A DNA stretch of 58,092 nucleotides, taken from the NCBI GenBank assembly GCA_031253795.1, contig JAIRVR010000047.1, positions 1-58,092 on the forward strand, read 5' to 3'. The notes below the pieces were generated by a model that saw only the letters and a list, made by a program, of their open reading frames with translations, ran no database searches and was not told where the DNA came from. This stretch comes from Burkholderiaceae bacterium (GTDB taxonomy: Bacteria > Pseudomonadota > Gammaproteobacteria > Burkholderiales > Burkholderiaceae_C). The translations under genes were made by a program, and so were the position numbers. Shown here piece after piece: positions 1-58,092 of this stretch. Positions within the stretch are counted from its first letter, which is position 1. The number at the start of each line of letters is the position of its first letter.

Positions 1-441
1 CAAGTTAGCCGTGAGCTGCGACGGCCCGAGCATGCGGTAGGTCTCCACCGCCTCACGCGCGCATCCCAGCGCCTCAGCCTTCGAATCGGCATCTCCCTGC
101 TCGGACAGGCGGTTGGCCAGGTTGCTGAGCGACGCAGCCAAGTCAGGCAGGTAAGCCGCGAGCTGCGACTGCCCGAGCTTGCGGTAGGTCTCTACCGCCT
201 CGCGCGCGCATCTCAGCGACGCGGCCTTCGAATAGGCATCGCCCTGCTTGGACAGGCGGCTGCTTAGGGTGTTAAGCGACGCGGCTAAGTCGGGCAGGTA
301 CGCCGCGGGCCAGGACTGCGCGAGCTTGCTATAGGTCTCCACCGCCTCGCGCGCACATCCGAGCGCCTCGGCACTCGAAGCGGCATCGCCAAGGTTCGAG
401 AGCCCGATGGCCAGGTTATTGAGCGCGCTGGCGCGACTGGC
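1..441 (-). repeat. Tandem 147-bp repeats coding 49-residue TPR-like units
   Basis: Three consecutive units with a 147-bp period, at about 1-147, 148-294 and 295-441. Each encodes a 49-residue unit with the core CAREAVETY and, in the more intact copies, AAYLPDLAASL and LSxQGDA. The units are very similar at nucleotide level, including synonymous positions, which suggests recent duplication or gene conversion. They continue past the left edge. They are in frame inside the large STAND-type gene. Confidence 0.9.
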
Positions 442-3300
442 CTCATTGGGGGCGGCATGCACTTCGCTGCGCCGGATGTCGACCGTCAGCGCTAGCAGCG
501 GCGTCGAATAGTTGGGCAAGCGCAGACTGGGTGCGATGGCTTGTTGCTCCGGCTGAGGCAACATCCTCCAGGCCTCAGTTACCGGAACGGTCAGAGTCAT
601 GCCGTGCTGGTGTACCGCGGAGATGAGCTGATTGCCGTGGCCGGTCCAGAGGGCAACCAGGGCATGCACCAAGCGCTGCGCGCCAAGGTCCAGCTTCGCC
701 GAGTCCAGCGCCTGAGGCCACGCGCGCGGCCACAAGCGAGCCAACACAGCCATCGCACGAGTGAGCCGCGCCTCTCCATGTCCAAAGACCAGTGCCAGCC
801 AGGCGGGCGCGCGATTGGCGCTCAGGCGTTCGACAAGCAGATGTTCGGCCAGCAAGTCGGGCGTGAGGGGGCCTATGCTGCCACCCTGGCTTGGGTAAAT
901 GCGTGCGAAAGCGCGCACCCATTCGCCGGGTTGGGCAAATTCCAGCTGCGTGAGCGCGGCGCCAAGCTCGGCTGCTTCCAAGCCCTGTGAAAACGCCAGC
1001 AATGCCAAGGCATCAGCCCAGTCGTCCCAAGCACCGGCGCCGGCCAGCGCAGTTGGGGCGTTGCGTTGCCAGTGCCGCCATTCGCGGCGCAACATGGCAG
1101 CCAGCAGCGCATAGCCATGGCCCGGCCGTTCACCGGCAAGTGCGGCCAGCGCGGCCAAATGCAGGTAGAGCGGGCGGGCATAATCGGTTGATGTTAGGTC
1201 TGGCCGCCAGGGATAGTTGGGCTCTGGCTCGCCGAGCGCGGCGGCGTAGTCGGACACGGCGGCGTCGAACGCCTGGGCACGGTCTTCCGGCGCATTGGGC
1301 CAGTCGGGCACGGCGGTCAGGCCGAGGTGGGCAGGCCCGGGTGTCAGCAGCGCGATCAGCTCGGTGTCGCCGTCCGGCTGGCGAGACAGCTGTTGCCACC
1401 AGTCGGTGCTGCGCGCCAAGCACAGCACGTGCACCCGTGGGCCATCCGGCCGCTTCAATGCGTCGTCGAGCGCCGTTCGCAGCCAGCGCAGCAGCTCGGG
1501 CTGCCATCCCTCGGCGTAGTCAACCACCAGCAGCAGTGGGCGCGAGTGGCCTAACAGCAGCCTTTGCCATGCGTCCAGAGCTTCGGCAAGCGGCTTGGCA
1601 GGCAGCCATAGGCCAAGCCAACCACGCTGCACGGCGCGCTGCAGCAGTTCGAGTGCACTGCGAGTCTTGCCCGCGCCCCCCGGGCCATAAATGACCTGAG
1701 TGGTCAGACGCGGCAGGCCCGGCGCCGTCACAGCGTCCAGAACGCCGTCCACAAATGCATCGCGTGCAGGGTGAAAGCGCACCACCTGGTCTTGCGCCGC
1801 CAACAGTGCCGCTGGGCCGATCTGCCGCACATGCGTCGCCGCCTGGGGCTTGGGCGGCTGCAAGAACTCAGGGGCATCGGTATCCATGGAGGCGTCGCCC
1901 GTGCCTGCACTTGCGGGTGACTTAGGTGACCGCGGCTGCACGCTTGCGGCCTGCAGCGCACCTCCTTCCGGCGGCGTGTCCTGCCCAGGCAAGGTACGTA
2001 GCAGCTGGACGCCCAGATGAAGCTCCAGCGCTTGTAAAGTGACTTCGGCGCAGTCCTTCCAGGTGTGGCTGCGGCGCAAGCGTTGGGCCAGCAGGACAGC
2101 ATCGGCCTTGGCTTCGGCTATGTGATCGCCCAGCTCGAGCAAGGCCTTTGCCACCGCAGTGACGTCGCCGTCGGTATGGGCCCCGGAGCCATCTTGGCTG
2201 CGCCGGCCTTCCACCTGCACCGCACGCACACTGCGGCCCAGGCCGGCGCCCTGCCAAGGTCCATGAAGCAGCCGATAGACGCCCGACTGCTGGCCGATGA
2301 CCACGGGCACCTGGCAGGCGATGGCTTCCCAGGCGACGAGCCCAAAGCCCTCGTGCCACGACGGCATCAACGCCACGCTGCTTCCGGCCAAATCGCTGAG
2401 ATACTGCAGCCGGTCTTCGGTGTAGGGCTGCACGTCGCATTCGACCATGCATTGGGCTTCGGCCTCCGCCTCTTTCACCACCTGGTCACGCTGTTCGGTC
2501 GGCACACCCCGCATGCGCAGGCTGGGTGAACGGCGCATCGCATGGCGGTCGTTGGCGGCCGACCTGCATTGGCCCACGGCACGGCCAAAGCCGCGCACGC
2601 CCAGCAGAGCCTGCTTGATTCGCTCGTCGTCGCTGCCGAGCCGCCCGCCCAGGAAGGCGATGAAGTTGGCCGGCGCCTGGTCGCTGAGGGGGACCTGCTG
2701 CGGGTCTAGCTCGGCCAGGCCTGGCACCAGCATCGTCACCGACGAGCGTTTGGCGGGCGGCAGAATGTCGCACAGGTGATCGGTCAGCATGGGTCCGACA
2801 GCCAAGCTAAGGTCGGCCTGTTCAAACAGTTCTTGCTGTGCCTGTCGCTTACCGGCCGCGCCGGCGCCGTCCTTTTTCACGTCCTGGTAGGCGCGGAAAG
2901 CCATGTGATGGACCAGCACTGCACGGCTGCCAGGGAGAGCAGCGCGAAGCGCCAACGCCAGCGCGCCGGTCTTATCGTCGTGCCCGAACCACAGCACGGT
3001 GCCGGAGTCCAGCGCCACACTGGATTCGGAGCGCACTGCCGCCAGCACGGAATCGGCCTTGTCGGCGGGCAGGTCGGGAGCGTCGTTGCCCAGCGACACC
3101 AGGCTTACATGGTGGCGTCGGGCGTCCTCCTGGTCGGCGGCATCGGCGTGCGGGACCACGCAAATCAGCTGGTACTCACGGCGCGGAGCGATGCCCAGCG
3201 ACCTCACCCATTCGACATTGAACGCGTTGATGCCGCCGTATCGCGGCCCCCAGGCGGTGGCCAGCACCACCAAGCATGCGTTAGGTTGCGCCATCGTCAT
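1..3300 (-). CDS. GT4 glycosyltransferase-like / STAND P-loop NTPase / TPR-repeat fusion protein (3' end off the left edge)
   Basis: I translated one uninterrupted frame from ATG 3300 to the left edge: 1,100 codons and no stop. Residues 1 to about 400 look like a GT-B (GT4) glycosyltransferase: an RYGGINAF loop near the N-terminus and an EGFGLVAWE segment with the family EX7E pair (E317, E325). After a Pro/Ala-rich linker comes a P-loop NTPase with Walker A GPGGAGKT (539-546) and a Walker B-like LLLVVDYAE (D594), then a helical region. From about residue 955 there are 49-residue TPR-like repeats. The order effector, NTPase, repeats is that of STAND/NLR-type conflict proteins. GT activity, oligomerisation and defence are inferred; I know of no named system with exactly this build. 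ATG 3294 is an alternative start with a better-spaced GAGAG. Confidence 0.82.
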   Translation of the reverse strand, partial: MTMAQPNACLVVLATAWGPRYGGINAFNVEWVRSLGIAPRREYQLICVVPHADAADQEDARRHHVSLVSLGNDAPDLPADKADSVLAAVRSESSVALDSGTVLWFGHDDKTGALALALRAALPGSRAVLVHHMAFRAYQDVKKDGAGAAGKRQAQQELFEQADLSLAVGPMLTDHLCDILPPAKRSSVTMLVPGLAELDPQQVPLSDQAPANFIAFLGGRLGSDDERIKQALLGVRGFGRAVGQCRSAANDRHAMRRSPSLRMRGVPTEQRDQVVKEAEAEAQCMVECDVQPYTEDRLQYLSDLAGSSVALMPSWHEGFGLVAWEAIACQVPVVIGQQSGVYRLLHGPWQGAGLGRSVRAVQVEGRRSQDGSGAHTDGDVTAVAKALLELGDHIAEAKADAVLLAQRLRRSHTWKDCAEVTLQALELHLGVQLLRTLPGQDTPPEGGALQAASVQPRSPKSPASAGTGDASMDTDAPEFLQPPKPQAATHVRQIGPAALLAAQDQVVRFHPARDAFVDGVLDAVTAPGLPRLTTQVIYGPGGAGKTRSALELLQRAVQRGWLGLWLPAKPLAEALDAWQRLLLGHSRPLLLVVDYAEGWQPELLRWLRTALDDALKRPDGPRVHVLCLARSTDWWQQLSRQPDGDTELIALLTPGPAHLGLTAVPDWPNAPEDRAQAFDAAVSDYAAALGEPEPNYPWRPDLTSTDYARPLYLHLAALAALAGERPGHGYALLAAMLRREWRHWQRNAPTALAGAGAWDDWADALALLAFSQGLEAAELGAALTQLEFAQPGEWVRAFARIYPSQGGSIGPLTPDLLAEHLLVERLSANRAPAWLALVFGHGEARLTRAMAVLARLWPRAWPQALDSAKLDLGAQRLVHALVALWTGHGNQLISAVHQHGMTLTVPVTEAWRMLPQPEQQAIAPSLRLPNYSTPLLALTVDIRRSEVHAAPNEASRASALNNLAIGLSNLGDAASSAEALGCAREAVETYSKLAQSWPAAYLPDLAASLNTLSSRLSKQGDAYSKAASLRCAREAVETYRKLGQSQLAAYLPDLAASLSNLANRLSEQGDADSKAEALGCAREAVETYRMLGPSQLTANL

Positions 3301-3788
3301 CTCTCTTTCCGATTGTTTTTTTGCTGACTTCGTACGGCCAGGTTGATGCAGTCTAGTCGAGACCTCGAACGGCCAGGGCGTGCTAGGAGTGCGCTGGGGG
3401 TAAAACGCCCGACCAGACTGCGACCGTTCGCGAGCGACTCTTGACGACCGGCACAGGTCATCGCGCATTTACAAGCCATTCGGCTCGACAGACTGCGGGT
3501 GGCAGGGCCACCACTTGTGCTGAGCTTGATGCCAACACGTCTCCCGGCGACCGCAGCCCGCAGGCAGCGAATTGCTACACATTCAATAGCAACAAACACA
3601 GCCGGCATTGGGTGGAACACCTGGAACACCATGAATTCTTGCAGTGCTCCACCACGAAAAAGAGAAAACAATATTCAAATCAATAACTTACCTTACATGG
3701 AACACCGGAACACCTGGAACACCACATAAATACAAGTCGCATGCGATAGCAGCAGCATGTTTCGGCCTTGGTGCTTCTGCTAATCACT
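3301..3788. other. AT-rich intergenic region between the STAND gene and the integrase
   Basis: I find no convincing gene in these 488 bases. The few short open frames lack ribosome sites and family motifs. Composition falls well below the flanking genes between about 3560 and 3780. The region contains a cluster of GGAACACC repeats (listed separately) and must hold the promoter of the minus-strand STAND gene. A purine-rich GGAAAGAGAG lies immediately before ATG 3300 and is the likely ribosome site. Confidence 0.7.
3613..3723. repeat. Five GGAACACC iterons in two clusters
   Basis: GGAACACC begins at 3614, 3623, 3699, 3707 and 3716. Within clusters the spacing is 9, 8 and 9 bases; the clusters are about 76 bases apart. 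Most copies extend to TGGAACACC. Such phased short direct repeats beside an integrase gene could be arm-type integrase or excisionase sites, or operator iterons for the divergent region. The function is not established. Confidence 0.75.
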
Positions 3789-5027
3789 TCAGGCAGCACG
3801 CACACCAGCAAGGTCTGCCGCCATGGCGTCCAGCCTGTCTGCCCACCACTGCATCAGTTCACGGCGCTGGGCCAGATACTGCGCTTTGTTGTAGACGCCC
3901 TCAGTGCCTCTGACCTTGTGAGCCAGGGCGCTATCCACGATGCGCCATTCCTTCCCGGCCTCGTTGGCCGCCGTGCTGAACAGGTGCCGCATGCCGTGGG
4001 GTGTCTGCCGCCCCTTGTAGCCCATGCGGGAAAGGGCCTGATTGAACGTCATGTTGCTGATGGGCGTGTCCATGCTGGCACGGCCCGGGAACAGGAGCGG
4101 GCTCTTTCCGGCGTACTGCTTCAGTTCATGCAACAGCTTGACGGCCTGGCCTGGCAGCGGGAACACGAACTCGCGGCGCTCCTTCTTCCGGCTGGCGGCC
4201 ACAGTCCACAGCCCCGCCTCAAGGTCGAACTCATCCCATGGAGCTTCACGCAGCTCGGACGGGCGCACGGCCAACAACGCCAGCAACTGCAACCCGATGG
4301 ACAGAGAGCGCGAAGGATGGGCGCGCATCGCACGAATCAGGCCGGGAATCTCTGCTTGGGATACATGGGCAAAGTTCTCATTGCGGCTGGGCGCGATGAA
4401 CTTGTGCAGGTTGTCGATGGGGTTGAACTGTGAGCGGTCGGTTACCTGGGCCAGGGCGTAGATGTCGCGGCAGTAGGCCCGTGCCTTTGCGATGGTTTCG
4501 AGAATGCCCTTTTCCTCCATCCTCTTGAACAGGGCAAACCATTCGCTGGCGGGGATGGCTGTGTAGTCCCGCGCTCCCATGCTGGGCAGAACGTGGTTTT
4601 CGATCATGGCCTTGGCGCGGTCGTAGGTGTCACCTGTCCAGCTCTTGGCGTCCTTCTTGACCTTAAGCCACTCCGCTGCCAGTTGGGCGAATGTCTCGCG
4701 TGGCTCCACACCTTCCAGCGCAGGCGGGCTTTTCGCCTGTGGCAGCGGAATTCCCTCATCCTTGGACTGCTTGAGCCACTGGCGGGCCTTCTCGCGCGCC
4801 TGCTGGCCGGTGAGCTGATGCGTACCCTTGCCGTATCCACCAATCCCCAGCCAAGCCCATTTCCCTTCTGGCGTCTTGTACCTGAGCTGCCAATCCTTCG
4901 TGCCGCTCGGCTTCACTCGCAGGTACACGCCATCGCCGTGCCGCTCACGGTACATGGTGGCGCCCGGCTCAAGGCTCTCTATCACCGTATCCGGCATGGG
5001 CCTTCGCTTGATTTCTTCTCGCTTCAT
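3789..5027 (-). CDS. Tyrosine recombinase (P4-type phage/island integrase)
   Basis: A site-specific integrase of 412 residues from ATG 5027. The N-terminus has the DUF4102-like arm-binding fold (a DGVYLRVKPSG segment), followed by a core-binding domain and a C-terminal catalytic domain. The catalytic set is visible: R255 in AVRPSEL, H344-x-x-R347, H370 and the nucleophile Y379 in EGVYNK. The frame stays open to ATG 5186, but that start lies inside the tRNA terminator hairpin, so I prefer 5027. MPDTVIESL (ATG 4997) is another option. It lies next to the 3' end of tRNA-Thr, the usual arrangement when the integrase targets that tRNA. The island therefore extends leftwards from the tRNA. Confidence 0.93.
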   Translation of the reverse strand: MKREEIKRRPMPDTVIESLEPGATMYRERHGDGVYLRVKPSGTKDWQLRYKTPEGKWAWLGIGGYGKGTHQLTGQQAREKARQWLKQSKDEGIPLPQAKSPPALEGVEPRETFAQLAAEWLKVKKDAKSWTGDTYDRAKAMIENHVLPSMGARDYTAIPASEWFALFKRMEEKGILETIAKARAYCRDIYALAQVTDRSQFNPIDNLHKFIAPSRNENFAHVSQAEIPGLIRAMRAHPSRSLSIGLQLLALLAVRPSELREAPWDEFDLEAGLWTVAASRKKERREFVFPLPGQAVKLLHELKQYAGKSPLLFPGRASMDTPISNMTFNQALSRMGYKGRQTPHGMRHLFSTAANEAGKEWRIVDSALAHKVRGTEGVYNKAQYLAQRRELMQWWADRLDAMAADLAGVRAA

Positions 5028-5029
5028 GC

Positions 5030-5089
5030 CTTGTATCCCTGAGTTAGAAAAACCAGAAGATTTTGCAGGGATACACGAGGGGATACAAG
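5030..5089. repeat. Three GGGATACA repeats just upstream of the integrase gene
   Basis: GGGATACA occurs at 5068-5075 and, as GGGGATACAAG, at 5079-5089. An inverted copy, CTTGTATCCCT, is at 5030-5040, so the outer two form an inverted repeat. They lie between the integrase start and the tRNA end, where arm-type integrase sites or an autoregulatory operator would be expected. This is an inference from position only. Confidence 0.55.
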
Positions 5090-5156
5090 AAAAGTCGCGC
5101 TGTGTAGCTGCATGCATGGGCATATACAGGCATGCTTGCAGGGCTAAACCCTTGTC

Positions 5157-5194
5157 AAAAAACAAAAAACCCGCATGTTTGAGCATGCGGGTTT
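5157..5194 (-). terminator. Rho-independent terminator after tRNA-Thr
   Basis: A perfect stem, AACCCGCATG (5168-5177) with CATGCGGGTT (5184-5193), and a 6-base loop. On the minus strand it is followed by TTTTTTG and a further T run. It begins 8 bases past the tRNA 3' end. Confidence 0.88.
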
Positions 5195-5201
5195 ATGTTT
5201 T

Positions 5202-5277
5202 TGGTGCCGGTTGTCGGATTCGAACTGACGACCTACCGCTTACAAGGCGGGTGCTCTACCAACTGAGCTAAACCGGC
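5202..5277 (-). tRNA. tRNA-Thr (anticodon UGU)
   Basis: The minus-strand cloverleaf begins GCCGGTT and ends AACCGGC-A-CCA, giving a 7-bp acceptor stem and an encoded CCA. The D arm GCTC/GAGC and the loop AGTTGGTA are standard. The anticodon loop reads CTTGTAA, giving UGU for threonine. The T loop is TTCGAAT; its stem, GTCAG with CCGAC, has one A-C mismatch. The 3' end abuts the island and is the likely attachment site. The matching direct repeat should lie beyond the left edge. Confidence 0.95.
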
Positions 5278-5341
5278 GAAGCTCGCATTCTAGCGCAGAA
5301 AACCACCCTCTCCGCCCGCACGCAGCGAGCGCTCGGCGGGC

Positions 5342-5845
5342 TTACTTGACCAGCTTGAGTGAAGGGCGCGATCCCGAGGGCGGAGGCGTGCGCGGCGGCT
5401 CATCGTCTGCGGGCTCGGCCGGGGTGCTGACCAACTGCACCACGCGCTCGTCGCCGGCATGGGCCTCCTGGGTGTCCTCGGCCTGGGGCTCGGAAGGCGA
5501 CTCCACCGCCTCGTCCGACTCCTCTTCCACGGGCGGAAAGGCCATGCCCTGGCCGGTTTCGCGTGCGTAGATGGCCATGACTTTGTCGACGGGCACCATG
5601 ATTTCGCGCGGCTGACCACCAAAGCGTGCCGTGAAGCTGATGAAGTCGTTACCCATCTGCAGGCCGCTAGTGGCGTCGTAGCTGATGTTGAGTACGATCT
5701 CGCCATCGCGCACGAACTCGCGCGGCACCTGGACGCCGCGGTCGACCCGCACGGCGATATGGGGCGTGAAGCCGTTGTCGGTGCACCACTCGTACAAGGC
5801 CCGGATCAGGTAGGGGCGGGTGGAAGTAGCTTCGGGGGCAGTCAT
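5342..5845 (-). CDS. sspB: ClpXP protease specificity-enhancing factor SspB
   Basis: A 167-residue adaptor. The conserved N-terminal body includes RPYLIRALYEWC, a short VPREFVRDGEIVLNIS-like strand region and an FGG/VPVDKVMAIYA segment that forms the peptide-binding domain. A long acidic, proline-rich linker ends in the short basic tail LKLVK, which in this family docks on ClpX. SspB tethers ssrA-tagged proteins to ClpXP. ATG 5845 was chosen because homology begins at the TRPYL region; an in-frame ATG at 5881 would add an unrelated leader. It follows sspA on the same strand, as usual. Confidence 0.93.
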   Translation of the reverse strand: MTAPEATSTRPYLIRALYEWCTDNGFTPHIAVRVDRGVQVPREFVRDGEIVLNISYDATSGLQMGNDFISFTARFGGQPREIMVPVDKVMAIYARETGQGMAFPPVEEESDEAVESPSEPQAEDTQEAHAGDERVVQLVSTPAEPADDEPPRTPPPSGSRPSLKLVK

Positions 5846-5883
5846 GGGCAATCCCAGGGGAAAAAGCGGTCCGGAACACAAAA

Positions 5884-5925
5884 GCGGGCAGGAAGACGGC
5901 CTGTGGCTGCGCCTTCCATGCCCGC
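5884..5925 (-). terminator. Possible hairpin between sspA and sspB
   Basis: GCGGGCAGGAAG (5884-5895) pairs with CTTCC-A-TGCCCGC (5913-5925). On the minus strand it is followed by TTTTGTG. It could be a weak terminator or processing hairpin that lowers sspB expression relative to sspA. Confidence 0.4.
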
Positions 5926-5949
5926 GAGACGGTCGTCAACCGGCGTGAA

Positions 5950-6561
5950 TTACTTGCGCATCACCTTCTCGGAAGGTGTCAGCGCTTCGATATAGGCAGG
6001 GCGCGAGAAGATGCGCTCTGCATACTTGAGCAGCGGCGCAGCATTCTTGGACAGCTCGATGCCATAGTAGTCCAGACGCCACAGCAGCGGAGCGATAGCC
6101 ACGTCCAGCATGGAGAAGTTTTCGCCCAGCATGTACTTGTTCTTGAGGAACACGGGAGCGAGCTGGGTCAGGCGGTCACGGATATGGGCGCGCGCCTTTT
6201 CGATGGCCTTTTCGTTGCCCTTGACATTGCGCTCCTCGAGCGTGCTGACATGGACAAAGAGTTCCTTTTCGAAGTTCAGCAGGAACAGGCGCACGCGTGC
6301 GCGGTCCACCGGGTCGCCGGGCATGAGCTGCGGGTGCGGGAAGCGCTCGTCGATGTACTCGTTGATGATGTTCGACTCGTACAGGATCAGGTCGCGCTCG
6401 ACCAGGATGGGCACCTGGCCATAGGGATTCATCACGCTGATGTCTTCGGGCTTGCTGAACAAGTCCACATCGCGGATTTCGAAGTCCATGCCTTTTTCAA
6501 ACAGAACGAAGCGGCAACGGTGTGAAAAGGGGCAGGTCGTTCCCGAATAAAGCACCATCAT
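5950..6561 (-). CDS. sspA: Stringent starvation protein A (GST-fold RNA polymerase-associated regulator)
   Basis: A 203-residue protein with a thioredoxin-like N-terminal domain (MMVLYSGTTCPFSHRC) and an all-helical GST C-terminal domain. SspA binds RNA polymerase and alters transcription in stationary phase and under acid or nutrient stress; members lack normal GST catalysis. The length and the ends match the family. It lies 107 bases after petC and before sspB, the standard betaproteobacterial order petABC-sspA-sspB. Confidence 0.94.
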   Translation of the reverse strand: MMVLYSGTTCPFSHRCRFVLFEKGMDFEIRDVDLFSKPEDISVMNPYGQVPILVERDLILYESNIINEYIDERFPHPQLMPGDPVDRARVRLFLLNFEKELFVHVSTLEERNVKGNEKAIEKARAHIRDRLTQLAPVFLKNKYMLGENFSMLDVAIAPLLWRLDYYGIELSKNAAPLLKYAERIFSRPAYIEALTPSEKVMRK

Positions 6562-6668
6562 GGTGGAGGCTCCTAAAAATCAAAAAGAGTGGGTCGCTCG
6601 CGGCGCCCACTCTGCACTCACAGTTCAGCCGCAGAAATTGCTTCTGCCCGCCTTCTGCTGTCACGGTC

Positions 6669-7424
6669 TTATTTGACGTCTTTCCAGAACGCGGCGTTGA
6701 GGCGCCATGCAATGAAGATGAAAATCGCCAGGAAGAGCAGCACGCCCACGCCGATGCGGGTGCGGCTGTTCTGGGCCGGCTCGCCCATCCATTGCAGGTA
6801 GTTCACCAGATCGCCAACTGCGTGATCGTACTGCACTGCGCTCATGGTGCCAGGGGTCAGTTGTTCCCACCCCTTGAAAACCTGGGTCTTAACCCCGTGT
6901 TCCTCGACCTCTTCGAACACGGCGCGGCGCTCACCCTGCAGTTGCCACAGCGCATGGGGCATGCCCACGCTGGGGAAGGCCAGGTTGTTCCATCCCGTGG
7001 CCTTGGTCTCGTCACGGTAGAAGGTGCGCAGGAAGGTGTACAGGTAGTCGGCGCCCGTGCCGTTGTGGCCCGCACGCGAGCGTGCAATCACGGTCAGGTC
7101 CGGCGGGTTGGCACCAAACCACTCCTTGGCATCCTTGGGGCTGATGGCGGCCTTCATGGTCTCGCCCACCTTGTCCGTGGTGAACAGCAGGTTGTCCTTG
7201 ATCTCCTGCTCGGTCAGGCCGATGTCCTGGAGGCGGTTGAAGCGCATGAACGCGGCAGAGTGGCAGCTCAGACAGTAGTTGACGAACAGCTTGGCGCCGT
7301 TTTGCAGCGAAGCCGTGTCATTGGTCTTGCCCGGAGCCTTGTCCCAGGCAATGCCACCCTCGGCAGCCTGGGCCCCGACTGCGACGCCCAGGGCCGCGAT
7401 CAACGTGAGGATCAGTTTCTTCAT
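6669..7424 (-). CDS. petC: Cytochrome c1 of the bc1 complex
   Basis: A 251-residue precursor. It has a cleavable signal peptide (MKKLILTLIAALG... ending near AQA), a c-type haem site C51-L-S-C54-H55 and a C-terminal membrane anchor at about 219-242. It carries electrons from the Rieske protein to cytochrome c on the periplasmic side of complex III. It starts 19 bases after the petB stop, in one operon with petA and petB. No defects are visible. Confidence 0.95.
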   Translation of the reverse strand: MKKLILTLIAALGVAVGAQAAEGGIAWDKAPGKTNDTASLQNGAKLFVNYCLSCHSAAFMRFNRLQDIGLTEQEIKDNLLFTTDKVGETMKAAISPKDAKEWFGANPPDLTVIARSRAGHNGTGADYLYTFLRTFYRDETKATGWNNLAFPSVGMPHALWQLQGERRAVFEEVEEHGVKTQVFKGWEQLTPGTMSAVQYDHAVGDLVNYLQWMGEPAQNSRTRIGVGVLLFLAIFIFIAWRLNAAFWKDVK

Positions 7425-7443
7425 TGTTGTTCTCTCCAGCTTT

Positions 7444-8859
7444 TCAGTGCGGCTTGAACGTCACGCGATCAGGAACGGGCTTGGGCTCGCCCAGCCGGCT
7501 CCACCAGGGCATGAGCAGGAAGAAGCCGAAGTAAAACAGCGTTCCGACCTGGGACACGCGCTCGCCTATGGGTGACGGCGGCTGCACGCCAAGATAGGCC
7601 AGGATCACGAAGTTCACCACAAAGATGCCGTAGAGGTACTTGTGCCAGCTCGGGCGTTAGCGAATGGACTTGACCGGACTGCAGTCCAGCCCGGGCCGCG
7701 CACACAGGATGAGGACGGCGCCGCCCATGACGACCACGCCCCAGAACTTGGCATCGATGGACAGCATCATGGCGATGGCACCCAGAGCCACGATGGCCAC
7801 CGCACCCTTGGCAAAGCCGGGAAGGCGCGACTTGAGCACGCCGAAGCCGGCCCCCAGCACCACGCAGGCGATCAACACATACATCATCTCGCTGGTGATG
7901 GCACGCAGCATCGAATAGAACGGCGTGAAGTACCAGACCGGGGCGATGTGCGAAGGCGTCTTGAGCGGATCGGCCGGGATGAAGTTGTTGTACTCCAGGA
8001 AGTAGCCTCCGAACTCGGGCGCGAAGAACACCACGGCCGAGAACAGGAACAGAAACACCGTCACGCCGAAGATGTCGTGCACCGTGTAGTAGGGATGGAA
8101 GGGAATGCCGTCCAGCGGGTGGCCCTTGTCGTCCCTGGGCGCCTTGGGACCCTTGATCTCGATGCCGTCAGGGTTGTTCGAACCCACATCATGCAGCGCC
8201 AGCAGGTGGGCCACGACCAGACCCAGCAACACCAGGGGCACGGCGATGACGTGGAAGCTGAAGAAGCGGTTGAGCGTCGCATCGCCCACGACGTAGTCGC
8301 CGCGGATCAGAAGTGCCAGGTCAGGACCGATGAAGGGAATGGCCGAGAACAGGTTCACGATCACCTGGGCGCCCCAGTACGACATCTGACCCCAGGGCAG
8401 CAGATAGCCCATGAAGGCCTCCGCCATCAGGACCAGGAAGATGGCGCAACCGAAGATCCAGACCAGTTCGCGCGGCTTGCGGTAGGAACCATACAGAAGA
8501 CCGCGGAACATGTGAAGATAGACGACGATGAAGAAGGCCGAAGCACCCGTGGAGTGCATGTACCGGATCAGCCAGCCCCATGGCACATCGCGCATGATGT
8601 ACTCGACCGAGGCAAATGCCTTTTCGGCATCGGGCTTGTAGTGCATCACGAGGAAGATGCCCGTGACGATCTGGATCACCAGCACCAGCAGGGCCAGCGA
8701 ACCGAAGATGTACCAGAAGTTGAAATTCTTCGGAGCGTAGTACTCCGACATGTGCACACGGTAGGCGTCGAAGGCCGTGGGGAAACGGTTCTCGAACCAG
8801 TTGGTGAGCTTGGCGCCGGTCGGCGCATTGGGATCGATGTCCTTGAATTCGTGGGCCAT
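7444..8859 (-). pseudogene. petB: Cytochrome b of the bc1 complex, interrupted by an in-frame TAA
   Basis: The coding sequence runs from ATG 8859 to TGA at 7444-7446, 471 codons, the normal family length. Haem ligands (HSTGASAFF region; HVIAVPLVLLG region) and the Qo-site PVWYFTPFYSML are intact. Codon 401 is TAA (7657-7659), where relatives have Tyr after SPVKSIR. The downstream frame, RPSWHKYLYGIF to VTFKPH, reads normally. Just before the stop, about 7682-7712, the residues CARPGLDC replace the hydrophobic FFLPWLDR-type segment I expect. As written, translation stops at 400 residues and loses the last transmembrane region. This is either a local sequence error or a true nonsense allele. 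Confidence 0.85.
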
Positions 8860-8872
8860 TGTTCTTGCTCCC

Positions 8873-9469
8873 TCAAGCCTTGTCTTCACCGATCAGGAGC
8901 TTGGTCTCCGACAGGTACATGTGGGGCGGCACCTGCAGGTTGTCCGGCGCCGGCTTGTTCTTGAAGACCCGGCCCGCCATGTCGAAGGTCGAACCGTGGC
9001 AGGGGCACAGAAAGCCGCCCTTCCAGTCGTTGGGCAGCGAGGGCTGGGCGCCGGACTGGAACTTGTCGGTGGGCGAGCAGCCCAGATGAGTGCAGATGCC
9101 GACGACCACAAGCACTTCGGGCTTGATCGAGCGGTTCTCGTTCATCGCGTAGGGAGGCGTGAACTCTTCGGGATGGCGCTTGGACTGGGGATCTGCCAAT
9201 TGGCTGTCGAGCGCCGGCAATTCCTGGATCTGCTCGGGCGTGCGCTTGATGATCCACACGGGCTTGCCGCGCCACTCCACCGTGAGCTTTTCCCCATCCT
9301 TGAGCGAGGAGATGTCGACCTCCACGGCGGCACCGGCGGCCTTGGCCTTTTCCGATGGCTGGAAGGTACTCACAAAGGGGACGGCTGTCGCCACGCCGCC
9401 CACCGCACCAGCACAGGCCGACGTGATGATCCACGTCCGCTTGCTGGAGTCGATTGGAGTGTCACTCAT
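8873..9469 (-). CDS. petA: Rieske iron-sulfur protein of the bc1 complex
   Basis: A 198-residue protein, first gene of the petABC operon. The two cluster-binding boxes are C126-T-H128-LGC131 and C155-P-C157-H158-GS, with the disulfide pair C131/C157. The N-terminus (SSKRTWIITSACAGAVGG) is an uncleaved Tat-type anchor, so its export depends on TatABC, encoded near 51-53 kb here. It moves electrons from ubiquinol to cytochrome c1. Confidence 0.95.
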   Translation of the reverse strand: MSDTPIDSSKRTWIITSACAGAVGGVATAVPFVSTFQPSEKAKAAGAAVEVDISSLKDGEKLTVEWRGKPVWIIKRTPEQIQELPALDSQLADPQSKRHPEEFTPPYAMNENRSIKPEVLVVVGICTHLGCSPTDKFQSGAQPSLPNDWKGGFLCPCHGSTFDMAGRVFKNKPAPDNLQVPPHMYLSETKLLIGEDKA

Positions 9470-9555
9470 GGGGTTCCTCGAAGTACGTCGCTTGAGTTGG
9501 GGTCAACAATAAATTGTAGCGGGGGCAGTAAGGTTATTCCACTCCGCCTCCAGCG

Positions 9556-9585
9556 TTGACAGGCTCCAAAGCCGCGCAATACTGC
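9556..9585 (+). promoter_or_regulatory. Possible sigma-70 promoter for mscL
   Basis: A perfect -35 hexamer TTGACA (9556-9561) is followed after 18 bases by TACTGC, a weak -10. It lies about 35 bases before the mscL ribosome site GGAG (9609-9612), in the divergent petA-mscL gap. Confidence 0.35.
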
Positions 9586-9618
9586 GCTATCTCAAACTCT
9601 TTAAAAATGGAGCCAGCT

Positions 9619-10056
9619 ATGGGCATGATGCAGGAATTTCGCGAGTTCGCAGTTAAGGGAAACGTGGTAGATCTCGCCGTCGGCGTCATCATCGGCGGAG
9701 CATTTGGCAAAATCGTCGATTCTGTGGTAAACGATCTGATCATGCCGGTCGTGGGCCTCGTTTTCGGCAAGCTGGATTTCTCCAATCTGTTCCTCGTATT
9801 GGGAACCGTGCCGCAAGGAACGGCCATGACGCTGGATGCCCTGAAAAAGGCCGGCGTTCCCGTGTTTGCCTATGGCAACTTCATCACGGTGGCGGTCAAT
9901 TTCGTGATCCTGGCCTTCATCATTTTCATGATGGTCAAGCAGATCAACCGCCTGCGCCGCGAGGCCCCGGCCGCACCGGCGCCTGCCCCCGTCACCCCCG
10001 AGGACATCGTGCTGCTGCGCGAGATCCGCGACAGCCTCAAGAAGGGCACGCCCTGA
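9619..10056 (+). CDS. mscL: Large-conductance mechanosensitive channel MscL
   Basis: A 145-residue inner-membrane channel that opens under turgor and protects cells from hypo-osmotic shock. The conserved start [20 protein letters not shown] and the glycine-rich first helix ([21 protein letters not shown]) are present. A second membrane helix lies at about 75-100, and the C-terminal bundle is charged. ATG 9619 was chosen because GGAG sits 6 bases upstream; ATG 9607 would add only MEPA. It is transcribed divergently from petA and convergently with pdxA. Confidence 0.95.
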
Positions 10057-10097
10057 ACGGCACGAAGGCCTGACGCCCCGCTTGATGGGGCTCAAGA

Positions 10098-10125
10098 CCC
10101 GTGGCATGCGTGCCACGGGCGTTTT
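10098..10125 (+). terminator. Terminator after mscL
   Basis: Stem CCCGTGGCA (10098-10106) with TGCCACGGG (10111-10119), a TGCG loop, then CGTTTT. It lies in the convergent mscL/pdxA gap. Confidence 0.8.
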
Positions 10126-10148
10126 CCACTAAGGGTTTGCCGGGGCTT

Positions 10149-11213
10149 TCACCGTGGCCCGGAGGGTGCGGCCAGGCTGCGCGCCACTCGGACGGCCTCG
10201 ATCAGGCTGGCTGCCTCGGCCACGCCCTGGCCGGCGATGTCAAAGGCCGTGCCGTGATCGGGACTCGTGCGCACCAGAGGCAGGCCCAGGGTCACATTCA
10301 CGCCCTTTTCCACCCCCAGGTACTTCACGGGGATCAGGCCCTGGTCGTGGTACATGGCCAGCACCACGTCGAACTCGCCGCGGCGCCCGGGCGCATGGCG
10401 CGCGCGCATGAAGACCGTGTCGGGAGCGAAGGGCCCATGGACGTCCAGGCCCTGGTCGCACGCACTGGCGATGGCCGGTGCAATGGTTTCCACCTCCTCC
10501 CGGCCGAACAGGCCGCCCTCGCCCGCATGCGGATTCAGGCCCGCGACGCCAATGCGTGGTGCACGACCCAGGCTGCGCAGCAGGGCCTCGTGGGTGATGT
10601 GCAGCGTCTGCAGCAGGTTGTCCCGCGTGACTGCGGCAATGGCATCGCGCAGGGACACATGGATGCTGACCAGCACGGTGCGCAGCTCGTCGTTGGCCAG
10701 CATCATGCGCACGGGCATGCGGGCCAGGTCCACGCCCGCATGGCGCGCCGCCTCGGCCTGCAGCAATTCGGTGTGGCCCGGAAAATCCACGCCCGCCGCA
10801 TGCAAGGCCTCCTTGTGCAGTGGCGCCGTGACCAGGGCTGCCACCTCGCCGCGCAAGGCAGCCTGCGCGGCCCAGACCACGCAGCGCGCCGCCGCGTCGC
10901 CCGCCTCGGCGCTGACCCGACCCCAGGCAGCCGGCCCCGGCAGGCCAGGCAATTCCAGCAGGGGAATGCAGTGGGGCGGCACCTGGTCCAGCTGCTGGGG
11001 TGACTGCAGCACGGCCACGGGCATGGGCATGGAGCTGCCACATGCGCGCGCCGCCACGGCCGCCGCGCGGCGCAGGGTCTGCAGCTCGCCCACCACGAAG
11101 CACCCGCGCAGGGCATGCGGTGACTCCAGGAAGGCCTTGGCGATGATTTCAGGGCCTATGCCGGCACTGTCACCCTGGGTGATGGCGATGGCGCCACGGG
11201 GGGATTCAGGCAT
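10149..11213 (-). CDS. pdxA: 4-hydroxythreonine-4-phosphate dehydrogenase
   Basis: A 354-residue NAD-dependent enzyme of pyridoxal 5'-phosphate synthesis; it oxidises 4-phosphohydroxy-L-threonine. Family blocks are clear: ITQGDSAGIGPEI at the N-terminus, the metal ligands in FPGHTE and MYHDQGLIPVKY, and RTSPDHGTAFDIAG near the C-terminus. The first block has GDSAG where most members have GDPAG, a conservative variation that may point to a PdxA2-like subgroup. It is 17 bases downstream of the Nif3-family gene, on the same strand. Confidence 0.9.
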   Translation of the reverse strand: MPESPRGAIAITQGDSAGIGPEIIAKAFLESPHALRGCFVVGELQTLRRAAAVAARACGSSMPMPVAVLQSPQQLDQVPPHCIPLLELPGLPGPAAWGRVSAEAGDAAARCVVWAAQAALRGEVAALVTAPLHKEALHAAGVDFPGHTELLQAEAARHAGVDLARMPVRMMLANDELRTVLVSIHVSLRDAIAAVTRDNLLQTLHITHEALLRSLGRAPRIGVAGLNPHAGEGGLFGREEVETIAPAIASACDQGLDVHGPFAPDTVFMRARHAPGRRGEFDVVLAMYHDQGLIPVKYLGVEKGVNVTLGLPLVRTSPDHGTAFDIAGQGVAEAASLIEAVRVARSLAAPSGPR

Positions 11214-11230
11214 GGGATCTCCGGTCCGGA

Positions 11231-11980
11231 TCAGGCGGGATTGTCAATGTCGATGAAGCGGTGCTCCAGCCCCAGCTCGGCCGCCACATGACCCGCCAGA
11301 GCGGGCGCGCCATAGCGCTCGGTCGCATGGTGGCCTGCCGCGATGAAGCCCACGCCGGTCTCGCGCGCCAGATGGGCCTGGGGTTCGGAAATTTCGCCCG
11401 TGACAAAGGCATCGGCCCCGGCCGCGATGGCCGCCTCGAAGAAGCCCTGGGCACCGCCGGTGCACCAGGCCACGCGGCGCACGGGGCGTCCTGCCCCCCC
11501 CACGCACACAGGCGTCCGGCCCAGGACTTGCTGCACATGCCGTGCCAGCGCGCCTGCGTCGGCGAAATCGGCCGGCGCCATCCAGCCCAGGTTCTGGTCA
11601 CCGAACACCGCCTGGCCTGCCAAACCCAGGCGCTGGCCCAGTTGCGCGTTGTTGCCCCATTGCGCATGGGCATCGAGCGGCAGGTGGTAGGCAATCAGAT
11701 TGATGTCATGCGCCAACAGCAGGCGGATGCGCTCCTTGAGCCATCCGGTGATGCGCCCGTCCATGCCGCGCCAGAACAGGCCATGGTGCACGAAAACGGC
11801 ATCGGCGCCATCGGCGATGGCCGCCTCGATCAGCGCACGGCTGGCCGTCACGCCGCTGACGATGCGGCGGATCTCGCCGCGGCCTTCGACCTGCAGGCCG
11901 TTGGGACCATAGTCCTTGAAGCGCTCGGGCTGCAGCAGCCCGTCGAAGTGGGCCAGAAGTTCTTGTCGCGTAGTGCTCAT
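11231..11980 (-). CDS. Nif3-like dinuclear metal centre protein (DUF34, YbgI family)
   Basis: A 249-residue conserved protein. Family landmarks are RFKDYGPNGLQVEG, DAVFVHHGLFW (metal His pair), LIAYHLPLDAH, FVTGEISEPQ and the late AGHHATERYG. Members form toroidal hexamers with a dinuclear metal site; the cellular role is still disputed. Start ATG 11980 matches homologue ends; ATG 11998 would add MDDNPS, and neither has a clear ribosome site. In relatives this gene lies near petA and the htrA-type protease, as here. Confidence 0.87.
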   Translation of the reverse strand: MSTTRQELLAHFDGLLQPERFKDYGPNGLQVEGRGEIRRIVSGVTASRALIEAAIADGADAVFVHHGLFWRGMDGRITGWLKERIRLLLAHDINLIAYHLPLDAHAQWGNNAQLGQRLGLAGQAVFGDQNLGWMAPADFADAGALARHVQQVLGRTPVCVGGAGRPVRRVAWCTGGAQGFFEAAIAAGADAFVTGEISEPQAHLARETGVGFIAAGHHATERYGAPALAGHVAAELGLEHRFIDIDNPA

Positions 11981-12119
11981 GGAAGGATTGTCATCCATAA
12001 CAAAACGCTTTCGGCCGGTGGAGCCATACCCCGCGCATCGGGCGACGCCTGGAAAAGGCGTCGCCAAGGGCCCTGCCGCACAGGCCGCCGAATGCACCGG
12101 GCTGCCGCCTGTGGCGGCC

Positions 12120-13442
12120 TCAGCCCTTGGGTTGCCAGCCCTTGCAGGCCAGGGGCCAGAAGCCGATGGCCGCACCCAGGATGCCCATGGCCGCCACGTA
12201 GTGGGCCGGGGCCATCACATCGACCTGCTGCCACACGGACACCAGCATGGGCGTCATGCCGCCGAACACGGCATAGGCCATGTTGTAGGCAAAGGACAAG
12301 CCCGTGAAGCGCACTTCGGCCGGGAAGGCGCGCACGCCCACCACGGGCAGCAGCGAAATGGCGCCCACGAAAAAGCCCACCAGGGCATAGCTCCAGACCA
12401 GGGAGGATGCCGTACCGGGCAGGTTCAGATAGAACACATAGGCCGTCACCGTCATGCCCAGCCAGCCCGTGACCATGGCCGTGCGCGTGCCCATGCGGTC
12501 CGACAGCCAGCCCCAGAACACGCAGCCCAGGGTCAGGGTCACCGTGGCCACGGCATTGGCCTTCATGGCCAAGGCCGCGTCGATGTGAAAAACCTTTTGC
12601 AGATAGGCGGGCGTGAACAGCACGACCACCACGATGGCCGTGGACAGCACCCAGGTCATCAGCGCCACCAGCAGGCAGGCCTGGCGGTGGTCGCGCACGA
12701 TGGTCTTGAGCGGCAGCTCGCGGTCGGCCTGCTTGCGCGCCATCAGCTCCTGGAAGATGGGCGTTTCATGCAGGAACTTGCGCAGGTAGACCGAGATCAG
12801 GCCGAACACGCCGCCCAGGATGAAGGGCATGCGCCAGGCCCAGTCGTGGATTTCTTCGGCACTGTAGGCGCTGTTGAGCCAGACACCTATGATGGAGCCC
12901 AGGAAAATGCCGCCCGTGATGCCCGAAGTCAGCGAGCCGATGGCAAAGCCGTAGTGGCGTGCGGGAGCATGCTCGGCCACGAAGACCCAGGCACCCGGCA
13001 TCTCACCGCCGATGGCAGCGCCCTGCAGCACGCGCATGGCCAGCAGCAGCAGCGGCGCAGCAATGCCGATGGAGGCATAGGTGGGCAGCAGGCCGATCAC
13101 CAGGGTGGGCACGGCCATGAGGAAGATGGACAGCGTGAACATCTTCTTGCGGCCGAGAATGTCGCCGAAGTGGGCGATCAGGATGCCGCCAATGGGGCGC
13201 GCCAGATAGCCGGCCGCGAAAATGCCCAGCGTCTGCAGCTGGCGCAGCCAGTCAGGCATTTCGGCGGGAAAGAACAGCTTGCCGATGACGTTGGCGAAGA
13301 AGACGAAAACAACGAAGTCGTAGAACTCCAGGGTACCGCCCAGGGCGGACAGGCCCAGGGTCTTGTAGTCCTCCCGGTTCAGGGGACGTGCGGTCGCAGC
13401 AGCAGGGGCCGTGCCCGGCTGCGCTTGGTCAAGCGTAGTCAT
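12120..13442 (-). CDS. MFS transporter, metabolite:H+ symporter (MHS) family
   Basis: A 440-residue inner-membrane protein with 12 predicted helices. MHS-family features are visible: GGTLEFYDFVVFVFFA in helix 1, RPIGGILIAHFGDILGRKK at the 2-3 loop, and MRVLQGAAIGGEMPGAWVF in helix 4. Relatives import dicarboxylates, citrate, proline/betaine or shikimate together with protons. The substrate cannot be told from the sequence. It is divergent from the protease gene, and no metabolic genes adjoin to suggest a substrate. Confidence 0.88.
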   Translation of the reverse strand: MTTLDQAQPGTAPAAATARPLNREDYKTLGLSALGGTLEFYDFVVFVFFANVIGKLFFPAEMPDWLRQLQTLGIFAAGYLARPIGGILIAHFGDILGRKKMFTLSIFLMAVPTLVIGLLPTYASIGIAAPLLLLAMRVLQGAAIGGEMPGAWVFVAEHAPARHYGFAIGSLTSGITGGIFLGSIIGVWLNSAYSAEEIHDWAWRMPFILGGVFGLISVYLRKFLHETPIFQELMARKQADRELPLKTIVRDHRQACLLVALMTWVLSTAIVVVVLFTPAYLQKVFHIDAALAMKANAVATVTLTLGCVFWGWLSDRMGTRTAMVTGWLGMTVTAYVFYLNLPGTASSLVWSYALVGFFVGAISLLPVVGVRAFPAEVRFTGLSFAYNMAYAVFGGMTPMLVSVWQQVDVMAPAHYVAAMGILGAAIGFWPLACKGWQPKG

Positions 13443-13763
13443 GGTTTTTTTCCAGGGATCGAACAGCAGGACGGCGCGGTGGAAGCCGGCGCAACGGATG
13501 AGCGTGCGGCGGCAGATCGTTCTGCAAGGCTTCGGGATCGGAGGACTTGGCTCTCTCTTGCGGCCAGCCGGTAAGGTGGCCCAACAGCGAACGCGGCATG
13601 GCGCAGTCGTTGGGGGATTCTAGGGTTTGCACTGAATCTGTGTGGCCAGCACGGCTTTGGCGGTGCGGTGGCGCCCCATGGCCTCGGGCGGCCCGGCCAC
13701 GCCCGGCCCTGCGACATGCCGCACAATGGTGGCTTGTCCGAACCGTCCAAAGCCCGATATTTC
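13443..13763. other. Divergent intergenic region, MFS gene / protease gene
   Basis: These 321 bases must hold the promoters of two divergent genes. I see no gene, repeat or clear hairpin. The open frames crossing it are leader extensions of the neighbours without family homology. Confidence 0.5.
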
Positions 13764-14915
13764 ATGAAACGCACCTGGCTGCTGTTTTCGCAGGTGGTCA
13801 CCATCCTGGTGGCCGCCTACTTCGTCGTCGCCACCCTGCAGCCCGACTGGCTGCGCCGTGGCGCGGTCCGCAGCAATGCCGGTATCGCCCTTCTGGAAGC
13901 ACCTGCCACGCCTGTGGGAGAAGTCAGCCCCGGCAGCTTTGCACCGGCAGCCAAGAAGGCCGCGCCCGCCGTGGTCAGCATCAACACCAGCAAGGCCGTG
14001 CGCCACCCACGCAGCAATGACCCCTGGTTCCAGTTCTTCTTCGGCGACCAGGGCACGCAGGAGCAGGCGGGCCTGGGCAGCGGCGTGATCATCAGCACCG
14101 ATGGCTACATACTGACCAACAACCACGTGGTCGAAGGCGCGGACGACATCGAGGTGACCCTGACCGACAGCCGCCAGGCCAAGGCCCAGGTCATCGGCAC
14201 GGATCCCGAGACCGACCTGGCCGTGCTCAAGATCGCGCTCGACAAGCTGCCCGTCATCGTGCTGGGCAATTCCGACCAGGTGGCCGTGGGCGACCGCGTG
14301 CTGGCCATCGGCAACCCCTTCGGGGTGGGTCAGACCGTGACCAGCGGCATCATCAGCGCCCTGGGCCGCAGCCAGCTGGGCATCAACACCTTCGAAAACT
14401 TCATACAGACCGACGCCGCCATCAACCCCGGCAACTCGGGTGGCGCCCTGGTGGATGCCACGGGCAATCTGCTGGGCATCAACACGGCCATTTACTCGCG
14501 CTCGGGTGGCAGCATGGGCATCGGCTTTGCGATTCCCGTGTCCACGGCCAAGCTGGTGCTCGATGGCATCGTCAAGGATGGCCGCGTCGTGCGCGGCTGG
14601 ATAGGGGTCGAGCCCAACGAGCTGTCGCCCGAACTGGCCGAGACCTTCGGCGTCAAGGCCGATTCGGGCGTCATCATCACGGGCGTGCTGCAGGCCGGGC
14701 CCGCGGCCCAGGCCGGCATGCGCCCTGGCGACGTGATCGTCCAGGTCGGCGACAAGCCCGTGCGCAATGTGTCAGAACTGCTGACCGCCGTGGCCGCCCT
14801 CAAGCCCGGCGAAGCCGCCAAATTCGAAGTGCGCCGTGGCGAAGGCCCGGTAGAGCTGCAAATCACACCCGGCCTGCGCCCCGCGCAATCCGCCCAGCGC
14901 ATGCAGCGCCGCTGA
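13764..14915 (+). CDS. HtrA/DegS-type periplasmic serine protease, one PDZ domain
   Basis: A 383-residue protein with an N-terminal membrane anchor (about 5-24), a trypsin-like domain and a single C-terminal PDZ domain (about 285-375). The catalytic triad is visible: H121 (LTNNHVVEG), D151 (PETDLAVLK) and S225 (NPGNSGGAL). One PDZ and an uncleaved anchor resemble DegS, the stress-sensing protease that cuts anti-sigma-E, more than two-PDZ DegP. ATG 13764 begins the anchor; upstream in-frame codons look non-coding. In relatives it sits beside tatC; here tatC is 38 kb away. Confidence 0.9.
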   Translation: MKRTWLLFSQVVTILVAAYFVVATLQPDWLRRGAVRSNAGIALLEAPATPVGEVSPGSFAPAAKKAAPAVVSINTSKAVRHPRSNDPWFQFFFGDQGTQEQAGLGSGVIISTDGYILTNNHVVEGADDIEVTLTDSRQAKAQVIGTDPETDLAVLKIALDKLPVIVLGNSDQVAVGDRVLAIGNPFGVGQTVTSGIISALGRSQLGINTFENFIQTDAAINPGNSGGALVDATGNLLGINTAIYSRSGGSMGIGFAIPVSTAKLVLDGIVKDGRVVRGWIGVEPNELSPELAETFGVKADSGVIITGVLQAGPAAQAGMRPGDVIVQVGDKPVRNVSELLTAVAALKPGEAAKFEVRRGEGPVELQITPGLRPAQSAQRMQRR

Positions 14916-14934
14916 TCCGCGGCCTGCTCCTGCC

Positions 14935-14961
14935 AAGGCGCCTGTTCTCGGGCGCCTTTTT
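14935..14961 (+). terminator. Terminator after the HtrA-type protease
   Basis: Stem AAGGCGCC (14935-14942) with GGCGCCTT (14951-14958), followed by a T run to 14961. Confidence 0.85.
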
Positions 14962-14984
14962 CATGCCCCGCTCCCCCGGGTGGA

Positions 14985-15887
14985 TCACAGACAGCGCAAG
15001 CGCTGGGCCGCGCGCCATTGCGCTCCCGCCGCCAGCACCACGGGTGCGTCGATGGCCGCCGCTTCCACGCACAGCATCTGGCGCCAGCCTTCCGGCTCCA
15101 TGTCGGTCAGGCGGGCGCACAGCAGGGGGCCGGGATTCCAGACCACGGTCTCTGTCCAATCCACATCCTGGTCGATGCGCAAACCGCCGCCCGGCGTGCG
15201 CAGTTCCACGGACCGGGCGGGCCGCGGATAGACCTGGTCCCGCTCCACGCCAAAGTCCAGATCCCCCTGCAGGGTCGGGTGGGTGTCGGCCACGGCATCC
15301 CAGTAGCGCAGGCCCTGCAGGCCATGCAGCCGGCTTTGCTCCACGTCATCCACACGCAGATAGCTGTGCAGCGCGGCCGTGAATTGCAGCGGGCCGTCAC
15401 CCCGGTTGTTCACTGTCAGCTCCACCTCCAGCCGTCCGGGTTGCAGGCGCAGCTGGAGTCCGGCTTCAAAGGCATGCGGCCAGACGGCCTGCGTCTGCGG
15501 CGTATCGGCCAACCGCAGGCACAGCGCCAGGCCATCGTCCGCCAGTTCCCGAGCCGTATCCGCCCGCCAGGGCAGCGTGCGCGCAAAGCCATGCTTGACC
15601 AGGGGCCCCCGCTGATTGAACTGGGGAAAGCAGACCGGAATGCCACCACGTATGGGGCTGTGCCCGTCGTGCGCGGCGCGCGGGCTGAGGAAGAGCTGCT
15701 CGCGGCCTTGCACGCACCAGGACAGAAGCTGCGCGCCCTGCAAGGCGACCAGGGCCGTATCGCCGCAGGCCAGGCGCAGGCCGATGGCAGGCAGGCCTTG
15801 CCAGGCCGTGTGGAATGCCTGCAGTGGCGAAGCCTCGGACGCCTTGTGTAAAGCTGAGTCGGCCACGGGGTGCGATATGTCTTTCAT
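14985..15887 (-). CDS. D-hexose-6-phosphate mutarotase (YeaD/Ymr099c family)
   Basis: A 300-residue aldose-1-epimerase-like beta-sandwich enzyme that interconverts the anomers of glucose-6-phosphate and related sugars. Motifs include RGGIPVCFPQF, KHGFART (catalytic His), FTAALHSYLRV and TVVWNPG (near the catalytic Glu). Start ATG 15887 (MKDISHPV) fits homologues. The frame stays open far upstream to 16952, but that stretch is antisense to the plus-strand lipoprotein gene and is rejected. Confidence 0.9.
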   Translation of the reverse strand: MKDISHPVADSALHKASEASPLQAFHTAWQGLPAIGLRLACGDTALVALQGAQLLSWCVQGREQLFLSPRAAHDGHSPIRGGIPVCFPQFNQRGPLVKHGFARTLPWRADTARELADDGLALCLRLADTPQTQAVWPHAFEAGLQLRLQPGRLEVELTVNNRGDGPLQFTAALHSYLRVDDVEQSRLHGLQGLRYWDAVADTHPTLQGDLDFGVERDQVYPRPARSVELRTPGGGLRIDQDVDWTETVVWNPGPLLCARLTDMEPEGWRQMLCVEAAAIDAPVVLAAGAQWRAAQRLRCL

Positions 15888-15935
15888 GCTTGAATATAGC
15901 GTCTTCGCCCCGCCCTTTCCCCTGCCCTTGCCGCC

Positions 15936-17162
15936 ATGCACGCCTTTGCTGCCCTGCCCCGCTTCCTGAATCCACGGGCCGCAGCGCTGGTCCTGGTCAC
16001 CCTGCTGGCCTCCTGCGGTGGCGGCTCCGGCAGCGACGCGGGAAGCGGTGCTGGCACGGGCTCGGGAGACAGCGCGCCCACCGGGGTCGGCACGGCCACC
16101 GTGCAATGGACCACCCCGTCGGCAGGCCAGGTGCTGACCACGGGCAGCCCGGTCAGCCTTGGCGCCCGCGTGCTGGCCGATGGCGCCGAAGCCGCCAACG
16201 GCAGTCTGGTGGTGTTCAGCGCGGCCTCCGGCACCAGCACCTCGGGCCTGACCCAGGCCGGATTGGCCACCGCCGCCATGGCCGGACTGGGCGCGGGCAG
16301 GCAACAACTGCAGGCCGTGGCCACCGTGTCCGGCCGCGCGGCCAGCGCCAGCCAGACCTTTTACCTGCGTCCCCAGCCAGCCCCCCTGCAGATTCTGGTG
16401 CCGGCCTATTTCTACCCCAGCGGCGGTGGCGCGACGGCCTGGGCCGCGCTGGCCGCCAGCGCCCAGGCCGTGCCCACCGTGCAGATCACGGCCATCCTCA
16501 ACCCCTCCAACGGCATCTTCAGCAGCGCAGACGCCAGCATCGTGCGCGCCGCCACGCGCTTTGCGCAGGCCGGAGGCCGGCTGGTGGCCTATGTCAGCTC
16601 CAGCTATGGCACGGGCACGCGCTCCCTGGCCAGCATCGAAGCCAATATCGACAACTACCTGGCCCTTTACGGCAGCGGCCTGGTCCAGGGCTTTTTCATC
16701 GACGAGATGGCGGCCACGTCCAACCGCCTGGACTTCTACCGCAGCATTTACCGCTACATCAAGGCCAAAAATCCCGATCTGCTGGTGATTGGCAACCCCG
16801 GCACCATCCCTGCGGCCGGCTATGCCGAAGTGGCTGACGTGCTGACCACCTTCGAGGACAAGGGCTCGGCCTATGGCGGCTACGACCCGCGCACCCCGGC
16901 GGCGGACTGGCTGTATGGCCTGCCCAACAGCCGGCAGGCCTCGCTGGTGCACAACGTCGCGGACTGCCCTGCCATGCAGGTCACCGTGCAGGCGGCGGCT
17001 TCACCGCGCTACCAGGCCGGCTGGATCTATGCCACGTCGCTCGAATACGAGCCCGCCACGGGTGTCGGCAACCCCTGGGCCGACCTGCCCGGCTACTGGG
17101 ATGCCCTGGTCCAGGCCGTGCGCAGCAGCAATGCCGGCCAGACCCTGCCATCCTGCACCTGA
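15936..17162 (+). CDS. Secreted lipoprotein with a spherulin-4 (GH135-like) domain
   Basis: A 408-residue protein. It has a lipoprotein signal with lipobox LLAS-C27, then a Gly/Ser linker, an Ig-like beta domain (about 50-145) and a TIM-barrel spherulin-4 domain (about 150-400) opening with ILVPAYFYPSGGG. The acidic pair D256-E257 in GFFIDEM and E307 in TTFED match the catalytic region of GH135 Sph3-type glycosidases. Sph3 cleaves galactosaminogalactan, and the related PelA hydrolase domain acts on galactosamine-rich polymers. A complete pel operon lies 17-30 kb away, so Pel or another GalN polymer is a reasonable but unproven substrate. Confidence 0.82.
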   Translation: MHAFAALPRFLNPRAAALVLVTLLASCGGGSGSDAGSGAGTGSGDSAPTGVGTATVQWTTPSAGQVLTTGSPVSLGARVLADGAEAANGSLVVFSAASGTSTSGLTQAGLATAAMAGLGAGRQQLQAVATVSGRAASASQTFYLRPQPAPLQILVPAYFYPSGGGATAWAALAASAQAVPTVQITAILNPSNGIFSSADASIVRAATRFAQAGGRLVAYVSSSYGTGTRSLASIEANIDNYLALYGSGLVQGFFIDEMAATSNRLDFYRSIYRYIKAKNPDLLVIGNPGTIPAAGYAEVADVLTTFEDKGSAYGGYDPRTPAADWLYGLPNSRQASLVHNVADCPAMQVTVQAAASPRYQAGWIYATSLEYEPATGVGNPWADLPGYWDALVQAVRSSNAGQTLPSCT

Positions 17163-17178
17163 GTTCCCGGGACAGGCG

Positions 17179-17203
17179 AAAAAAAGCCCCGCAAAGGCGG
17201 GGC
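17179..17203 (-). terminator. Terminator after hisA
   Basis: Stem GCCCCGC (17186-17192) with GCGGGGC (17197-17203) and an AAAG loop. On the minus strand it is followed by seven or more T residues. It ends the his transcript at hisA, so hisF is not part of this operon. Confidence 0.9.
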
Positions 17204-17242
17204 AGGCAATTGCTGCGCGCAAGGCGCTGCAAAGCACCGTGG

Positions 17243-17983
17243 TCAGGCCGTGAGTTCGTCAGCCCGCGCCTGGGCCGCGGCGAAGTCGAGGTCACCCGAG
17301 TAGATGGCACGGCCGCAGATCACGCCCTCCACGCCCTCGTCCTCCACCTTGCACAGGGCTTCGATATCGGCCATGCCGGACAGGCCGCCCGAGGCGATGA
17401 CGGGAATCTTCAGCGACTGGGCCAGCTTGACTGTGGCATCGATGTTGATGCCGCTGAGCATGCCGTCGCGGCCGATGTCGGTATAGATGATGGATTCCAC
17501 GCCCCAGTCTTCGAAGCGCTTGGCCACCGAGAAAACGTCCTGGCCCGTGAGCTTGCTCCAGCCGTCGATGGCCACCTTGCCGTCCTTGGCGTCCAGGCCG
17601 ACGATGACATGGCCGCCAAAGGCACTGCAGGCATCCTGCAGGAAGCCGGGGTTCTTCACGGCGGCCGTGCCGATGATCACGTACTGGATGCCCGCATCGA
17701 TGTATTTCTCGATGGTGTCCAGGTCGCGGATGCCACCGCCCAGCTGTACGGGGATCTCTCCATCGACCTCCTTGAGAATGGACTTGATGGCTGCCAGGTT
17801 CTTGGGCTGGCCCGCAAACGCGCCGTTGAGATCAACCAGGTGAAGCCGGCGCGCGCCGGCGTCAAGCCAGCGGCGGGCGATGACGGCAGGGTCTTCGCCG
17901 AACGTGGTCGACTGGTCCATATCCCCCTGGATGAGGCGTACACAGTGGCCGTCCTTGAGATCGATGGCAGGGATGAGCAGCAT
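17243..17983 (-). CDS. hisA: Phosphoribosylformimino-AICAR ribotide isomerase
   Basis: A 246-residue TIM-barrel enzyme for step four of histidine synthesis (ProFAR to PRFAR). Catalytic Asp residues are in the first strand ([11 protein letters not shown]) and in YTDIGRDGM. Phosphate-binding GG motifs are at the ends of the later strands ([18 protein letters not shown]). It is the last gene of the hisC-B-H-A group and is followed at once by a strong terminator, whereas hisF normally follows. Confidence 0.96.
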
Positions 17984-18060
17984 GATGGTTTGCGAGCAAT
18001 GATGGCCTGAGTATCGGCGGCCGGTACGGTGGATGGAAAAGGGGAAGGCTGTCGCGGTCT

Positions 18061-18729
18061 TCAGGGCTTCCAGCCCAGGAAGTTGCGAAACAGCGCCAGT
18101 CCCTGGTCCGCGCTTTTTTCGGGATGGAACTGGGTGGCAAAAATATTATCGCGTGCGATGGCGCAGGCAAAGCGCCCGCCGTAATCCGTCTCGGCCGCGC
18201 AGTGCCCATTTTGTTGCACCAGCGCATAAAAGCTGTGGACGAAGTAGTAGAAGCTGGCCTCGGGAATGCCCTGCCACAGCGCATGGGGACGGCCTCCATG
18301 CAGCGTCTGGTGCACGCGGTTCCAGCCCATCTGCGGCACCTTGAAGCGGCTGCCATCGGCCTGTATCCGCCCCTCCAGCTCGAACTTGCGCACGTCGCCA
18401 GGGATCAGGCCCAGGCCCGCCACATCGCCTTCGTCGCTGTGGTCCAGCAGCATTTGCATGCCCACACAGACGCCGAACAAGGGCTTGTTCGCGGCGGCCT
18501 CCAGCACGGCCTGCTGCAGGCCCGATTCGCGCAGCTCGCGCATGCAGTCGGGCATCGCGCCCTGGCCCGGCAGCACGACGCGATCGGCGGCCAGCACCAC
18601 GTCGGGATCGGCCGTGACCACGACACTCCAGCCGGAGTCGGCGGCCGCAGTGCGCACGGCCTGCGAAACCGAGCGCAGATTGCCCATGCCGTAATCGACG
18701 ACGGCGACGGTGTTGTCAGTCAAACTCAT
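18061..18729 (-). CDS. hisH: Imidazole glycerol phosphate synthase, glutamine amidotransferase subunit
   Basis: A 222-residue class I glutaminase. It supplies ammonia to HisF. The nucleophile C88 is in GVCVGMQ (commonly GICLGMQ), and the His-Glu pair is in QFHPEKS. Start ATG 18729 ([18 protein letters not shown]) is set by family homology. Its HisF partner is encoded 29 kb away and carries an in-frame stop, so the synthase may be inactive if that stop is real. Confidence 0.95.
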
Positions 18730-18812
18730 AGCGTGTTGTGCGCGTATTCGATGGGATTTTCGGCGCGATCCCTGGTCCAAAGCAAGTCTTGAGCCAGGTC
18801 AATCGCTCTTCT

Positions 18813-19442
18813 TTACAGAGCACCCTTGGTCGAGGGGATCACGCCGGCCATGCGCTCATCGCGCTCCAGCGCGAAGCGCAGGGCGCGCGCGAAGGCCTTG
18901 AAAATGGTTTCGCACTGGTGGTGGGCGTTGAAACCCTTGAGGTTGTCGATGTGCAGTGTCACGCCGGCATGGTTGACGAAGCCCTGGAAGAACTCGTAGA
19001 CCAGCTGGGTGTCCAGCTGACCTATGCTGCCCGCCGTGAACTTGACCTCCATGTGCAGGCCCGGCCGGCCCGAGAAATCGATGACCACGCGGCTCAGCGC
19101 CTCATCCAGCGGCACATAGGCGTGGCCGTAGCGGCGTATGCCCTTCTTGTCGCCCACGGCCTTGGCAAAGGCCTGGCCCAGGGTGATTCCTATGTCCTCC
19201 ACCGTGTGGTGGCCGTCGATGTGCAGGTCGCCTTCGCAGTCGATGTCCAGGTCGATCAGGCCATGCCGTGCGATCTGGTCGAGCATGTGGTCCAGAAAGC
19301 CGATGCCCGAATGCAGGCGGGCCTTGCCCGTGCCGTCGAGATTGATGGCCACCTTGATGCGGGTTTCGGCGGTGTTGCGCTGCACCTCGGCGGTGCGTTC
19401 CAGAGCGCCGGCGTCGGCCATGGTGGGTACTGCAGTGTTCAT
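18813..19442 (-). CDS. hisB: Imidazoleglycerol-phosphate dehydratase (monofunctional)
   Basis: A 209-residue manganese enzyme. Metal-binding motifs [32 protein letters not shown] and [18 protein letters not shown] are complete. It lacks the N-terminal histidinol-phosphatase domain of the enterobacterial enzyme, so that step needs a separate protein not in this window. Its ATG overlaps the hisC stop by four bases, a translational coupling arrangement that sets the start. Confidence 0.96.
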
Positions 19443-20563
19443 AGGGATTCCTTCAGGGCCGCCAGCATGCGGGCGTTTTCTTCCTGCGTGCCCACGGTCA
19501 GGCGCAGGCACCGGGCCAGCAGCGGATGCATGGCCGAGACATTCTTCACGAGCACGCCGCGCTCCTTCATGCGGGCCTGGGCCTGGGCGGCATCGCCCAC
19601 GCGCAGCAGCACCATGTTGGCCTCGGAGGGCCATACCCTGTCCACGCCGGGCAAGGCCTTCAGCGCATCGATCAGCGGCTGGCGCTCGGCGCGTATGGCG
19701 GCGGCCTGCTGGGCATAAAGCGCCTCGTGCTCGAGAGCGAAGATGGCGGTTTCGCAGTTGAGCACGCTGACGTTGTAGGGCGGGCGCACCTTGTCGATCT
19801 CACCGACGATGGCGGCCGGACCGATGAGATAGCCCAGGCGCGCGCCGGCCAGGCCGAACTTGCTGAGCGTGCGCATCAGCAGCACATGGCCGTTGCGCGC
19901 GGGTTCGCCGCGCATGTTCTCGGCCCAGCTGCGGTGGGCAAAGGGCTGGTAGGCCTCGTCCATGACCACCAGGCCGCCGATGGCGCCAACGGCATCGATC
20001 ACGGCCTGCACGTCGGCCTCGGCCCAGAGCGTGGCCGTTGGATTGTTCGGGTAGGCGATGTAGGTGATGGCGGGCCGGTGTGCGGCAATGGCCGCGCGCA
20101 TGGCTGGCACATCGAGCTCGAAGTCGGCCGTGAGGTCCACGCCCACGAAGTCCAGGCCCTGCAGCCTGGCGCTCATGGGGTACATCACGAAGCCAGGCAT
20201 GGGCGCGAGCATGGTGGCGCGGCCCTGGGCCGTGGGCTGGGCGCAGGCCAGGGCCAGCAAAGTGATGATCTCGTCCGAGCCATTGCCCAGCAGCACGGCA
20301 CTGCCCTCGGGCGCCTGGGCGTAGTCGGCCAGCATGCGCTGGAGCAGCTCCTGGCGTTCGCCGGGATAGCGGTTGATCTCCAGACGGCCCAGTCGTTCGC
20401 CCAGCGCGGCCTGCAGCTCGGGCGGCAGGCGGAAGGGGTTTTCCATGGTGTCCATCTTGAGCAGGCCCTGGGAGGGCTGCACATGGTAGGCCTGCATCGC
20501 CCGCACATCGGGGCGTATGCGCTCCAGGGCCAGGGACTGTACCTGCGGGATGGATGCTGTCAT
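19439..20563 (-). CDS. hisC: Histidinol-phosphate aminotransferase
   Basis: A 374-residue PLP-dependent class I/II aminotransferase. Landmarks are the PLP lysine in [25 protein letters not shown] and LGNGSDEII. It converts imidazole acetol phosphate to histidinol phosphate. ATG 20563 ([11 protein letters not shown]) is preferred over an in-frame ATG at 20608. It lies 51 bases after the toxin gene and overlaps hisB. Confidence 0.95.
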
Positions 20564-20614
20564 GGCATGCACGCTTTCACGGAACTGGGAACAAACAAGG
20601 AAGGGCAAACGACG

Positions 20615-21052
20615 TCAGGACTGCGGCGCGGGCGCGCCCTGGTGCAGTGGATGCACGACGGTCACGCCGCCGAACTGGGCCCCATGGGGCAGGTGCAGGG
20701 TGAGCATCTGCTCGCAGCCGCTGTGCTGGGCACAGGCCACGGCCAGGCAGTCACCGAAGGCCAGCTCATGGCGCGCCTGTACGGCCCATGCCGTCTCCAG
20801 CGTGGCGGCATCGGTTTTCCAGGGATTCCAGGTCTGGTAGCGGCGTATGGCGGCGCGGGCATCGCCCTGGGGCATGGGCTGGTCTGCGCCCGTGACCTGG
20901 TCGTAGAACTCGCACAGCGCCTGGCTGCCCGTGCGTCCGCTGCGCGTGCGCCACAACAGGTCCAGCCAATGCAGCACGGCGGCGTACAAGGCGCCCTGCC
21001 CCGTGTCTTCGGCCGCGACCAGCACCGATGTGTCGACGAAGACCGGCGTCAT
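20615..21052 (-). CDS. PIN-domain ribonuclease toxin, VapC-like
   Basis: A 145-residue PIN protein. Acidic metal ligands are in VFVDTSVLVAAED (first Asp), QALCEFYDQV (Glu) and LAFGDCLAVACA (Asp). VapC-type toxins cut tRNA or rRNA. The start overlaps the stop of the ribbon-helix-helix-type gene upstream by four bases, the usual antitoxin-toxin arrangement. The pair sits between hisD and hisC, a place that is normally empty. The RNA target is unknown. Confidence 0.85.
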   Translation of the reverse strand: MTPVFVDTSVLVAAEDTGQGALYAAVLHWLDLLWRTRSGRTGSQALCEFYDQVTGADQPMPQGDARAAIRRYQTWNPWKTDAATLETAWAVQARHELAFGDCLAVACAQHSGCEQMLTLHLPHGAQFGGVTVVHPLHQGAPAPQS

Positions 21053-21288
21053 GCCTGCTCCGTTCGCCGCAGGGCCACCGCCCGTGGAGGAGTCTGCAGC
21101 GGGTCGGCGCGCCAGCCACGCTCGTCCGTGCGCCATGCCAGATAGGCGCGCTCGTACGCATCCTCACGCCGCTGCATCTCGGCCATGAAGTCGCCCACCA
21201 TGCGCGAGACACTGGTGCCGCGGCGCGCTGCCTCGATGCGCGCCCACTCGAGCACGCTGTCTTCCACGGTGATGGTGAGGTTTTTCAC
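21049..21288 (-). CDS. Ribbon-helix-helix-type antitoxin, VapB-like
   Basis: A 79-residue protein from GTG 21288 (KNLTITVEDSVLEWARI). The N-terminal strand-helix-helix (LTITVEDS, ARRGTSVSRMVGDFM) suits a DNA-binding antitoxin; the C-terminal charged and Trp-rich tail would cover the PIN active site. An ATG at 21351 would give 100 residues but would put the palindromic operator inside the gene, so the GTG start is preferred. It is translationally coupled to the toxin. Confidence 0.75.
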   Translation of the reverse strand: MKNLTITVEDSVLEWARIEAARRGTSVSRMVGDFMAEMQRREDAYERAYLAWRTDERGWRADPLQTPPRAVALRRTEQA

Positions 21289-21301
21289 AAGGCCAAAGTT
21301 T

Positions 21302-21332
21302 ACACGAATTTCGTGTTGCACAAATTTCGTGT
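21302..21332 (-). promoter_or_regulatory. Operator of the toxin-antitoxin pair
   Basis: ACACGAATTTCGTGT (21302-21316) is a 7+1+7 palindrome. A second near-copy, ACAAATTTCGTGT (21320-21332), lies 16 bases further. Paired sites one helical turn and a half apart, immediately before the antitoxin start, fit autorepression by an RHH dimer pair. TAAACT on the minus strand could be the -10. Confidence 0.65.
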
Positions 21333-21365
21333 CACAAACTATGCCTGACATGGAATGCCGCAGGC

Positions 21366-21394
21366 AAAAAAAAGCCGCAGCTTGTGGCTGCGGC
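21366..21394 (-). terminator. Strong terminator after hisD
   Basis: Stem GCCGCAG (21374-21380) with CTGCGGC (21388-21394) and a 7-base loop. On the minus strand it is followed by eight T residues. It lies between hisD and the toxin-antitoxin genes and should stop most transcription from murA-hisG-hisD. Confidence 0.9.
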
Positions 21395-21420
21395 GTCTTC
21401 CCTTCAATTGAAGCTGTCGC

Positions 21421-22737
21421 TTACTTCAACCGCATTTCAGCGGCCCTGGCATGGCCTTGCAGGCCCTCGCCGTGCGCCAGCACCGAGGCGATACGACCGA
21501 GGGTCTGGGCGCCGGCCTCGCTGACCTCGATGAGGCTGGAGCGCTTCTGGAAGTCGTAGACGCCCAGTGGCGAAGAAAAACGCGCCGTGCCGCTGGTGGG
21601 CAGTACGTGGTTGGGGCCTGCGCAGTAATCGCCCAGACTTTCGCTGGTATAGGCCCCCAGGAAAATGGCGCCTGCGTGGCGCAGCAGGGGCTCCCAGCGG
21701 TGGGGATCGCTGCTGGAGACCTCCAGGTGCTCCGGAGCGATGCGGTTGCTGATGGCGCATGCCTCCTGCATGTCACGCGTGAGGATGAGGGCACCGCGGT
21801 CGCTGAGGCTTTTGGCAATGATGGCCTGGCGCGGCATCTCGGGCAGCAGGCGGTCGATTTCTCGCTGCACGGCGGCGATGTAATCAGCATCCGGGCACAG
21901 CAGAATGCTTTGCGCCAGCTCGTCGTGCTCGGCCTGGCTGAACAGGTCCATGGCCACCCATTCAGGCGGCGTGCTGCCGTCGGCCAGCACCAGGATTTCG
22001 CTGGGTCCGGCAATCATGTCGATGCCCACGGTGCCGAAGACCCGCTTCTTGGCGCTGGCCACATAGGCATTGCCGGGGCCGGTGATCTTGTCCACTTTGG
22101 GAATGGTGGCCGTGCCATAGGCCAGGGCCGCCACGGCCTGGGCGCCGCCAATGGTGAAACCACGCGTCACACCCGCCACATAGGCCGCAGCCAGCACCAG
22201 GGCATTTTTTTCGCCACGCGGCGTGGGCACGACCATGATGATTTCCTGCACGCCGGCCACATGGGCGGGAATGGCATTCATCAGCACGCTGGAGGGATAG
22301 GCGGCCTTGCCGCCAGGCACGTAGATGCCGACGCGGTCCAGCGGCGTGACTTTCTGGCCCAGCAGGGTGCCGTCCTCGTCACGGTAGCTCCAGCTTTCGC
22401 CGCTGGCGCGCTTTTGGGCCTCGTGATAGGTACGCACGCGCTGCGCGGCGGCGGTCAGCGCCTCGCGCTGGGCCTGGCCCAGGCCGTCGTAGGCGGCCTT
22501 GAGCTCGTCCTGCGTCAGCTCGAGGGCGACCATGCCCTCGGCCTGCAGGCCGTCGAAGCGGGCCGTGTACTCGAGCACGGCCGCATCGCCACGTTCGCGC
22601 ACATCGGTCAGGATGTCGGCCACCCGCTGCTCGATGGCCGCATCCGTGTCGGCCGACCAATGCAGGCGCTGCGCAAAATCGTGTTCGAAATTGGCGTCCG
22701 CCGTGGACAGCTGGACGGGAGCGGCTTGGTATTCCAT
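21421..22737 (-). CDS. hisD: Histidinol dehydrogenase
   Basis: A 438-residue zinc and NAD enzyme for the last two oxidations to histidine. Family blocks [43 protein letters not shown] and [10 protein letters not shown] (catalytic His region) are complete. ATG 22737 (MEYQAAPVQ) is favoured over the upstream ATG at 22782, which would overlap the end of hisG. It lies 13 bases after hisG and ends at a strong terminator. Confidence 0.96.
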
Positions 22738-22750
22738 GGTGGGGAGGGCT

Positions 22751-23391
22751 TCAGTCTTGGGGAATGGCCGATGCGAAGGCATCGATGATCTTGCGCAGCG
22801 GCGCCTGCTTGAGCTTGAGCGATGCCTGGTTGACCACCAGGCGCGAGCTGATGTCCATGATGGGCTCGACCTCGACCAGGTCGTTGGCCTTGAGCGTATT
22901 GCCGGTGGATACCAGGTCGACGATGGCGTCGGCCATGCCGGTCAGCGGCGCAAGCTCCATGGAGCCGTAGAGCTTGACCATGTCCACGTGGACACCCTTG
23001 GCGGCAAAGAAATTGCGCGCGATTTCCGGATACTTGGTGGCGATGCGCAGGCGGGCCCCTTGCTTGACGGCCAGTGCATAGTCGAACCCGTTGCGCACCG
23101 CGACGCTGACACGGCAGCGCGCGATCCGCAGATCCAGCGGCTGGTACAGGCCCTGGCCGCCATGCTCGATCAGCGAGTCCAGTCCCGCCACGCCGAGGTC
23201 GGCGCCGCCGTACTGCACATAGACGGGCACGTCGGAGGCACGCACCAGCACCACGCGCACATCGGCCTGGTTGGTGGCGAAAATCAGCTTGCGCGACTTT
23301 TCGATGTCCTCGCTGACCGAGATGCCCGCTGCCGCCAGCAAGGGCACGGTTTCGTCATAGATGCGGCCCTTGGACAGGGCAATCGTGATCG

Positions 23392-23395
<4 letters not shown>
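22751..23395 (-). CDS. hisG: ATP phosphoribosyltransferase, short form
   Basis: A 214-residue enzyme for the first committed step, ATP plus PRPP to phosphoribosyl-ATP. It has the start [18 protein letters not shown] and the PRPP-binding stretch [18 protein letters not shown]. At this length it lacks the C-terminal histidine-sensing domain, and short HisG proteins need the HisZ regulatory subunit, which is not in this window. Its ATG overlaps the murA stop by four bases. Confidence 0.96.
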
Positions 23396-24660
<1,265 letters not shown>

Positions 24661-24761
24661 GGCCGGGAGAGGGGAAGCAGTGGATCGCAAGGGAATAGGC
24701 CGCAAGCGCCACGGCCCTCGGCCGCGGCTGGAAATCTGGAAAGCATGGGATCGGCGGCGTG

Positions 24762-25010
24762 TCAGGCCTGGCCTGCCTGCGCGGCCCACTCGGCGGGGGT
24801 ATAGGTCTTCATGGACAGCGCATGCACCTCGTCGGTGTGCATGCGCTGGCCCAGCGTGGCATAGACCAGGCGCTGGCGCTGGACCAGGCGCTGGCCCTCG
24901 AAGTGCGCGGAGACGATGGTGGCGAACCAGTGCCGGCCATCGCCTTCGAGGGCAATGTGCTCGCAGGCCAGGCCGGCGGTGATCAGGTCCTTGAGTTGAT
25001 CTGCAGTCAT
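24762..25010 (-). CDS. ibaG: BolA-family protein IbaG
   Basis: An 82-residue BolA/IbaG protein with a central [20 protein letters not shown] block and the downstream [26 protein letters not shown]. IbaG pairs with monothiol glutaredoxins in iron-sulfur cluster handling and affects acid stress and the cell envelope. The position directly before murA and after an mla cluster matches the conserved mla-ibaG-murA order, which supports IbaG over BolA. Confidence 0.92.
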
Positions 25011-25118
25011 GGGGAAAACTTCTATGCCGCGCTCCCAAACGGGAGAGCGGCCGGGTGGAGCGGCGGGCGACGGCCGCGCCGCCGGATCATCGACGCCTTG
25101 CGGAAAGCTGTTCGTGCC

Positions 25119-25874
25119 TCAGCCGCGGATCTTGTAGCCGGTACGCAACAGGTGGACGGCCAGCGCACTCACCGCCAGCCAGGCCACGCCGACGATGCCC
25201 AAGCTGGTCCATGGCGAGACATCGCTCTGGCCGAAGAAGCCATAGCGGAAACCGTCAATCATGTAGAAAAACGGGTTGAGATGGCTGACTTTTTGCCAAA
25301 AAGGCGGCAAAGAGTGGATGGAGTAGAACACGCCCGACAAAAAGGTCATGGGCATGATCAGGAAGTTCTGGAAGGCCGCCATCTGGTCGAACTTGTCGGC
25401 CCACAGCCCTGCGATCAGGCCCAGCGTGCCCAGCAGGGCTGCGCCCAGCAGGCCGAAGACGATGATCCACAGCGGCGCCGTGAACTCCGGAATGGCAAAG
25501 TACAGCGTGACGATGAACACGCCCACGCCCACCAGCAGCCCGCGCAGCACCGAAGCGCCCACATAGGCGCCGAACCATGCCCAGTGCGACAGCGGCGTCA
25601 GCAGCACGAAGACCAGGGAGCCCATGATCTTGCTCTGCACCAGGCTGGACGAGCTGTTGGCAAAGGCGTTCTGCAGCACGCTCATCATCACCAGGCCGGG
25701 GATCAGAAAGGCGGTATAGCTGATGCGGTCATAGACCAGCACGCGGCCTTCGAGCACATGGCCGAAGATCAGCAGGTAAAGCACGGCCGTGAGCACGGGT
25801 GCGGCCACGGTCTGGAAGCTGACCTTCCAGAAACGCAGCACCTCTTTCTTGAGCAGGGTCTGCCAGCCGTTCAT
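25119..25874 (-). CDS. ABC-2 type exporter permease
   Basis: A 251-residue inner-membrane protein with six predicted helices. ABC-2 family features include FGHVLEGRVLVYDRISYTAFLIPGL, an ANSSSSLVQSKIMGSL amphipathic region, MTFLSGVFYS and a late NPFFYMIDGFRYGF. It resembles the YadH group. It overlaps the ATPase gene by four bases, so the two form one transporter. The substrate is not evident; the position between mlaB and ibaG suggests an envelope lipid or polysaccharide role, which is inference. Confidence 0.88.
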   Translation of the reverse strand: MNGWQTLLKKEVLRFWKVSFQTVAAPVLTAVLYLLIFGHVLEGRVLVYDRISYTAFLIPGLVMMSVLQNAFANSSSSLVQSKIMGSLVFVLLTPLSHWAWFGAYVGASVLRGLLVGVGVFIVTLYFAIPEFTAPLWIIVFGLLGAALLGTLGLIAGLWADKFDQMAAFQNFLIMPMTFLSGVFYSIHSLPPFWQKVSHLNPFFYMIDGFRYGFFGQSDVSPWTSLGIVGVAWLAVSALAVHLLRTGYKIRG

Positions 25875-26800
25875 GCCGACACCTCTTGCGAAGCCTGGCC
25901 CTGTTCGCTCATCACGTGGATGAACACGTCCTCCAGGTCGGCACGGCGGATTTCCACGTCCTCGGGCACCACCCCGCCCTCGCGCAGCGCGGCAAGCAGA
26001 TGCTCCACGTCGCCCGCATCCTGGGCCGGGATCTGCACGATGCGCCCGGTGACGCGCGCACGCGCGGCCAGGGCCGGCGGCAGGCTGGTGTCGGTCTTGA
26101 ACTGCAATACGTTGGACGAAGCCGACTTGAGCAGCTCCGACATGGACGACAGCTTGACGATCTGACCCTGCTTGAGCATGGCCACACGGCTGCACAGCGC
26201 CTCCGCCTCCTCGAGGTAGTGGGTGGTCAGCAGCACGGTATGGCCTTCTCGGTTGAGCCGGGCGATGAAGTGCCACAGCGTCTGGCGCAGTTCCACGTCC
26301 ACGCCGGCCGTGGGCTCGTCCAGCACGATGATGGGTGGCTTGTGCACCAGGGCCTGCGCCACGAGCACGCGTCGCTTCATGCCACCCGACAGCTGACGCA
26401 TATTGGAGCCGGCCTTGTCGGCCAGCCCCAGGCTGTGCAGCAGTTCGTCGATCCAGTCGTCGTTGTGTTTGACGCCAAAGTAGCCGGACTGAAAGCGCAA
26501 GGCCTCGCGCACGTTGAAGAAGGGATCGAAAACCAGCTCCTGGGGCACGATGCCCAGCTTGCGCCGCGCGGCCGCATAGTCGGCCTGCACGTCGCTGCCC
26601 TGCACCAGTACACGGCCGCTGGTGGCACGCGACAGGCCCGCCAGGATGCTGATCATCGTGGTCTTGCCAGCGCCATTGGGCCCCAGCAGGCCGAAGAACT
26701 CGCCTTCCTCGATATCCAGGCTCACGTGGTTGAGCGCCTGGAAGGCCCCCTTGGGGGTCTGGTAGGTCTTGGAGATGGATTGGAATGAGACGGCAGACAT
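25871..26800 (-). CDS. ABC exporter ATP-binding protein
   Basis: A 309-residue ATPase, partner of the ABC-2 permease. Walker A is LLGPNGAGKTT, the signature is RQLSGGMKRRVLVAQAL, Walker B is IIVLDEPTAGVD and the switch His is in LLTTHYLEEAE. A C-terminal extension of about 80 residues is typical of the YadG/CcmA-like group. ATG 26800 begins the ATPase fold; the frame extends upstream into the mlaB region without homology. Confidence 0.92.
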   Translation of the reverse strand: MSAVSFQSISKTYQTPKGAFQALNHVSLDIEEGEFFGLLGPNGAGKTTMISILAGLSRATSGRVLVQGSDVQADYAAARRKLGIVPQELVFDPFFNVREALRFQSGYFGVKHNDDWIDELLHSLGLADKAGSNMRQLSGGMKRRVLVAQALVHKPPIIVLDEPTAGVDVELRQTLWHFIARLNREGHTVLLTTHYLEEAEALCSRVAMLKQGQIVKLSSMSELLKSASSNVLQFKTDTSLPPALAARARVTGRIVQIPAQDAGDVEHLLAALREGGVVPEDVEIRRADLEDVFIHVMSEQGQASQEVSA

Positions 26801-26891
26801 GCGAGGCGCCATTCTAGGGCTTTGCCGCCAAATCTGCCTTGCGGGGCTCTTTGCGGCGGGCTGGCACGCGGCTGCTGCCAGCCCTCGGGAT

Positions 26892-27188
26892 TCAGCGCGC
26901 GCCCCCGAGCAGGCCATCCACGCCGTACAGCGCCGCCATGGATTGCAGGCCCTGGGGCAGTCCGAACACCACCAACTGCTTGTCGGCGGCCTGAGCCTCG
27001 CGGCGGCAGGCCAGCAGCACGGCCAGGGCCGCCGAGTCGAAGACTTCGACGCCGCTGGCGTCCACGGGCACCTGGGCACCCTCGAAGGCCGCCACTTGCG
27101 GCCTCAGCTGCACAAGGCAGCTGCGCGCCTGGCGATAGGTCAGTTCCCGGGGAAGCTGCAGCATGGCGTGTAACTGGTCCAGGTTCAC
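26892..27188 (-). CDS. mlaB: STAS-domain protein MlaB
   Basis: A 98-residue STAS-fold protein with VPVDASGVEVFDSAALAVLLA, matching the S/T-containing loop after the DASG strand seen in MlaB. MlaB binds the MlaF ATPase and is needed for activity of the MlaFEDB phospholipid transporter. It follows mlaC by eight bases, in the normal place. Confidence 0.85.
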   Translation of the reverse strand: MNLDQLHAMLQLPRELTYRQARSCLVQLRPQVAAFEGAQVPVDASGVEVFDSAALAVLLACRREAQAADKQLVVFGLPQGLQSMAALYGVDGLLGGAR

Positions 27189-27196
27189 GCAGGCAC

Positions 27197-27841
27197 TCAG
27201 CCCTTGCCGGGCGGCGTCGCCGGCATCTTGCCGCGCGAGGCCAGGGTGGAGATCAGACCGTCAATGCCCCGGGCATTGATTTCCTGGGCAAACTGGTTGC
27301 GGTAGGTTTCCACCAGCCACACACCCAGGACGTTGAGGTTGTAGATCTTCCAGCCGTCCGCCGCCTTCTCGAGACGGTAGTCCAGCTGAACGGGGTCACC
27401 GCGGCCCAGCACTTCGGTACGCACCAGCACGTCGGTGTCACCGGCCGCTGCACGCATGGGCTTGACGTTGATGGTCTGGTCGCCGACCTGGCTGAGCGCC
27501 CCCGAATAGGTACGGATCAGCAAGGCCTTGAACTCGGTCTCGAGCTTCTGGCGCTGCTCGGGTGTGGCCTGGCGCCAGGCCGGACCCACCGATGCCGAAG
27601 TCATGCGGCGAAAGTTCACATAGGGCATGACTTTCTGGTTGACCAGGTCATTGACCTTGGAGGCATCGCCGCTGCGCAGCGCCGGATCCTTCTTGATGGT
27701 CTCCAGCACGTCGGAGGACACCCGCTTGATCAGCGCATCCGGCGTTTCGTCGGCCGCGTGGGCGGACAGGCCGGTACCCCAGGCTCCCAGGGCCAGCATG
27801 GCGGCCGCAGCGGCATTCCAAGCACGTCGATTGATCATCAC
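27197..27841 (-). CDS. mlaC: Periplasmic phospholipid-binding protein MlaC
   Basis: A 214-residue protein with a signal peptide ending near LSAHA and the MlaC/Ttg2D domain (DALIKRVSSDVLETIKKD, VMPYVNFRRMTSASVG, YRLEKAADGWKIYNLNVLGVW). It shuttles phospholipids between the MlaA complex in the outer membrane and MlaFEDB in the inner membrane. Confidence 0.94.
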   Translation of the reverse strand: MMINRRAWNAAAAAMLALGAWGTGLSAHAADETPDALIKRVSSDVLETIKKDPALRSGDASKVNDLVNQKVMPYVNFRRMTSASVGPAWRQATPEQRQKLETEFKALLIRTYSGALSQVGDQTINVKPMRAAAGDTDVLVRTEVLGRGDPVQLDYRLEKAADGWKIYNLNVLGVWLVETYRNQFAQEINARGIDGLISTLASRGKMPATPPGKG

Positions 27842-27953
27842 TATTCCTTTCCCAGCAGGGCGTCATGCCCTGAACCGGGTTCATATTGCACATATTCGCG
27901 GCCCACCCCTGTCAGGCATGGGCCGATTTTCATCTCAGAGTGTTACCAACTGC

Positions 27954-28757
27954 TCACTTCGCACCGTCTTCGGGCGGCAGCTTGCCGGCATCGTCGTCAT
28001 AGTCCTCGACACGGCCATCTTCGCCCGAGCGGCCGCGGCGAATGCCCAGGTAGACATCCCGCGTCAGGCTGTAGCGGTCCACGGCCACGGAGTCGATGGT
28101 GTCGGAGGCATTGAGCAGCCGTGCGCGCGTGTCGACCAGGCGCAGCACGTAAAGGCTGTTGCGCACCGGAACATCGTTGACCGCCGCAATGGGATTGCCC
28201 AGCACGTCCACGGGCAGTGCCGCCGTGTCACGCACGGTCGAGGGGCCCAGCAGCGGCAGCACCAGATAAGGTCCCGTGGGCACACCCCAGCGGCCCAGGG
28301 TCTGGCCGAAATCCTGGCGATGGCGTGCAATGCCGGCCTCGCTGGCCACGTCGAACAGGCCGCCGATACCGAAGACCGTGTTCACCGAGAAACGCACCAC
28401 GGAGTTGTAGGCGCCCTCGACCTCGCCCTGCAGCAGGTTGTTCACGAAGGACCACACATCGCCCAGATTGGAGAAGAAGTTGGTCACTCCATCGCGGGCC
28501 ACGCGCGGCGTCACATCGCGGTAGGCCGTGGCAACGGGCTTGAGGACGGCGCGGTCCAGGCCGTCGTTGAACGAATACATGCTGCGATTGAAGGACTCGA
28601 ACGGGTCCTGCGGGTCCCTGGATGCGCCGTTCGTGGTGGCGCAACCCGCCAGCAGCGAAGCCGCCGCCAAAGTGCCGAAGATGGCAAAGCGCTGCCATGC
28701 TGCAGCCTGATTGCCCGGGCGACCCTGGGTCGCCATTTCATGGTGGTTGGTAGTCAT
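27954..28757 (-). CDS. mlaA: Outer-membrane lipoprotein MlaA (VacJ)
   Basis: A 267-residue lipoprotein. A lipobox LLAGC follows an unusually long N-terminus (MTTNHHEMATQG...); a start at the second Met (28736) is possible. Core motifs are DPFESFNRSMYSFND, GVTNFFSNLGDVWSFVNNLLQG and FGQTLGRWGVPTGPYLVLPLLGPS. It removes misplaced phospholipids from the outer leaflet. In enterobacteria mlaA is unlinked; here it overlaps mlaD by four bases inside the operon. Confidence 0.93.
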   Translation of the reverse strand: MTTNHHEMATQGRPGNQAAAWQRFAIFGTLAAASLLAGCATTNGASRDPQDPFESFNRSMYSFNDGLDRAVLKPVATAYRDVTPRVARDGVTNFFSNLGDVWSFVNNLLQGEVEGAYNSVVRFSVNTVFGIGGLFDVASEAGIARHRQDFGQTLGRWGVPTGPYLVLPLLGPSTVRDTAALPVDVLGNPIAAVNDVPVRNSLYVLRLVDTRARLLNASDTIDSVAVDRYSLTRDVYLGIRRGRSGEDGRVEDYDDDAGKLPPEDGAK

Positions 28758-29239
28758 TTTTTTCCTCCTTCATCGGAGCTTCCACCCTGCTCGGCCTTGC
28801 CGTAGAGGAACTGTCCGATCAGATTTTCGAGCACCACGGCCGACTGCGTCGCCACGACGCGGTCGCCGTCCTTGAGGTTGTGCTCGTCAGCCCCTGCCTC
28901 GACGCCGATGTACTGGTCGCCGAGCAGACCGCTGGTCAGGATCTTGAGCGAACTGTCCTTCGGAAAAGCGTAGCGCTTTTCCAGGGCCAGGGTCACGTTG
29001 GCCTGAAAGACCTGATCGTCGAAGGTGATGGATTGCACACGGCCGACCACCACGCCGGCGCTGCGCACGGCCGCCTTGGGCTTGAGTCCGCCGATGTTGT
29101 CGAACCGGGCGGTCACCGTATAGGTCTGCTGGAAGTTCAGGCTCAACAGATTGGCCGACTGCAGCGCCAGAAACACCAGCGCCACGGCGCCGATCAGCAC
29201 GAACAGTCCGACCCAGACATCACTCTTGGATTGCTGCAT
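28754..29239 (-). CDS. mlaD: MCE-domain substrate-binding protein MlaD
   Basis: A 161-residue protein with one N-terminal membrane helix ([19 protein letters not shown]) and a single MCE domain (ARFDNIGGLKPKAAVRSAGVVVG to GDQYIGVEAG). It forms the hexameric ring of the MlaFEDB transporter, facing the periplasm. The C-terminal helix with the IGQFLYG segment matches the pore-forming end. Confidence 0.94.
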   Translation of the reverse strand: MQQSKSDVWVGLFVLIGAVALVFLALQSANLLSLNFQQTYTVTARFDNIGGLKPKAAVRSAGVVVGRVQSITFDDQVFQANVTLALEKRYAFPKDSSLKILTSGLLGDQYIGVEAGADEHNLKDGDRVVATQSAVVLENLIGQFLYGKAEQGGSSDEGGKK

Positions 29240-29271
29240 GGTTTTGTTTTCCTTGGATGGGTGTGTGCGTA

Positions 29272-30054
29272 TCAGAGACTGAACATCGTGGCCGTCAGCA
29301 GGAAGTCCAGGCCCAGCACGGCCAGCGAAGCCATGACCACGGTACGCGTGGTGGCGCGCGACACGCCCTCGGGCGTGGGCTTGGCCGCGTAGCCCTGCAG
29401 CAGCGCGATGAAGGTCACGGCCACGCCGAAGACCAGGCTTTTGAGAACGCCGTTGCCGAGGTCATACCACCAGTCCACGCCGTTTTGCATCTGGCCCCAG
29501 AAGGCACCGCCGTCCACGCCGATCAGCACCACGCCGACCAGCCAGCCACCGAGCACGCCCACGGCGCTGAAGACGGCGGCCAGCAGGGGCATGGCAACCA
29601 GGCCGGCCACGAAGCGGGGCGCCAGGATGCGGCGCACGGGGTCCACGGCCATCATTTCCATGGCCGACAGTTGCTCGCCGGCCTTCATCAGGCCGATTTC
29701 GGCCGTCAGCGCCGTCCCGGCACGCCCGGCGAACAGCAGTGCCGTCACCACGGGGCCGAGTTCGCGCACCAGGGACAGGGCCACCAGCAGGCCCAGGGCC
29801 TCGGCCGATCCGTAGCGCTGCAGGGTGTAATAGCCTTGCAGGCCCAGCACAAAGCCCACGAACAGGCCGGACACGCCAATGATGGCCAGCGAATAATTGC
29901 CAAGAAAATGGATCTGGTCGCCGATCAGGCGCGGCCGGCTCAGGGACGGGCCCATCAGGGCCAGCAGGCGCCCGAAAAGGCGCGCCCCCGTGCCCATGCG
30001 GGCCAGTTGCTGGCGCACGGCGGCGCCGATGCGGGCGGGGTGCAGCCAGTTCAT
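29272..30054 (-). CDS. mlaE: Phospholipid ABC transporter permease MlaE
   Basis: A 260-residue inner-membrane permease with the MlaE blocks [48 protein letters not shown] and [21 protein letters not shown]. Two copies pair with the MlaF ATPase. Its start overlaps the mlaF stop by four bases. Confidence 0.95.
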
Positions 30055-30881
30055 GCGCGCCTCCGGCCCGTGCGACCCTGGACCGGGCCGAAGTCCTCTT
30101 CGGCCGTGGCGCCCGGGTAGTGGAATGGCACGGGCCCCGTGGGCCGTGCATGGATGAATTGCTGAACCAGGGGATCGGTGCTGGCCTGCACCGCGTCCGG
30201 CGACCCCTGGGCCGCCACACCACCATTGCCCAGGATCACCACATGGTCGGCCACGCGGAAGGTTTCTTCCACATCGTGCGAGACCAGGATGGACGTCAGG
30301 CCCATGGCATCGTTGAGCTCGCGGATCAGTTGGGCCGCCGTGCCCAGGGAAATCGGATCCAGCCCCGCGAAGGGCTCGTCATACATGATGAGTTCAGGGT
30401 CCAGGGCGATGGCACGCGCCAGCGCAACGCGCCGCGCCATGCCGCCCGACACCTCGCTGGGCATGAGATCGCGTGCGCCCCGCAGGCCCACGGCATGCAG
30501 CTTCATCAGAACGATATCGCGCACCAGTTCCTCGGGCAGGTCGGTGTGTTCCCGCAGCGGAAAGGCAACATTGTCGAACACGCTCATGTCGGTGAACAGC
30601 GCCCCGAACTGGAACAGCATGCCCATGCGGCGCCTGGCCGCATACAGGGCCTGGGCATCCATGGCTCCCACGTCCTTGCCGTCGAACAGCACCTGACCCT
30701 GCTGGGCCTTTTGCTGACCGCCGATCAGGCGCAGCACCGTGGTCTTGCCACCGCCCGAAGCCCCCATCAGAGCCGTCACCTTGCCGCGCGGCACCTGCAG
30801 GGACAGATCGCGCAGGATGAGGCGCTCGCCGTAGCCGAAGCTGACGTTGTGCAGCTCCACGAGTGGGGCGGTTGGGGTCAT
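30051..30881 (-). CDS. mlaF: Phospholipid ABC transporter ATPase MlaF
   Basis: A 276-residue ATPase, first gene of mlaFEDACB. Walker A is [11 protein letters not shown], the signature is [16 protein letters not shown] and Walker B is [12 protein letters not shown], with ILVSHDVEE after it. A C-terminal extension past the ATPase core (about 25-30 residues) fits the MlaF/MlaB contact tail. ATG 30881 ([13 protein letters not shown]) lies 18 bases inside the longest open frame and begins the conserved part. Confidence 0.94.
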
Positions 30882-30976
30882 GTTGGAATGCGTGAGCAAA
30901 GGCGTTCGGGTAGGTACTCTGGCAAGTCCGCTATTTTGCAGACATGGCTCCGAGCCTGCACGGAGGCTCTTAAATT

Positions 30977-30998
30977 AAACATACATTCATGTATGTTT
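30977..30998. promoter_or_regulatory. Perfect palindrome, TetR-type operator-like, upstream of mlaF
   Basis: AAACATACAT (30977-30986), a two-base centre, then ATGTATGTTT (30989-30998). It lies 96 bases before the mlaF start in an AT-rich spot. ACATACAT/ATGTATGT half-sites resemble operators of TetR-family efflux repressors such as AcrR. No regulator gene lies beside it. It lacks a T tract on either strand, so a terminator is less likely. Confidence 0.55.
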
Positions 30999-31109
30999 CT
31001 CAAAAAAGCAGATACATCATGCAATCAAAAAAAGAGCACGCATTGCTTGTCCATCAAGCCCTGCACACTCTTTCTTCGGCGGGGTAAACCCGAATGAAAC
31101 TGTGCGTTT

Positions 31110-31874
31110 TTACAACATGTTCTGCAGGAATGCCTGGGTGCGCGCCTGTTGCGGCGCTGCAAAAAAGGCCTCGGCTGCGCCTTGCTCGACGATCTCGCCC
31201 TTGTCCATGAAGATCACGCGGTTGGCCACTTCGCGGGCAAAGCCCATTTCATGGGTGACCACGAGCATGGTCATGTGCTCGCGGGCCAGTTCGCGCATGG
31301 TGCGCAGCACCTCGCCCGTGAGCTCCGGATCCAGGGCCGAGGTGGGCTCGTCGAACAGCAGGATGTCGGGCTCCATGGCCAGGGCGCGGGCGATGGCCAC
31401 ACGCTGCTTTTGCCCGCCGGACAGGCGGTTCGGGTAGGCATCGCGCTTTTCCAGCAGACCCACCTTGCGCAGCAGGGCCTCGGCCCGGGGCACGATGTCC
31501 TCACGCTTCAGCCCCTTGACGATGATGGGGGCCTCGATGATGTTCTCCAGCACCGTGAGGTGGGGAAACAGGTTGAAGGACTGGAACACCATGCCCATCT
31601 TGCGGCCGATCTGGCGTATGCGCGCCTCGGGCACGTACTGGGCACGGCCGCCGACGCTGTCCACCAGGATCTCGCCCTCGATGGCGATGCGTCCGCTGTC
31701 TATGGTTTCCAGGTGGTTGAGGCAGCGCAGAAAGGTGCTCTTGCCCGAGCCCGAAGGCCCGATCACCGCCACCACCTCGCCACGCGCCAGTTCCAGCGAC
31801 ACGCCGCGCAGCACCGGCACACCGCCGAAGCCCTTGCAGATGCTCTGCGCGCTGATCATTGTTTCGGTCTTCAT
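31110..31874 (-). CDS. Polar amino-acid ABC transporter ATP-binding protein
   Basis: A 254-residue ATPase of the GlnQ/HisP type: Walker [16 protein letters not shown], signature [17 protein letters not shown], Walker [16 protein letters not shown] and switch [13 protein letters not shown]. It works with the permease and binding-protein genes upstream. ATG 31874 gives [12 protein letters not shown] 31859 is also possible, and neither has a strong ribosome site. Confidence 0.92.
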
Positions 31875-31966
31875 GTCAGTTGTCCATGTTCACTGGATAC
31901 GAAACGGGTGCAGCCCAGGCCAGAGACTCCGAGCACGGGCCGAAGGTGTCGCCGGCAGTCCTGACG

Positions 31967-31993
31967 CCCCCTTCTGCGAAGCGGCTCAGGGGG
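31967..31993. repeat. Short copy of an intergenic CCCCCT/AGGGGG repeat
   Basis: CCCCCT then TGCGAAGCGGCTCAGGGGG. The same core, with the ends CCCCCT and AGGGGG and a GCGCAAAGCGCCTCAGGGGG-like right half, recurs at 53280-53336. It lies between the ABC permease and ATPase genes and can form a stem. Confidence 0.5.
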
Positions 31994-32002
31994 TACCGCG
32001 CT

Positions 32003-32656
32003 TCACGCGTCGTACTTGGCATGGCGTTTTTCAAGATATTGGAAGATCCAGGTCAGCACCAGCGTCATGACCAGGTAAAAGCCCGCCGCCACCACGAAAG
32101 GCGTGATGGTGAAGTCGCGCTGAACGATGCCGCGCGCGGCGCGCAACAGATCGTTGAGGGCCAGCACGTAGATCAGCGAGGTGTCCTTGACCAGGGTGAT
32201 GGTCTCGTTGCTGATGGGCGGCAGGATGCGCGCCCACATCTGGGGCAGCACGATGCGGCGCATGGTCTGCGAATAGCTCATGCCCAGCACCTTGGCACCC
32301 TCGTACTGGCCACGGTCTATGGACTGTATGCCGGCACGGAAGATTTCGGCGAAATACGCAGCGTAGTTCAGCGCGAAGGCCACGACGGCGGCCGGAAAAT
32401 CGGGCAGGCGCACGCCGATCACCGGCACGAAGGGCAGGGCGAAATAAATGAACAGCATCTGCAGCATCAGCGGCGTGCCGCGCATCAGCCAGATGTAGCC
32501 GCCCACGGCGCGCCGCAATGCGCCGAAGCGCGAAATGCGCAGCAGCGCCAGCGTCAGTCCCAGCGGAATGGACAGCGCCAGAGTGATGACGAAGAGCTTG
32601 AGGGTGACCAGGGCGCCTGCGGACAGCGGCCCCATGAGCGAGATTACATATTCCAT
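32003..32656 (-). CDS. Polar amino-acid ABC transporter permease
   Basis: A 217-residue permease of the HisM/GlnP family with about five helices. It has ALVTLKLFVITLALSIPLG at the N-terminus and the typical coupling loop FRAGIQSIDRGQYEGAKVLGMS, then QTMRRIVLPQ. It is the only permease gene in the cluster, so it probably works as a homodimer. Confidence 0.93.
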   Translation of the reverse strand: MEYVISLMGPLSAGALVTLKLFVITLALSIPLGLTLALLRISRFGALRRAVGGYIWLMRGTPLMLQMLFIYFALPFVPVIGVRLPDFPAAVVAFALNYAAYFAEIFRAGIQSIDRGQYEGAKVLGMSYSQTMRRIVLPQMWARILPPISNETITLVKDTSLIYVLALNDLLRAARGIVQRDFTITPFVVAAGFYLVMTLVLTWIFQYLEKRHAKYDA

Positions 32657-32756
32657 AGCATGGCCTCAGTGAGGAGGCCCGGATCCGTCGCCAGGCGTCG
32701 GTATGCGGGCAGCCACGGGCGCGCGTGCGCCGGTGCGCAATGGTCGTCCCAGAACG

Positions 32757-32791
32757 CAAAAGACCGGCAGCGCCTGCGGGCGCTGCCGGTC
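32757..32791 (-). terminator. Hairpin terminator or attenuator after the binding-protein gene
   Basis: An 11-bp stem GACCGGCAGCG (32762-32772) with CGCTGCCGGTC (32781-32791), followed on the minus strand by TTTTG. Placed between the binding protein and permease genes, it would make more binding protein than membrane subunits. Confidence 0.8.
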
Positions 32792-32805
32792 ACAGGGCTC
32801 GGGAT

Positions 32806-33612
32806 TTACTTGATGATGTCCTTGCCGAACCACTTGGAGGCGATTTCAGCGGCCTTGCCGTCCTTCTTCATTTCGGCCAGGGCGGCTTCCAGCTTGCCGA
32901 GCAGCTCGGTGTCGTCCTTGCGCAGGCCCACACCATAGTCCTCGGTGCCGAAATTCTCTTCCAGCACGACATACTCGCCGGGCTTCTTGGCCACGTGGAA
33001 ACGGCCCACGACCTCGTCCACGACCACGGCGTCCAGGCGGCCCGCCGACAGGTCCATCAGCGCCGTGATGTTGTCGCCGAAGCTCTTGAGCTCCTTGAAG
33101 CTGGCCGCCACGGCGGCGTCCTTCTTGATGGCGTCCACGGCCGAGCTGCCGTCCTGGGCACCCACGACCTTGCCGGCCAGTCCGGCCTTGTCCTTGATGT
33201 CGGAGCCGGCGCGCACGATGATGATCTGGTGGTTTTCCATGTAGGGCGCGGTGAAGGCGATGTTCTTCTTGCGCTCGTCCGTGATGGTCAGGCCATTCCA
33301 AAGCGCATCCACGCGCTTGCCCACCAGCTCGGCTTCCTTGGCGCTCCAGTCGATGGGCTTGAAGTCCACTTCCAGGTTCATGCGCTTGGCCGCTTCGCGC
33401 GCCATGTCGATGTCGAAGCCGACGATTTCATTTTTCTCGTCGCGGAAACCCATGGGCGGGAAGTTGTCGTCCAGGCCCACCACCAGCTTGGTCACGGCTG
33501 CGGGTGCAGGAGCAGCGGCCGGGGCCGCTGCCGTGGAGGCGGAGTCGTTCTTGCCGCAGGCAGCCAGCAGTGCAGACAGGGCCACCATGGCCAAGAGGGT
33601 GCGTTTTTTCAT
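32806..33612 (-). CDS. Polar amino-acid ABC transporter substrate-binding lipoprotein
   Basis: A 268-residue solute-binding protein (SBP_bac_3). The signal ends in lipobox LLAAC; an Ala/Pro linker follows, then the two-lobe domain starting LVVGLDDNFPPMGFRDE. It carries FDIDMAREAAKRMNLEVDFKPIDW, RVDALWNGLTIT and KDDTELLGKLEAALAEMKKDG. Arg/Asp ligands for an alpha-amino group are plausible; the exact amino acid is not told by sequence. It is the first gene of the transporter operon. Confidence 0.93.
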   Translation of the reverse strand: MKKRTLLAMVALSALLAACGKNDSASTAAAPAAAPAPAAVTKLVVGLDDNFPPMGFRDEKNEIVGFDIDMAREAAKRMNLEVDFKPIDWSAKEAELVGKRVDALWNGLTITDERKKNIAFTAPYMENHQIIIVRAGSDIKDKAGLAGKVVGAQDGSSAVDAIKKDAAVAASFKELKSFGDNITALMDLSAGRLDAVVVDEVVGRFHVAKKPGEYVVLEENFGTEDYGVGLRKDDTELLGKLEAALAEMKKDGKAAEIASKWFGKDIIK

Positions 33613-33817
33613 GGCATCAAAGCTTTGGAGTGGAAAAAGCGGATGGCGGCGCCTTGCCGCCCCGCCCGCCGTATGGCAGGGTGCGGGGCCGCGCCGAAGC
33701 CCATGGCCCCGGTGCGCAGCCGGGCGCCGAATCCGCTATTGTCGCGCAGACCGGAGCCTGCCGCCACCGGGCCGGCCCCAAGACCATGCATGAAGGCCCC
33801 CAACACACTTTCCGGTG

Positions 33818-35191
33818 CTATTGCAGCATGAAGGTCTTGTATTCGAGCCGGTTCAGTTCACGCGACAGCAGGGCCAGGCCCACGCACAGCGTGACCAGCA
33901 TGGCCAGGCAGAAGCCATAGCCGAAATAGGCCGCCCCCAATGCCAGGGACAGACCGGTGAAGGCCATGTTGAGCACCACCAGCATCACGCAGAGCATGAG
34001 CACGATGCGGCGCTCGTCCAGGTAGAAAAACACATTGAGCACGGCCATCACGCCCACCTGCAGGCCCGCGCCGACCACCTGCACATGCAGCAGGGGCAGG
34101 TACAGCTGCGAGATGCCCAGCAGCTGCAAAATGGCGGGGCCGGCCACCAGGGTGGCCAGGATGGCCAGGGTCTGCACCTTGGCGATCTCGCCCAGGCCGG
34201 CCTGTATGGCATAGACCATTTCATTGCGCATGGACTCGATGTACTCCAGCGAGCCGCCGCCTCGGACGGCTTCGAAGAACTTGTCGTAGTACTCGACGAA
34301 GTCGGTCTCGATGCGCACCAGGAACACGGCCATGCCCGGAATGATGGACAGATAGGACAGGAAGACGGGCAGGTCGTAGATCAGGGAGGCCCGCAGCCCG
34401 CCAATGATTTGCTGGGACGTCGGTGCGAAGTACCAGAACATGAACTTGTCGACCCAGATGCCCAGGTTGTAGAGAACGCCGATGGCGATCAGCACGGGGA
34501 AGATCAGCGAGCGCTGGGTGAAGTCGAAGCCTATCCACCGGCTTTGCAGCGGAAAGCTGCGCAGCACGATGGCCCACATGCCGCCCACCAGCAGGATGTG
34601 GCCGAGCACGAAGCTGGCCAGCAGGCCTTCCAGGCCCCAGCGGCGCAGCGGCAGCGCCAGCAACACGATCAGCAGGTAGGCGACGCCGAACAGCGCGGCA
34701 ATCGCCCGGTAGTGCTTGAGGCCCGACAGCAGCACGGTCAGCACCCAGACCACGCACATCAGCGTGAAGCCGGCGAGCATCAGCACCCGGTACAGCAGGC
34801 TCTGGCCCGGCAGCACCACGAACAGCGCCAGCGTGCCCAGCAGGCTGGCGCAGGCCACGACCAGCAGGAGAAGTCCGTGCAGATTGGGCAGGATGCTTTC
34901 GTCGTGCTTGAGGAACAGCTGGTCCGAGACGAAGCGCGTGAAGGTCAGCTGCACGGCACCGGTCAGGATGAGGCTGCTGGCCACCAGATAGGTCACCGAG
35001 GTCTGGAACTGGGTGACCAGCACGGGCGGCGCCACGACGCTCACGCTGAACACCCCCACCATCAGGATGCCGATGATGGAGAACACCCAGGGGCCCGAGC
35101 CGATCACGCCCGCATAGGCGTAGGCCTGCAGCAGGCCGGTCAGCGTGTTTTTGCGCAGCAGGTGGCGCAGTTCGAATCCTATGCCGGCCAT
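33818..35191 (-). CDS. pelG: Pel polysaccharide export membrane protein PelG
   Basis: A 457-residue, roughly 12-helix protein of the PST/Wzx-like flippase group. It begins MAGIGFELRHLLRKNTLTGLLQAYAYAGVIGSG, a PelG hallmark. It forms part of the inner-membrane synthase complex with PelD, PelE and PelF. Its ATG shares one base with the pelF stop. It is the last gene of the operon; I see no obvious terminator in the 205-base gap after it. Confidence 0.94.
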   Translation of the reverse strand: MAGIGFELRHLLRKNTLTGLLQAYAYAGVIGSGPWVFSIIGILMVGVFSVSVVAPPVLVTQFQTSVTYLVASSLILTGAVQLTFTRFVSDQLFLKHDESILPNLHGLLLLVVACASLLGTLALFVVLPGQSLLYRVLMLAGFTLMCVVWVLTVLLSGLKHYRAIAALFGVAYLLIVLLALPLRRWGLEGLLASFVLGHILLVGGMWAIVLRSFPLQSRWIGFDFTQRSLIFPVLIAIGVLYNLGIWVDKFMFWYFAPTSQQIIGGLRASLIYDLPVFLSYLSIIPGMAVFLVRIETDFVEYYDKFFEAVRGGGSLEYIESMRNEMVYAIQAGLGEIAKVQTLAILATLVAGPAILQLLGISQLYLPLLHVQVVGAGLQVGVMAVLNVFFYLDERRIVLMLCVMLVVLNMAFTGLSLALGAAYFGYGFCLAMLVTLCVGLALLSRELNRLEYKTFMLQ

Positions 35192-36741
35192 CAGCGGTCT
35201 TCCCCGGTCGGTTGCAGCGCCCTGTCATAGATCTGCTGGTAGCGCTCGAACAGCAGTTGGTCGGTGTAGTAACGCTCCACACGCTCCACGCCCGCCGCGC
35301 TGGCCGCTTCCCAGGCGGAGCGCGAGCCCAGCAGTTCCAGCGCGGCATCGGCCAGGGCCTCGGGATTGGCGATGCCGACCACCCGACCGCAGGAACCCAG
35401 GGCCCGGTCCTCGGGCTCCAGCCCGTCGATGAGCTGCCGGCAGGCGCCAACGTCGGTGCTGACCACGGGCACGCCCGCAGCCTGGGCCTCGAGCAGCACC
35501 AGGGGCAGGGCCTCGCTGATGGACGACAGCACGACCAGGCCGACGCGCGGCAGTATGTCCTCCACCTTTTGCATGCCCAGGAACTGCACCTGGCCCGCCA
35601 GCCCCAGGCTGTCGGCCAGATTGCGGCATTCCTGGGCATAGGCCGGGTCCTCGGAGTCCGGGCCCGCGATCCAGGCCTGGGCCTGGGGCATGCGGTTGAC
35701 CACGCGTCGCATGGCGCGGATGAAGGTCTTGATGTCCTTGATGGGCACCACGCGGCCTATCAGGCACAGCACGGGCGGCGTCTCGGGCGGGCGCAGGGCG
35801 CGCAGCGGCTCGAAGCGCTGCAGCCGTATGCCATTGGGGATGCTGAGCGTGCGCTCGGCCCGGGCCCCGTCGGCGATCTGGCGAAGGCGGTTGTTTTCGT
35901 ACAGCGCCACGATGGGATCGGCCGCGTCGTAGCAGAAGCGGCCCAGCCACTCGAAAAAGCGTATCCACATCTGCCGGAAAAAGGACACCTCCATGGGGTC
36001 CTTCTGGAAGATGTTTCGGTTGTCGCGTATCCAGCGGCTTTGCAGCAGGTCGATCTGGCGCTCCTTGGTGTAGATGCCATGTTCGGACAGCACCAGGGGC
36101 AACCCGCGCGCATGGTGGAGCAAGCCGCCCAGAAAGCCTGCATAGCCGGTCGAGACCGTGTGAAGGGCCCGCACCGGGATCAGGCCGTCGGCGATGCGCG
36201 CCATCAGCCACAGCGGCTGCAGCATGATGCGCACCGTCCAGAAAAAGTCGACGAAGGAGGGGTCGGTACAGTAGCGCCGGTAGCTCTCGCGGATCAGCTC
36301 CCAGGCATATTCGCTGTGCAGGAAATCCTCCAGCGGCAGCTGTGCGCCGGGCCGCAGTTCCAGCGCAATGGAGCGCATGGCATCCAGCACCCTGGCACGG
36401 CTTTCGGCCCGGCCATCATCGCCTTGCAGGGTTTCCAGGAATTCACGCGCCTTGGCCAGGGCCTCGGGATGGCCGCGACTGGGGGCTGGCTGGGTCTTGG
36501 AGTGCAGGGCATCGAACAGGAAGTGCTGCTCGAAATGCACCACATTGGGCGGCAGCGCATAGCGCAGTTCGCCGTAGTCTTCGCGTCGGCTGCCCAGGAA
36601 AACGATGGCGAAGCGGTACTGCGGGTAGGCCTGCAGAATCTGGTGGACCCAGCTGGACACGCCACCGCTCACATAGGGAAAAGTGCCCTCCAGCAGCAGG
36701 GCGATGTCGGCCTGCTCGGCGCGCGGAAATGTCGAGCTCAT
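35191..36741 (-). CDS. pelF: Pel polysaccharide glycosyltransferase PelF
   Basis: A 516-residue cytosolic GT4 enzyme that polymerises the Pel backbone from UDP-activated hexosamines. The N-terminal block LLLEGTFPYVSGGVSSWVHQIL contains the GG loop; the C-terminal half has the acceptor/donor EX7E, seen as ISEALPLVLLEAQAAGVP. LSEHGIYTKERQIDLL is characteristic of PelF. It overlaps pelE by four bases. Confidence 0.95.
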   Translation of the reverse strand: MSSTFPRAEQADIALLLEGTFPYVSGGVSSWVHQILQAYPQYRFAIVFLGSRREDYGELRYALPPNVVHFEQHFLFDALHSKTQPAPSRGHPEALAKAREFLETLQGDDGRAESRARVLDAMRSIALELRPGAQLPLEDFLHSEYAWELIRESYRRYCTDPSFVDFFWTVRIMLQPLWLMARIADGLIPVRALHTVSTGYAGFLGGLLHHARGLPLVLSEHGIYTKERQIDLLQSRWIRDNRNIFQKDPMEVSFFRQMWIRFFEWLGRFCYDAADPIVALYENNRLRQIADGARAERTLSIPNGIRLQRFEPLRALRPPETPPVLCLIGRVVPIKDIKTFIRAMRRVVNRMPQAQAWIAGPDSEDPAYAQECRNLADSLGLAGQVQFLGMQKVEDILPRVGLVVLSSISEALPLVLLEAQAAGVPVVSTDVGACRQLIDGLEPEDRALGSCGRVVGIANPEALADAALELLGSRSAWEAASAAGVERVERYYTDQLLFERYQQIYDRALQPTGEDR

Positions 36742-37760
36742 GGCGCGCTCCAGTACAGAATGCTCGGGCGCAGCCGGGGCAGGGCCTGCTGGGCATCCAG
36801 CGAGCGCATCAGTGCATGCACGCGCGCGAACTCGCGCCGCTCGAACAGCAGCTCGGCCTGGTAGGGCACGACGCGTGCTGGCGCCATGCCCATGGACAGC
36901 GCCTTGTCGTAGAAAAGCATGGCCTGCTCGCCATCGCCCTGCAGGTGCATCAGGCGGCCACGGCGCAGCAGCAGCAGGGCGTGGTCGGGCTTTTGCGCCA
37001 GCACCAGGCCGCAGTAGTGCAGGGACTGCGCCATGGCGTGGTCGCGCACATCACCCTGGGCAACGCCCTGGTAGACCAGTTCCGCGTACAGATCGGACAG
37101 CGCCCGCGCCGCCTTCAGGCCGCGCGAGCCCAGTGGCGATGCCCCCTCGGTTTGCCTGGCCTGCTCGAGCGCCTCCAGCTCCTGGTGGATGTTGCGGCTG
37201 ATCTCGCGCTCCTTGCTGTCCAGCATGCTGTAGGCCAGCAGGCGCAGGTCCTCGCTGGTATCGCCCAGGGCCATGCGCAGCATGGGCGAGGACACGTGAC
37301 CGGGCACATTGCCCAGGGCCACCAGGGCCCGCATGCGCGAGGCCACGGGCACCGAGGCATTGGACAGAAAGGACTGCAGGCCCACCTGGCGCCGGCTGGT
37401 GCCCGACTGCTGGTGGGGGTCGAAGTCGGGCACCAGCAGCACGGGAAAACGATGGACCGCGCCCGGACCGCGCTGGCGGTGCAGGGCCACGGTGGCGACA
37501 ATGGAGCCCACGATGCCCGCCACGGGAACGGCATAGGAAAACAGGCCCATCAGCGTTACCAGCGCCACGCGCTGGCGCAGGGTCTGCGCCGAGGTGGCGA
37601 CGAAGGGCGACAGGCACAGGGCCAGCAAGGCACAGGCCAGGCCATGGGCCGCCAGATAGGCCAGCAGGGCCGCATCCGAGGAACTGCGCAGCAGCCACAG
37701 GCTGCTCCAGGAAGCGATTTCCGCGGCCAGGGCGGACAGTGCCAGCTTGAGGTTAAGCAT
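36738..37760 (-). CDS. pelE: Pel synthase complex protein PelE
   Basis: A 340-residue protein. The N-terminus has two or more membrane helices (LNLKLALSALAAEIASWSSLWLL; SPFVATSAQTLRQRVALVTLMGLFSYAVPVAGI). The rest is helical with TPR-like stretches, including LHYCGLVLAQKPDHALLLLRRGRLMHL. PelE bridges PelD and PelG in other species. It overlaps pelD by eight bases. Confidence 0.9.
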   Translation of the reverse strand: MLNLKLALSALAAEIASWSSLWLLRSSSDAALLAYLAAHGLACALLALCLSPFVATSAQTLRQRVALVTLMGLFSYAVPVAGIVGSIVATVALHRQRGPGAVHRFPVLLVPDFDPHQQSGTSRRQVGLQSFLSNASVPVASRMRALVALGNVPGHVSSPMLRMALGDTSEDLRLLAYSMLDSKEREISRNIHQELEALEQARQTEGASPLGSRGLKAARALSDLYAELVYQGVAQGDVRDHAMAQSLHYCGLVLAQKPDHALLLLRRGRLMHLQGDGEQAMLFYDKALSMGMAPARVVPYQAELLFERREFARVHALMRSLDAQQALPRLRPSILYWSAP

Positions 37761-39123
37761 GGCCCATCCTGTCGAGCTGTTCGAGCACGCTCATGGCCGT
37801 GCGCCGCTCCAGCAAAATGGTATGGGGAAAGATGCCGGCATCGGACAGCGATTCCACGCCGCGCTGCGCCAGCCACACTTCGATGCGGTTGAGGTAGCCT
37901 TCGGCCGTGGCCTCGGTGCCCAGGGGCATGAGGATGGCCAGCAGCTGCCGGCCCTGCCCCTCGATCAGCCAGGACCGGTCCAGCATGCGCTCCAGTCGCA
38001 TGATCTGCTGGGCCATCTGGTCCTGCACGGCGGCAGGCGACAGTTCCAGGGCGACGATGACGCTGCTCAGCCGCGCGCCGCGGTTCACATGCTCCATACG
38101 CTGCAACTCGAAGGCAAAGGGCGCGGGGCAGGCGGGAAAGGCCCGCAGCAGGGGCTCGGCCAGCTGGTTGGCGGCCACACTGTCCGTGTAGTAGCCCAGC
38201 AGCAGGTTGATCGTCTGCAGCGCCTCCTCCTGCAGGGCAAAGAAGGGCATTTCCTCGACCAGAAGCAATCCGTAGATATCACCGCCCAGGTCCAGCATGG
38301 GCGCCACCACCAGGTAGCGTGTCTGCTCGGACTCCACCAGGTTCTGCGACACATGGCACAGCACCCGGCTGTCCAGCGCCTGGCGCACCAGCGGGTCCTG
38401 GACCTGTGCGGGCCTGGCTCCACCCAGTTCGGCAATGGGCGTGGTCTCCAGCACGCCATCGCGTACAGGCAGCAGGCTGGCCATGCTGATCTGGCAAAAG
38501 CGCGACAGCAGGTTGAGCAGGCTTTGCGCATCACCGGGTCCTCCCTGCAGCCCGCTGAGCACATGGATGGCATCGCGCATGGACACGGGCCGCCCTATCA
38601 GTTCCTGCTCCAGCCGGTCATGGGACAGGCGCAGCAGATAGTGCTGGCGTATCAGCTGCTCTGTGCGCTGGTCCATATAGGCCTGCGCCGTGCGCGAGCG
38701 ACGTATGCGCACACGCCAGAGGCTGGAGATTTCGCCCACGATCATCACCATGATCAGCCCACCCAGGAAATACTGGTCGGGGAACTGGGACAGCGACTCG
38801 TGGTTCAGGCCCAGCCAGCCCAGCAGCAGCACGCCGGCAGCCGACAGGCCGGCCACGGGTCCGTAGCGCAGGGCCACGACCATGGGGGCCAGCCAGGCCC
38901 AGGGAAACTCGCCATGCACCCACAGCGGGTCTTCGGGCCGTATCAGCCAGCCCAACAGCAGGGCCAGGGCCGGCACCAGCAGGGTTTCGCCCACCACCAC
39001 CCAGGGGCTGTCGCTGGTCTGCACCAGCAGGCCCAGGGGCGAGCTTCTGAACTGCGCGGCAACGCCGGCGCGGCGTGGGGGCGCGTGGGACGCCAGGGTC
39101 TCGGGCGTGGTGGGTTCAGGCAT
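37753..39123 (-). CDS. pelD: c-di-GMP receptor PelD
   Basis: A 456-residue protein with four N-terminal helices (about 40-125), a coiled-coil linker, a GAF domain and a degenerate C-terminal GGDEF domain. The c-di-GMP inhibitory-site residues appear kept: R379-x-x-D382, plus R413. Their spacing matches R367/D370 and R402 of the Pseudomonas aeruginosa protein, as I recall it. Binding of c-di-GMP switches on Pel synthesis after translation. Confidence 0.93.
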   Translation of the reverse strand: MPEPTTPETLASHAPPRRAGVAAQFRSSPLGLLVQTSDSPWVVVGETLLVPALALLLGWLIRPEDPLWVHGEFPWAWLAPMVVALRYGPVAGLSAAGVLLLGWLGLNHESLSQFPDQYFLGGLIMVMIVGEISSLWRVRIRRSRTAQAYMDQRTEQLIRQHYLLRLSHDRLEQELIGRPVSMRDAIHVLSGLQGGPGDAQSLLNLLSRFCQISMASLLPVRDGVLETTPIAELGGARPAQVQDPLVRQALDSRVLCHVSQNLVESEQTRYLVVAPMLDLGGDIYGLLLVEEMPFFALQEEALQTINLLLGYYTDSVAANQLAEPLLRAFPACPAPFAFELQRMEHVNRGARLSSVIVALELSPAAVQDQMAQQIMRLERMLDRSWLIEGQGRQLLAILMPLGTEATAEGYLNRIEVWLAQRGVESLSDAGIFPHTILLERRTAMSVLEQLDRMGHA

Positions 39124-39145
39124 GGCGGGTCTTTTCCTGGCAGGC

Positions 39146-39697
39146 TCAGCGGGCGTTGGCCAGGCCCGTGCCCAGCAGGTTGCGGATCAGCTTCTGGCCC
39201 ACGGCGGACAGGGCTTCGCGGCTCCAGCCGCTTTGCCCGCCCGTGGCGCTCCACAGCGTGGCACCGCTGTTCACGTCCACGATTTCCAGCGCCACGCCCA
39301 CGGCCGGCTCGCCGTCGACGCCGACCTTGTAACGCCATTCATCCACCGCACCCGTCAGCGCATAGCGCACGCCCTCGCCGCGCGCCCAGGCCAGGGCATC
39401 CTCGCGGCGCTTGGCATCGCGGTTGTCGAACAGCGTGTCCTGCACGCTGTCCGCCGTGTAGCGCTTGACCGGACCCACGCCGCGCGCGCCCAGCAGGGCC
39501 GCTGCAATCGCGGCCGCGCGGTTGCCGGCCATGGGGGTTTCCGTGTGGTTTTCGAACGGCAGCACGGCCCAGCTGGCCTGCGGGTCCAGGGCGGGTGCGG
39601 TGCCGCGGTCCAGGGTCGAGCAGGCGGACAGCAGGCCCACCAGGGCAAGGCCGGCGAACAGGCGAAGGCGCGAGGCCAGGAGGTTGCGGTAGGTCAT
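39146..39697 (-). CDS. pelC: Pel outer-membrane lipoprotein PelC
   Basis: A 183-residue lipoprotein with lipobox LLSAC26 and a compact alpha/beta domain (SWAVLPFENHTETPMAGNRAAAIAA, YALTGAVDEWRYKVGVDGEPAVGVALEI). PelC forms a 12-member periplasmic ring on the inner face of the outer membrane that funnels the cationic polymer to PelB. It lies between pelB and pelD, as usual. Confidence 0.93.
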   Translation of the reverse strand: MTYRNLLASRLRLFAGLALVGLLSACSTLDRGTAPALDPQASWAVLPFENHTETPMAGNRAAAIAAALLGARGVGPVKRYTADSVQDTLFDNRDAKRREDALAWARGEGVRYALTGAVDEWRYKVGVDGEPAVGVALEIVDVNSGATLWSATGGQSGWSREALSAVGQKLIRNLLGTGLANAR

Positions 39698-39716
39698 GGA
39701 AGGACTCCTTTGGAAT

Positions 39717-42700
39717 TCAGTAATGGAGGCGGTAGTTCAGCTGCAGCTCGCGCGTGTTGCCAACGGTGTTGATGCCCGACTTGGAGAATCCCAGGCCCAG
39801 CATCAGGTGGTCGGCGCCAAAGACGCTGGTGGCCAGGCCCAGCCCCAGGTCGTAGCCTGCGCCGTTGAGGCTGTGGTGGGTCAGGGCCAGCCGGGCGAAA
39901 GGCCTCAGGGCACGCGTGTACTGCTGCTCATAGCCCATGTTGAACAGCGCCTGCAGGCCCGAGAAACGGAAGCTGCGCGGCAGCAGATAGTCGATGGTGG
40001 GCGCATTGCCGGCGGGCAGGTAGCGCAGGATGGCCGCATCGGCACCACCCAGAAGGGCCGGGTCGTTGCGGCTGTAGCCATGCCAGGAGGTGAAGGCGCC
40101 GAACTGCAGCATGGGCGCCTCGCTGCGGTAGGTGTGCAGGTACTGCAGCAGGGCATGGCGGCCCGAGCCCACGCGCGCACCCGTCTGTACGCGGTAGCGT
40201 TCGGTGGCCAGCTCCAGGCTGACCTGGTCCAGGCGCGACAGCTGGTAGCTGGCGCCCACGGACGCGCGGTCCTTCATGCCTCCCATGCGCATGGCCAGGG
40301 TTTCCTGGGTCACCAGGTCGCGGCCCAGGGAGGCGTTCAGGCTCAGGCGGCTGTCCAGCTGGTAGGTGTGCGAGACCTGCATGGGCGTGTAGCCGTCCAG
40401 GCTTTCCCGGCGTCCCAGCATGAATTCGGTGCTGGAGGCCTGGGTCTTGCGCGTCAGGCGCAGGCCCAGGGCGCGCTCGGAAGACGGTGCGCGTACGGAT
40501 GTGTCCTGGTTCACCGAACGGCTGAACTGCTCGGCGTCCACATCGAGGGCCCAGCGCGGGTTGAGGGCCAGGTGCCAGGCCGCGCGCTTTTGCTGCTCGT
40601 TGATGCTGTCCAGCCGCAGGCTGCGCAGGCGCAGGCCGCCGAAATCGCTGAAGGCCAGCAATTGCTCGGACAGCGCGAGGTGCAGGGGATCGTCGTCCTG
40701 CTGGTCGTCCTGCGTCTCGAAGGCGGCCGACTGCGCGCGGCGCACGTCGCCGACCAGGGCTGCGGCATTGACACGGTCGTAACGCGGCAATGCCTCGTCA
40801 TGGCGCTCCAGCAGCTGCCCCGCACCGGCCACGTCCTTTTCGGCCAGGGCCACGGTGATCTCGGCCCACAGCGGCGTGTTGGCACTCTTGCTGCGGCTGC
40901 GCGCGTACTGCTGCCACAGATAGGCGCGCTCGGCCGAGTACTCGCCGCGCTCCTGCAGCCAGGCGATGGCCAGTTCGGCCGCCGCGGCCGAGTACTCGGA
41001 CCGGCCCCCTTCGCGGTCCATGCGCAGCAGTTCACGCAGCAGGGCCAGCTCCTGGTCCCCCTGGGTGTGGAAAAGCATCAGCCGGTTGCGCGCCTGGCGC
41101 TGGACCTCCTCCAGGCCCTGGCCCGTCAGCCAGCGGCGCGCGGCCAGCCCTTCGGAGCCCTCGCGGGCCAGCACCTGGGCACGCTGGCGCTGCCAGACCT
41201 GCTGGCGCAGGGTCCAGGCGCGGTCGGCCTCCTGGTTCTGCTCCAGCGCGTCGGCATAGAGCATCAGCCACAGGAAGTCGTCGGCATGTTCGGCACGGTG
41301 CGGCTGCAGGTAGCGCTGCAACGCGATGGCGGGACGGGACAGCGTCATATAGGCCGCCGCCAGCGCGCCATGCATGTCCGCATCCCTGGCCCAGATGGGC
41401 TCCACCGTGGCCAGCAGCAGCTTGAGGGCCGGCATGTTCTGCACATCGATCAGCAGCCACAGCATGGCCTGGCGCAGGGCCGTGGACTGGGGATCCAGGG
41501 CCAGGCCCTTTTCAAATGCCTCCATGGCCTTCCTGGGCTGGCCCGTGCGCTGGAAGTATGCTCCGGCAACCTGGAAGAACGTGGGTTCTCGCTGCAACCG
41601 CCTGGCCAGTTCCGGATCGGATGCCACGCGCTGGATCTGGCGGCCGATCTGCGACCAGTCTGCCTGGTCCTCCAGCAGGTAGAACGCCAGCGTGAAATGG
41701 CGCACCTCATGGAACTGCTCCCAGGCCCGCAGCGACATCTGGGCGGCCTCGCGCTTGTCGCTGCGCCGCAGCAGCTGTATCAGCTCGTCATAGTCGCGTA
41801 TCCCCGCATGGGGGGTTTGCAGCAGGCGCCGATAGGCCTGCAGCATCAGGGCTTCGTCGCGCTGGTTCAGTGCCATATCGCCCAGCAGGCGCCAGTAGTC
41901 CCCCTCGTCGCGCATGCCCGCGGGCACGCGCGCCTGTGCATCCTCCAGCCAGCGCAATCCCAGCGCGGCCTCGTCCTGCAACAGCGCCAGCACGGCAGCC
42001 GGCATGGCGTGGGCCGGTGTGCGCTGCTCGGGATCGCTGAGCACGCGCTTCCAGGCATCCAGCGCCTGCCGCGGCCTGCCGGCCCGTTCGGCCAGTTGCG
42101 CCAGCAGGATCTGAGAGGCGGGCGTCGTGCCATGTGCCTGCAGGTATTCGATGGCGGCACCGGGCTCGGCCTGGCGCTCATAGGCCTGGACCAGGGCCAG
42201 CTGCAGCGCCGGATCCTGGGGACGCCGCTGCAATTGGTGGCGCAGGCCTGCGATCAGCGCGCGGTCGTCGAACAGGCCGGGGGCCAACCGCATCACGGTG
42301 AGCCACGCATCCTCGCGCCCCGTGGCCTGGGCGACGGCCAGCCAGTTGTCCAGCGCCACCTGCTGGCGGCCCGACCATTCCGAAACCTTGGCCAGGCGTT
42401 CGCGCCAGGCCATGTCCTGCGGCGACTGCTGGACAGCGGCCGAGGCCACGCGCCAGGCATCCTCCAGGTTGCGATTTTCCAGGAAGACCTCATAGCCCAG
42501 CTGGTAGGACTTGTCATCGAAAGGCAGGCCCGGCGGTGCCTTGCTGGCCGTGGCCGCCGTGCGCACCATGTGCCAGCCGGGGGCGGCAAAGGCCACGGGC
42601 TGCAGGGCCCAGGCACCGTCGTCGAACACCGCAGCGCCCTGCTGTGCCTGGACCGGCGGCCAGTTCCCAAGCCAGGACAGCTGGAGCAACTGCTTGGCAT

Positions 42701-43541
42701 AGCGCTGGGCTTCGGCAGGTTCGCCTGCCGCGCGCGCCAGCGCAATCAGACGGCGCAGGGTCTCGGGGTCGCTGCCCAGCAGTTCCTGCTGCTCCCGCGC
42801 CAGGGCCAGGGCCTGCTTGGCACGGTTGCCCGACTGCAGCACCTGCAAGGCCTGCCACAGGTACTCGCGCGACTGCGGTCTGTCGTCCGTGGTGGCACTG
42901 GCCTGGCGGAACAGCCGGGCCGCATCCTCGTACATGCCCAGGCCCAGGGCCTGGCGCGCCGCAGCCTCGTAGATGCCGGCCTTGTGCACGGCATCGGCCT
43001 GCTGCGCTGCCAGTTCCTCGTAGGCGGACAAGGCCAGGCCCTTGTCGCCCAGCACCAGGGCGGAGGACGCCAGGTACAGGGCCTGGGCACCGCTCAGGCC
43101 CTGGCGCGGCACCTGTGCCAGGGCCTGCAGGACCTCGGAGGCCGCAGGCCGAGCCTGGCCACCGCCCTCTTCCTGGCCCTGCATTTCCATGTAGCGCTGG
43201 TACAGCGTCTGCCAGTGCTCCCAGGCCAGGCTGGCGGCGCTGGGCACGGCCTGCTTGCGCGCTTCCTGCTCGGCCTGCTTCACGGCCTCCATGCGCTGCC
43301 GCTTGGCCTGGAGCAGGCCTTGCAGGCGCTCGTTGCCGGGGTCGCTCTTGAGCAGATTGGTCAGATAGTTCAGCGACAGCTCGGAGTCATCCTGGGTGTC
43401 GGAGAGACGGCGCTCCAGGTCGCGCTTGGGAAACAGCATCCACAGTGCGCCACCGATCAGCACCGCCAGCAGTGCAATCAGCCAGGCAGGAACCGTGGTC
43501 GGGCGTTCAGCGCGCTGCGCATTGCGCTTGTAGTTGGGCAC
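39717..43541 (-). CDS. pelB: Pel outer-membrane porin and TPR scaffold PelB
   Basis: A protein of about 1,274 residues. One N-terminal membrane helix (PAWLIALLAVLIGGALWML) is followed by about 850 residues of TPR helices and a C-terminal 16-strand-type beta-barrel ending LQLNYRLHY, with the terminal aromatic expected for Bam insertion. The TPRs hold PelA, and the barrel exports the polymer. The start is uncertain: the frame is open to 43679, inside pelA. I chose GTG 43541 (VPNYKRNAQ), which leaves a 35-base overlap with pelA and begins just before the anchor. Confidence 0.9.
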   Translation of the reverse strand: MPNYKRNAQRAERPTTVPAWLIALLAVLIGGALWMLFPKRDLERRLSDTQDDSELSLNYLTNLLKSDPGNERLQGLLQAKRQRMEAVKQAEQEARKQAVPSAASLAWEHWQTLYQRYMEMQGQEEGGGQARPAASEVLQALAQVPRQGLSGAQALYLASSALVLGDKGLALSAYEELAAQQADAVHKAGIYEAAARQALGLGMYEDAARLFRQASATTDDRPQSREYLWQALQVLQSGNRAKQALALAREQQELLGSDPETLRRLIALARAAGEPAEAQRYAKQLLQLSWLGNWPPVQAQQGAAVFDDGAWALQPVAFAAPGWHMVRTAATASKAPPGLPFDDKSYQLGYEVFLENRNLEDAWRVASAAVQQSPQDMAWRERLAKVSEWSGRQQVALDNWLAVAQATGREDAWLTVMRLAPGLFDDRALIAGLRHQLQRRPQDPALQLALVQAYERQAEPGAAIEYLQAHGTTPASQILLAQLAERAGRPRQALDAWKRVLSDPEQRTPAHAMPAAVLALLQDEAALGLRWLEDAQARVPAGMRDEGDYWRLLGDMALNQRDEALMLQAYRRLLQTPHAGIRDYDELIQLLRRSDKREAAQMSLRAWEQFHEVRHFTLAFYLLEDQADWSQIGRQIQRVASDPELARRLQREPTFFQVAGAYFQRTGQPRKAMEAFEKGLALDPQSTALRQAMLWLLIDVQNMPALKLLLATVEPIWARDADMHGALAAAYMTLSRPAIALQRYLQPHRAEHADDFLWLMLYADALEQNQEADRAWTLRQQVWQRQRAQVLAREGSEGLAARRWLTGQGLEEVQRQARNRLMLFHTQGDQELALLRELLRMDREGGRSEYSAAAAELAIAWLQERGEYSAERAYLWQQYARSRSKSANTPLWAEITVALAEKDVAGAGQLLERHDEALPRYDRVNAAALVGDVRRAQSAAFETQDDQQDDDPLHLALSEQLLAFSDFGGLRLRSLRLDSINEQQKRAAWHLALNPRWALDVDAEQFSRSVNQDTSVRAPSSERALGLRLTRKTQASSTEFMLGRRESLDGYTPMQVSHTYQLDSRLSLNASLGRDLVTQETLAMRMGGMKDRASVGASYQLSRLDQVSLELATERYRVQTGARVGSGRHALLQYLHTYRSEAPMLQFGAFTSWHGYSRNDPALLGGADAAILRYLPAGNAPTIDYLLPRSFRFSGLQALFNMGYEQQYTRALRPFARLALTHHSLNGAGYDLGLGLATSVFGADHLMLGLGFSKSGINTVGNTRELQLNYRLHY

Positions 43542-46320
43542 TGGTCTGGGTACTTCTGAAGGAACGGACACCAGGGAGGTCCGCGGAGGCCAGCGCCGCT
43601 TCGGCGATGGGACGGGAGGCATCCACCGAGCGCAGCGAGCATCCGGAGGGCAGGAACATGCGCAGCTCCAGCGGTACATGGCCTTCTAGCGTGAAGCGCA
43701 GGCTGCCGTCGGCCTGGGGCTGCCAGTCGGCGATGCGTGCGTTGGCATCGACCAGATAGGGCCGGGCCGGGGGCTGGGCGCCGGCATCGCGCGCGGGCAG
43801 GCGGGCCGCGCCGCTGGCAAGGTGCAGATACATGCCGTCGACACCTCGGACATAGCCGGCAATGCCGCTGCTGCCGGCCAGCGCCGGAACGCCCAGGGAC
43901 GGCGGCATGCGCAGGGTGCGCAGCCGGCCCGGGCCGCTCAGGCGCCAGCCCTGCGCGTCCTTGCCGATGGCGAACTGGTAGAAATCCTGGACCTTGCGGA
44001 TGTATTCCGAGCTGTAGACCGGATGCAGGCGCTGCGACAGTGCCCAGCCATAGGCCTTGTGCAATGCCTTGAGGCTGGCCTGCTTGCTGGCCGAATACGA
44101 GTGGTAGTAGATATCCACGGCCTTCAGGCGCCGCGGTGAATCGGTCATCTCGAAGGACTCGATGACGCGCTCGAAGCCGTAAAAGGGGCCGTGCCAGAGG
44201 TTGGTGTAGATGTTCTCGTTGGTGATCGGCGCATAGACCTGAACATGCCCGTTCTTGACCAGGCCCCAGCTGCGCACCTTGGTCAGCGTAGGGCTGGCAC
44301 GCGTGATCGAGGTGTCGCCGCCGTTCAGGTTGAGCAAGCCGGCCTCGTCGGAAATGGCCAGTGCCTCGGCGCTGGGCGAGGTATTGCCCGACCACAGGAA
44401 CACCTGCACGGGCTTGCCTGCCGGGGCCAGGCGCTGGCGGATGTAGTCCACCGATCCCACAATTTCCCTGTGCAAATCCATCTGGTAGCCGGGAATGTGC
44501 AGATTCAGGTCCACCTCGTTGTTGTCGTCGGGGTCCCGCGGGACGCTGGGGTCCCAGATGAAGGGGTGGGAGTAGGAGTGGCTGGCGATCTCGACATGGG
44601 GCATGGCGAAGATGCGCCGCGCAATCCCTTCCAGCTGCCCTGCCCATTGCGGGTACAGCCCCTGGGGCGAGACCTCGGCCTCGATGACCGAGATGGTGTG
44701 GGGAATCCGGTAGCGCTCGAGAATATCGCGCCGCAGTACTTCCCCTGCAAAGGGCGTACCGGGCAGCTCCGCCCTGGAGGGAAAGCCATCGCCATCGACA
44801 TGGGCCAGCAGGAGCCGGCGGCCGTTCTCGGTCGTGACATCGGGCACGGGAATGTCGGGCAGGCGCAGGGATTCGCGCAGCAGGGCAAAGGGATCGATCA
44901 CCCAGCGCGACTGGTCCGTGCCTGGCACGCCCGCGATCACATAGGGCGCCAGCGCAAAACCGCCCCATGGGGTGATGGCGCCCGAAACAAAGCGGCGTCC
45001 CTGTGCATCATCGAAGGACAGCAGCGCACGGCTTTGCTGCGCCATCTGGGGCGACAGCTCCCACCCTTCGTAGTCATGGGCGGGTTCGGAGGGCCTGGCC
45101 TCGAAGCCCATCATGGGTGCCTGCACCGCCTGCCGCAGCGGAAAGGCCGGTGTGGCTTCCGTGCTGCGTGTGCCCAGCACCTGGGCCAGGGCGCGGTCCT
45201 GGACCACGCCCAGGTTGTTGAGCACCAGCAGGGGCATGCCCTGGCGAATCTGGCTGGCCAGCCACTGGCGCAGCGCGCCGGCGCGCGTGCCCGGCACCGC
45301 GCCGCCGAACCAGGTGACCACACCCGCGTAGCGGTCGCCTGCCACGTCCTGGGGCAGCGGTTCGCGCACATCGGCGTATTCGGCGATGTAACCGAGGTAG
45401 TTGAGCGGCATCTCCAGAAAGCGGTGGGCCGACACGCTGTTGAGCGAGCTGTATTCGCTGCCGCTGTACAGGACCAGCACCCTGCGCGGCACGGCTTCCA
45501 CCTCGCCCACGCCCAGGGTCTGCAGGCCGGCGTCAGACACCCAGGCCGCCATGCCCAGGGCGGTGATGCGCCGGGCCGTTTCACGCGCCGTGGCGCGATC
45601 GGCGGGATCCACATAGTCGATGGACAGCACGGGCAGGCCATCGCGGTCGCGGATGGTCTGCAACTGCTGCTGCAGCCATGCACGGTCCTTCTCTGGCACG
45701 GTCACATAGCGCTTGAGGTTGGCATCCCAGCCGCGGAACAGGGACTCGGCCGCCACCATCTGCACCTTGTCGCGCACACGCGGCACGATCTCGAAGCCGC
45801 GGTTGAGGATGAGGCGTATGCCGGGAAAGCGCTGGTTCAGCGTTTCGATGACGCGCACCAGGCCCTGCTGCTGCGCGGCCTCGTCGAAGCGGTCGGCCAG
45901 GCGATAGGAATCCAGCGTGTCGAGGAAAAAACCGCGATAGCCCTGATTCCACAGCGGGGCGATGACCTCGTCCGCGAAAAAGGCGGGCCAGGCCGCAGGC
46001 GTCTGGTCCAGCACGATGGAACTCCAGGCGCCGTTGCGTGCCATTTTCCAGGCGGCCGGAATTTTGTCGAAGTAGGAGCGCGAGGGCAGGACCTCGGCCA
46101 CCGAGGCATAGGCATAAAGCTCGCTGCCCGGGGATTGCCGACGAAAGCGGACGGGGTCGTATCCGTGGCCTGGCTCGACCACGGCGATGTCGAACAACCC
46201 CAGCTCGCTCAGCGTGGCCTTGCTGCCGTAGTACACGGCCACCGAAGGCTGGGCGGCCTGGACGTACCAGCCCCACAGAAGGCCCCAGCACAACAGGCAG
46301 CTTCGCAAAACGGCACCCAC
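43507..46320 (-). CDS. pelA: Pel polysaccharide hydrolase and deacetylase PelA
   Basis: A 937-residue periplasmic enzyme, first gene of the operon. After a signal peptide (about 1-23) comes the GH166 hydrolase barrel with D134 (FFLDTLD) and E192 (AAESLF), at the spacing of D160/E218 in P. aeruginosa. A reductase-like middle follows, then a CE4-type deacetylase with D509 (HVDGDG), H581 and H585 (HSYSH). The 72-residue spacing equals that of D528/H600/H604. The start is GTG 46320, supported by an excellent AAGGAGG about seven bases upstream. It deacetylates the polymer, makes it cationic and can trim it. Confidence 0.95.
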   Translation of the reverse strand: MGAVLRSCLLCWGLLWGWYVQAAQPSVAVYYGSKATLSELGLFDIAVVEPGHGYDPVRFRRQSPGSELYAYASVAEVLPSRSYFDKIPAAWKMARNGAWSSIVLDQTPAAWPAFFADEVIAPLWNQGYRGFFLDTLDSYRLADRFDEAAQQQGLVRVIETLNQRFPGIRLILNRGFEIVPRVRDKVQMVAAESLFRGWDANLKRYVTVPEKDRAWLQQQLQTIRDRDGLPVLSIDYVDPADRATARETARRITALGMAAWVSDAGLQTLGVGEVEAVPRRVLVLYSGSEYSSLNSVSAHRFLEMPLNYLGYIAEYADVREPLPQDVAGDRYAGVVTWFGGAVPGTRAGALRQWLASQIRQGMPLLVLNNLGVVQDRALAQVLGTRSTEATPAFPLRQAVQAPMMGFEARPSEPAHDYEGWELSPQMAQQSRALLSFDDAQGRRFVSGAITPWGGFALAPYVIAGVPGTDQSRWVIDPFALLRESLRLPDIPVPDVTTENGRRLLLAHVDGDGFPSRAELPGTPFAGEVLRRDILERYRIPHTISVIEAEVSPQGLYPQWAGQLEGIARRIFAMPHVEIASHSYSHPFIWDPSVPRDPDDNNEVDLNLHIPGYQMDLHREIVGSVDYIRQRLAPAGKPVQVFLWSGNTSPSAEALAISDEAGLLNLNGGDTSITRASPTLTKVRSWGLVKNGHVQVYAPITNENIYTNLWHGPFYGFERVIESFEMTDSPRRLKAVDIYYHSYSASKQASLKALHKAYGWALSQRLHPVYSSEYIRKVQDFYQFAIGKDAQGWRLSGPGRLRTLRMPPSLGVPALAGSSGIAGYVRGVDGMYLHLASGAARLPARDAGAQPPARPYLVDANARIADWQPQADGSLRFTLEGHVPLELRMFLPSGCSLRSVDASRPIAEAALASADLPGVRSFRSTQTSAQLQAQCAAR

Positions 46321-46546
46321 AGACTCCTCCTTTGTTATCGGCTTGATTGATAGTTATTTTGTATCGAATCAAAGACCTTATTTGACTCAAACCCGCGACG
46401 AGCCCCGAATTTGCCAGCTTGGGTGACAACTGCTTGTCAGATAACAAGCGCTTTTGTGCATTTTTTGTCATCAACGGTGGATGAGCCCGCAGGCAGGCCG
46501 CCTTGTGGCGATACTAGCGGGACATCAGCAGCAGCAAGAGGTATTC
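46321..46546. promoter_or_regulatory. Divergent pelA / galE promoter region
   Basis: 226 AT-rich bases between pelA (minus) and galE (plus). They contain the pelA ribosome site AAGGAGG (46325-46331, minus), an 11-base palindrome TTTGACTCAAA (46381-46391), a related TCAAAG nearby and a TGACAA/TTGTCA pair near 46423-46440. Regulators of pel such as FleQ bind in this kind of place, but I do not see a clear known box. No confident -35/-10 pair was found. Confidence 0.5.
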
Positions 46547-47551
46547 ATGATCCTGGTCACAGGCGGCGCCGGCTTCATCGGCACACACACCTGCGTGGAG
46601 CTGGCGGCTGCGGGCGAACCCTATCTGATCTTCGACAATTTCAGCAACAGCAGCCTCGAGGTGCTGGAGCGCATGGAACGCATCACGGGCCGGAGGCCGC
46701 CGTGCATCGAAGGCGATGTGCGCGACCGCGCCGCCCTGGACAGGCTGTTCGCCGAACATGACATCACCGAGGTCATCCACTTCGCGGCCCTCAAGGCGGT
46801 GGGCGAATCCGTGGCCCAGCCGCTGCGCTACTACGAGTACAACGTGGGCGGCACCGTCACCCTGCTGCAGGCCATGCAGGCCGCCGGCGTGCACAGCCTG
46901 GTGTTCTCCTCCTCGGCAACGGTCTATGGCGATCCGGCCAGCCTGCCCATCCGCGAGGACTTTCCGCTGACGGCCACCAACCCCTATGGCCGCAGCAAGC
47001 TGTGGATCGAGGAAATGCTGGCCGACCTGGACCGTTCCGAGCCCGGCACATGGCGCCTGGCACGGCTGCGCTACTTCAATCCCGTGGGCGCCCACGAGAG
47101 CGGCCTGATCGGCGAGGACCCGCGCGACACGCCCAACAACCTCATGCCTTACGTGGCCCAGGTGGCCGTGGGACGCCGCGCCCGGCTCAGCGTCTATGGC
47201 AATGACTACGACACGCCCGACGGCACCGGCGTGCGCGACTACATCCATGTCACCGACCTGGCGCGCGGCCACCTGGCGGCACTGCGCCACCTGCGCCGCC
47301 AGCAAGGCCTGCTGACCGTGAACCTGGGAACCGGGCGGCCGGTCTCCGTGCTGGAAATGGTGAGCGCCTTCGAACGCGCCAGCGGCCGTGCCGTGCCCTA
47401 CCAGATCGTGGCCCGGCGCCCTGGCGACGTGGCCCAGTGCTGGGCCGACCCGGGCCTGGCCGAGCAGTTGCTGGGCTGGAAGGCCGAACTGGACGTGGAC
47501 CGCATGTGCGAGGACGCGTGGCGCTGGCAAAACGGGGCAGCCGCCCGCTGA
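46547..47551 (+). CDS. galE: UDP-hexose 4-epimerase, GalE family
   Basis: A 334-residue short-chain dehydrogenase/epimerase. The NAD motif GGAGFIG, the catalytic Ser region FSSSATVYG and the Tyr-Lys pair in NPYGRSK are complete. A GTGVRDYIHVTDLARGH block is typical of GalE. An AGAGGT ribosome site precedes ATG 46547. It is divergent from the pel operon. It may interconvert UDP-Glc/UDP-Gal or UDP-GlcNAc/UDP-GalNAc, and the latter would feed Pel as PelX does in some pseudomonads. Which one is not settled by sequence. Confidence 0.88.
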   Translation: MILVTGGAGFIGTHTCVELAAAGEPYLIFDNFSNSSLEVLERMERITGRRPPCIEGDVRDRAALDRLFAEHDITEVIHFAALKAVGESVAQPLRYYEYNVGGTVTLLQAMQAAGVHSLVFSSSATVYGDPASLPIREDFPLTATNPYGRSKLWIEEMLADLDRSEPGTWRLARLRYFNPVGAHESGLIGEDPRDTPNNLMPYVAQVAVGRRARLSVYGNDYDTPDGTGVRDYIHVTDLARGHLAALRHLRRQQGLLTVNLGTGRPVSVLEMVSAFERASGRAVPYQIVARRPGDVAQCWADPGLAEQLLGWKAELDVDRMCEDAWRWQNGAAAR

Positions 47552-47710
47552 GGCGCTTCGCGCCCTGCAGGCCTGGCATGCGGGAGCCGACGGCGGCCCG
47601 TTGCGCCACTCCTGCCCGGCTTCACTGTATTGGGGCCATTCACGCCGCATCCACGACACGGGCGTGGTATCTTTTCGCCCTTGTTTCACGCCCTAGCCAC
47701 GAGTCTGCCC

Positions 47711-48511
47711 ATGCTTGCCAAACGCATCATCCCCTGTCTTGACGTCACGGGAGGGCGCGTCGTCAAAGGCGTCAACTTCGTGGAGCTGCGCGACGCCGGC
47801 GACCCGGTGGAGATCGCCGCGCGCTACAACGCCCAGGGCGCTGACGAACTGACCTTCCTGGACATCACCGCCACCAGCGATGGCCGCGACCTGATCCTGC
47901 CCATCATCGAGTCCGTGGCCAGCCAGGTCTTCATTCCCCTGACGGTGGGCGGAGGCGTGCGCACTGTCGAGGACGTGCGCCGCCTGCTCAACGCCGGCGC
48001 CGACAAGACCAGCTTCAATTCGGCGGCCATCGCCAACCCCGATGTGATCAATGCCGCGGCGGACAAATATGGCGCGCAGTGCATCGTCGTCGCCATCGAT
48101 GCCAAGCGCCGCACGGCCGAGGACGAGCAGCGCCTGGACGCCCAAGGCCGGGCCGCAGGCCCGGGCTGGGACGTCTACAGCCATGGAGGACGCCAGAACA
48201 CGGGCCTGGACGCTGTGCAATGGGCTGCCGAAATGGCCCGCCGTGGCGCGGGCGAAATCCTGCTGACCAGCATGGACCGCGACGGCACCAAGTCGGGTTT
48301 CGACCTGAAGCTCACGCGTGCCGTCAGCGACGCCGTGCCCGTGCCCGTCATCGCCTAGGGCGGCGTGGGCTCGCTCGACGATCTGGCCGATGGTGTCACC
48401 CTGGGCGGCGCCGATGCCGTGCTGGCCGCCAGCATCTTCCACTACGGCGAATACACCGTCGGCCAGGCCAAGCAGCGCATGGCCGAGCGCGGTATTCCCG
48501 TGCGCCTGTGA
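47711..48511 (+). pseudogene. hisF: Imidazole glycerol phosphate synthase cyclase subunit, interrupted by an in-frame TAG
   Basis: The coding sequence is 266 codons, ATG 47711 to TGA 48509-48511. Strand-one [12 protein letters not shown] and [13 protein letters not shown] contain the two catalytic Asp residues. Codon 216 is TAG (48356-48358), between VPVIA and GGVGSLDDL, where the family has Ser (TCG to TAG would be one base). The downstream frame, GGVGS to GIPVRL, is normal. As written the product lacks the phosphate-binding loops of strands seven and eight and should be inactive, giving histidine auxotrophy unless the base is an error or another hisF exists. It is separated from hisH/hisA by 29 kb. 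Confidence 0.88.
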
Positions 48512-48607
48512 CACCGGCGTGCCGCGCCCTACTGCGCGGCACCCCTTATTTATTTTTGGACAATTGCTGACACTGGCGTCACGGCAATTGCCCACGGGAC
48601 ACTCACA

Positions 48608-49006
48608 ATGCAGTCAATGAACTGGCTCGATCAAGTCAAATGGGATGCGCAGGGCCTGGTGCCCGTGATCGCGCAGGAAAAGCACACGGGCGACGTGCTG
48701 ATGTTCGCCTGGATGAACCGCGAGGCCCTGGCCAGAACGGCCGAGCTGGGCCGCGCCGTCTATTTCAGCCGCTCGCGCAACAAGCTCTGGTACAAGGGCG
48801 AGGAATCGGGCCATGTGCAGACCGTGCACGAGGTGCGCATCGACTGCGACAACGACGTGGTCCTGCTCAAGATCACCCAGACCGGCCATGAACCCGGCAT
48901 TGCCTGCCATACGGGCCGCCACAGCTGCTTTTACAGCGTGCTCAAGGACGGCCAGTGGCTGCCCGTGGATCCGGTCTTGAAAGATCCCGAAACGATCTAC
49001 AAATGA
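48608..49006 (+). CDS. hisI: Phosphoribosyl-AMP cyclohydrolase
   Basis: A 132-residue enzyme for step three of histidine synthesis. Zinc and magnesium ligands are in [24 protein letters not shown] and the [16 protein letters not shown] block. It is a separate protein, not fused with HisE. Its TGA overlaps the hisE start. An in-frame ATG at 48617 (MNWLDQVKW) is an alternative start. Confidence 0.95.
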
Positions 49007-49416
49007 ATTCCATGCCCATGAACGAGACCGCAAGCACTTCCTCCCTGGACGCCCTGGCACGCCTGGCCGCCGTCATCGAAAGCCGCAAGGCCGCCAATGG
49101 AGGCGACCCTGACAAGAGCTATGTGGCGCGCCTGCTGCACAAGGGCCCCGACGCCTTTCTGAAGAAGATCGGCGAGGAAGCCACCGAGGTCGTCATGGCC
49201 GCCAAGGATGCCGACCATGGCGGAGACATCGGCAAAATCCTCTATGAAGTGGCCGATCTGTGGTTTCATTCCATGATCGCCCTGGCCCATTACGGCCTGA
49301 CGCCGGCCCAGGTCGTGGCCGAGCTGGAACGCCGCGAAGGCACCAGCGGCATCGAGGAAAAAGCGCTGCGCAAGGCCGAGCAACGCGATCTGCACGAGAA
49401 AGGACCACTGCCATGA
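49003..49416 (+). CDS. hisE: Phosphoribosyl-ATP pyrophosphatase
   Basis: A 137-residue MazG-like all-helical enzyme, step two of histidine synthesis. [33 protein letters not shown] and [16 protein letters not shown] supply the EExxE/ExxD metal motif. ATG 49003 overlaps the hisI stop (ATGA); ATG 49012 or 49018 would trim the variable N-terminus. It overlaps the next gene by four bases. Confidence 0.94.
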
Positions 49417-49805
49417 ATGACGACTTCATCGAAGTGCGTGCCCTGGACCCCTCCCGCACAGAAGGCCTGAAGGCCTGGGGCTGGGTCAGCTATCTGCTGC
49501 ACCTTGTGGTGGCCGTGGCCGCCGTGGTGCCCAGCGCCCAGCCCAGCATCATCCTGCTGCTGATCGCCCTGGTCATCGACCTGGTCAAGCGCGACGAGGC
49601 ATCGGGCACCTGGCTGGCCACGCACTTCTCGTGGCGCATCCGCAGCGTGCTCTGGGCTGGCATCCTGTACCTGGTGACGGCGCCGCTGTGGCTGCTGTTC
49701 TTCGTGCCCGGCTGGATCGCCTGGACCGTGATCTCCATCTGGTTCCTGTACCGCATTGTGCGCGGCATGGTGGCGATGAACAGGAACCAGCCCGTGTCCA
49801 GCTGA
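49413..49805 (+). CDS. Small conserved membrane protein (DUF4870-like)
   Basis: A 130-residue protein with three hydrophobic segments, near 22-40, 44-57 and 78-117. The [11 protein letters not shown] start and the [18 protein letters not shown] middle resemble DUF4870 proteins common after hisE in this family. The function is unknown. ATG 49413 overlaps the hisE stop by four bases. Confidence 0.75.
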
Positions 49806-49824
49806 CACCACCAGCCCTCGCACC

Positions 49825-50850
49825 ATGACCGCTCCCGCTCCGCGCACGCTCAATCTTGCACTGCAGGGCGGGGGATCCCACGGCGCCCTGACCTGGGGCG
49901 TGCTCGACGCCCTGCTCGAAGACGGCCACCTGGTCATCGACGGCATCAGCGGCACCAGTGCCGGGGCCATGAATGCCGTGGCCCTGGCCCAGGGCTATGC
50001 ACGGGCCGCCCGCCAGGAGAGTGATCCGGCCAAGGCCCGGCGCGCCGGCGCCGAGCTGGCGCGCGCCGCCCTGGCCGAGCTGTGGGAGGGCGTGGGCACC
50101 ATGGGCAGCCTGATGTGGGGCGTGCCCCTGCCCGGAAGCCCCTTCATGGGCGTGCTCAACCAGTTTTTCTCGCCCTACCAGACCAATCCGCTGGACATCA
50201 ACCCGCTGCGCAAGCTGCTCGAGCGTGTGGTGGACTTCGAGGCCCTCACCCAGCCCCCCCTGGAAGGCGTGGTACCCAAGATCTTCGTCTGCGCAACCAA
50301 TGTGCGCACGGGCCGCGGCCGCATTTTCTCGGGCCGCAAGCTCAGCGCCGATGCCGTGATGGCCTCGGCCTGCCTGCCCCAGCTGTTCAAGGCCGTGGAA
50401 ATCGAGGGCGAGCCCTATTGGGACGGCGGCTTTTCGGGCAATCCGGCTCTGTATCCGCTGATCTACGGCACGGCCACCAGCGACATCCTGCTGGTCCAGA
50501 TCAACCCCATCGAGCACAACGAATTGCCCAGTACGGCGGCCGACATCATGGACCGCATGAACGAGGTGACCTTCAACGCCGGCCTGCTGGCCGAACTGCG
50601 CGCCATCGAGTTCGTCAAGCGCCTGCTGGAACAGGGCAAGCTGGACCCCACTCGCTACAAGAAGGTGCTGCTGCACCGCGTGGACGGTGGCGCCGTGCTG
50701 CAGGGCTATGGCGCCTCCACCAAGACACGCTCCGACATGCGCTTCATCCGCGACCTGTTCGAGCTGGGACGGGAGCAGGGCCGCCTATGGCTGGAGCAGC
50801 ACCGCCGCCACATCGGCGTGCAGCAGACGCTCAAGATCAACGACAATTGA
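49825..50850 (+). CDS. Patatin-like phospholipase
   Basis: A 341-residue patatin-domain protein. The oxyanion loop is LQGGGSHGALTWGVLD, the nucleophile elbow is GISGTSAGAMNA and the catalytic Asp is in YWDGGFSGNPAL. No signal peptide is seen, so it is likely cytoplasmic or membrane-peripheral. Members hydrolyse acyl esters of phospholipids; the physiological substrate is unknown. It is 19 bases after the small membrane protein gene. Confidence 0.9.
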   Translation: MTAPAPRTLNLALQGGGSHGALTWGVLDALLEDGHLVIDGISGTSAGAMNAVALAQGYARAARQESDPAKARRAGAELARAALAELWEGVGTMGSLMWGVPLPGSPFMGVLNQFFSPYQTNPLDINPLRKLLERVVDFEALTQPPLEGVVPKIFVCATNVRTGRGRIFSGRKLSADAVMASACLPQLFKAVEIEGEPYWDGGFSGNPALYPLIYGTATSDILLVQINPIEHNELPSTAADIMDRMNEVTFNAGLLAELRAIEFVKRLLEQGKLDPTRYKKVLLHRVDGGAVLQGYGASTKTRSDMRFIRDLFELGREQGRLWLEQHRRHIGVQQTLKINDN

Positions 50851-50886
50851 TCGCTACCCCTTTCGCCTTCCAGCCTGACGAGCGCC

Positions 50887-51249
50887 ATGCACGACCACGA
50901 CCCGAATTGCCTGTTCTGCCGCATCATCCAGGGCCAGATCCCCTCCCGCAAGGTATATGAAGACGAAGAAGTCTTCGCCTTCCATGACATCCACCCCGGC
51001 GCGCCCGTGCATTTTCTGATGGTGCCCAAGAAGCACATCGCTTCCATGGCCCAGGTCCAGGCCGAGGATGCCCCGCTGCTGGGCCGCATGCTGGCCCTGG
51101 CGCCGCGCCTGGCGGCCGAACAGGGCTGCAACCCCTATCCCGAAGGTGGCTTCCGCCTGGTGGTCAATACCGGCACCGAAGGCGGCCAGGAGGTCCACCA
51201 TCTCCACATCCACGTCATGGGCGGTCCCCGTCCCTGGCTCAAGGGATGA
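50887..51249 (+). CDS. HIT-family (HinT-like) nucleotide-binding hydrolase
   Basis: A 120-residue protein. The C-terminal histidine triad is QEVHHLHIHVMGG; the N-terminal CLFCRIIQGQIPSRKVYEDE is typical of HinT. These enzymes hydrolyse AMP-lysine-type phosphoramidates and adenylates. In this family it commonly sits between hisE and tatA, as here. Confidence 0.92.
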   Translation: MHDHDPNCLFCRIIQGQIPSRKVYEDEEVFAFHDIHPGAPVHFLMVPKKHIASMAQVQAEDAPLLGRMLALAPRLAAEQGCNPYPEGGFRLVVNTGTEGGQEVHHLHIHVMGGPRPWLKG

Positions 51250-51390
51250 TGCTGCGGGGCCGGCGCAGGCCCCCGGCACGCCAATTGCATGCACAACTCC
51301 ATGCTTACCCCAGCGGCTTTTATGGGGCCTTGCGGCCTGCCGCCGCGGCCCGGCGTCTAAAATGATCTGCAATTCATAGGAGAGATTCTC

Positions 51391-51627
51391 ATGGGCTCGT
51401 TTTCCATCTGGCACTGGCTGATCGTGCTGGCCATCGTGGTCCTGGTGTTCGGCACCAAGAAGCTGAAGAACATCGGCTCCGACCTCGGCGGCGCCGTCAA
51501 GGGCTTCAAGGACGGCATCAAGGACGGCTCTGCAGCGGACGCTCCGGCCGCCGCTCCCGGCCAGGTTGCCAATCAGAACACCGCCGACAAGACCACCATC
51601 GACGTCGAAGCCAAGCAAAAGAGCTGA
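51391..51627 (+). CDS. tatA: Twin-arginine translocase subunit TatA
   Basis: A 78-residue protein with one membrane helix ([22 protein letters not shown]), the FGTKKL hinge, an amphipathic helix ([18 protein letters not shown]) and an acidic, Lys-rich tail. It forms the Tat pore. The ribosome site AGGAGAG precedes ATG 51391. Confidence 0.95.
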
Positions 51628-51648
51628 TCTTCCAGCTTCTCCGCTTCC

Positions 51649-52149
51649 ATGTTTGATATTGGCCTGTCCAAAATGGCGCTCATCGGCGCCGTGGCCCTCG
51701 TGGTCATCGGCCCCGAGAAGCTGCCGCGCGTGGCGCGCACCGTCGGCACCCTGCTGGGCAAAGCCCAGCGCTACGTCGCCGACGTCAAGGCCGAAGTCAA
51801 CCGGTCCATGGAGCTCGACGAGCTGCGCAAGATGAAGGAAAGCGTGGAAGGCGCGGCGCGTGACGTCGAGCAATCCATCCATACTTCAGCTTCCGATTTC
51901 GAGAAGGACTGGAACGAATCCACCGCCTCGCTCAACGGCAGCCCGTCCTCCGCATACGACTCCAGCGCCTACGGCTCCGGCAGCGATACGCACAGCAGCG
52001 TGGTGCCCACCTACAGCCATCCACGCAAGAACTGGCGCCTGAAAAAGGCGGCCGTGCCCCAGTGGTACAAGGCCCGTTCCGGCGTGCGCACCAAGGCGCA
52101 GTCGGGCGCTGCGCGGGTGGCGCGCTTTCGACCCCAGAAGCTGCGCTGA
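51649..52149 (+). CDS. tatB: Twin-arginine translocase subunit TatB
   Basis: A 166-residue protein. The start [33 protein letters not shown] is diagnostic, with Glu in the hinge GPEKLP. A charged amphipathic helix (about 30-80) and a variable Ser/basic tail follow. It works with TatC in recognising folded twin-arginine substrates such as the Rieske protein PetA. Confidence 0.94.
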
Positions 52150-52296
52150 GCATGCTGGCGCACCGCGGGCCACGAGGCACACAGCCCGTCCTTGGCCACG
52201 GGGGCGCCCTTCGTTGCCCACCCCGGCCCGATCCGTCGGGCCTTCCGCCCTATTCCCTTGCGCGTGCGGCCCAGCGGCCGGCCGCGGTTTCGCACC

Positions 52297-53121
52297 ATGT
52301 CCGATATTCCACCTAAAGACGACGAGCTGGCCGGCACCGAGCAGCCTTTTGTGCAGCACCTGATGGAGCTGCGCGACCGGCTGCTTTACTGCATCTGCGG
52401 CATTGGCCTGGCCGTCGCCGTGCTGGCCGTGTGGCCGGGCCCCAATGGGCTGATCGATTTCATCGCCCACCCCATCAAGGCGCACATGCCGCCCGATGCC
52501 AAGCTCATCGCCGTGGGAGTGTTCACGCCCTTCTTCGTGCCGCTCAAGGTATTGATGATGGTGGGCGTGCTGGCCGTGCTGCCATGGATCATGTACCAGC
52601 TGTGGGCCTTTGTGGCTCCCGGCCTTTACAGCCATGAAAAGCGCTTTGCCCTGCCCCTGATCATCTTCGGCAGCCTGCTGGCCTATGTGGGCATCGCCTT
52701 CGTGCAGTTCTTCGTGCTGGACAAGATGTTCGCCTTCATCCAGGGCTTCACGCCGGACAGCGTGGCGGCCACGCCGGACATCGCCTCCTACGTGGAGGCC
52801 ATCCTGTCGCTGTACCTGGCCTTCGGCATGGCCTTCCAGGTGCCCATCGTGGTCATGCTGCTGGTGCGCTTCGGCATGGTGGAGATCGACAAGCTCAAGT
52901 CCTTCCGCGGCTATTTCATCGTCGTGGCCTTCATCATCGCCGCCGTGGTCACCCCGCCGGACGTGATCTCCCAGCTGGCCCTGGCCGTGCCCATGTGCAT
53001 TCTGTACGAGGTCGGCATCCTGGGCGCCGGCTGGTTCAGCCGCATCTCCAGGGCCCCCGACGAAGAAGCCGAGCCCGGCACCGCGGTCGACAAACCGGCA
53101 GACGACAAGCCTGTGCAATAA
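52297..53121 (+). CDS. tatC: Twin-arginine translocase subunit TatC
   Basis: A 274-residue six-helix protein. QPFVQHLMELRDRLLYC (signal-binding N-terminus), FFVPLKVLMMVGVL, MYQLWAFVAPGLY and FGMAFQVPIVVMLLVRFGMV are the family blocks. ATG 52297 (MSDIPPKDDELAG) is the usual start; the frame is open upstream to 52192 without homology. It is followed by a terminator. Confidence 0.95.
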   Translation: MSDIPPKDDELAGTEQPFVQHLMELRDRLLYCICGIGLAVAVLAVWPGPNGLIDFIAHPIKAHMPPDAKLIAVGVFTPFFVPLKVLMMVGVLAVLPWIMYQLWAFVAPGLYSHEKRFALPLIIFGSLLAYVGIAFVQFFVLDKMFAFIQGFTPDSVAATPDIASYVEAILSLYLAFGMAFQVPIVVMLLVRFGMVEIDKLKSFRGYFIVVAFIIAAVVTPPDVISQLALAVPMCILYEVGILGAGWFSRISRAPDEEAEPGTAVDKPADDKPVQ

Positions 53122-53140
53122 GCACCGCAGCGCGAAAAGC

Positions 53141-53173
53141 AAAAAGCCCTTGGTTCATCACCAAGGGCTTTTT
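53141..53173. terminator. Terminator after tatC
   Basis: Stem AAAAAGCCCTTGG (53141-53153) with CCAAGGGCTTTTT (53161-53173) and a 7-base loop. The A and T flanks make it work in both directions. It ends the hisF-to-tatC transcript. Confidence 0.9.
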
Positions 53174-53279
53174 CTTTGGCCAACGTACTACTCTTATTGC
53201 GTCTGTAGCATCCGAAACGGGCGTGCTCCAAACTCAGGGACAGCAAGCCGGCCGCGCCGCCCCGCAGCGAGGCTGTCGT

Positions 53280-53336
53280 CCCCCTCCCTCGCGCAGCGAG
53301 TAGAGAGGCTCCGTGGCGCAAAGCGCCTCAGGGGGA
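53280..53336. repeat. Intergenic CCCCCT/AGGGGG repeat element
   Basis: CCCCCTCCCTCGCGCAGCGAG, then TAGAGAGGCTCCGTGGCGCA, then a right half ending GCCTCAGGGGG. The ends are inverted and inner GCGC pairs can fold. Repeats of this form are, from memory, scattered between genes in Comamonadaceae; a shorter copy is at 31967-31993. It lies between the convergent tatC and gltD genes. Confidence 0.6.
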
Positions 53337-53344
53337 GCCCTGCC

Positions 53345-54820
<1,476 letters not shown>

Positions 54821-54885
54821 GATGTCGTTGTCCTGATGTGTGGGGTGCAGGGATGGAGGCGGGCGCTCCCGCCTCCTTCGCTTCT

Positions 54886-58092
<3,207 letters not shown>

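Follow-up and report, generated by a model that had tools for sequence, protein, structure and literature searches.

A gene joining a GT4 glycosyltransferase, a P-loop NTPase and TPR repeats on a tRNA-Thr island: a candidate NLR-like defence protein

The stretch analysed here (the window) is contig C47 (JAIRVR010000047.1) at its complete length of 58,092 nt, in assembly GCA_031253795.1, which has 77 contigs and is 59% complete. The ORF reading of C47 gives a minus-strand frame without a stop from the contig start to position 3468, in which the ATG at 3300 opens 1100 residues before the ORF runs off the contig (Table 1); since the window is the whole of one contig among 77, the gene is truncated by the assembly. 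The first-pass annotation had described a single frame combining a GT4-like domain, a P-loop NTPase and TPR repeats, and both the open frame and the motifs were verified: counting from that ATG, E317, E325, GPGGAGKT (539-546), K545 and D594 are where they had been placed.

Table 1. Features of the gene and of the adjoining island in the window
Feature	Position	Strand	Basis or remark
GT4-NTPase-TPR gene, 5' part	1..3300	-	1100 residues from ATG 3300
TPR array, 49-aa units, residues 955-1100, continuing off the contig	1..438	-	repeat search and structure prediction
Helical region linking NTPase and TPRs, residues 761-945	466..1020	-	predicted structure
P-loop NTPase and following helices, residues 496-760, nSTAND5-like	1021..1815	-	PF25199
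Walker B end, DYAE 594-597	1510..1521	-	D594, Y595, E597 invariant; A596 nearly invariant
Walker A, GPGGAGKT 539-546	1663..1686	-	G539, G541, G542, G544, K545, T546 invariant
Linker with low-confidence stretch	1816..2043	-	pLDDT <50 at residues 438-473
GT4-conflict glycosyltransferase domain, residues 11-419	2044..3270	-	PF20706
EX7E pair E317...E325	2326..2352	-	E317 invariant, E325 nearly invariant in 26 aligned sequences
GTGTTCC, 5 copies, iteron-like	3614..3722	-	6 more on C65 (L003), 17754-17840
Tyrosine integrase ORF with Arm-DNA-bind_3 domain	3789..5186	-	profile match
Attachment-site copy (tRNA-Thr 3' end)	5202..5221	-	other copy on C65, 17502-17520
tRNA-Thr (TGT)	5202..5277	-	tRNA search

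The N-terminus, proposed earlier to be a GT-B domain, carries a GT-B fold of family GT4: PF20706 matches residues 11-419 (E 6.6e-80 to 1e-79, 269 bits against a curated cut-off of 26), and the 50 matches listed in a fold search of the window protein are all GT-like, reaching up to residue 433. R220 and K229 are invariant among the 26 aligned sequences and are presumably the phosphate-binding R/K pair, as known from GT4 enzymes. Among the matches listed, metabolic GT4 enzymes (MshA, BshA and HepE, for example) give the best structural agreement, which would suit a ligand-controlled glycosyltransferase of ordinary physiology (e.g. protein or metabolite glycosylation) with no defence role, a reading to which we return with the distribution and neighbourhoods of the family. 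For the middle domain, the Walker A and Walker B motifs are both present (GxGGxGKTR and DYAE), and PF25199 (nSTAND_NTPase5) reaches E≤0.01 in 24 of the 26 aligned members (best E 1.1e-8), with the window protein itself scoring 27.6 bits at residues 517-637, under the curated cut-off of 34. No STAND structure is among the 50 matches listed in the fold search, which stop at residue 433, before the NTPase; a solved-structure sequence search with profile A2 returned GT matches only, and hhalign of the NTPase against single NACHT and nSTAND3 sequences gave probabilities of only 7.5% and 10.7%, respectively. The Walker motifs and STAND-type sequence features support the earlier reading of a P-loop NTPase, possibly a STAND NTPase; the family match falls short of the cut-off. 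The C-terminal repeats, correctly noted before as near-identical, form a 147-bp (49-aa) tandem unit with a predicted TPR superhelix.

The placement of the gene on a tRNA-Thr island beside an integrase was confirmed, and the remainder of the gene, sought outside the window as had been suggested, has a probable location. A search of its own genome gave a single further match, TPR repeats at the extreme end of contig C65, with 70% protein identity to the window TPRs and 84.8% DNA identity over 164 bp; this frame ends in a stop codon and is the probable 3' end of the gene, judging by sequence. Past the TPR tail, C65 holds an incomplete DUF927 gene that matches PF06048 only at positions 198-283 of 284, then the 20-base tRNA-Thr 3' end again, in a 19-base copy that lacks one base, and beyond this copy ORFs that by eye resemble dciA and secA. 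In at least 14 of 40 relatives of the same genus, no more than 150 bp separate the tRNA-Thr flank from the dciA flank, and in five of these genomes (G002, G006, G021, G023 and G036) the two flank matches overlap. Of six relative loci searched for the exact string, three have an intact tRNA 3' end and the other three lack that string; a terminator-like hairpin similar to that beyond the C65 copy follows the tRNA 3' end in L104 and L114, and a different hairpin follows it in L107. Since the flanks adjoin in relatives and the attachment-site copies lie at both ends, the left end of C47 and the right end of C65 form the two ends of one tRNA-Thr insertion, and the unassembled gap between them would hold TPR repeats only. 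With an integrase, a duplicated tRNA 3' end and an empty site in relatives, the gene is cargo of a small tRNA-Thr-integrated island.

Within the island, the two GTGTTCC clusters (5 and 6 copies) flank the cargo on both sides. They are reminiscent of the two repeat regions of P4. The island resembles P4-like satellites, as these are described in PMC9122126, in its integrase-proximal cargo, partial DUF927 gene and two short-repeat clusters, the features covered by the comparison; it is not classed as a satellite.

A scan of genome contigs gave 38 loci, whose record titles name Pseudomonadota, Geobacter, Trichlorobacter, Pelobacter, Syntrophales, Nitrospirae/Nitrospira and one Acidobacteriota MAG. 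GT4 and GxGGxGKT lie within one intact ORF at 24 of the 38; in 20 of these the match passes query residue 1000 into the TPRs, while L064, L084 and L087 are cut by a contig end and L082 stops before the TPRs. The motif SWHEGFGLxxW[E/D]A occurs at all 38 loci (with D in L072 and L094), its SWH part being favoured by the scan, since SWH belonged to one of the two patterns used. Judged from these sequences, GT4-NTPase-TPR proteins are a coherent family. They are also rare: with profile A2 at E≤1e-30, 3 of 398 genomes of the phylum matched, own genome included, and in both others the NTPase part alone did so. The NTPase profile matched 5 of 399 genomes of the order and 3 of 369 of the class (own genome included in each), and all five order matches are genomes with a GT4-conflict score above 250 bits. 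That line, set after seeing a gap from 257 to 82.5 bits, was passed for PF20706 by 7 of the 399 order genomes, own genome included; at the curated cut-off the order count (379/399, and 14/14 control genomes) is uninformative because other GT4 enzymes also exceed it. Among 72,556 plasmid records 35 gave a match, and of the 30 plasmid matches listed three are on the GT4 part (Hymenobacter, Rhizobium, Robbsia) and 27 on the helical/TPR part only.

A pairwise comparison of the window protein with its copy on a phage contig (L050) gave dN/dS values of 0.20 for GT4, 0.35 for the linker, 0.21 for the NTPase, 0.31 for the following helices and 0.65 for the TPRs (Nei-Gojobori, this one pair; conversion between repeats can inflate the TPR value). 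The catalytic parts are constrained and the TPRs less so. The 49-aa unit is common to the window, L050 and the intact homologue L065 of Parasulfuritortus cantonensis; in L065 (7992-13361) the division applied gives 17 consecutive units, the majority near-identical. Two unit versions recur within the L065 array. One could read the island gene as decaying and now functionless, given the neighbouring DUF927 gene, reduced to a remnant, and the broken relatives, L058 by a transposase gene and L085 and L091 by a split into two ORFs with GT4 and P-loop motifs still present; however, 1100 codons are open and the catalytic domains show a dN/dS of about 0.2 against L050, which makes this reading very improbable.

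L050 aligns to window residues 1-1100, with 76% identity in its best segment, and lies on a 32.9-kb IMG/VR contig whose PHROGs matches comprise terminase, portal, capsid, scaffold, sheath, tape-measure and tail proteins, in a gene order that we take to be P2-like. About 2.4 kb past the portal gene L050 begins, with an opposite-strand ORF without a PHROG match and a methyltransferase fragment in between; the contig ends within the TPRs, so that only the portal side is visible. In E. coli P2 a defence hotspot lies between gpA and the portal gene gpQ, according to PMC9122126, and L050 is on the side of that hotspot. L050 is like the old/tin-type cargo of that hotspot, as described there, in its position past the portal gene on a P2-like contig, and unlike it in being 2.4 kb and at least two ORFs from the portal gene, with the window copy on a tRNA island. 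On the P2-like contig (L062 1-1171), ORFs resembling a P-loop ATPase and a small membrane protein lie beyond the late tail gene and may be further cargo. Only one viral record with a relative was obtained in five scans, three of which gave none, and the 50,697 records of a phage collection had none either, which counts against a defence reading.

The neighbours of the relatives were taken as 147 ORFs at 27 loci within 4.5 kb (11 of 158 were omitted for size limits), using a simple ORF caller, so that some may not be genes. Around L091 the gene lies in a Wadjet locus, with DUF3375/JetA (12456-13862) on one side and DUF4194, an SbcC-like gene and JetD on the other. At L091 202-13892 a ParE gene accompanies the split GT4-NTPase-TPR gene between jetA and jetB-C-D. 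A JetD-like ORF adjoins L057, where three upstream ORFs are without any match; HipA with an HTH lies by L051, ParE or PemK toxins by L066, L080 and L091, and NERD by L087, and L058 has transposase genes beside and inside it. SLFN_AlbA_2 genes are found at L067, L083 and on the phage contig, 5 of the 147 neighbours overall, and PADLOC matches to these neighbours are mostly generic besides the Jet genes. Such defence-like and mobile neighbours are suggestive only. By eye, housekeeping genes flank most relatives, and many relatives stand singly among them, which counts against a defence reading and would again suit the glycosyltransferase of ordinary physiology; against that alternative stand the patchy distribution (3/398 phylum genomes, two of them by the NTPase part only), the mobile locations and the neighbours themselves, and we consider it unlikely. 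The 25 commonest of the 231 Pfam families in the 147 neighbour ORFs include none for glycan synthesis; there is no sign of glycan operons around the relatives, in keeping with what the first-pass annotation expected, and a capsule or LPS enzyme is not supported on this count.

Four Geobacter-like relatives (L067, L071 of Trichlorobacter thiogenes, L074 and L086) carry a 469-aa gene that starts on an ATGA overlap with the GT4-NTPase-TPR stop codon, making the two a two-gene unit in these genomes; that of L067, the one scanned singly, encodes SLFN_AlbA_2 and HATPase_c_4. This partner could be the output of the system, in which case GT4 would be a receptor or gate that binds a nucleotide-sugar or an invader glycan and tunes the NTPase. 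According to PMC8195603, GT4 is often C-terminal in STAND fusions, comparable to lectin-type domains, and the abstract of that paper groups it with sensing domains. By contrast, the catalytic residues are kept here, reading stretches of the island by eye turned up no AlbA_2-like gene, and GT4 is N-terminal and swapped for another domain on the same chassis. The phylum search outside its own genome gave three NTPase-only matches in two genomes (L128, L129, L130): in L128 and L129 an HD-type N-terminus replaces GT4 in the same ORF, with the HD-CE profile above its cut-off, a profile that matched 1 of 14 control genomes and exceeded the cut-off in none, and L130 has only a short segment ahead of the NTPase and regular TPRs. 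Searched by sequence against the PDB, two HD-type N-termini had no match. The class search gave G978, with an N-terminal GT4, and G1148, a weak and partial match whose N-terminus is short. With HD-CE in its place on an NTPase-TPR chassis, GT4 therefore occupies an exchangeable N-terminal slot, and because of this exchange and the catalytic conservation we favour GT4 as effector rather than sensor; the receptor reading is improbable.

GT4 also occurs in proteins of other make-up, six of which were scanned. In L094 and L096 the GT4-conflict domain precedes B12-binding and radical SAM domains in one protein; L095 is GT4 and NACHT, L054 COR-A and GT4, L055 nSTAND3 and GT4, and L092 GT4 alone. The L094 and L096 proteins, from Paraburkholderia and Comamonas, have 1280 and 1409 aa, and L097, L098, L099 and L101 have GT4 and a similar length.

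Taken together, the gene probably encodes a one-gene, NLR-like (STAND-type) intracellular defence protein with a TPR sensor and a GT4 effector, carried as island cargo. At rest, the TPR array and the linker would keep the protein inactive. On binding of an invader-made or invader-altered molecule by the TPRs, the P-loop NTPase would exchange its nucleotide and the protein would oligomerise, gathering the N-terminal GT4 domains, which could then move sugar onto an intracellular target from a nucleotide-sugar, the donor expected because of GT4 chemistry. An essential host component, leading to growth arrest, seems a somewhat better candidate for this target than a phage molecule. More tentatively, one may envisage a phage-carried NLR whose homogenising 49-aa TPR arrays sense the invader, with oligomerisation letting GT4 glycosylate an essential component to kill or arrest the cell, on a modular nSTAND5-TPR chassis with GT4, HD-CE or a short segment in its N-terminal slot and an SLFN_AlbA_2 partner in Geobacter-like bacteria.

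A known PADLOC system was rejected as an identity for the window protein, as PADLOC 2.0.0 gave 0 families at E≤1; this counts against the defence reading, as does the nSTAND5 score under its cut-off. What is new is the probable 3' end and second attachment site on another contig, the empty sites, the coherent family, the phage copy, the HD-CE swap and the pattern of constraint; in open-licence papers we found no experiment on the GT4-NTPase-TPR layout, its mobile contexts or the HD-CE swap, nor any on GT4 as a conflict effector in such a setting. Within the family there are mobile single-gene candidates whose active site is intact, including a relative on that side of a P2-like phage where the hotspot lies, so that one can ask directly whether bacterial NLR-like immunity uses glycosylation as an output. 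We take the protein to be like bNACHT and Avs, bacterial NLR-like STAND defence proteins, in having effector, NTPase switch and repeat sensor in one chain, and unlike them in its NTPase family and its effector. The class itself, earlier taken as possibly undescribed, is already described, since it has its own Pfam family, PF20706, and GT4-STAND fusions with GT4 in effector position were predicted in 2021 as counter-invader proteins (PMC8195603, section 15), where GT4 is proposed as a conflict effector in bacteria and some invertebrate immune proteins. The window protein shares with those GT4-conflict proteins the GT4 domain, the fusion to a STAND-type P-loop NTPase and the predicted counter-invader role. 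In the text of that paper GT4 is often C-terminal and the NTPase partners named are AP-ATPase, NACHT, SWACOS and nSTAND2, unlike the N-terminal GT4, nSTAND5-like NTPase and TPRs found here, a layout set apart by the text alone, as the figures or source data of the paper may list it.
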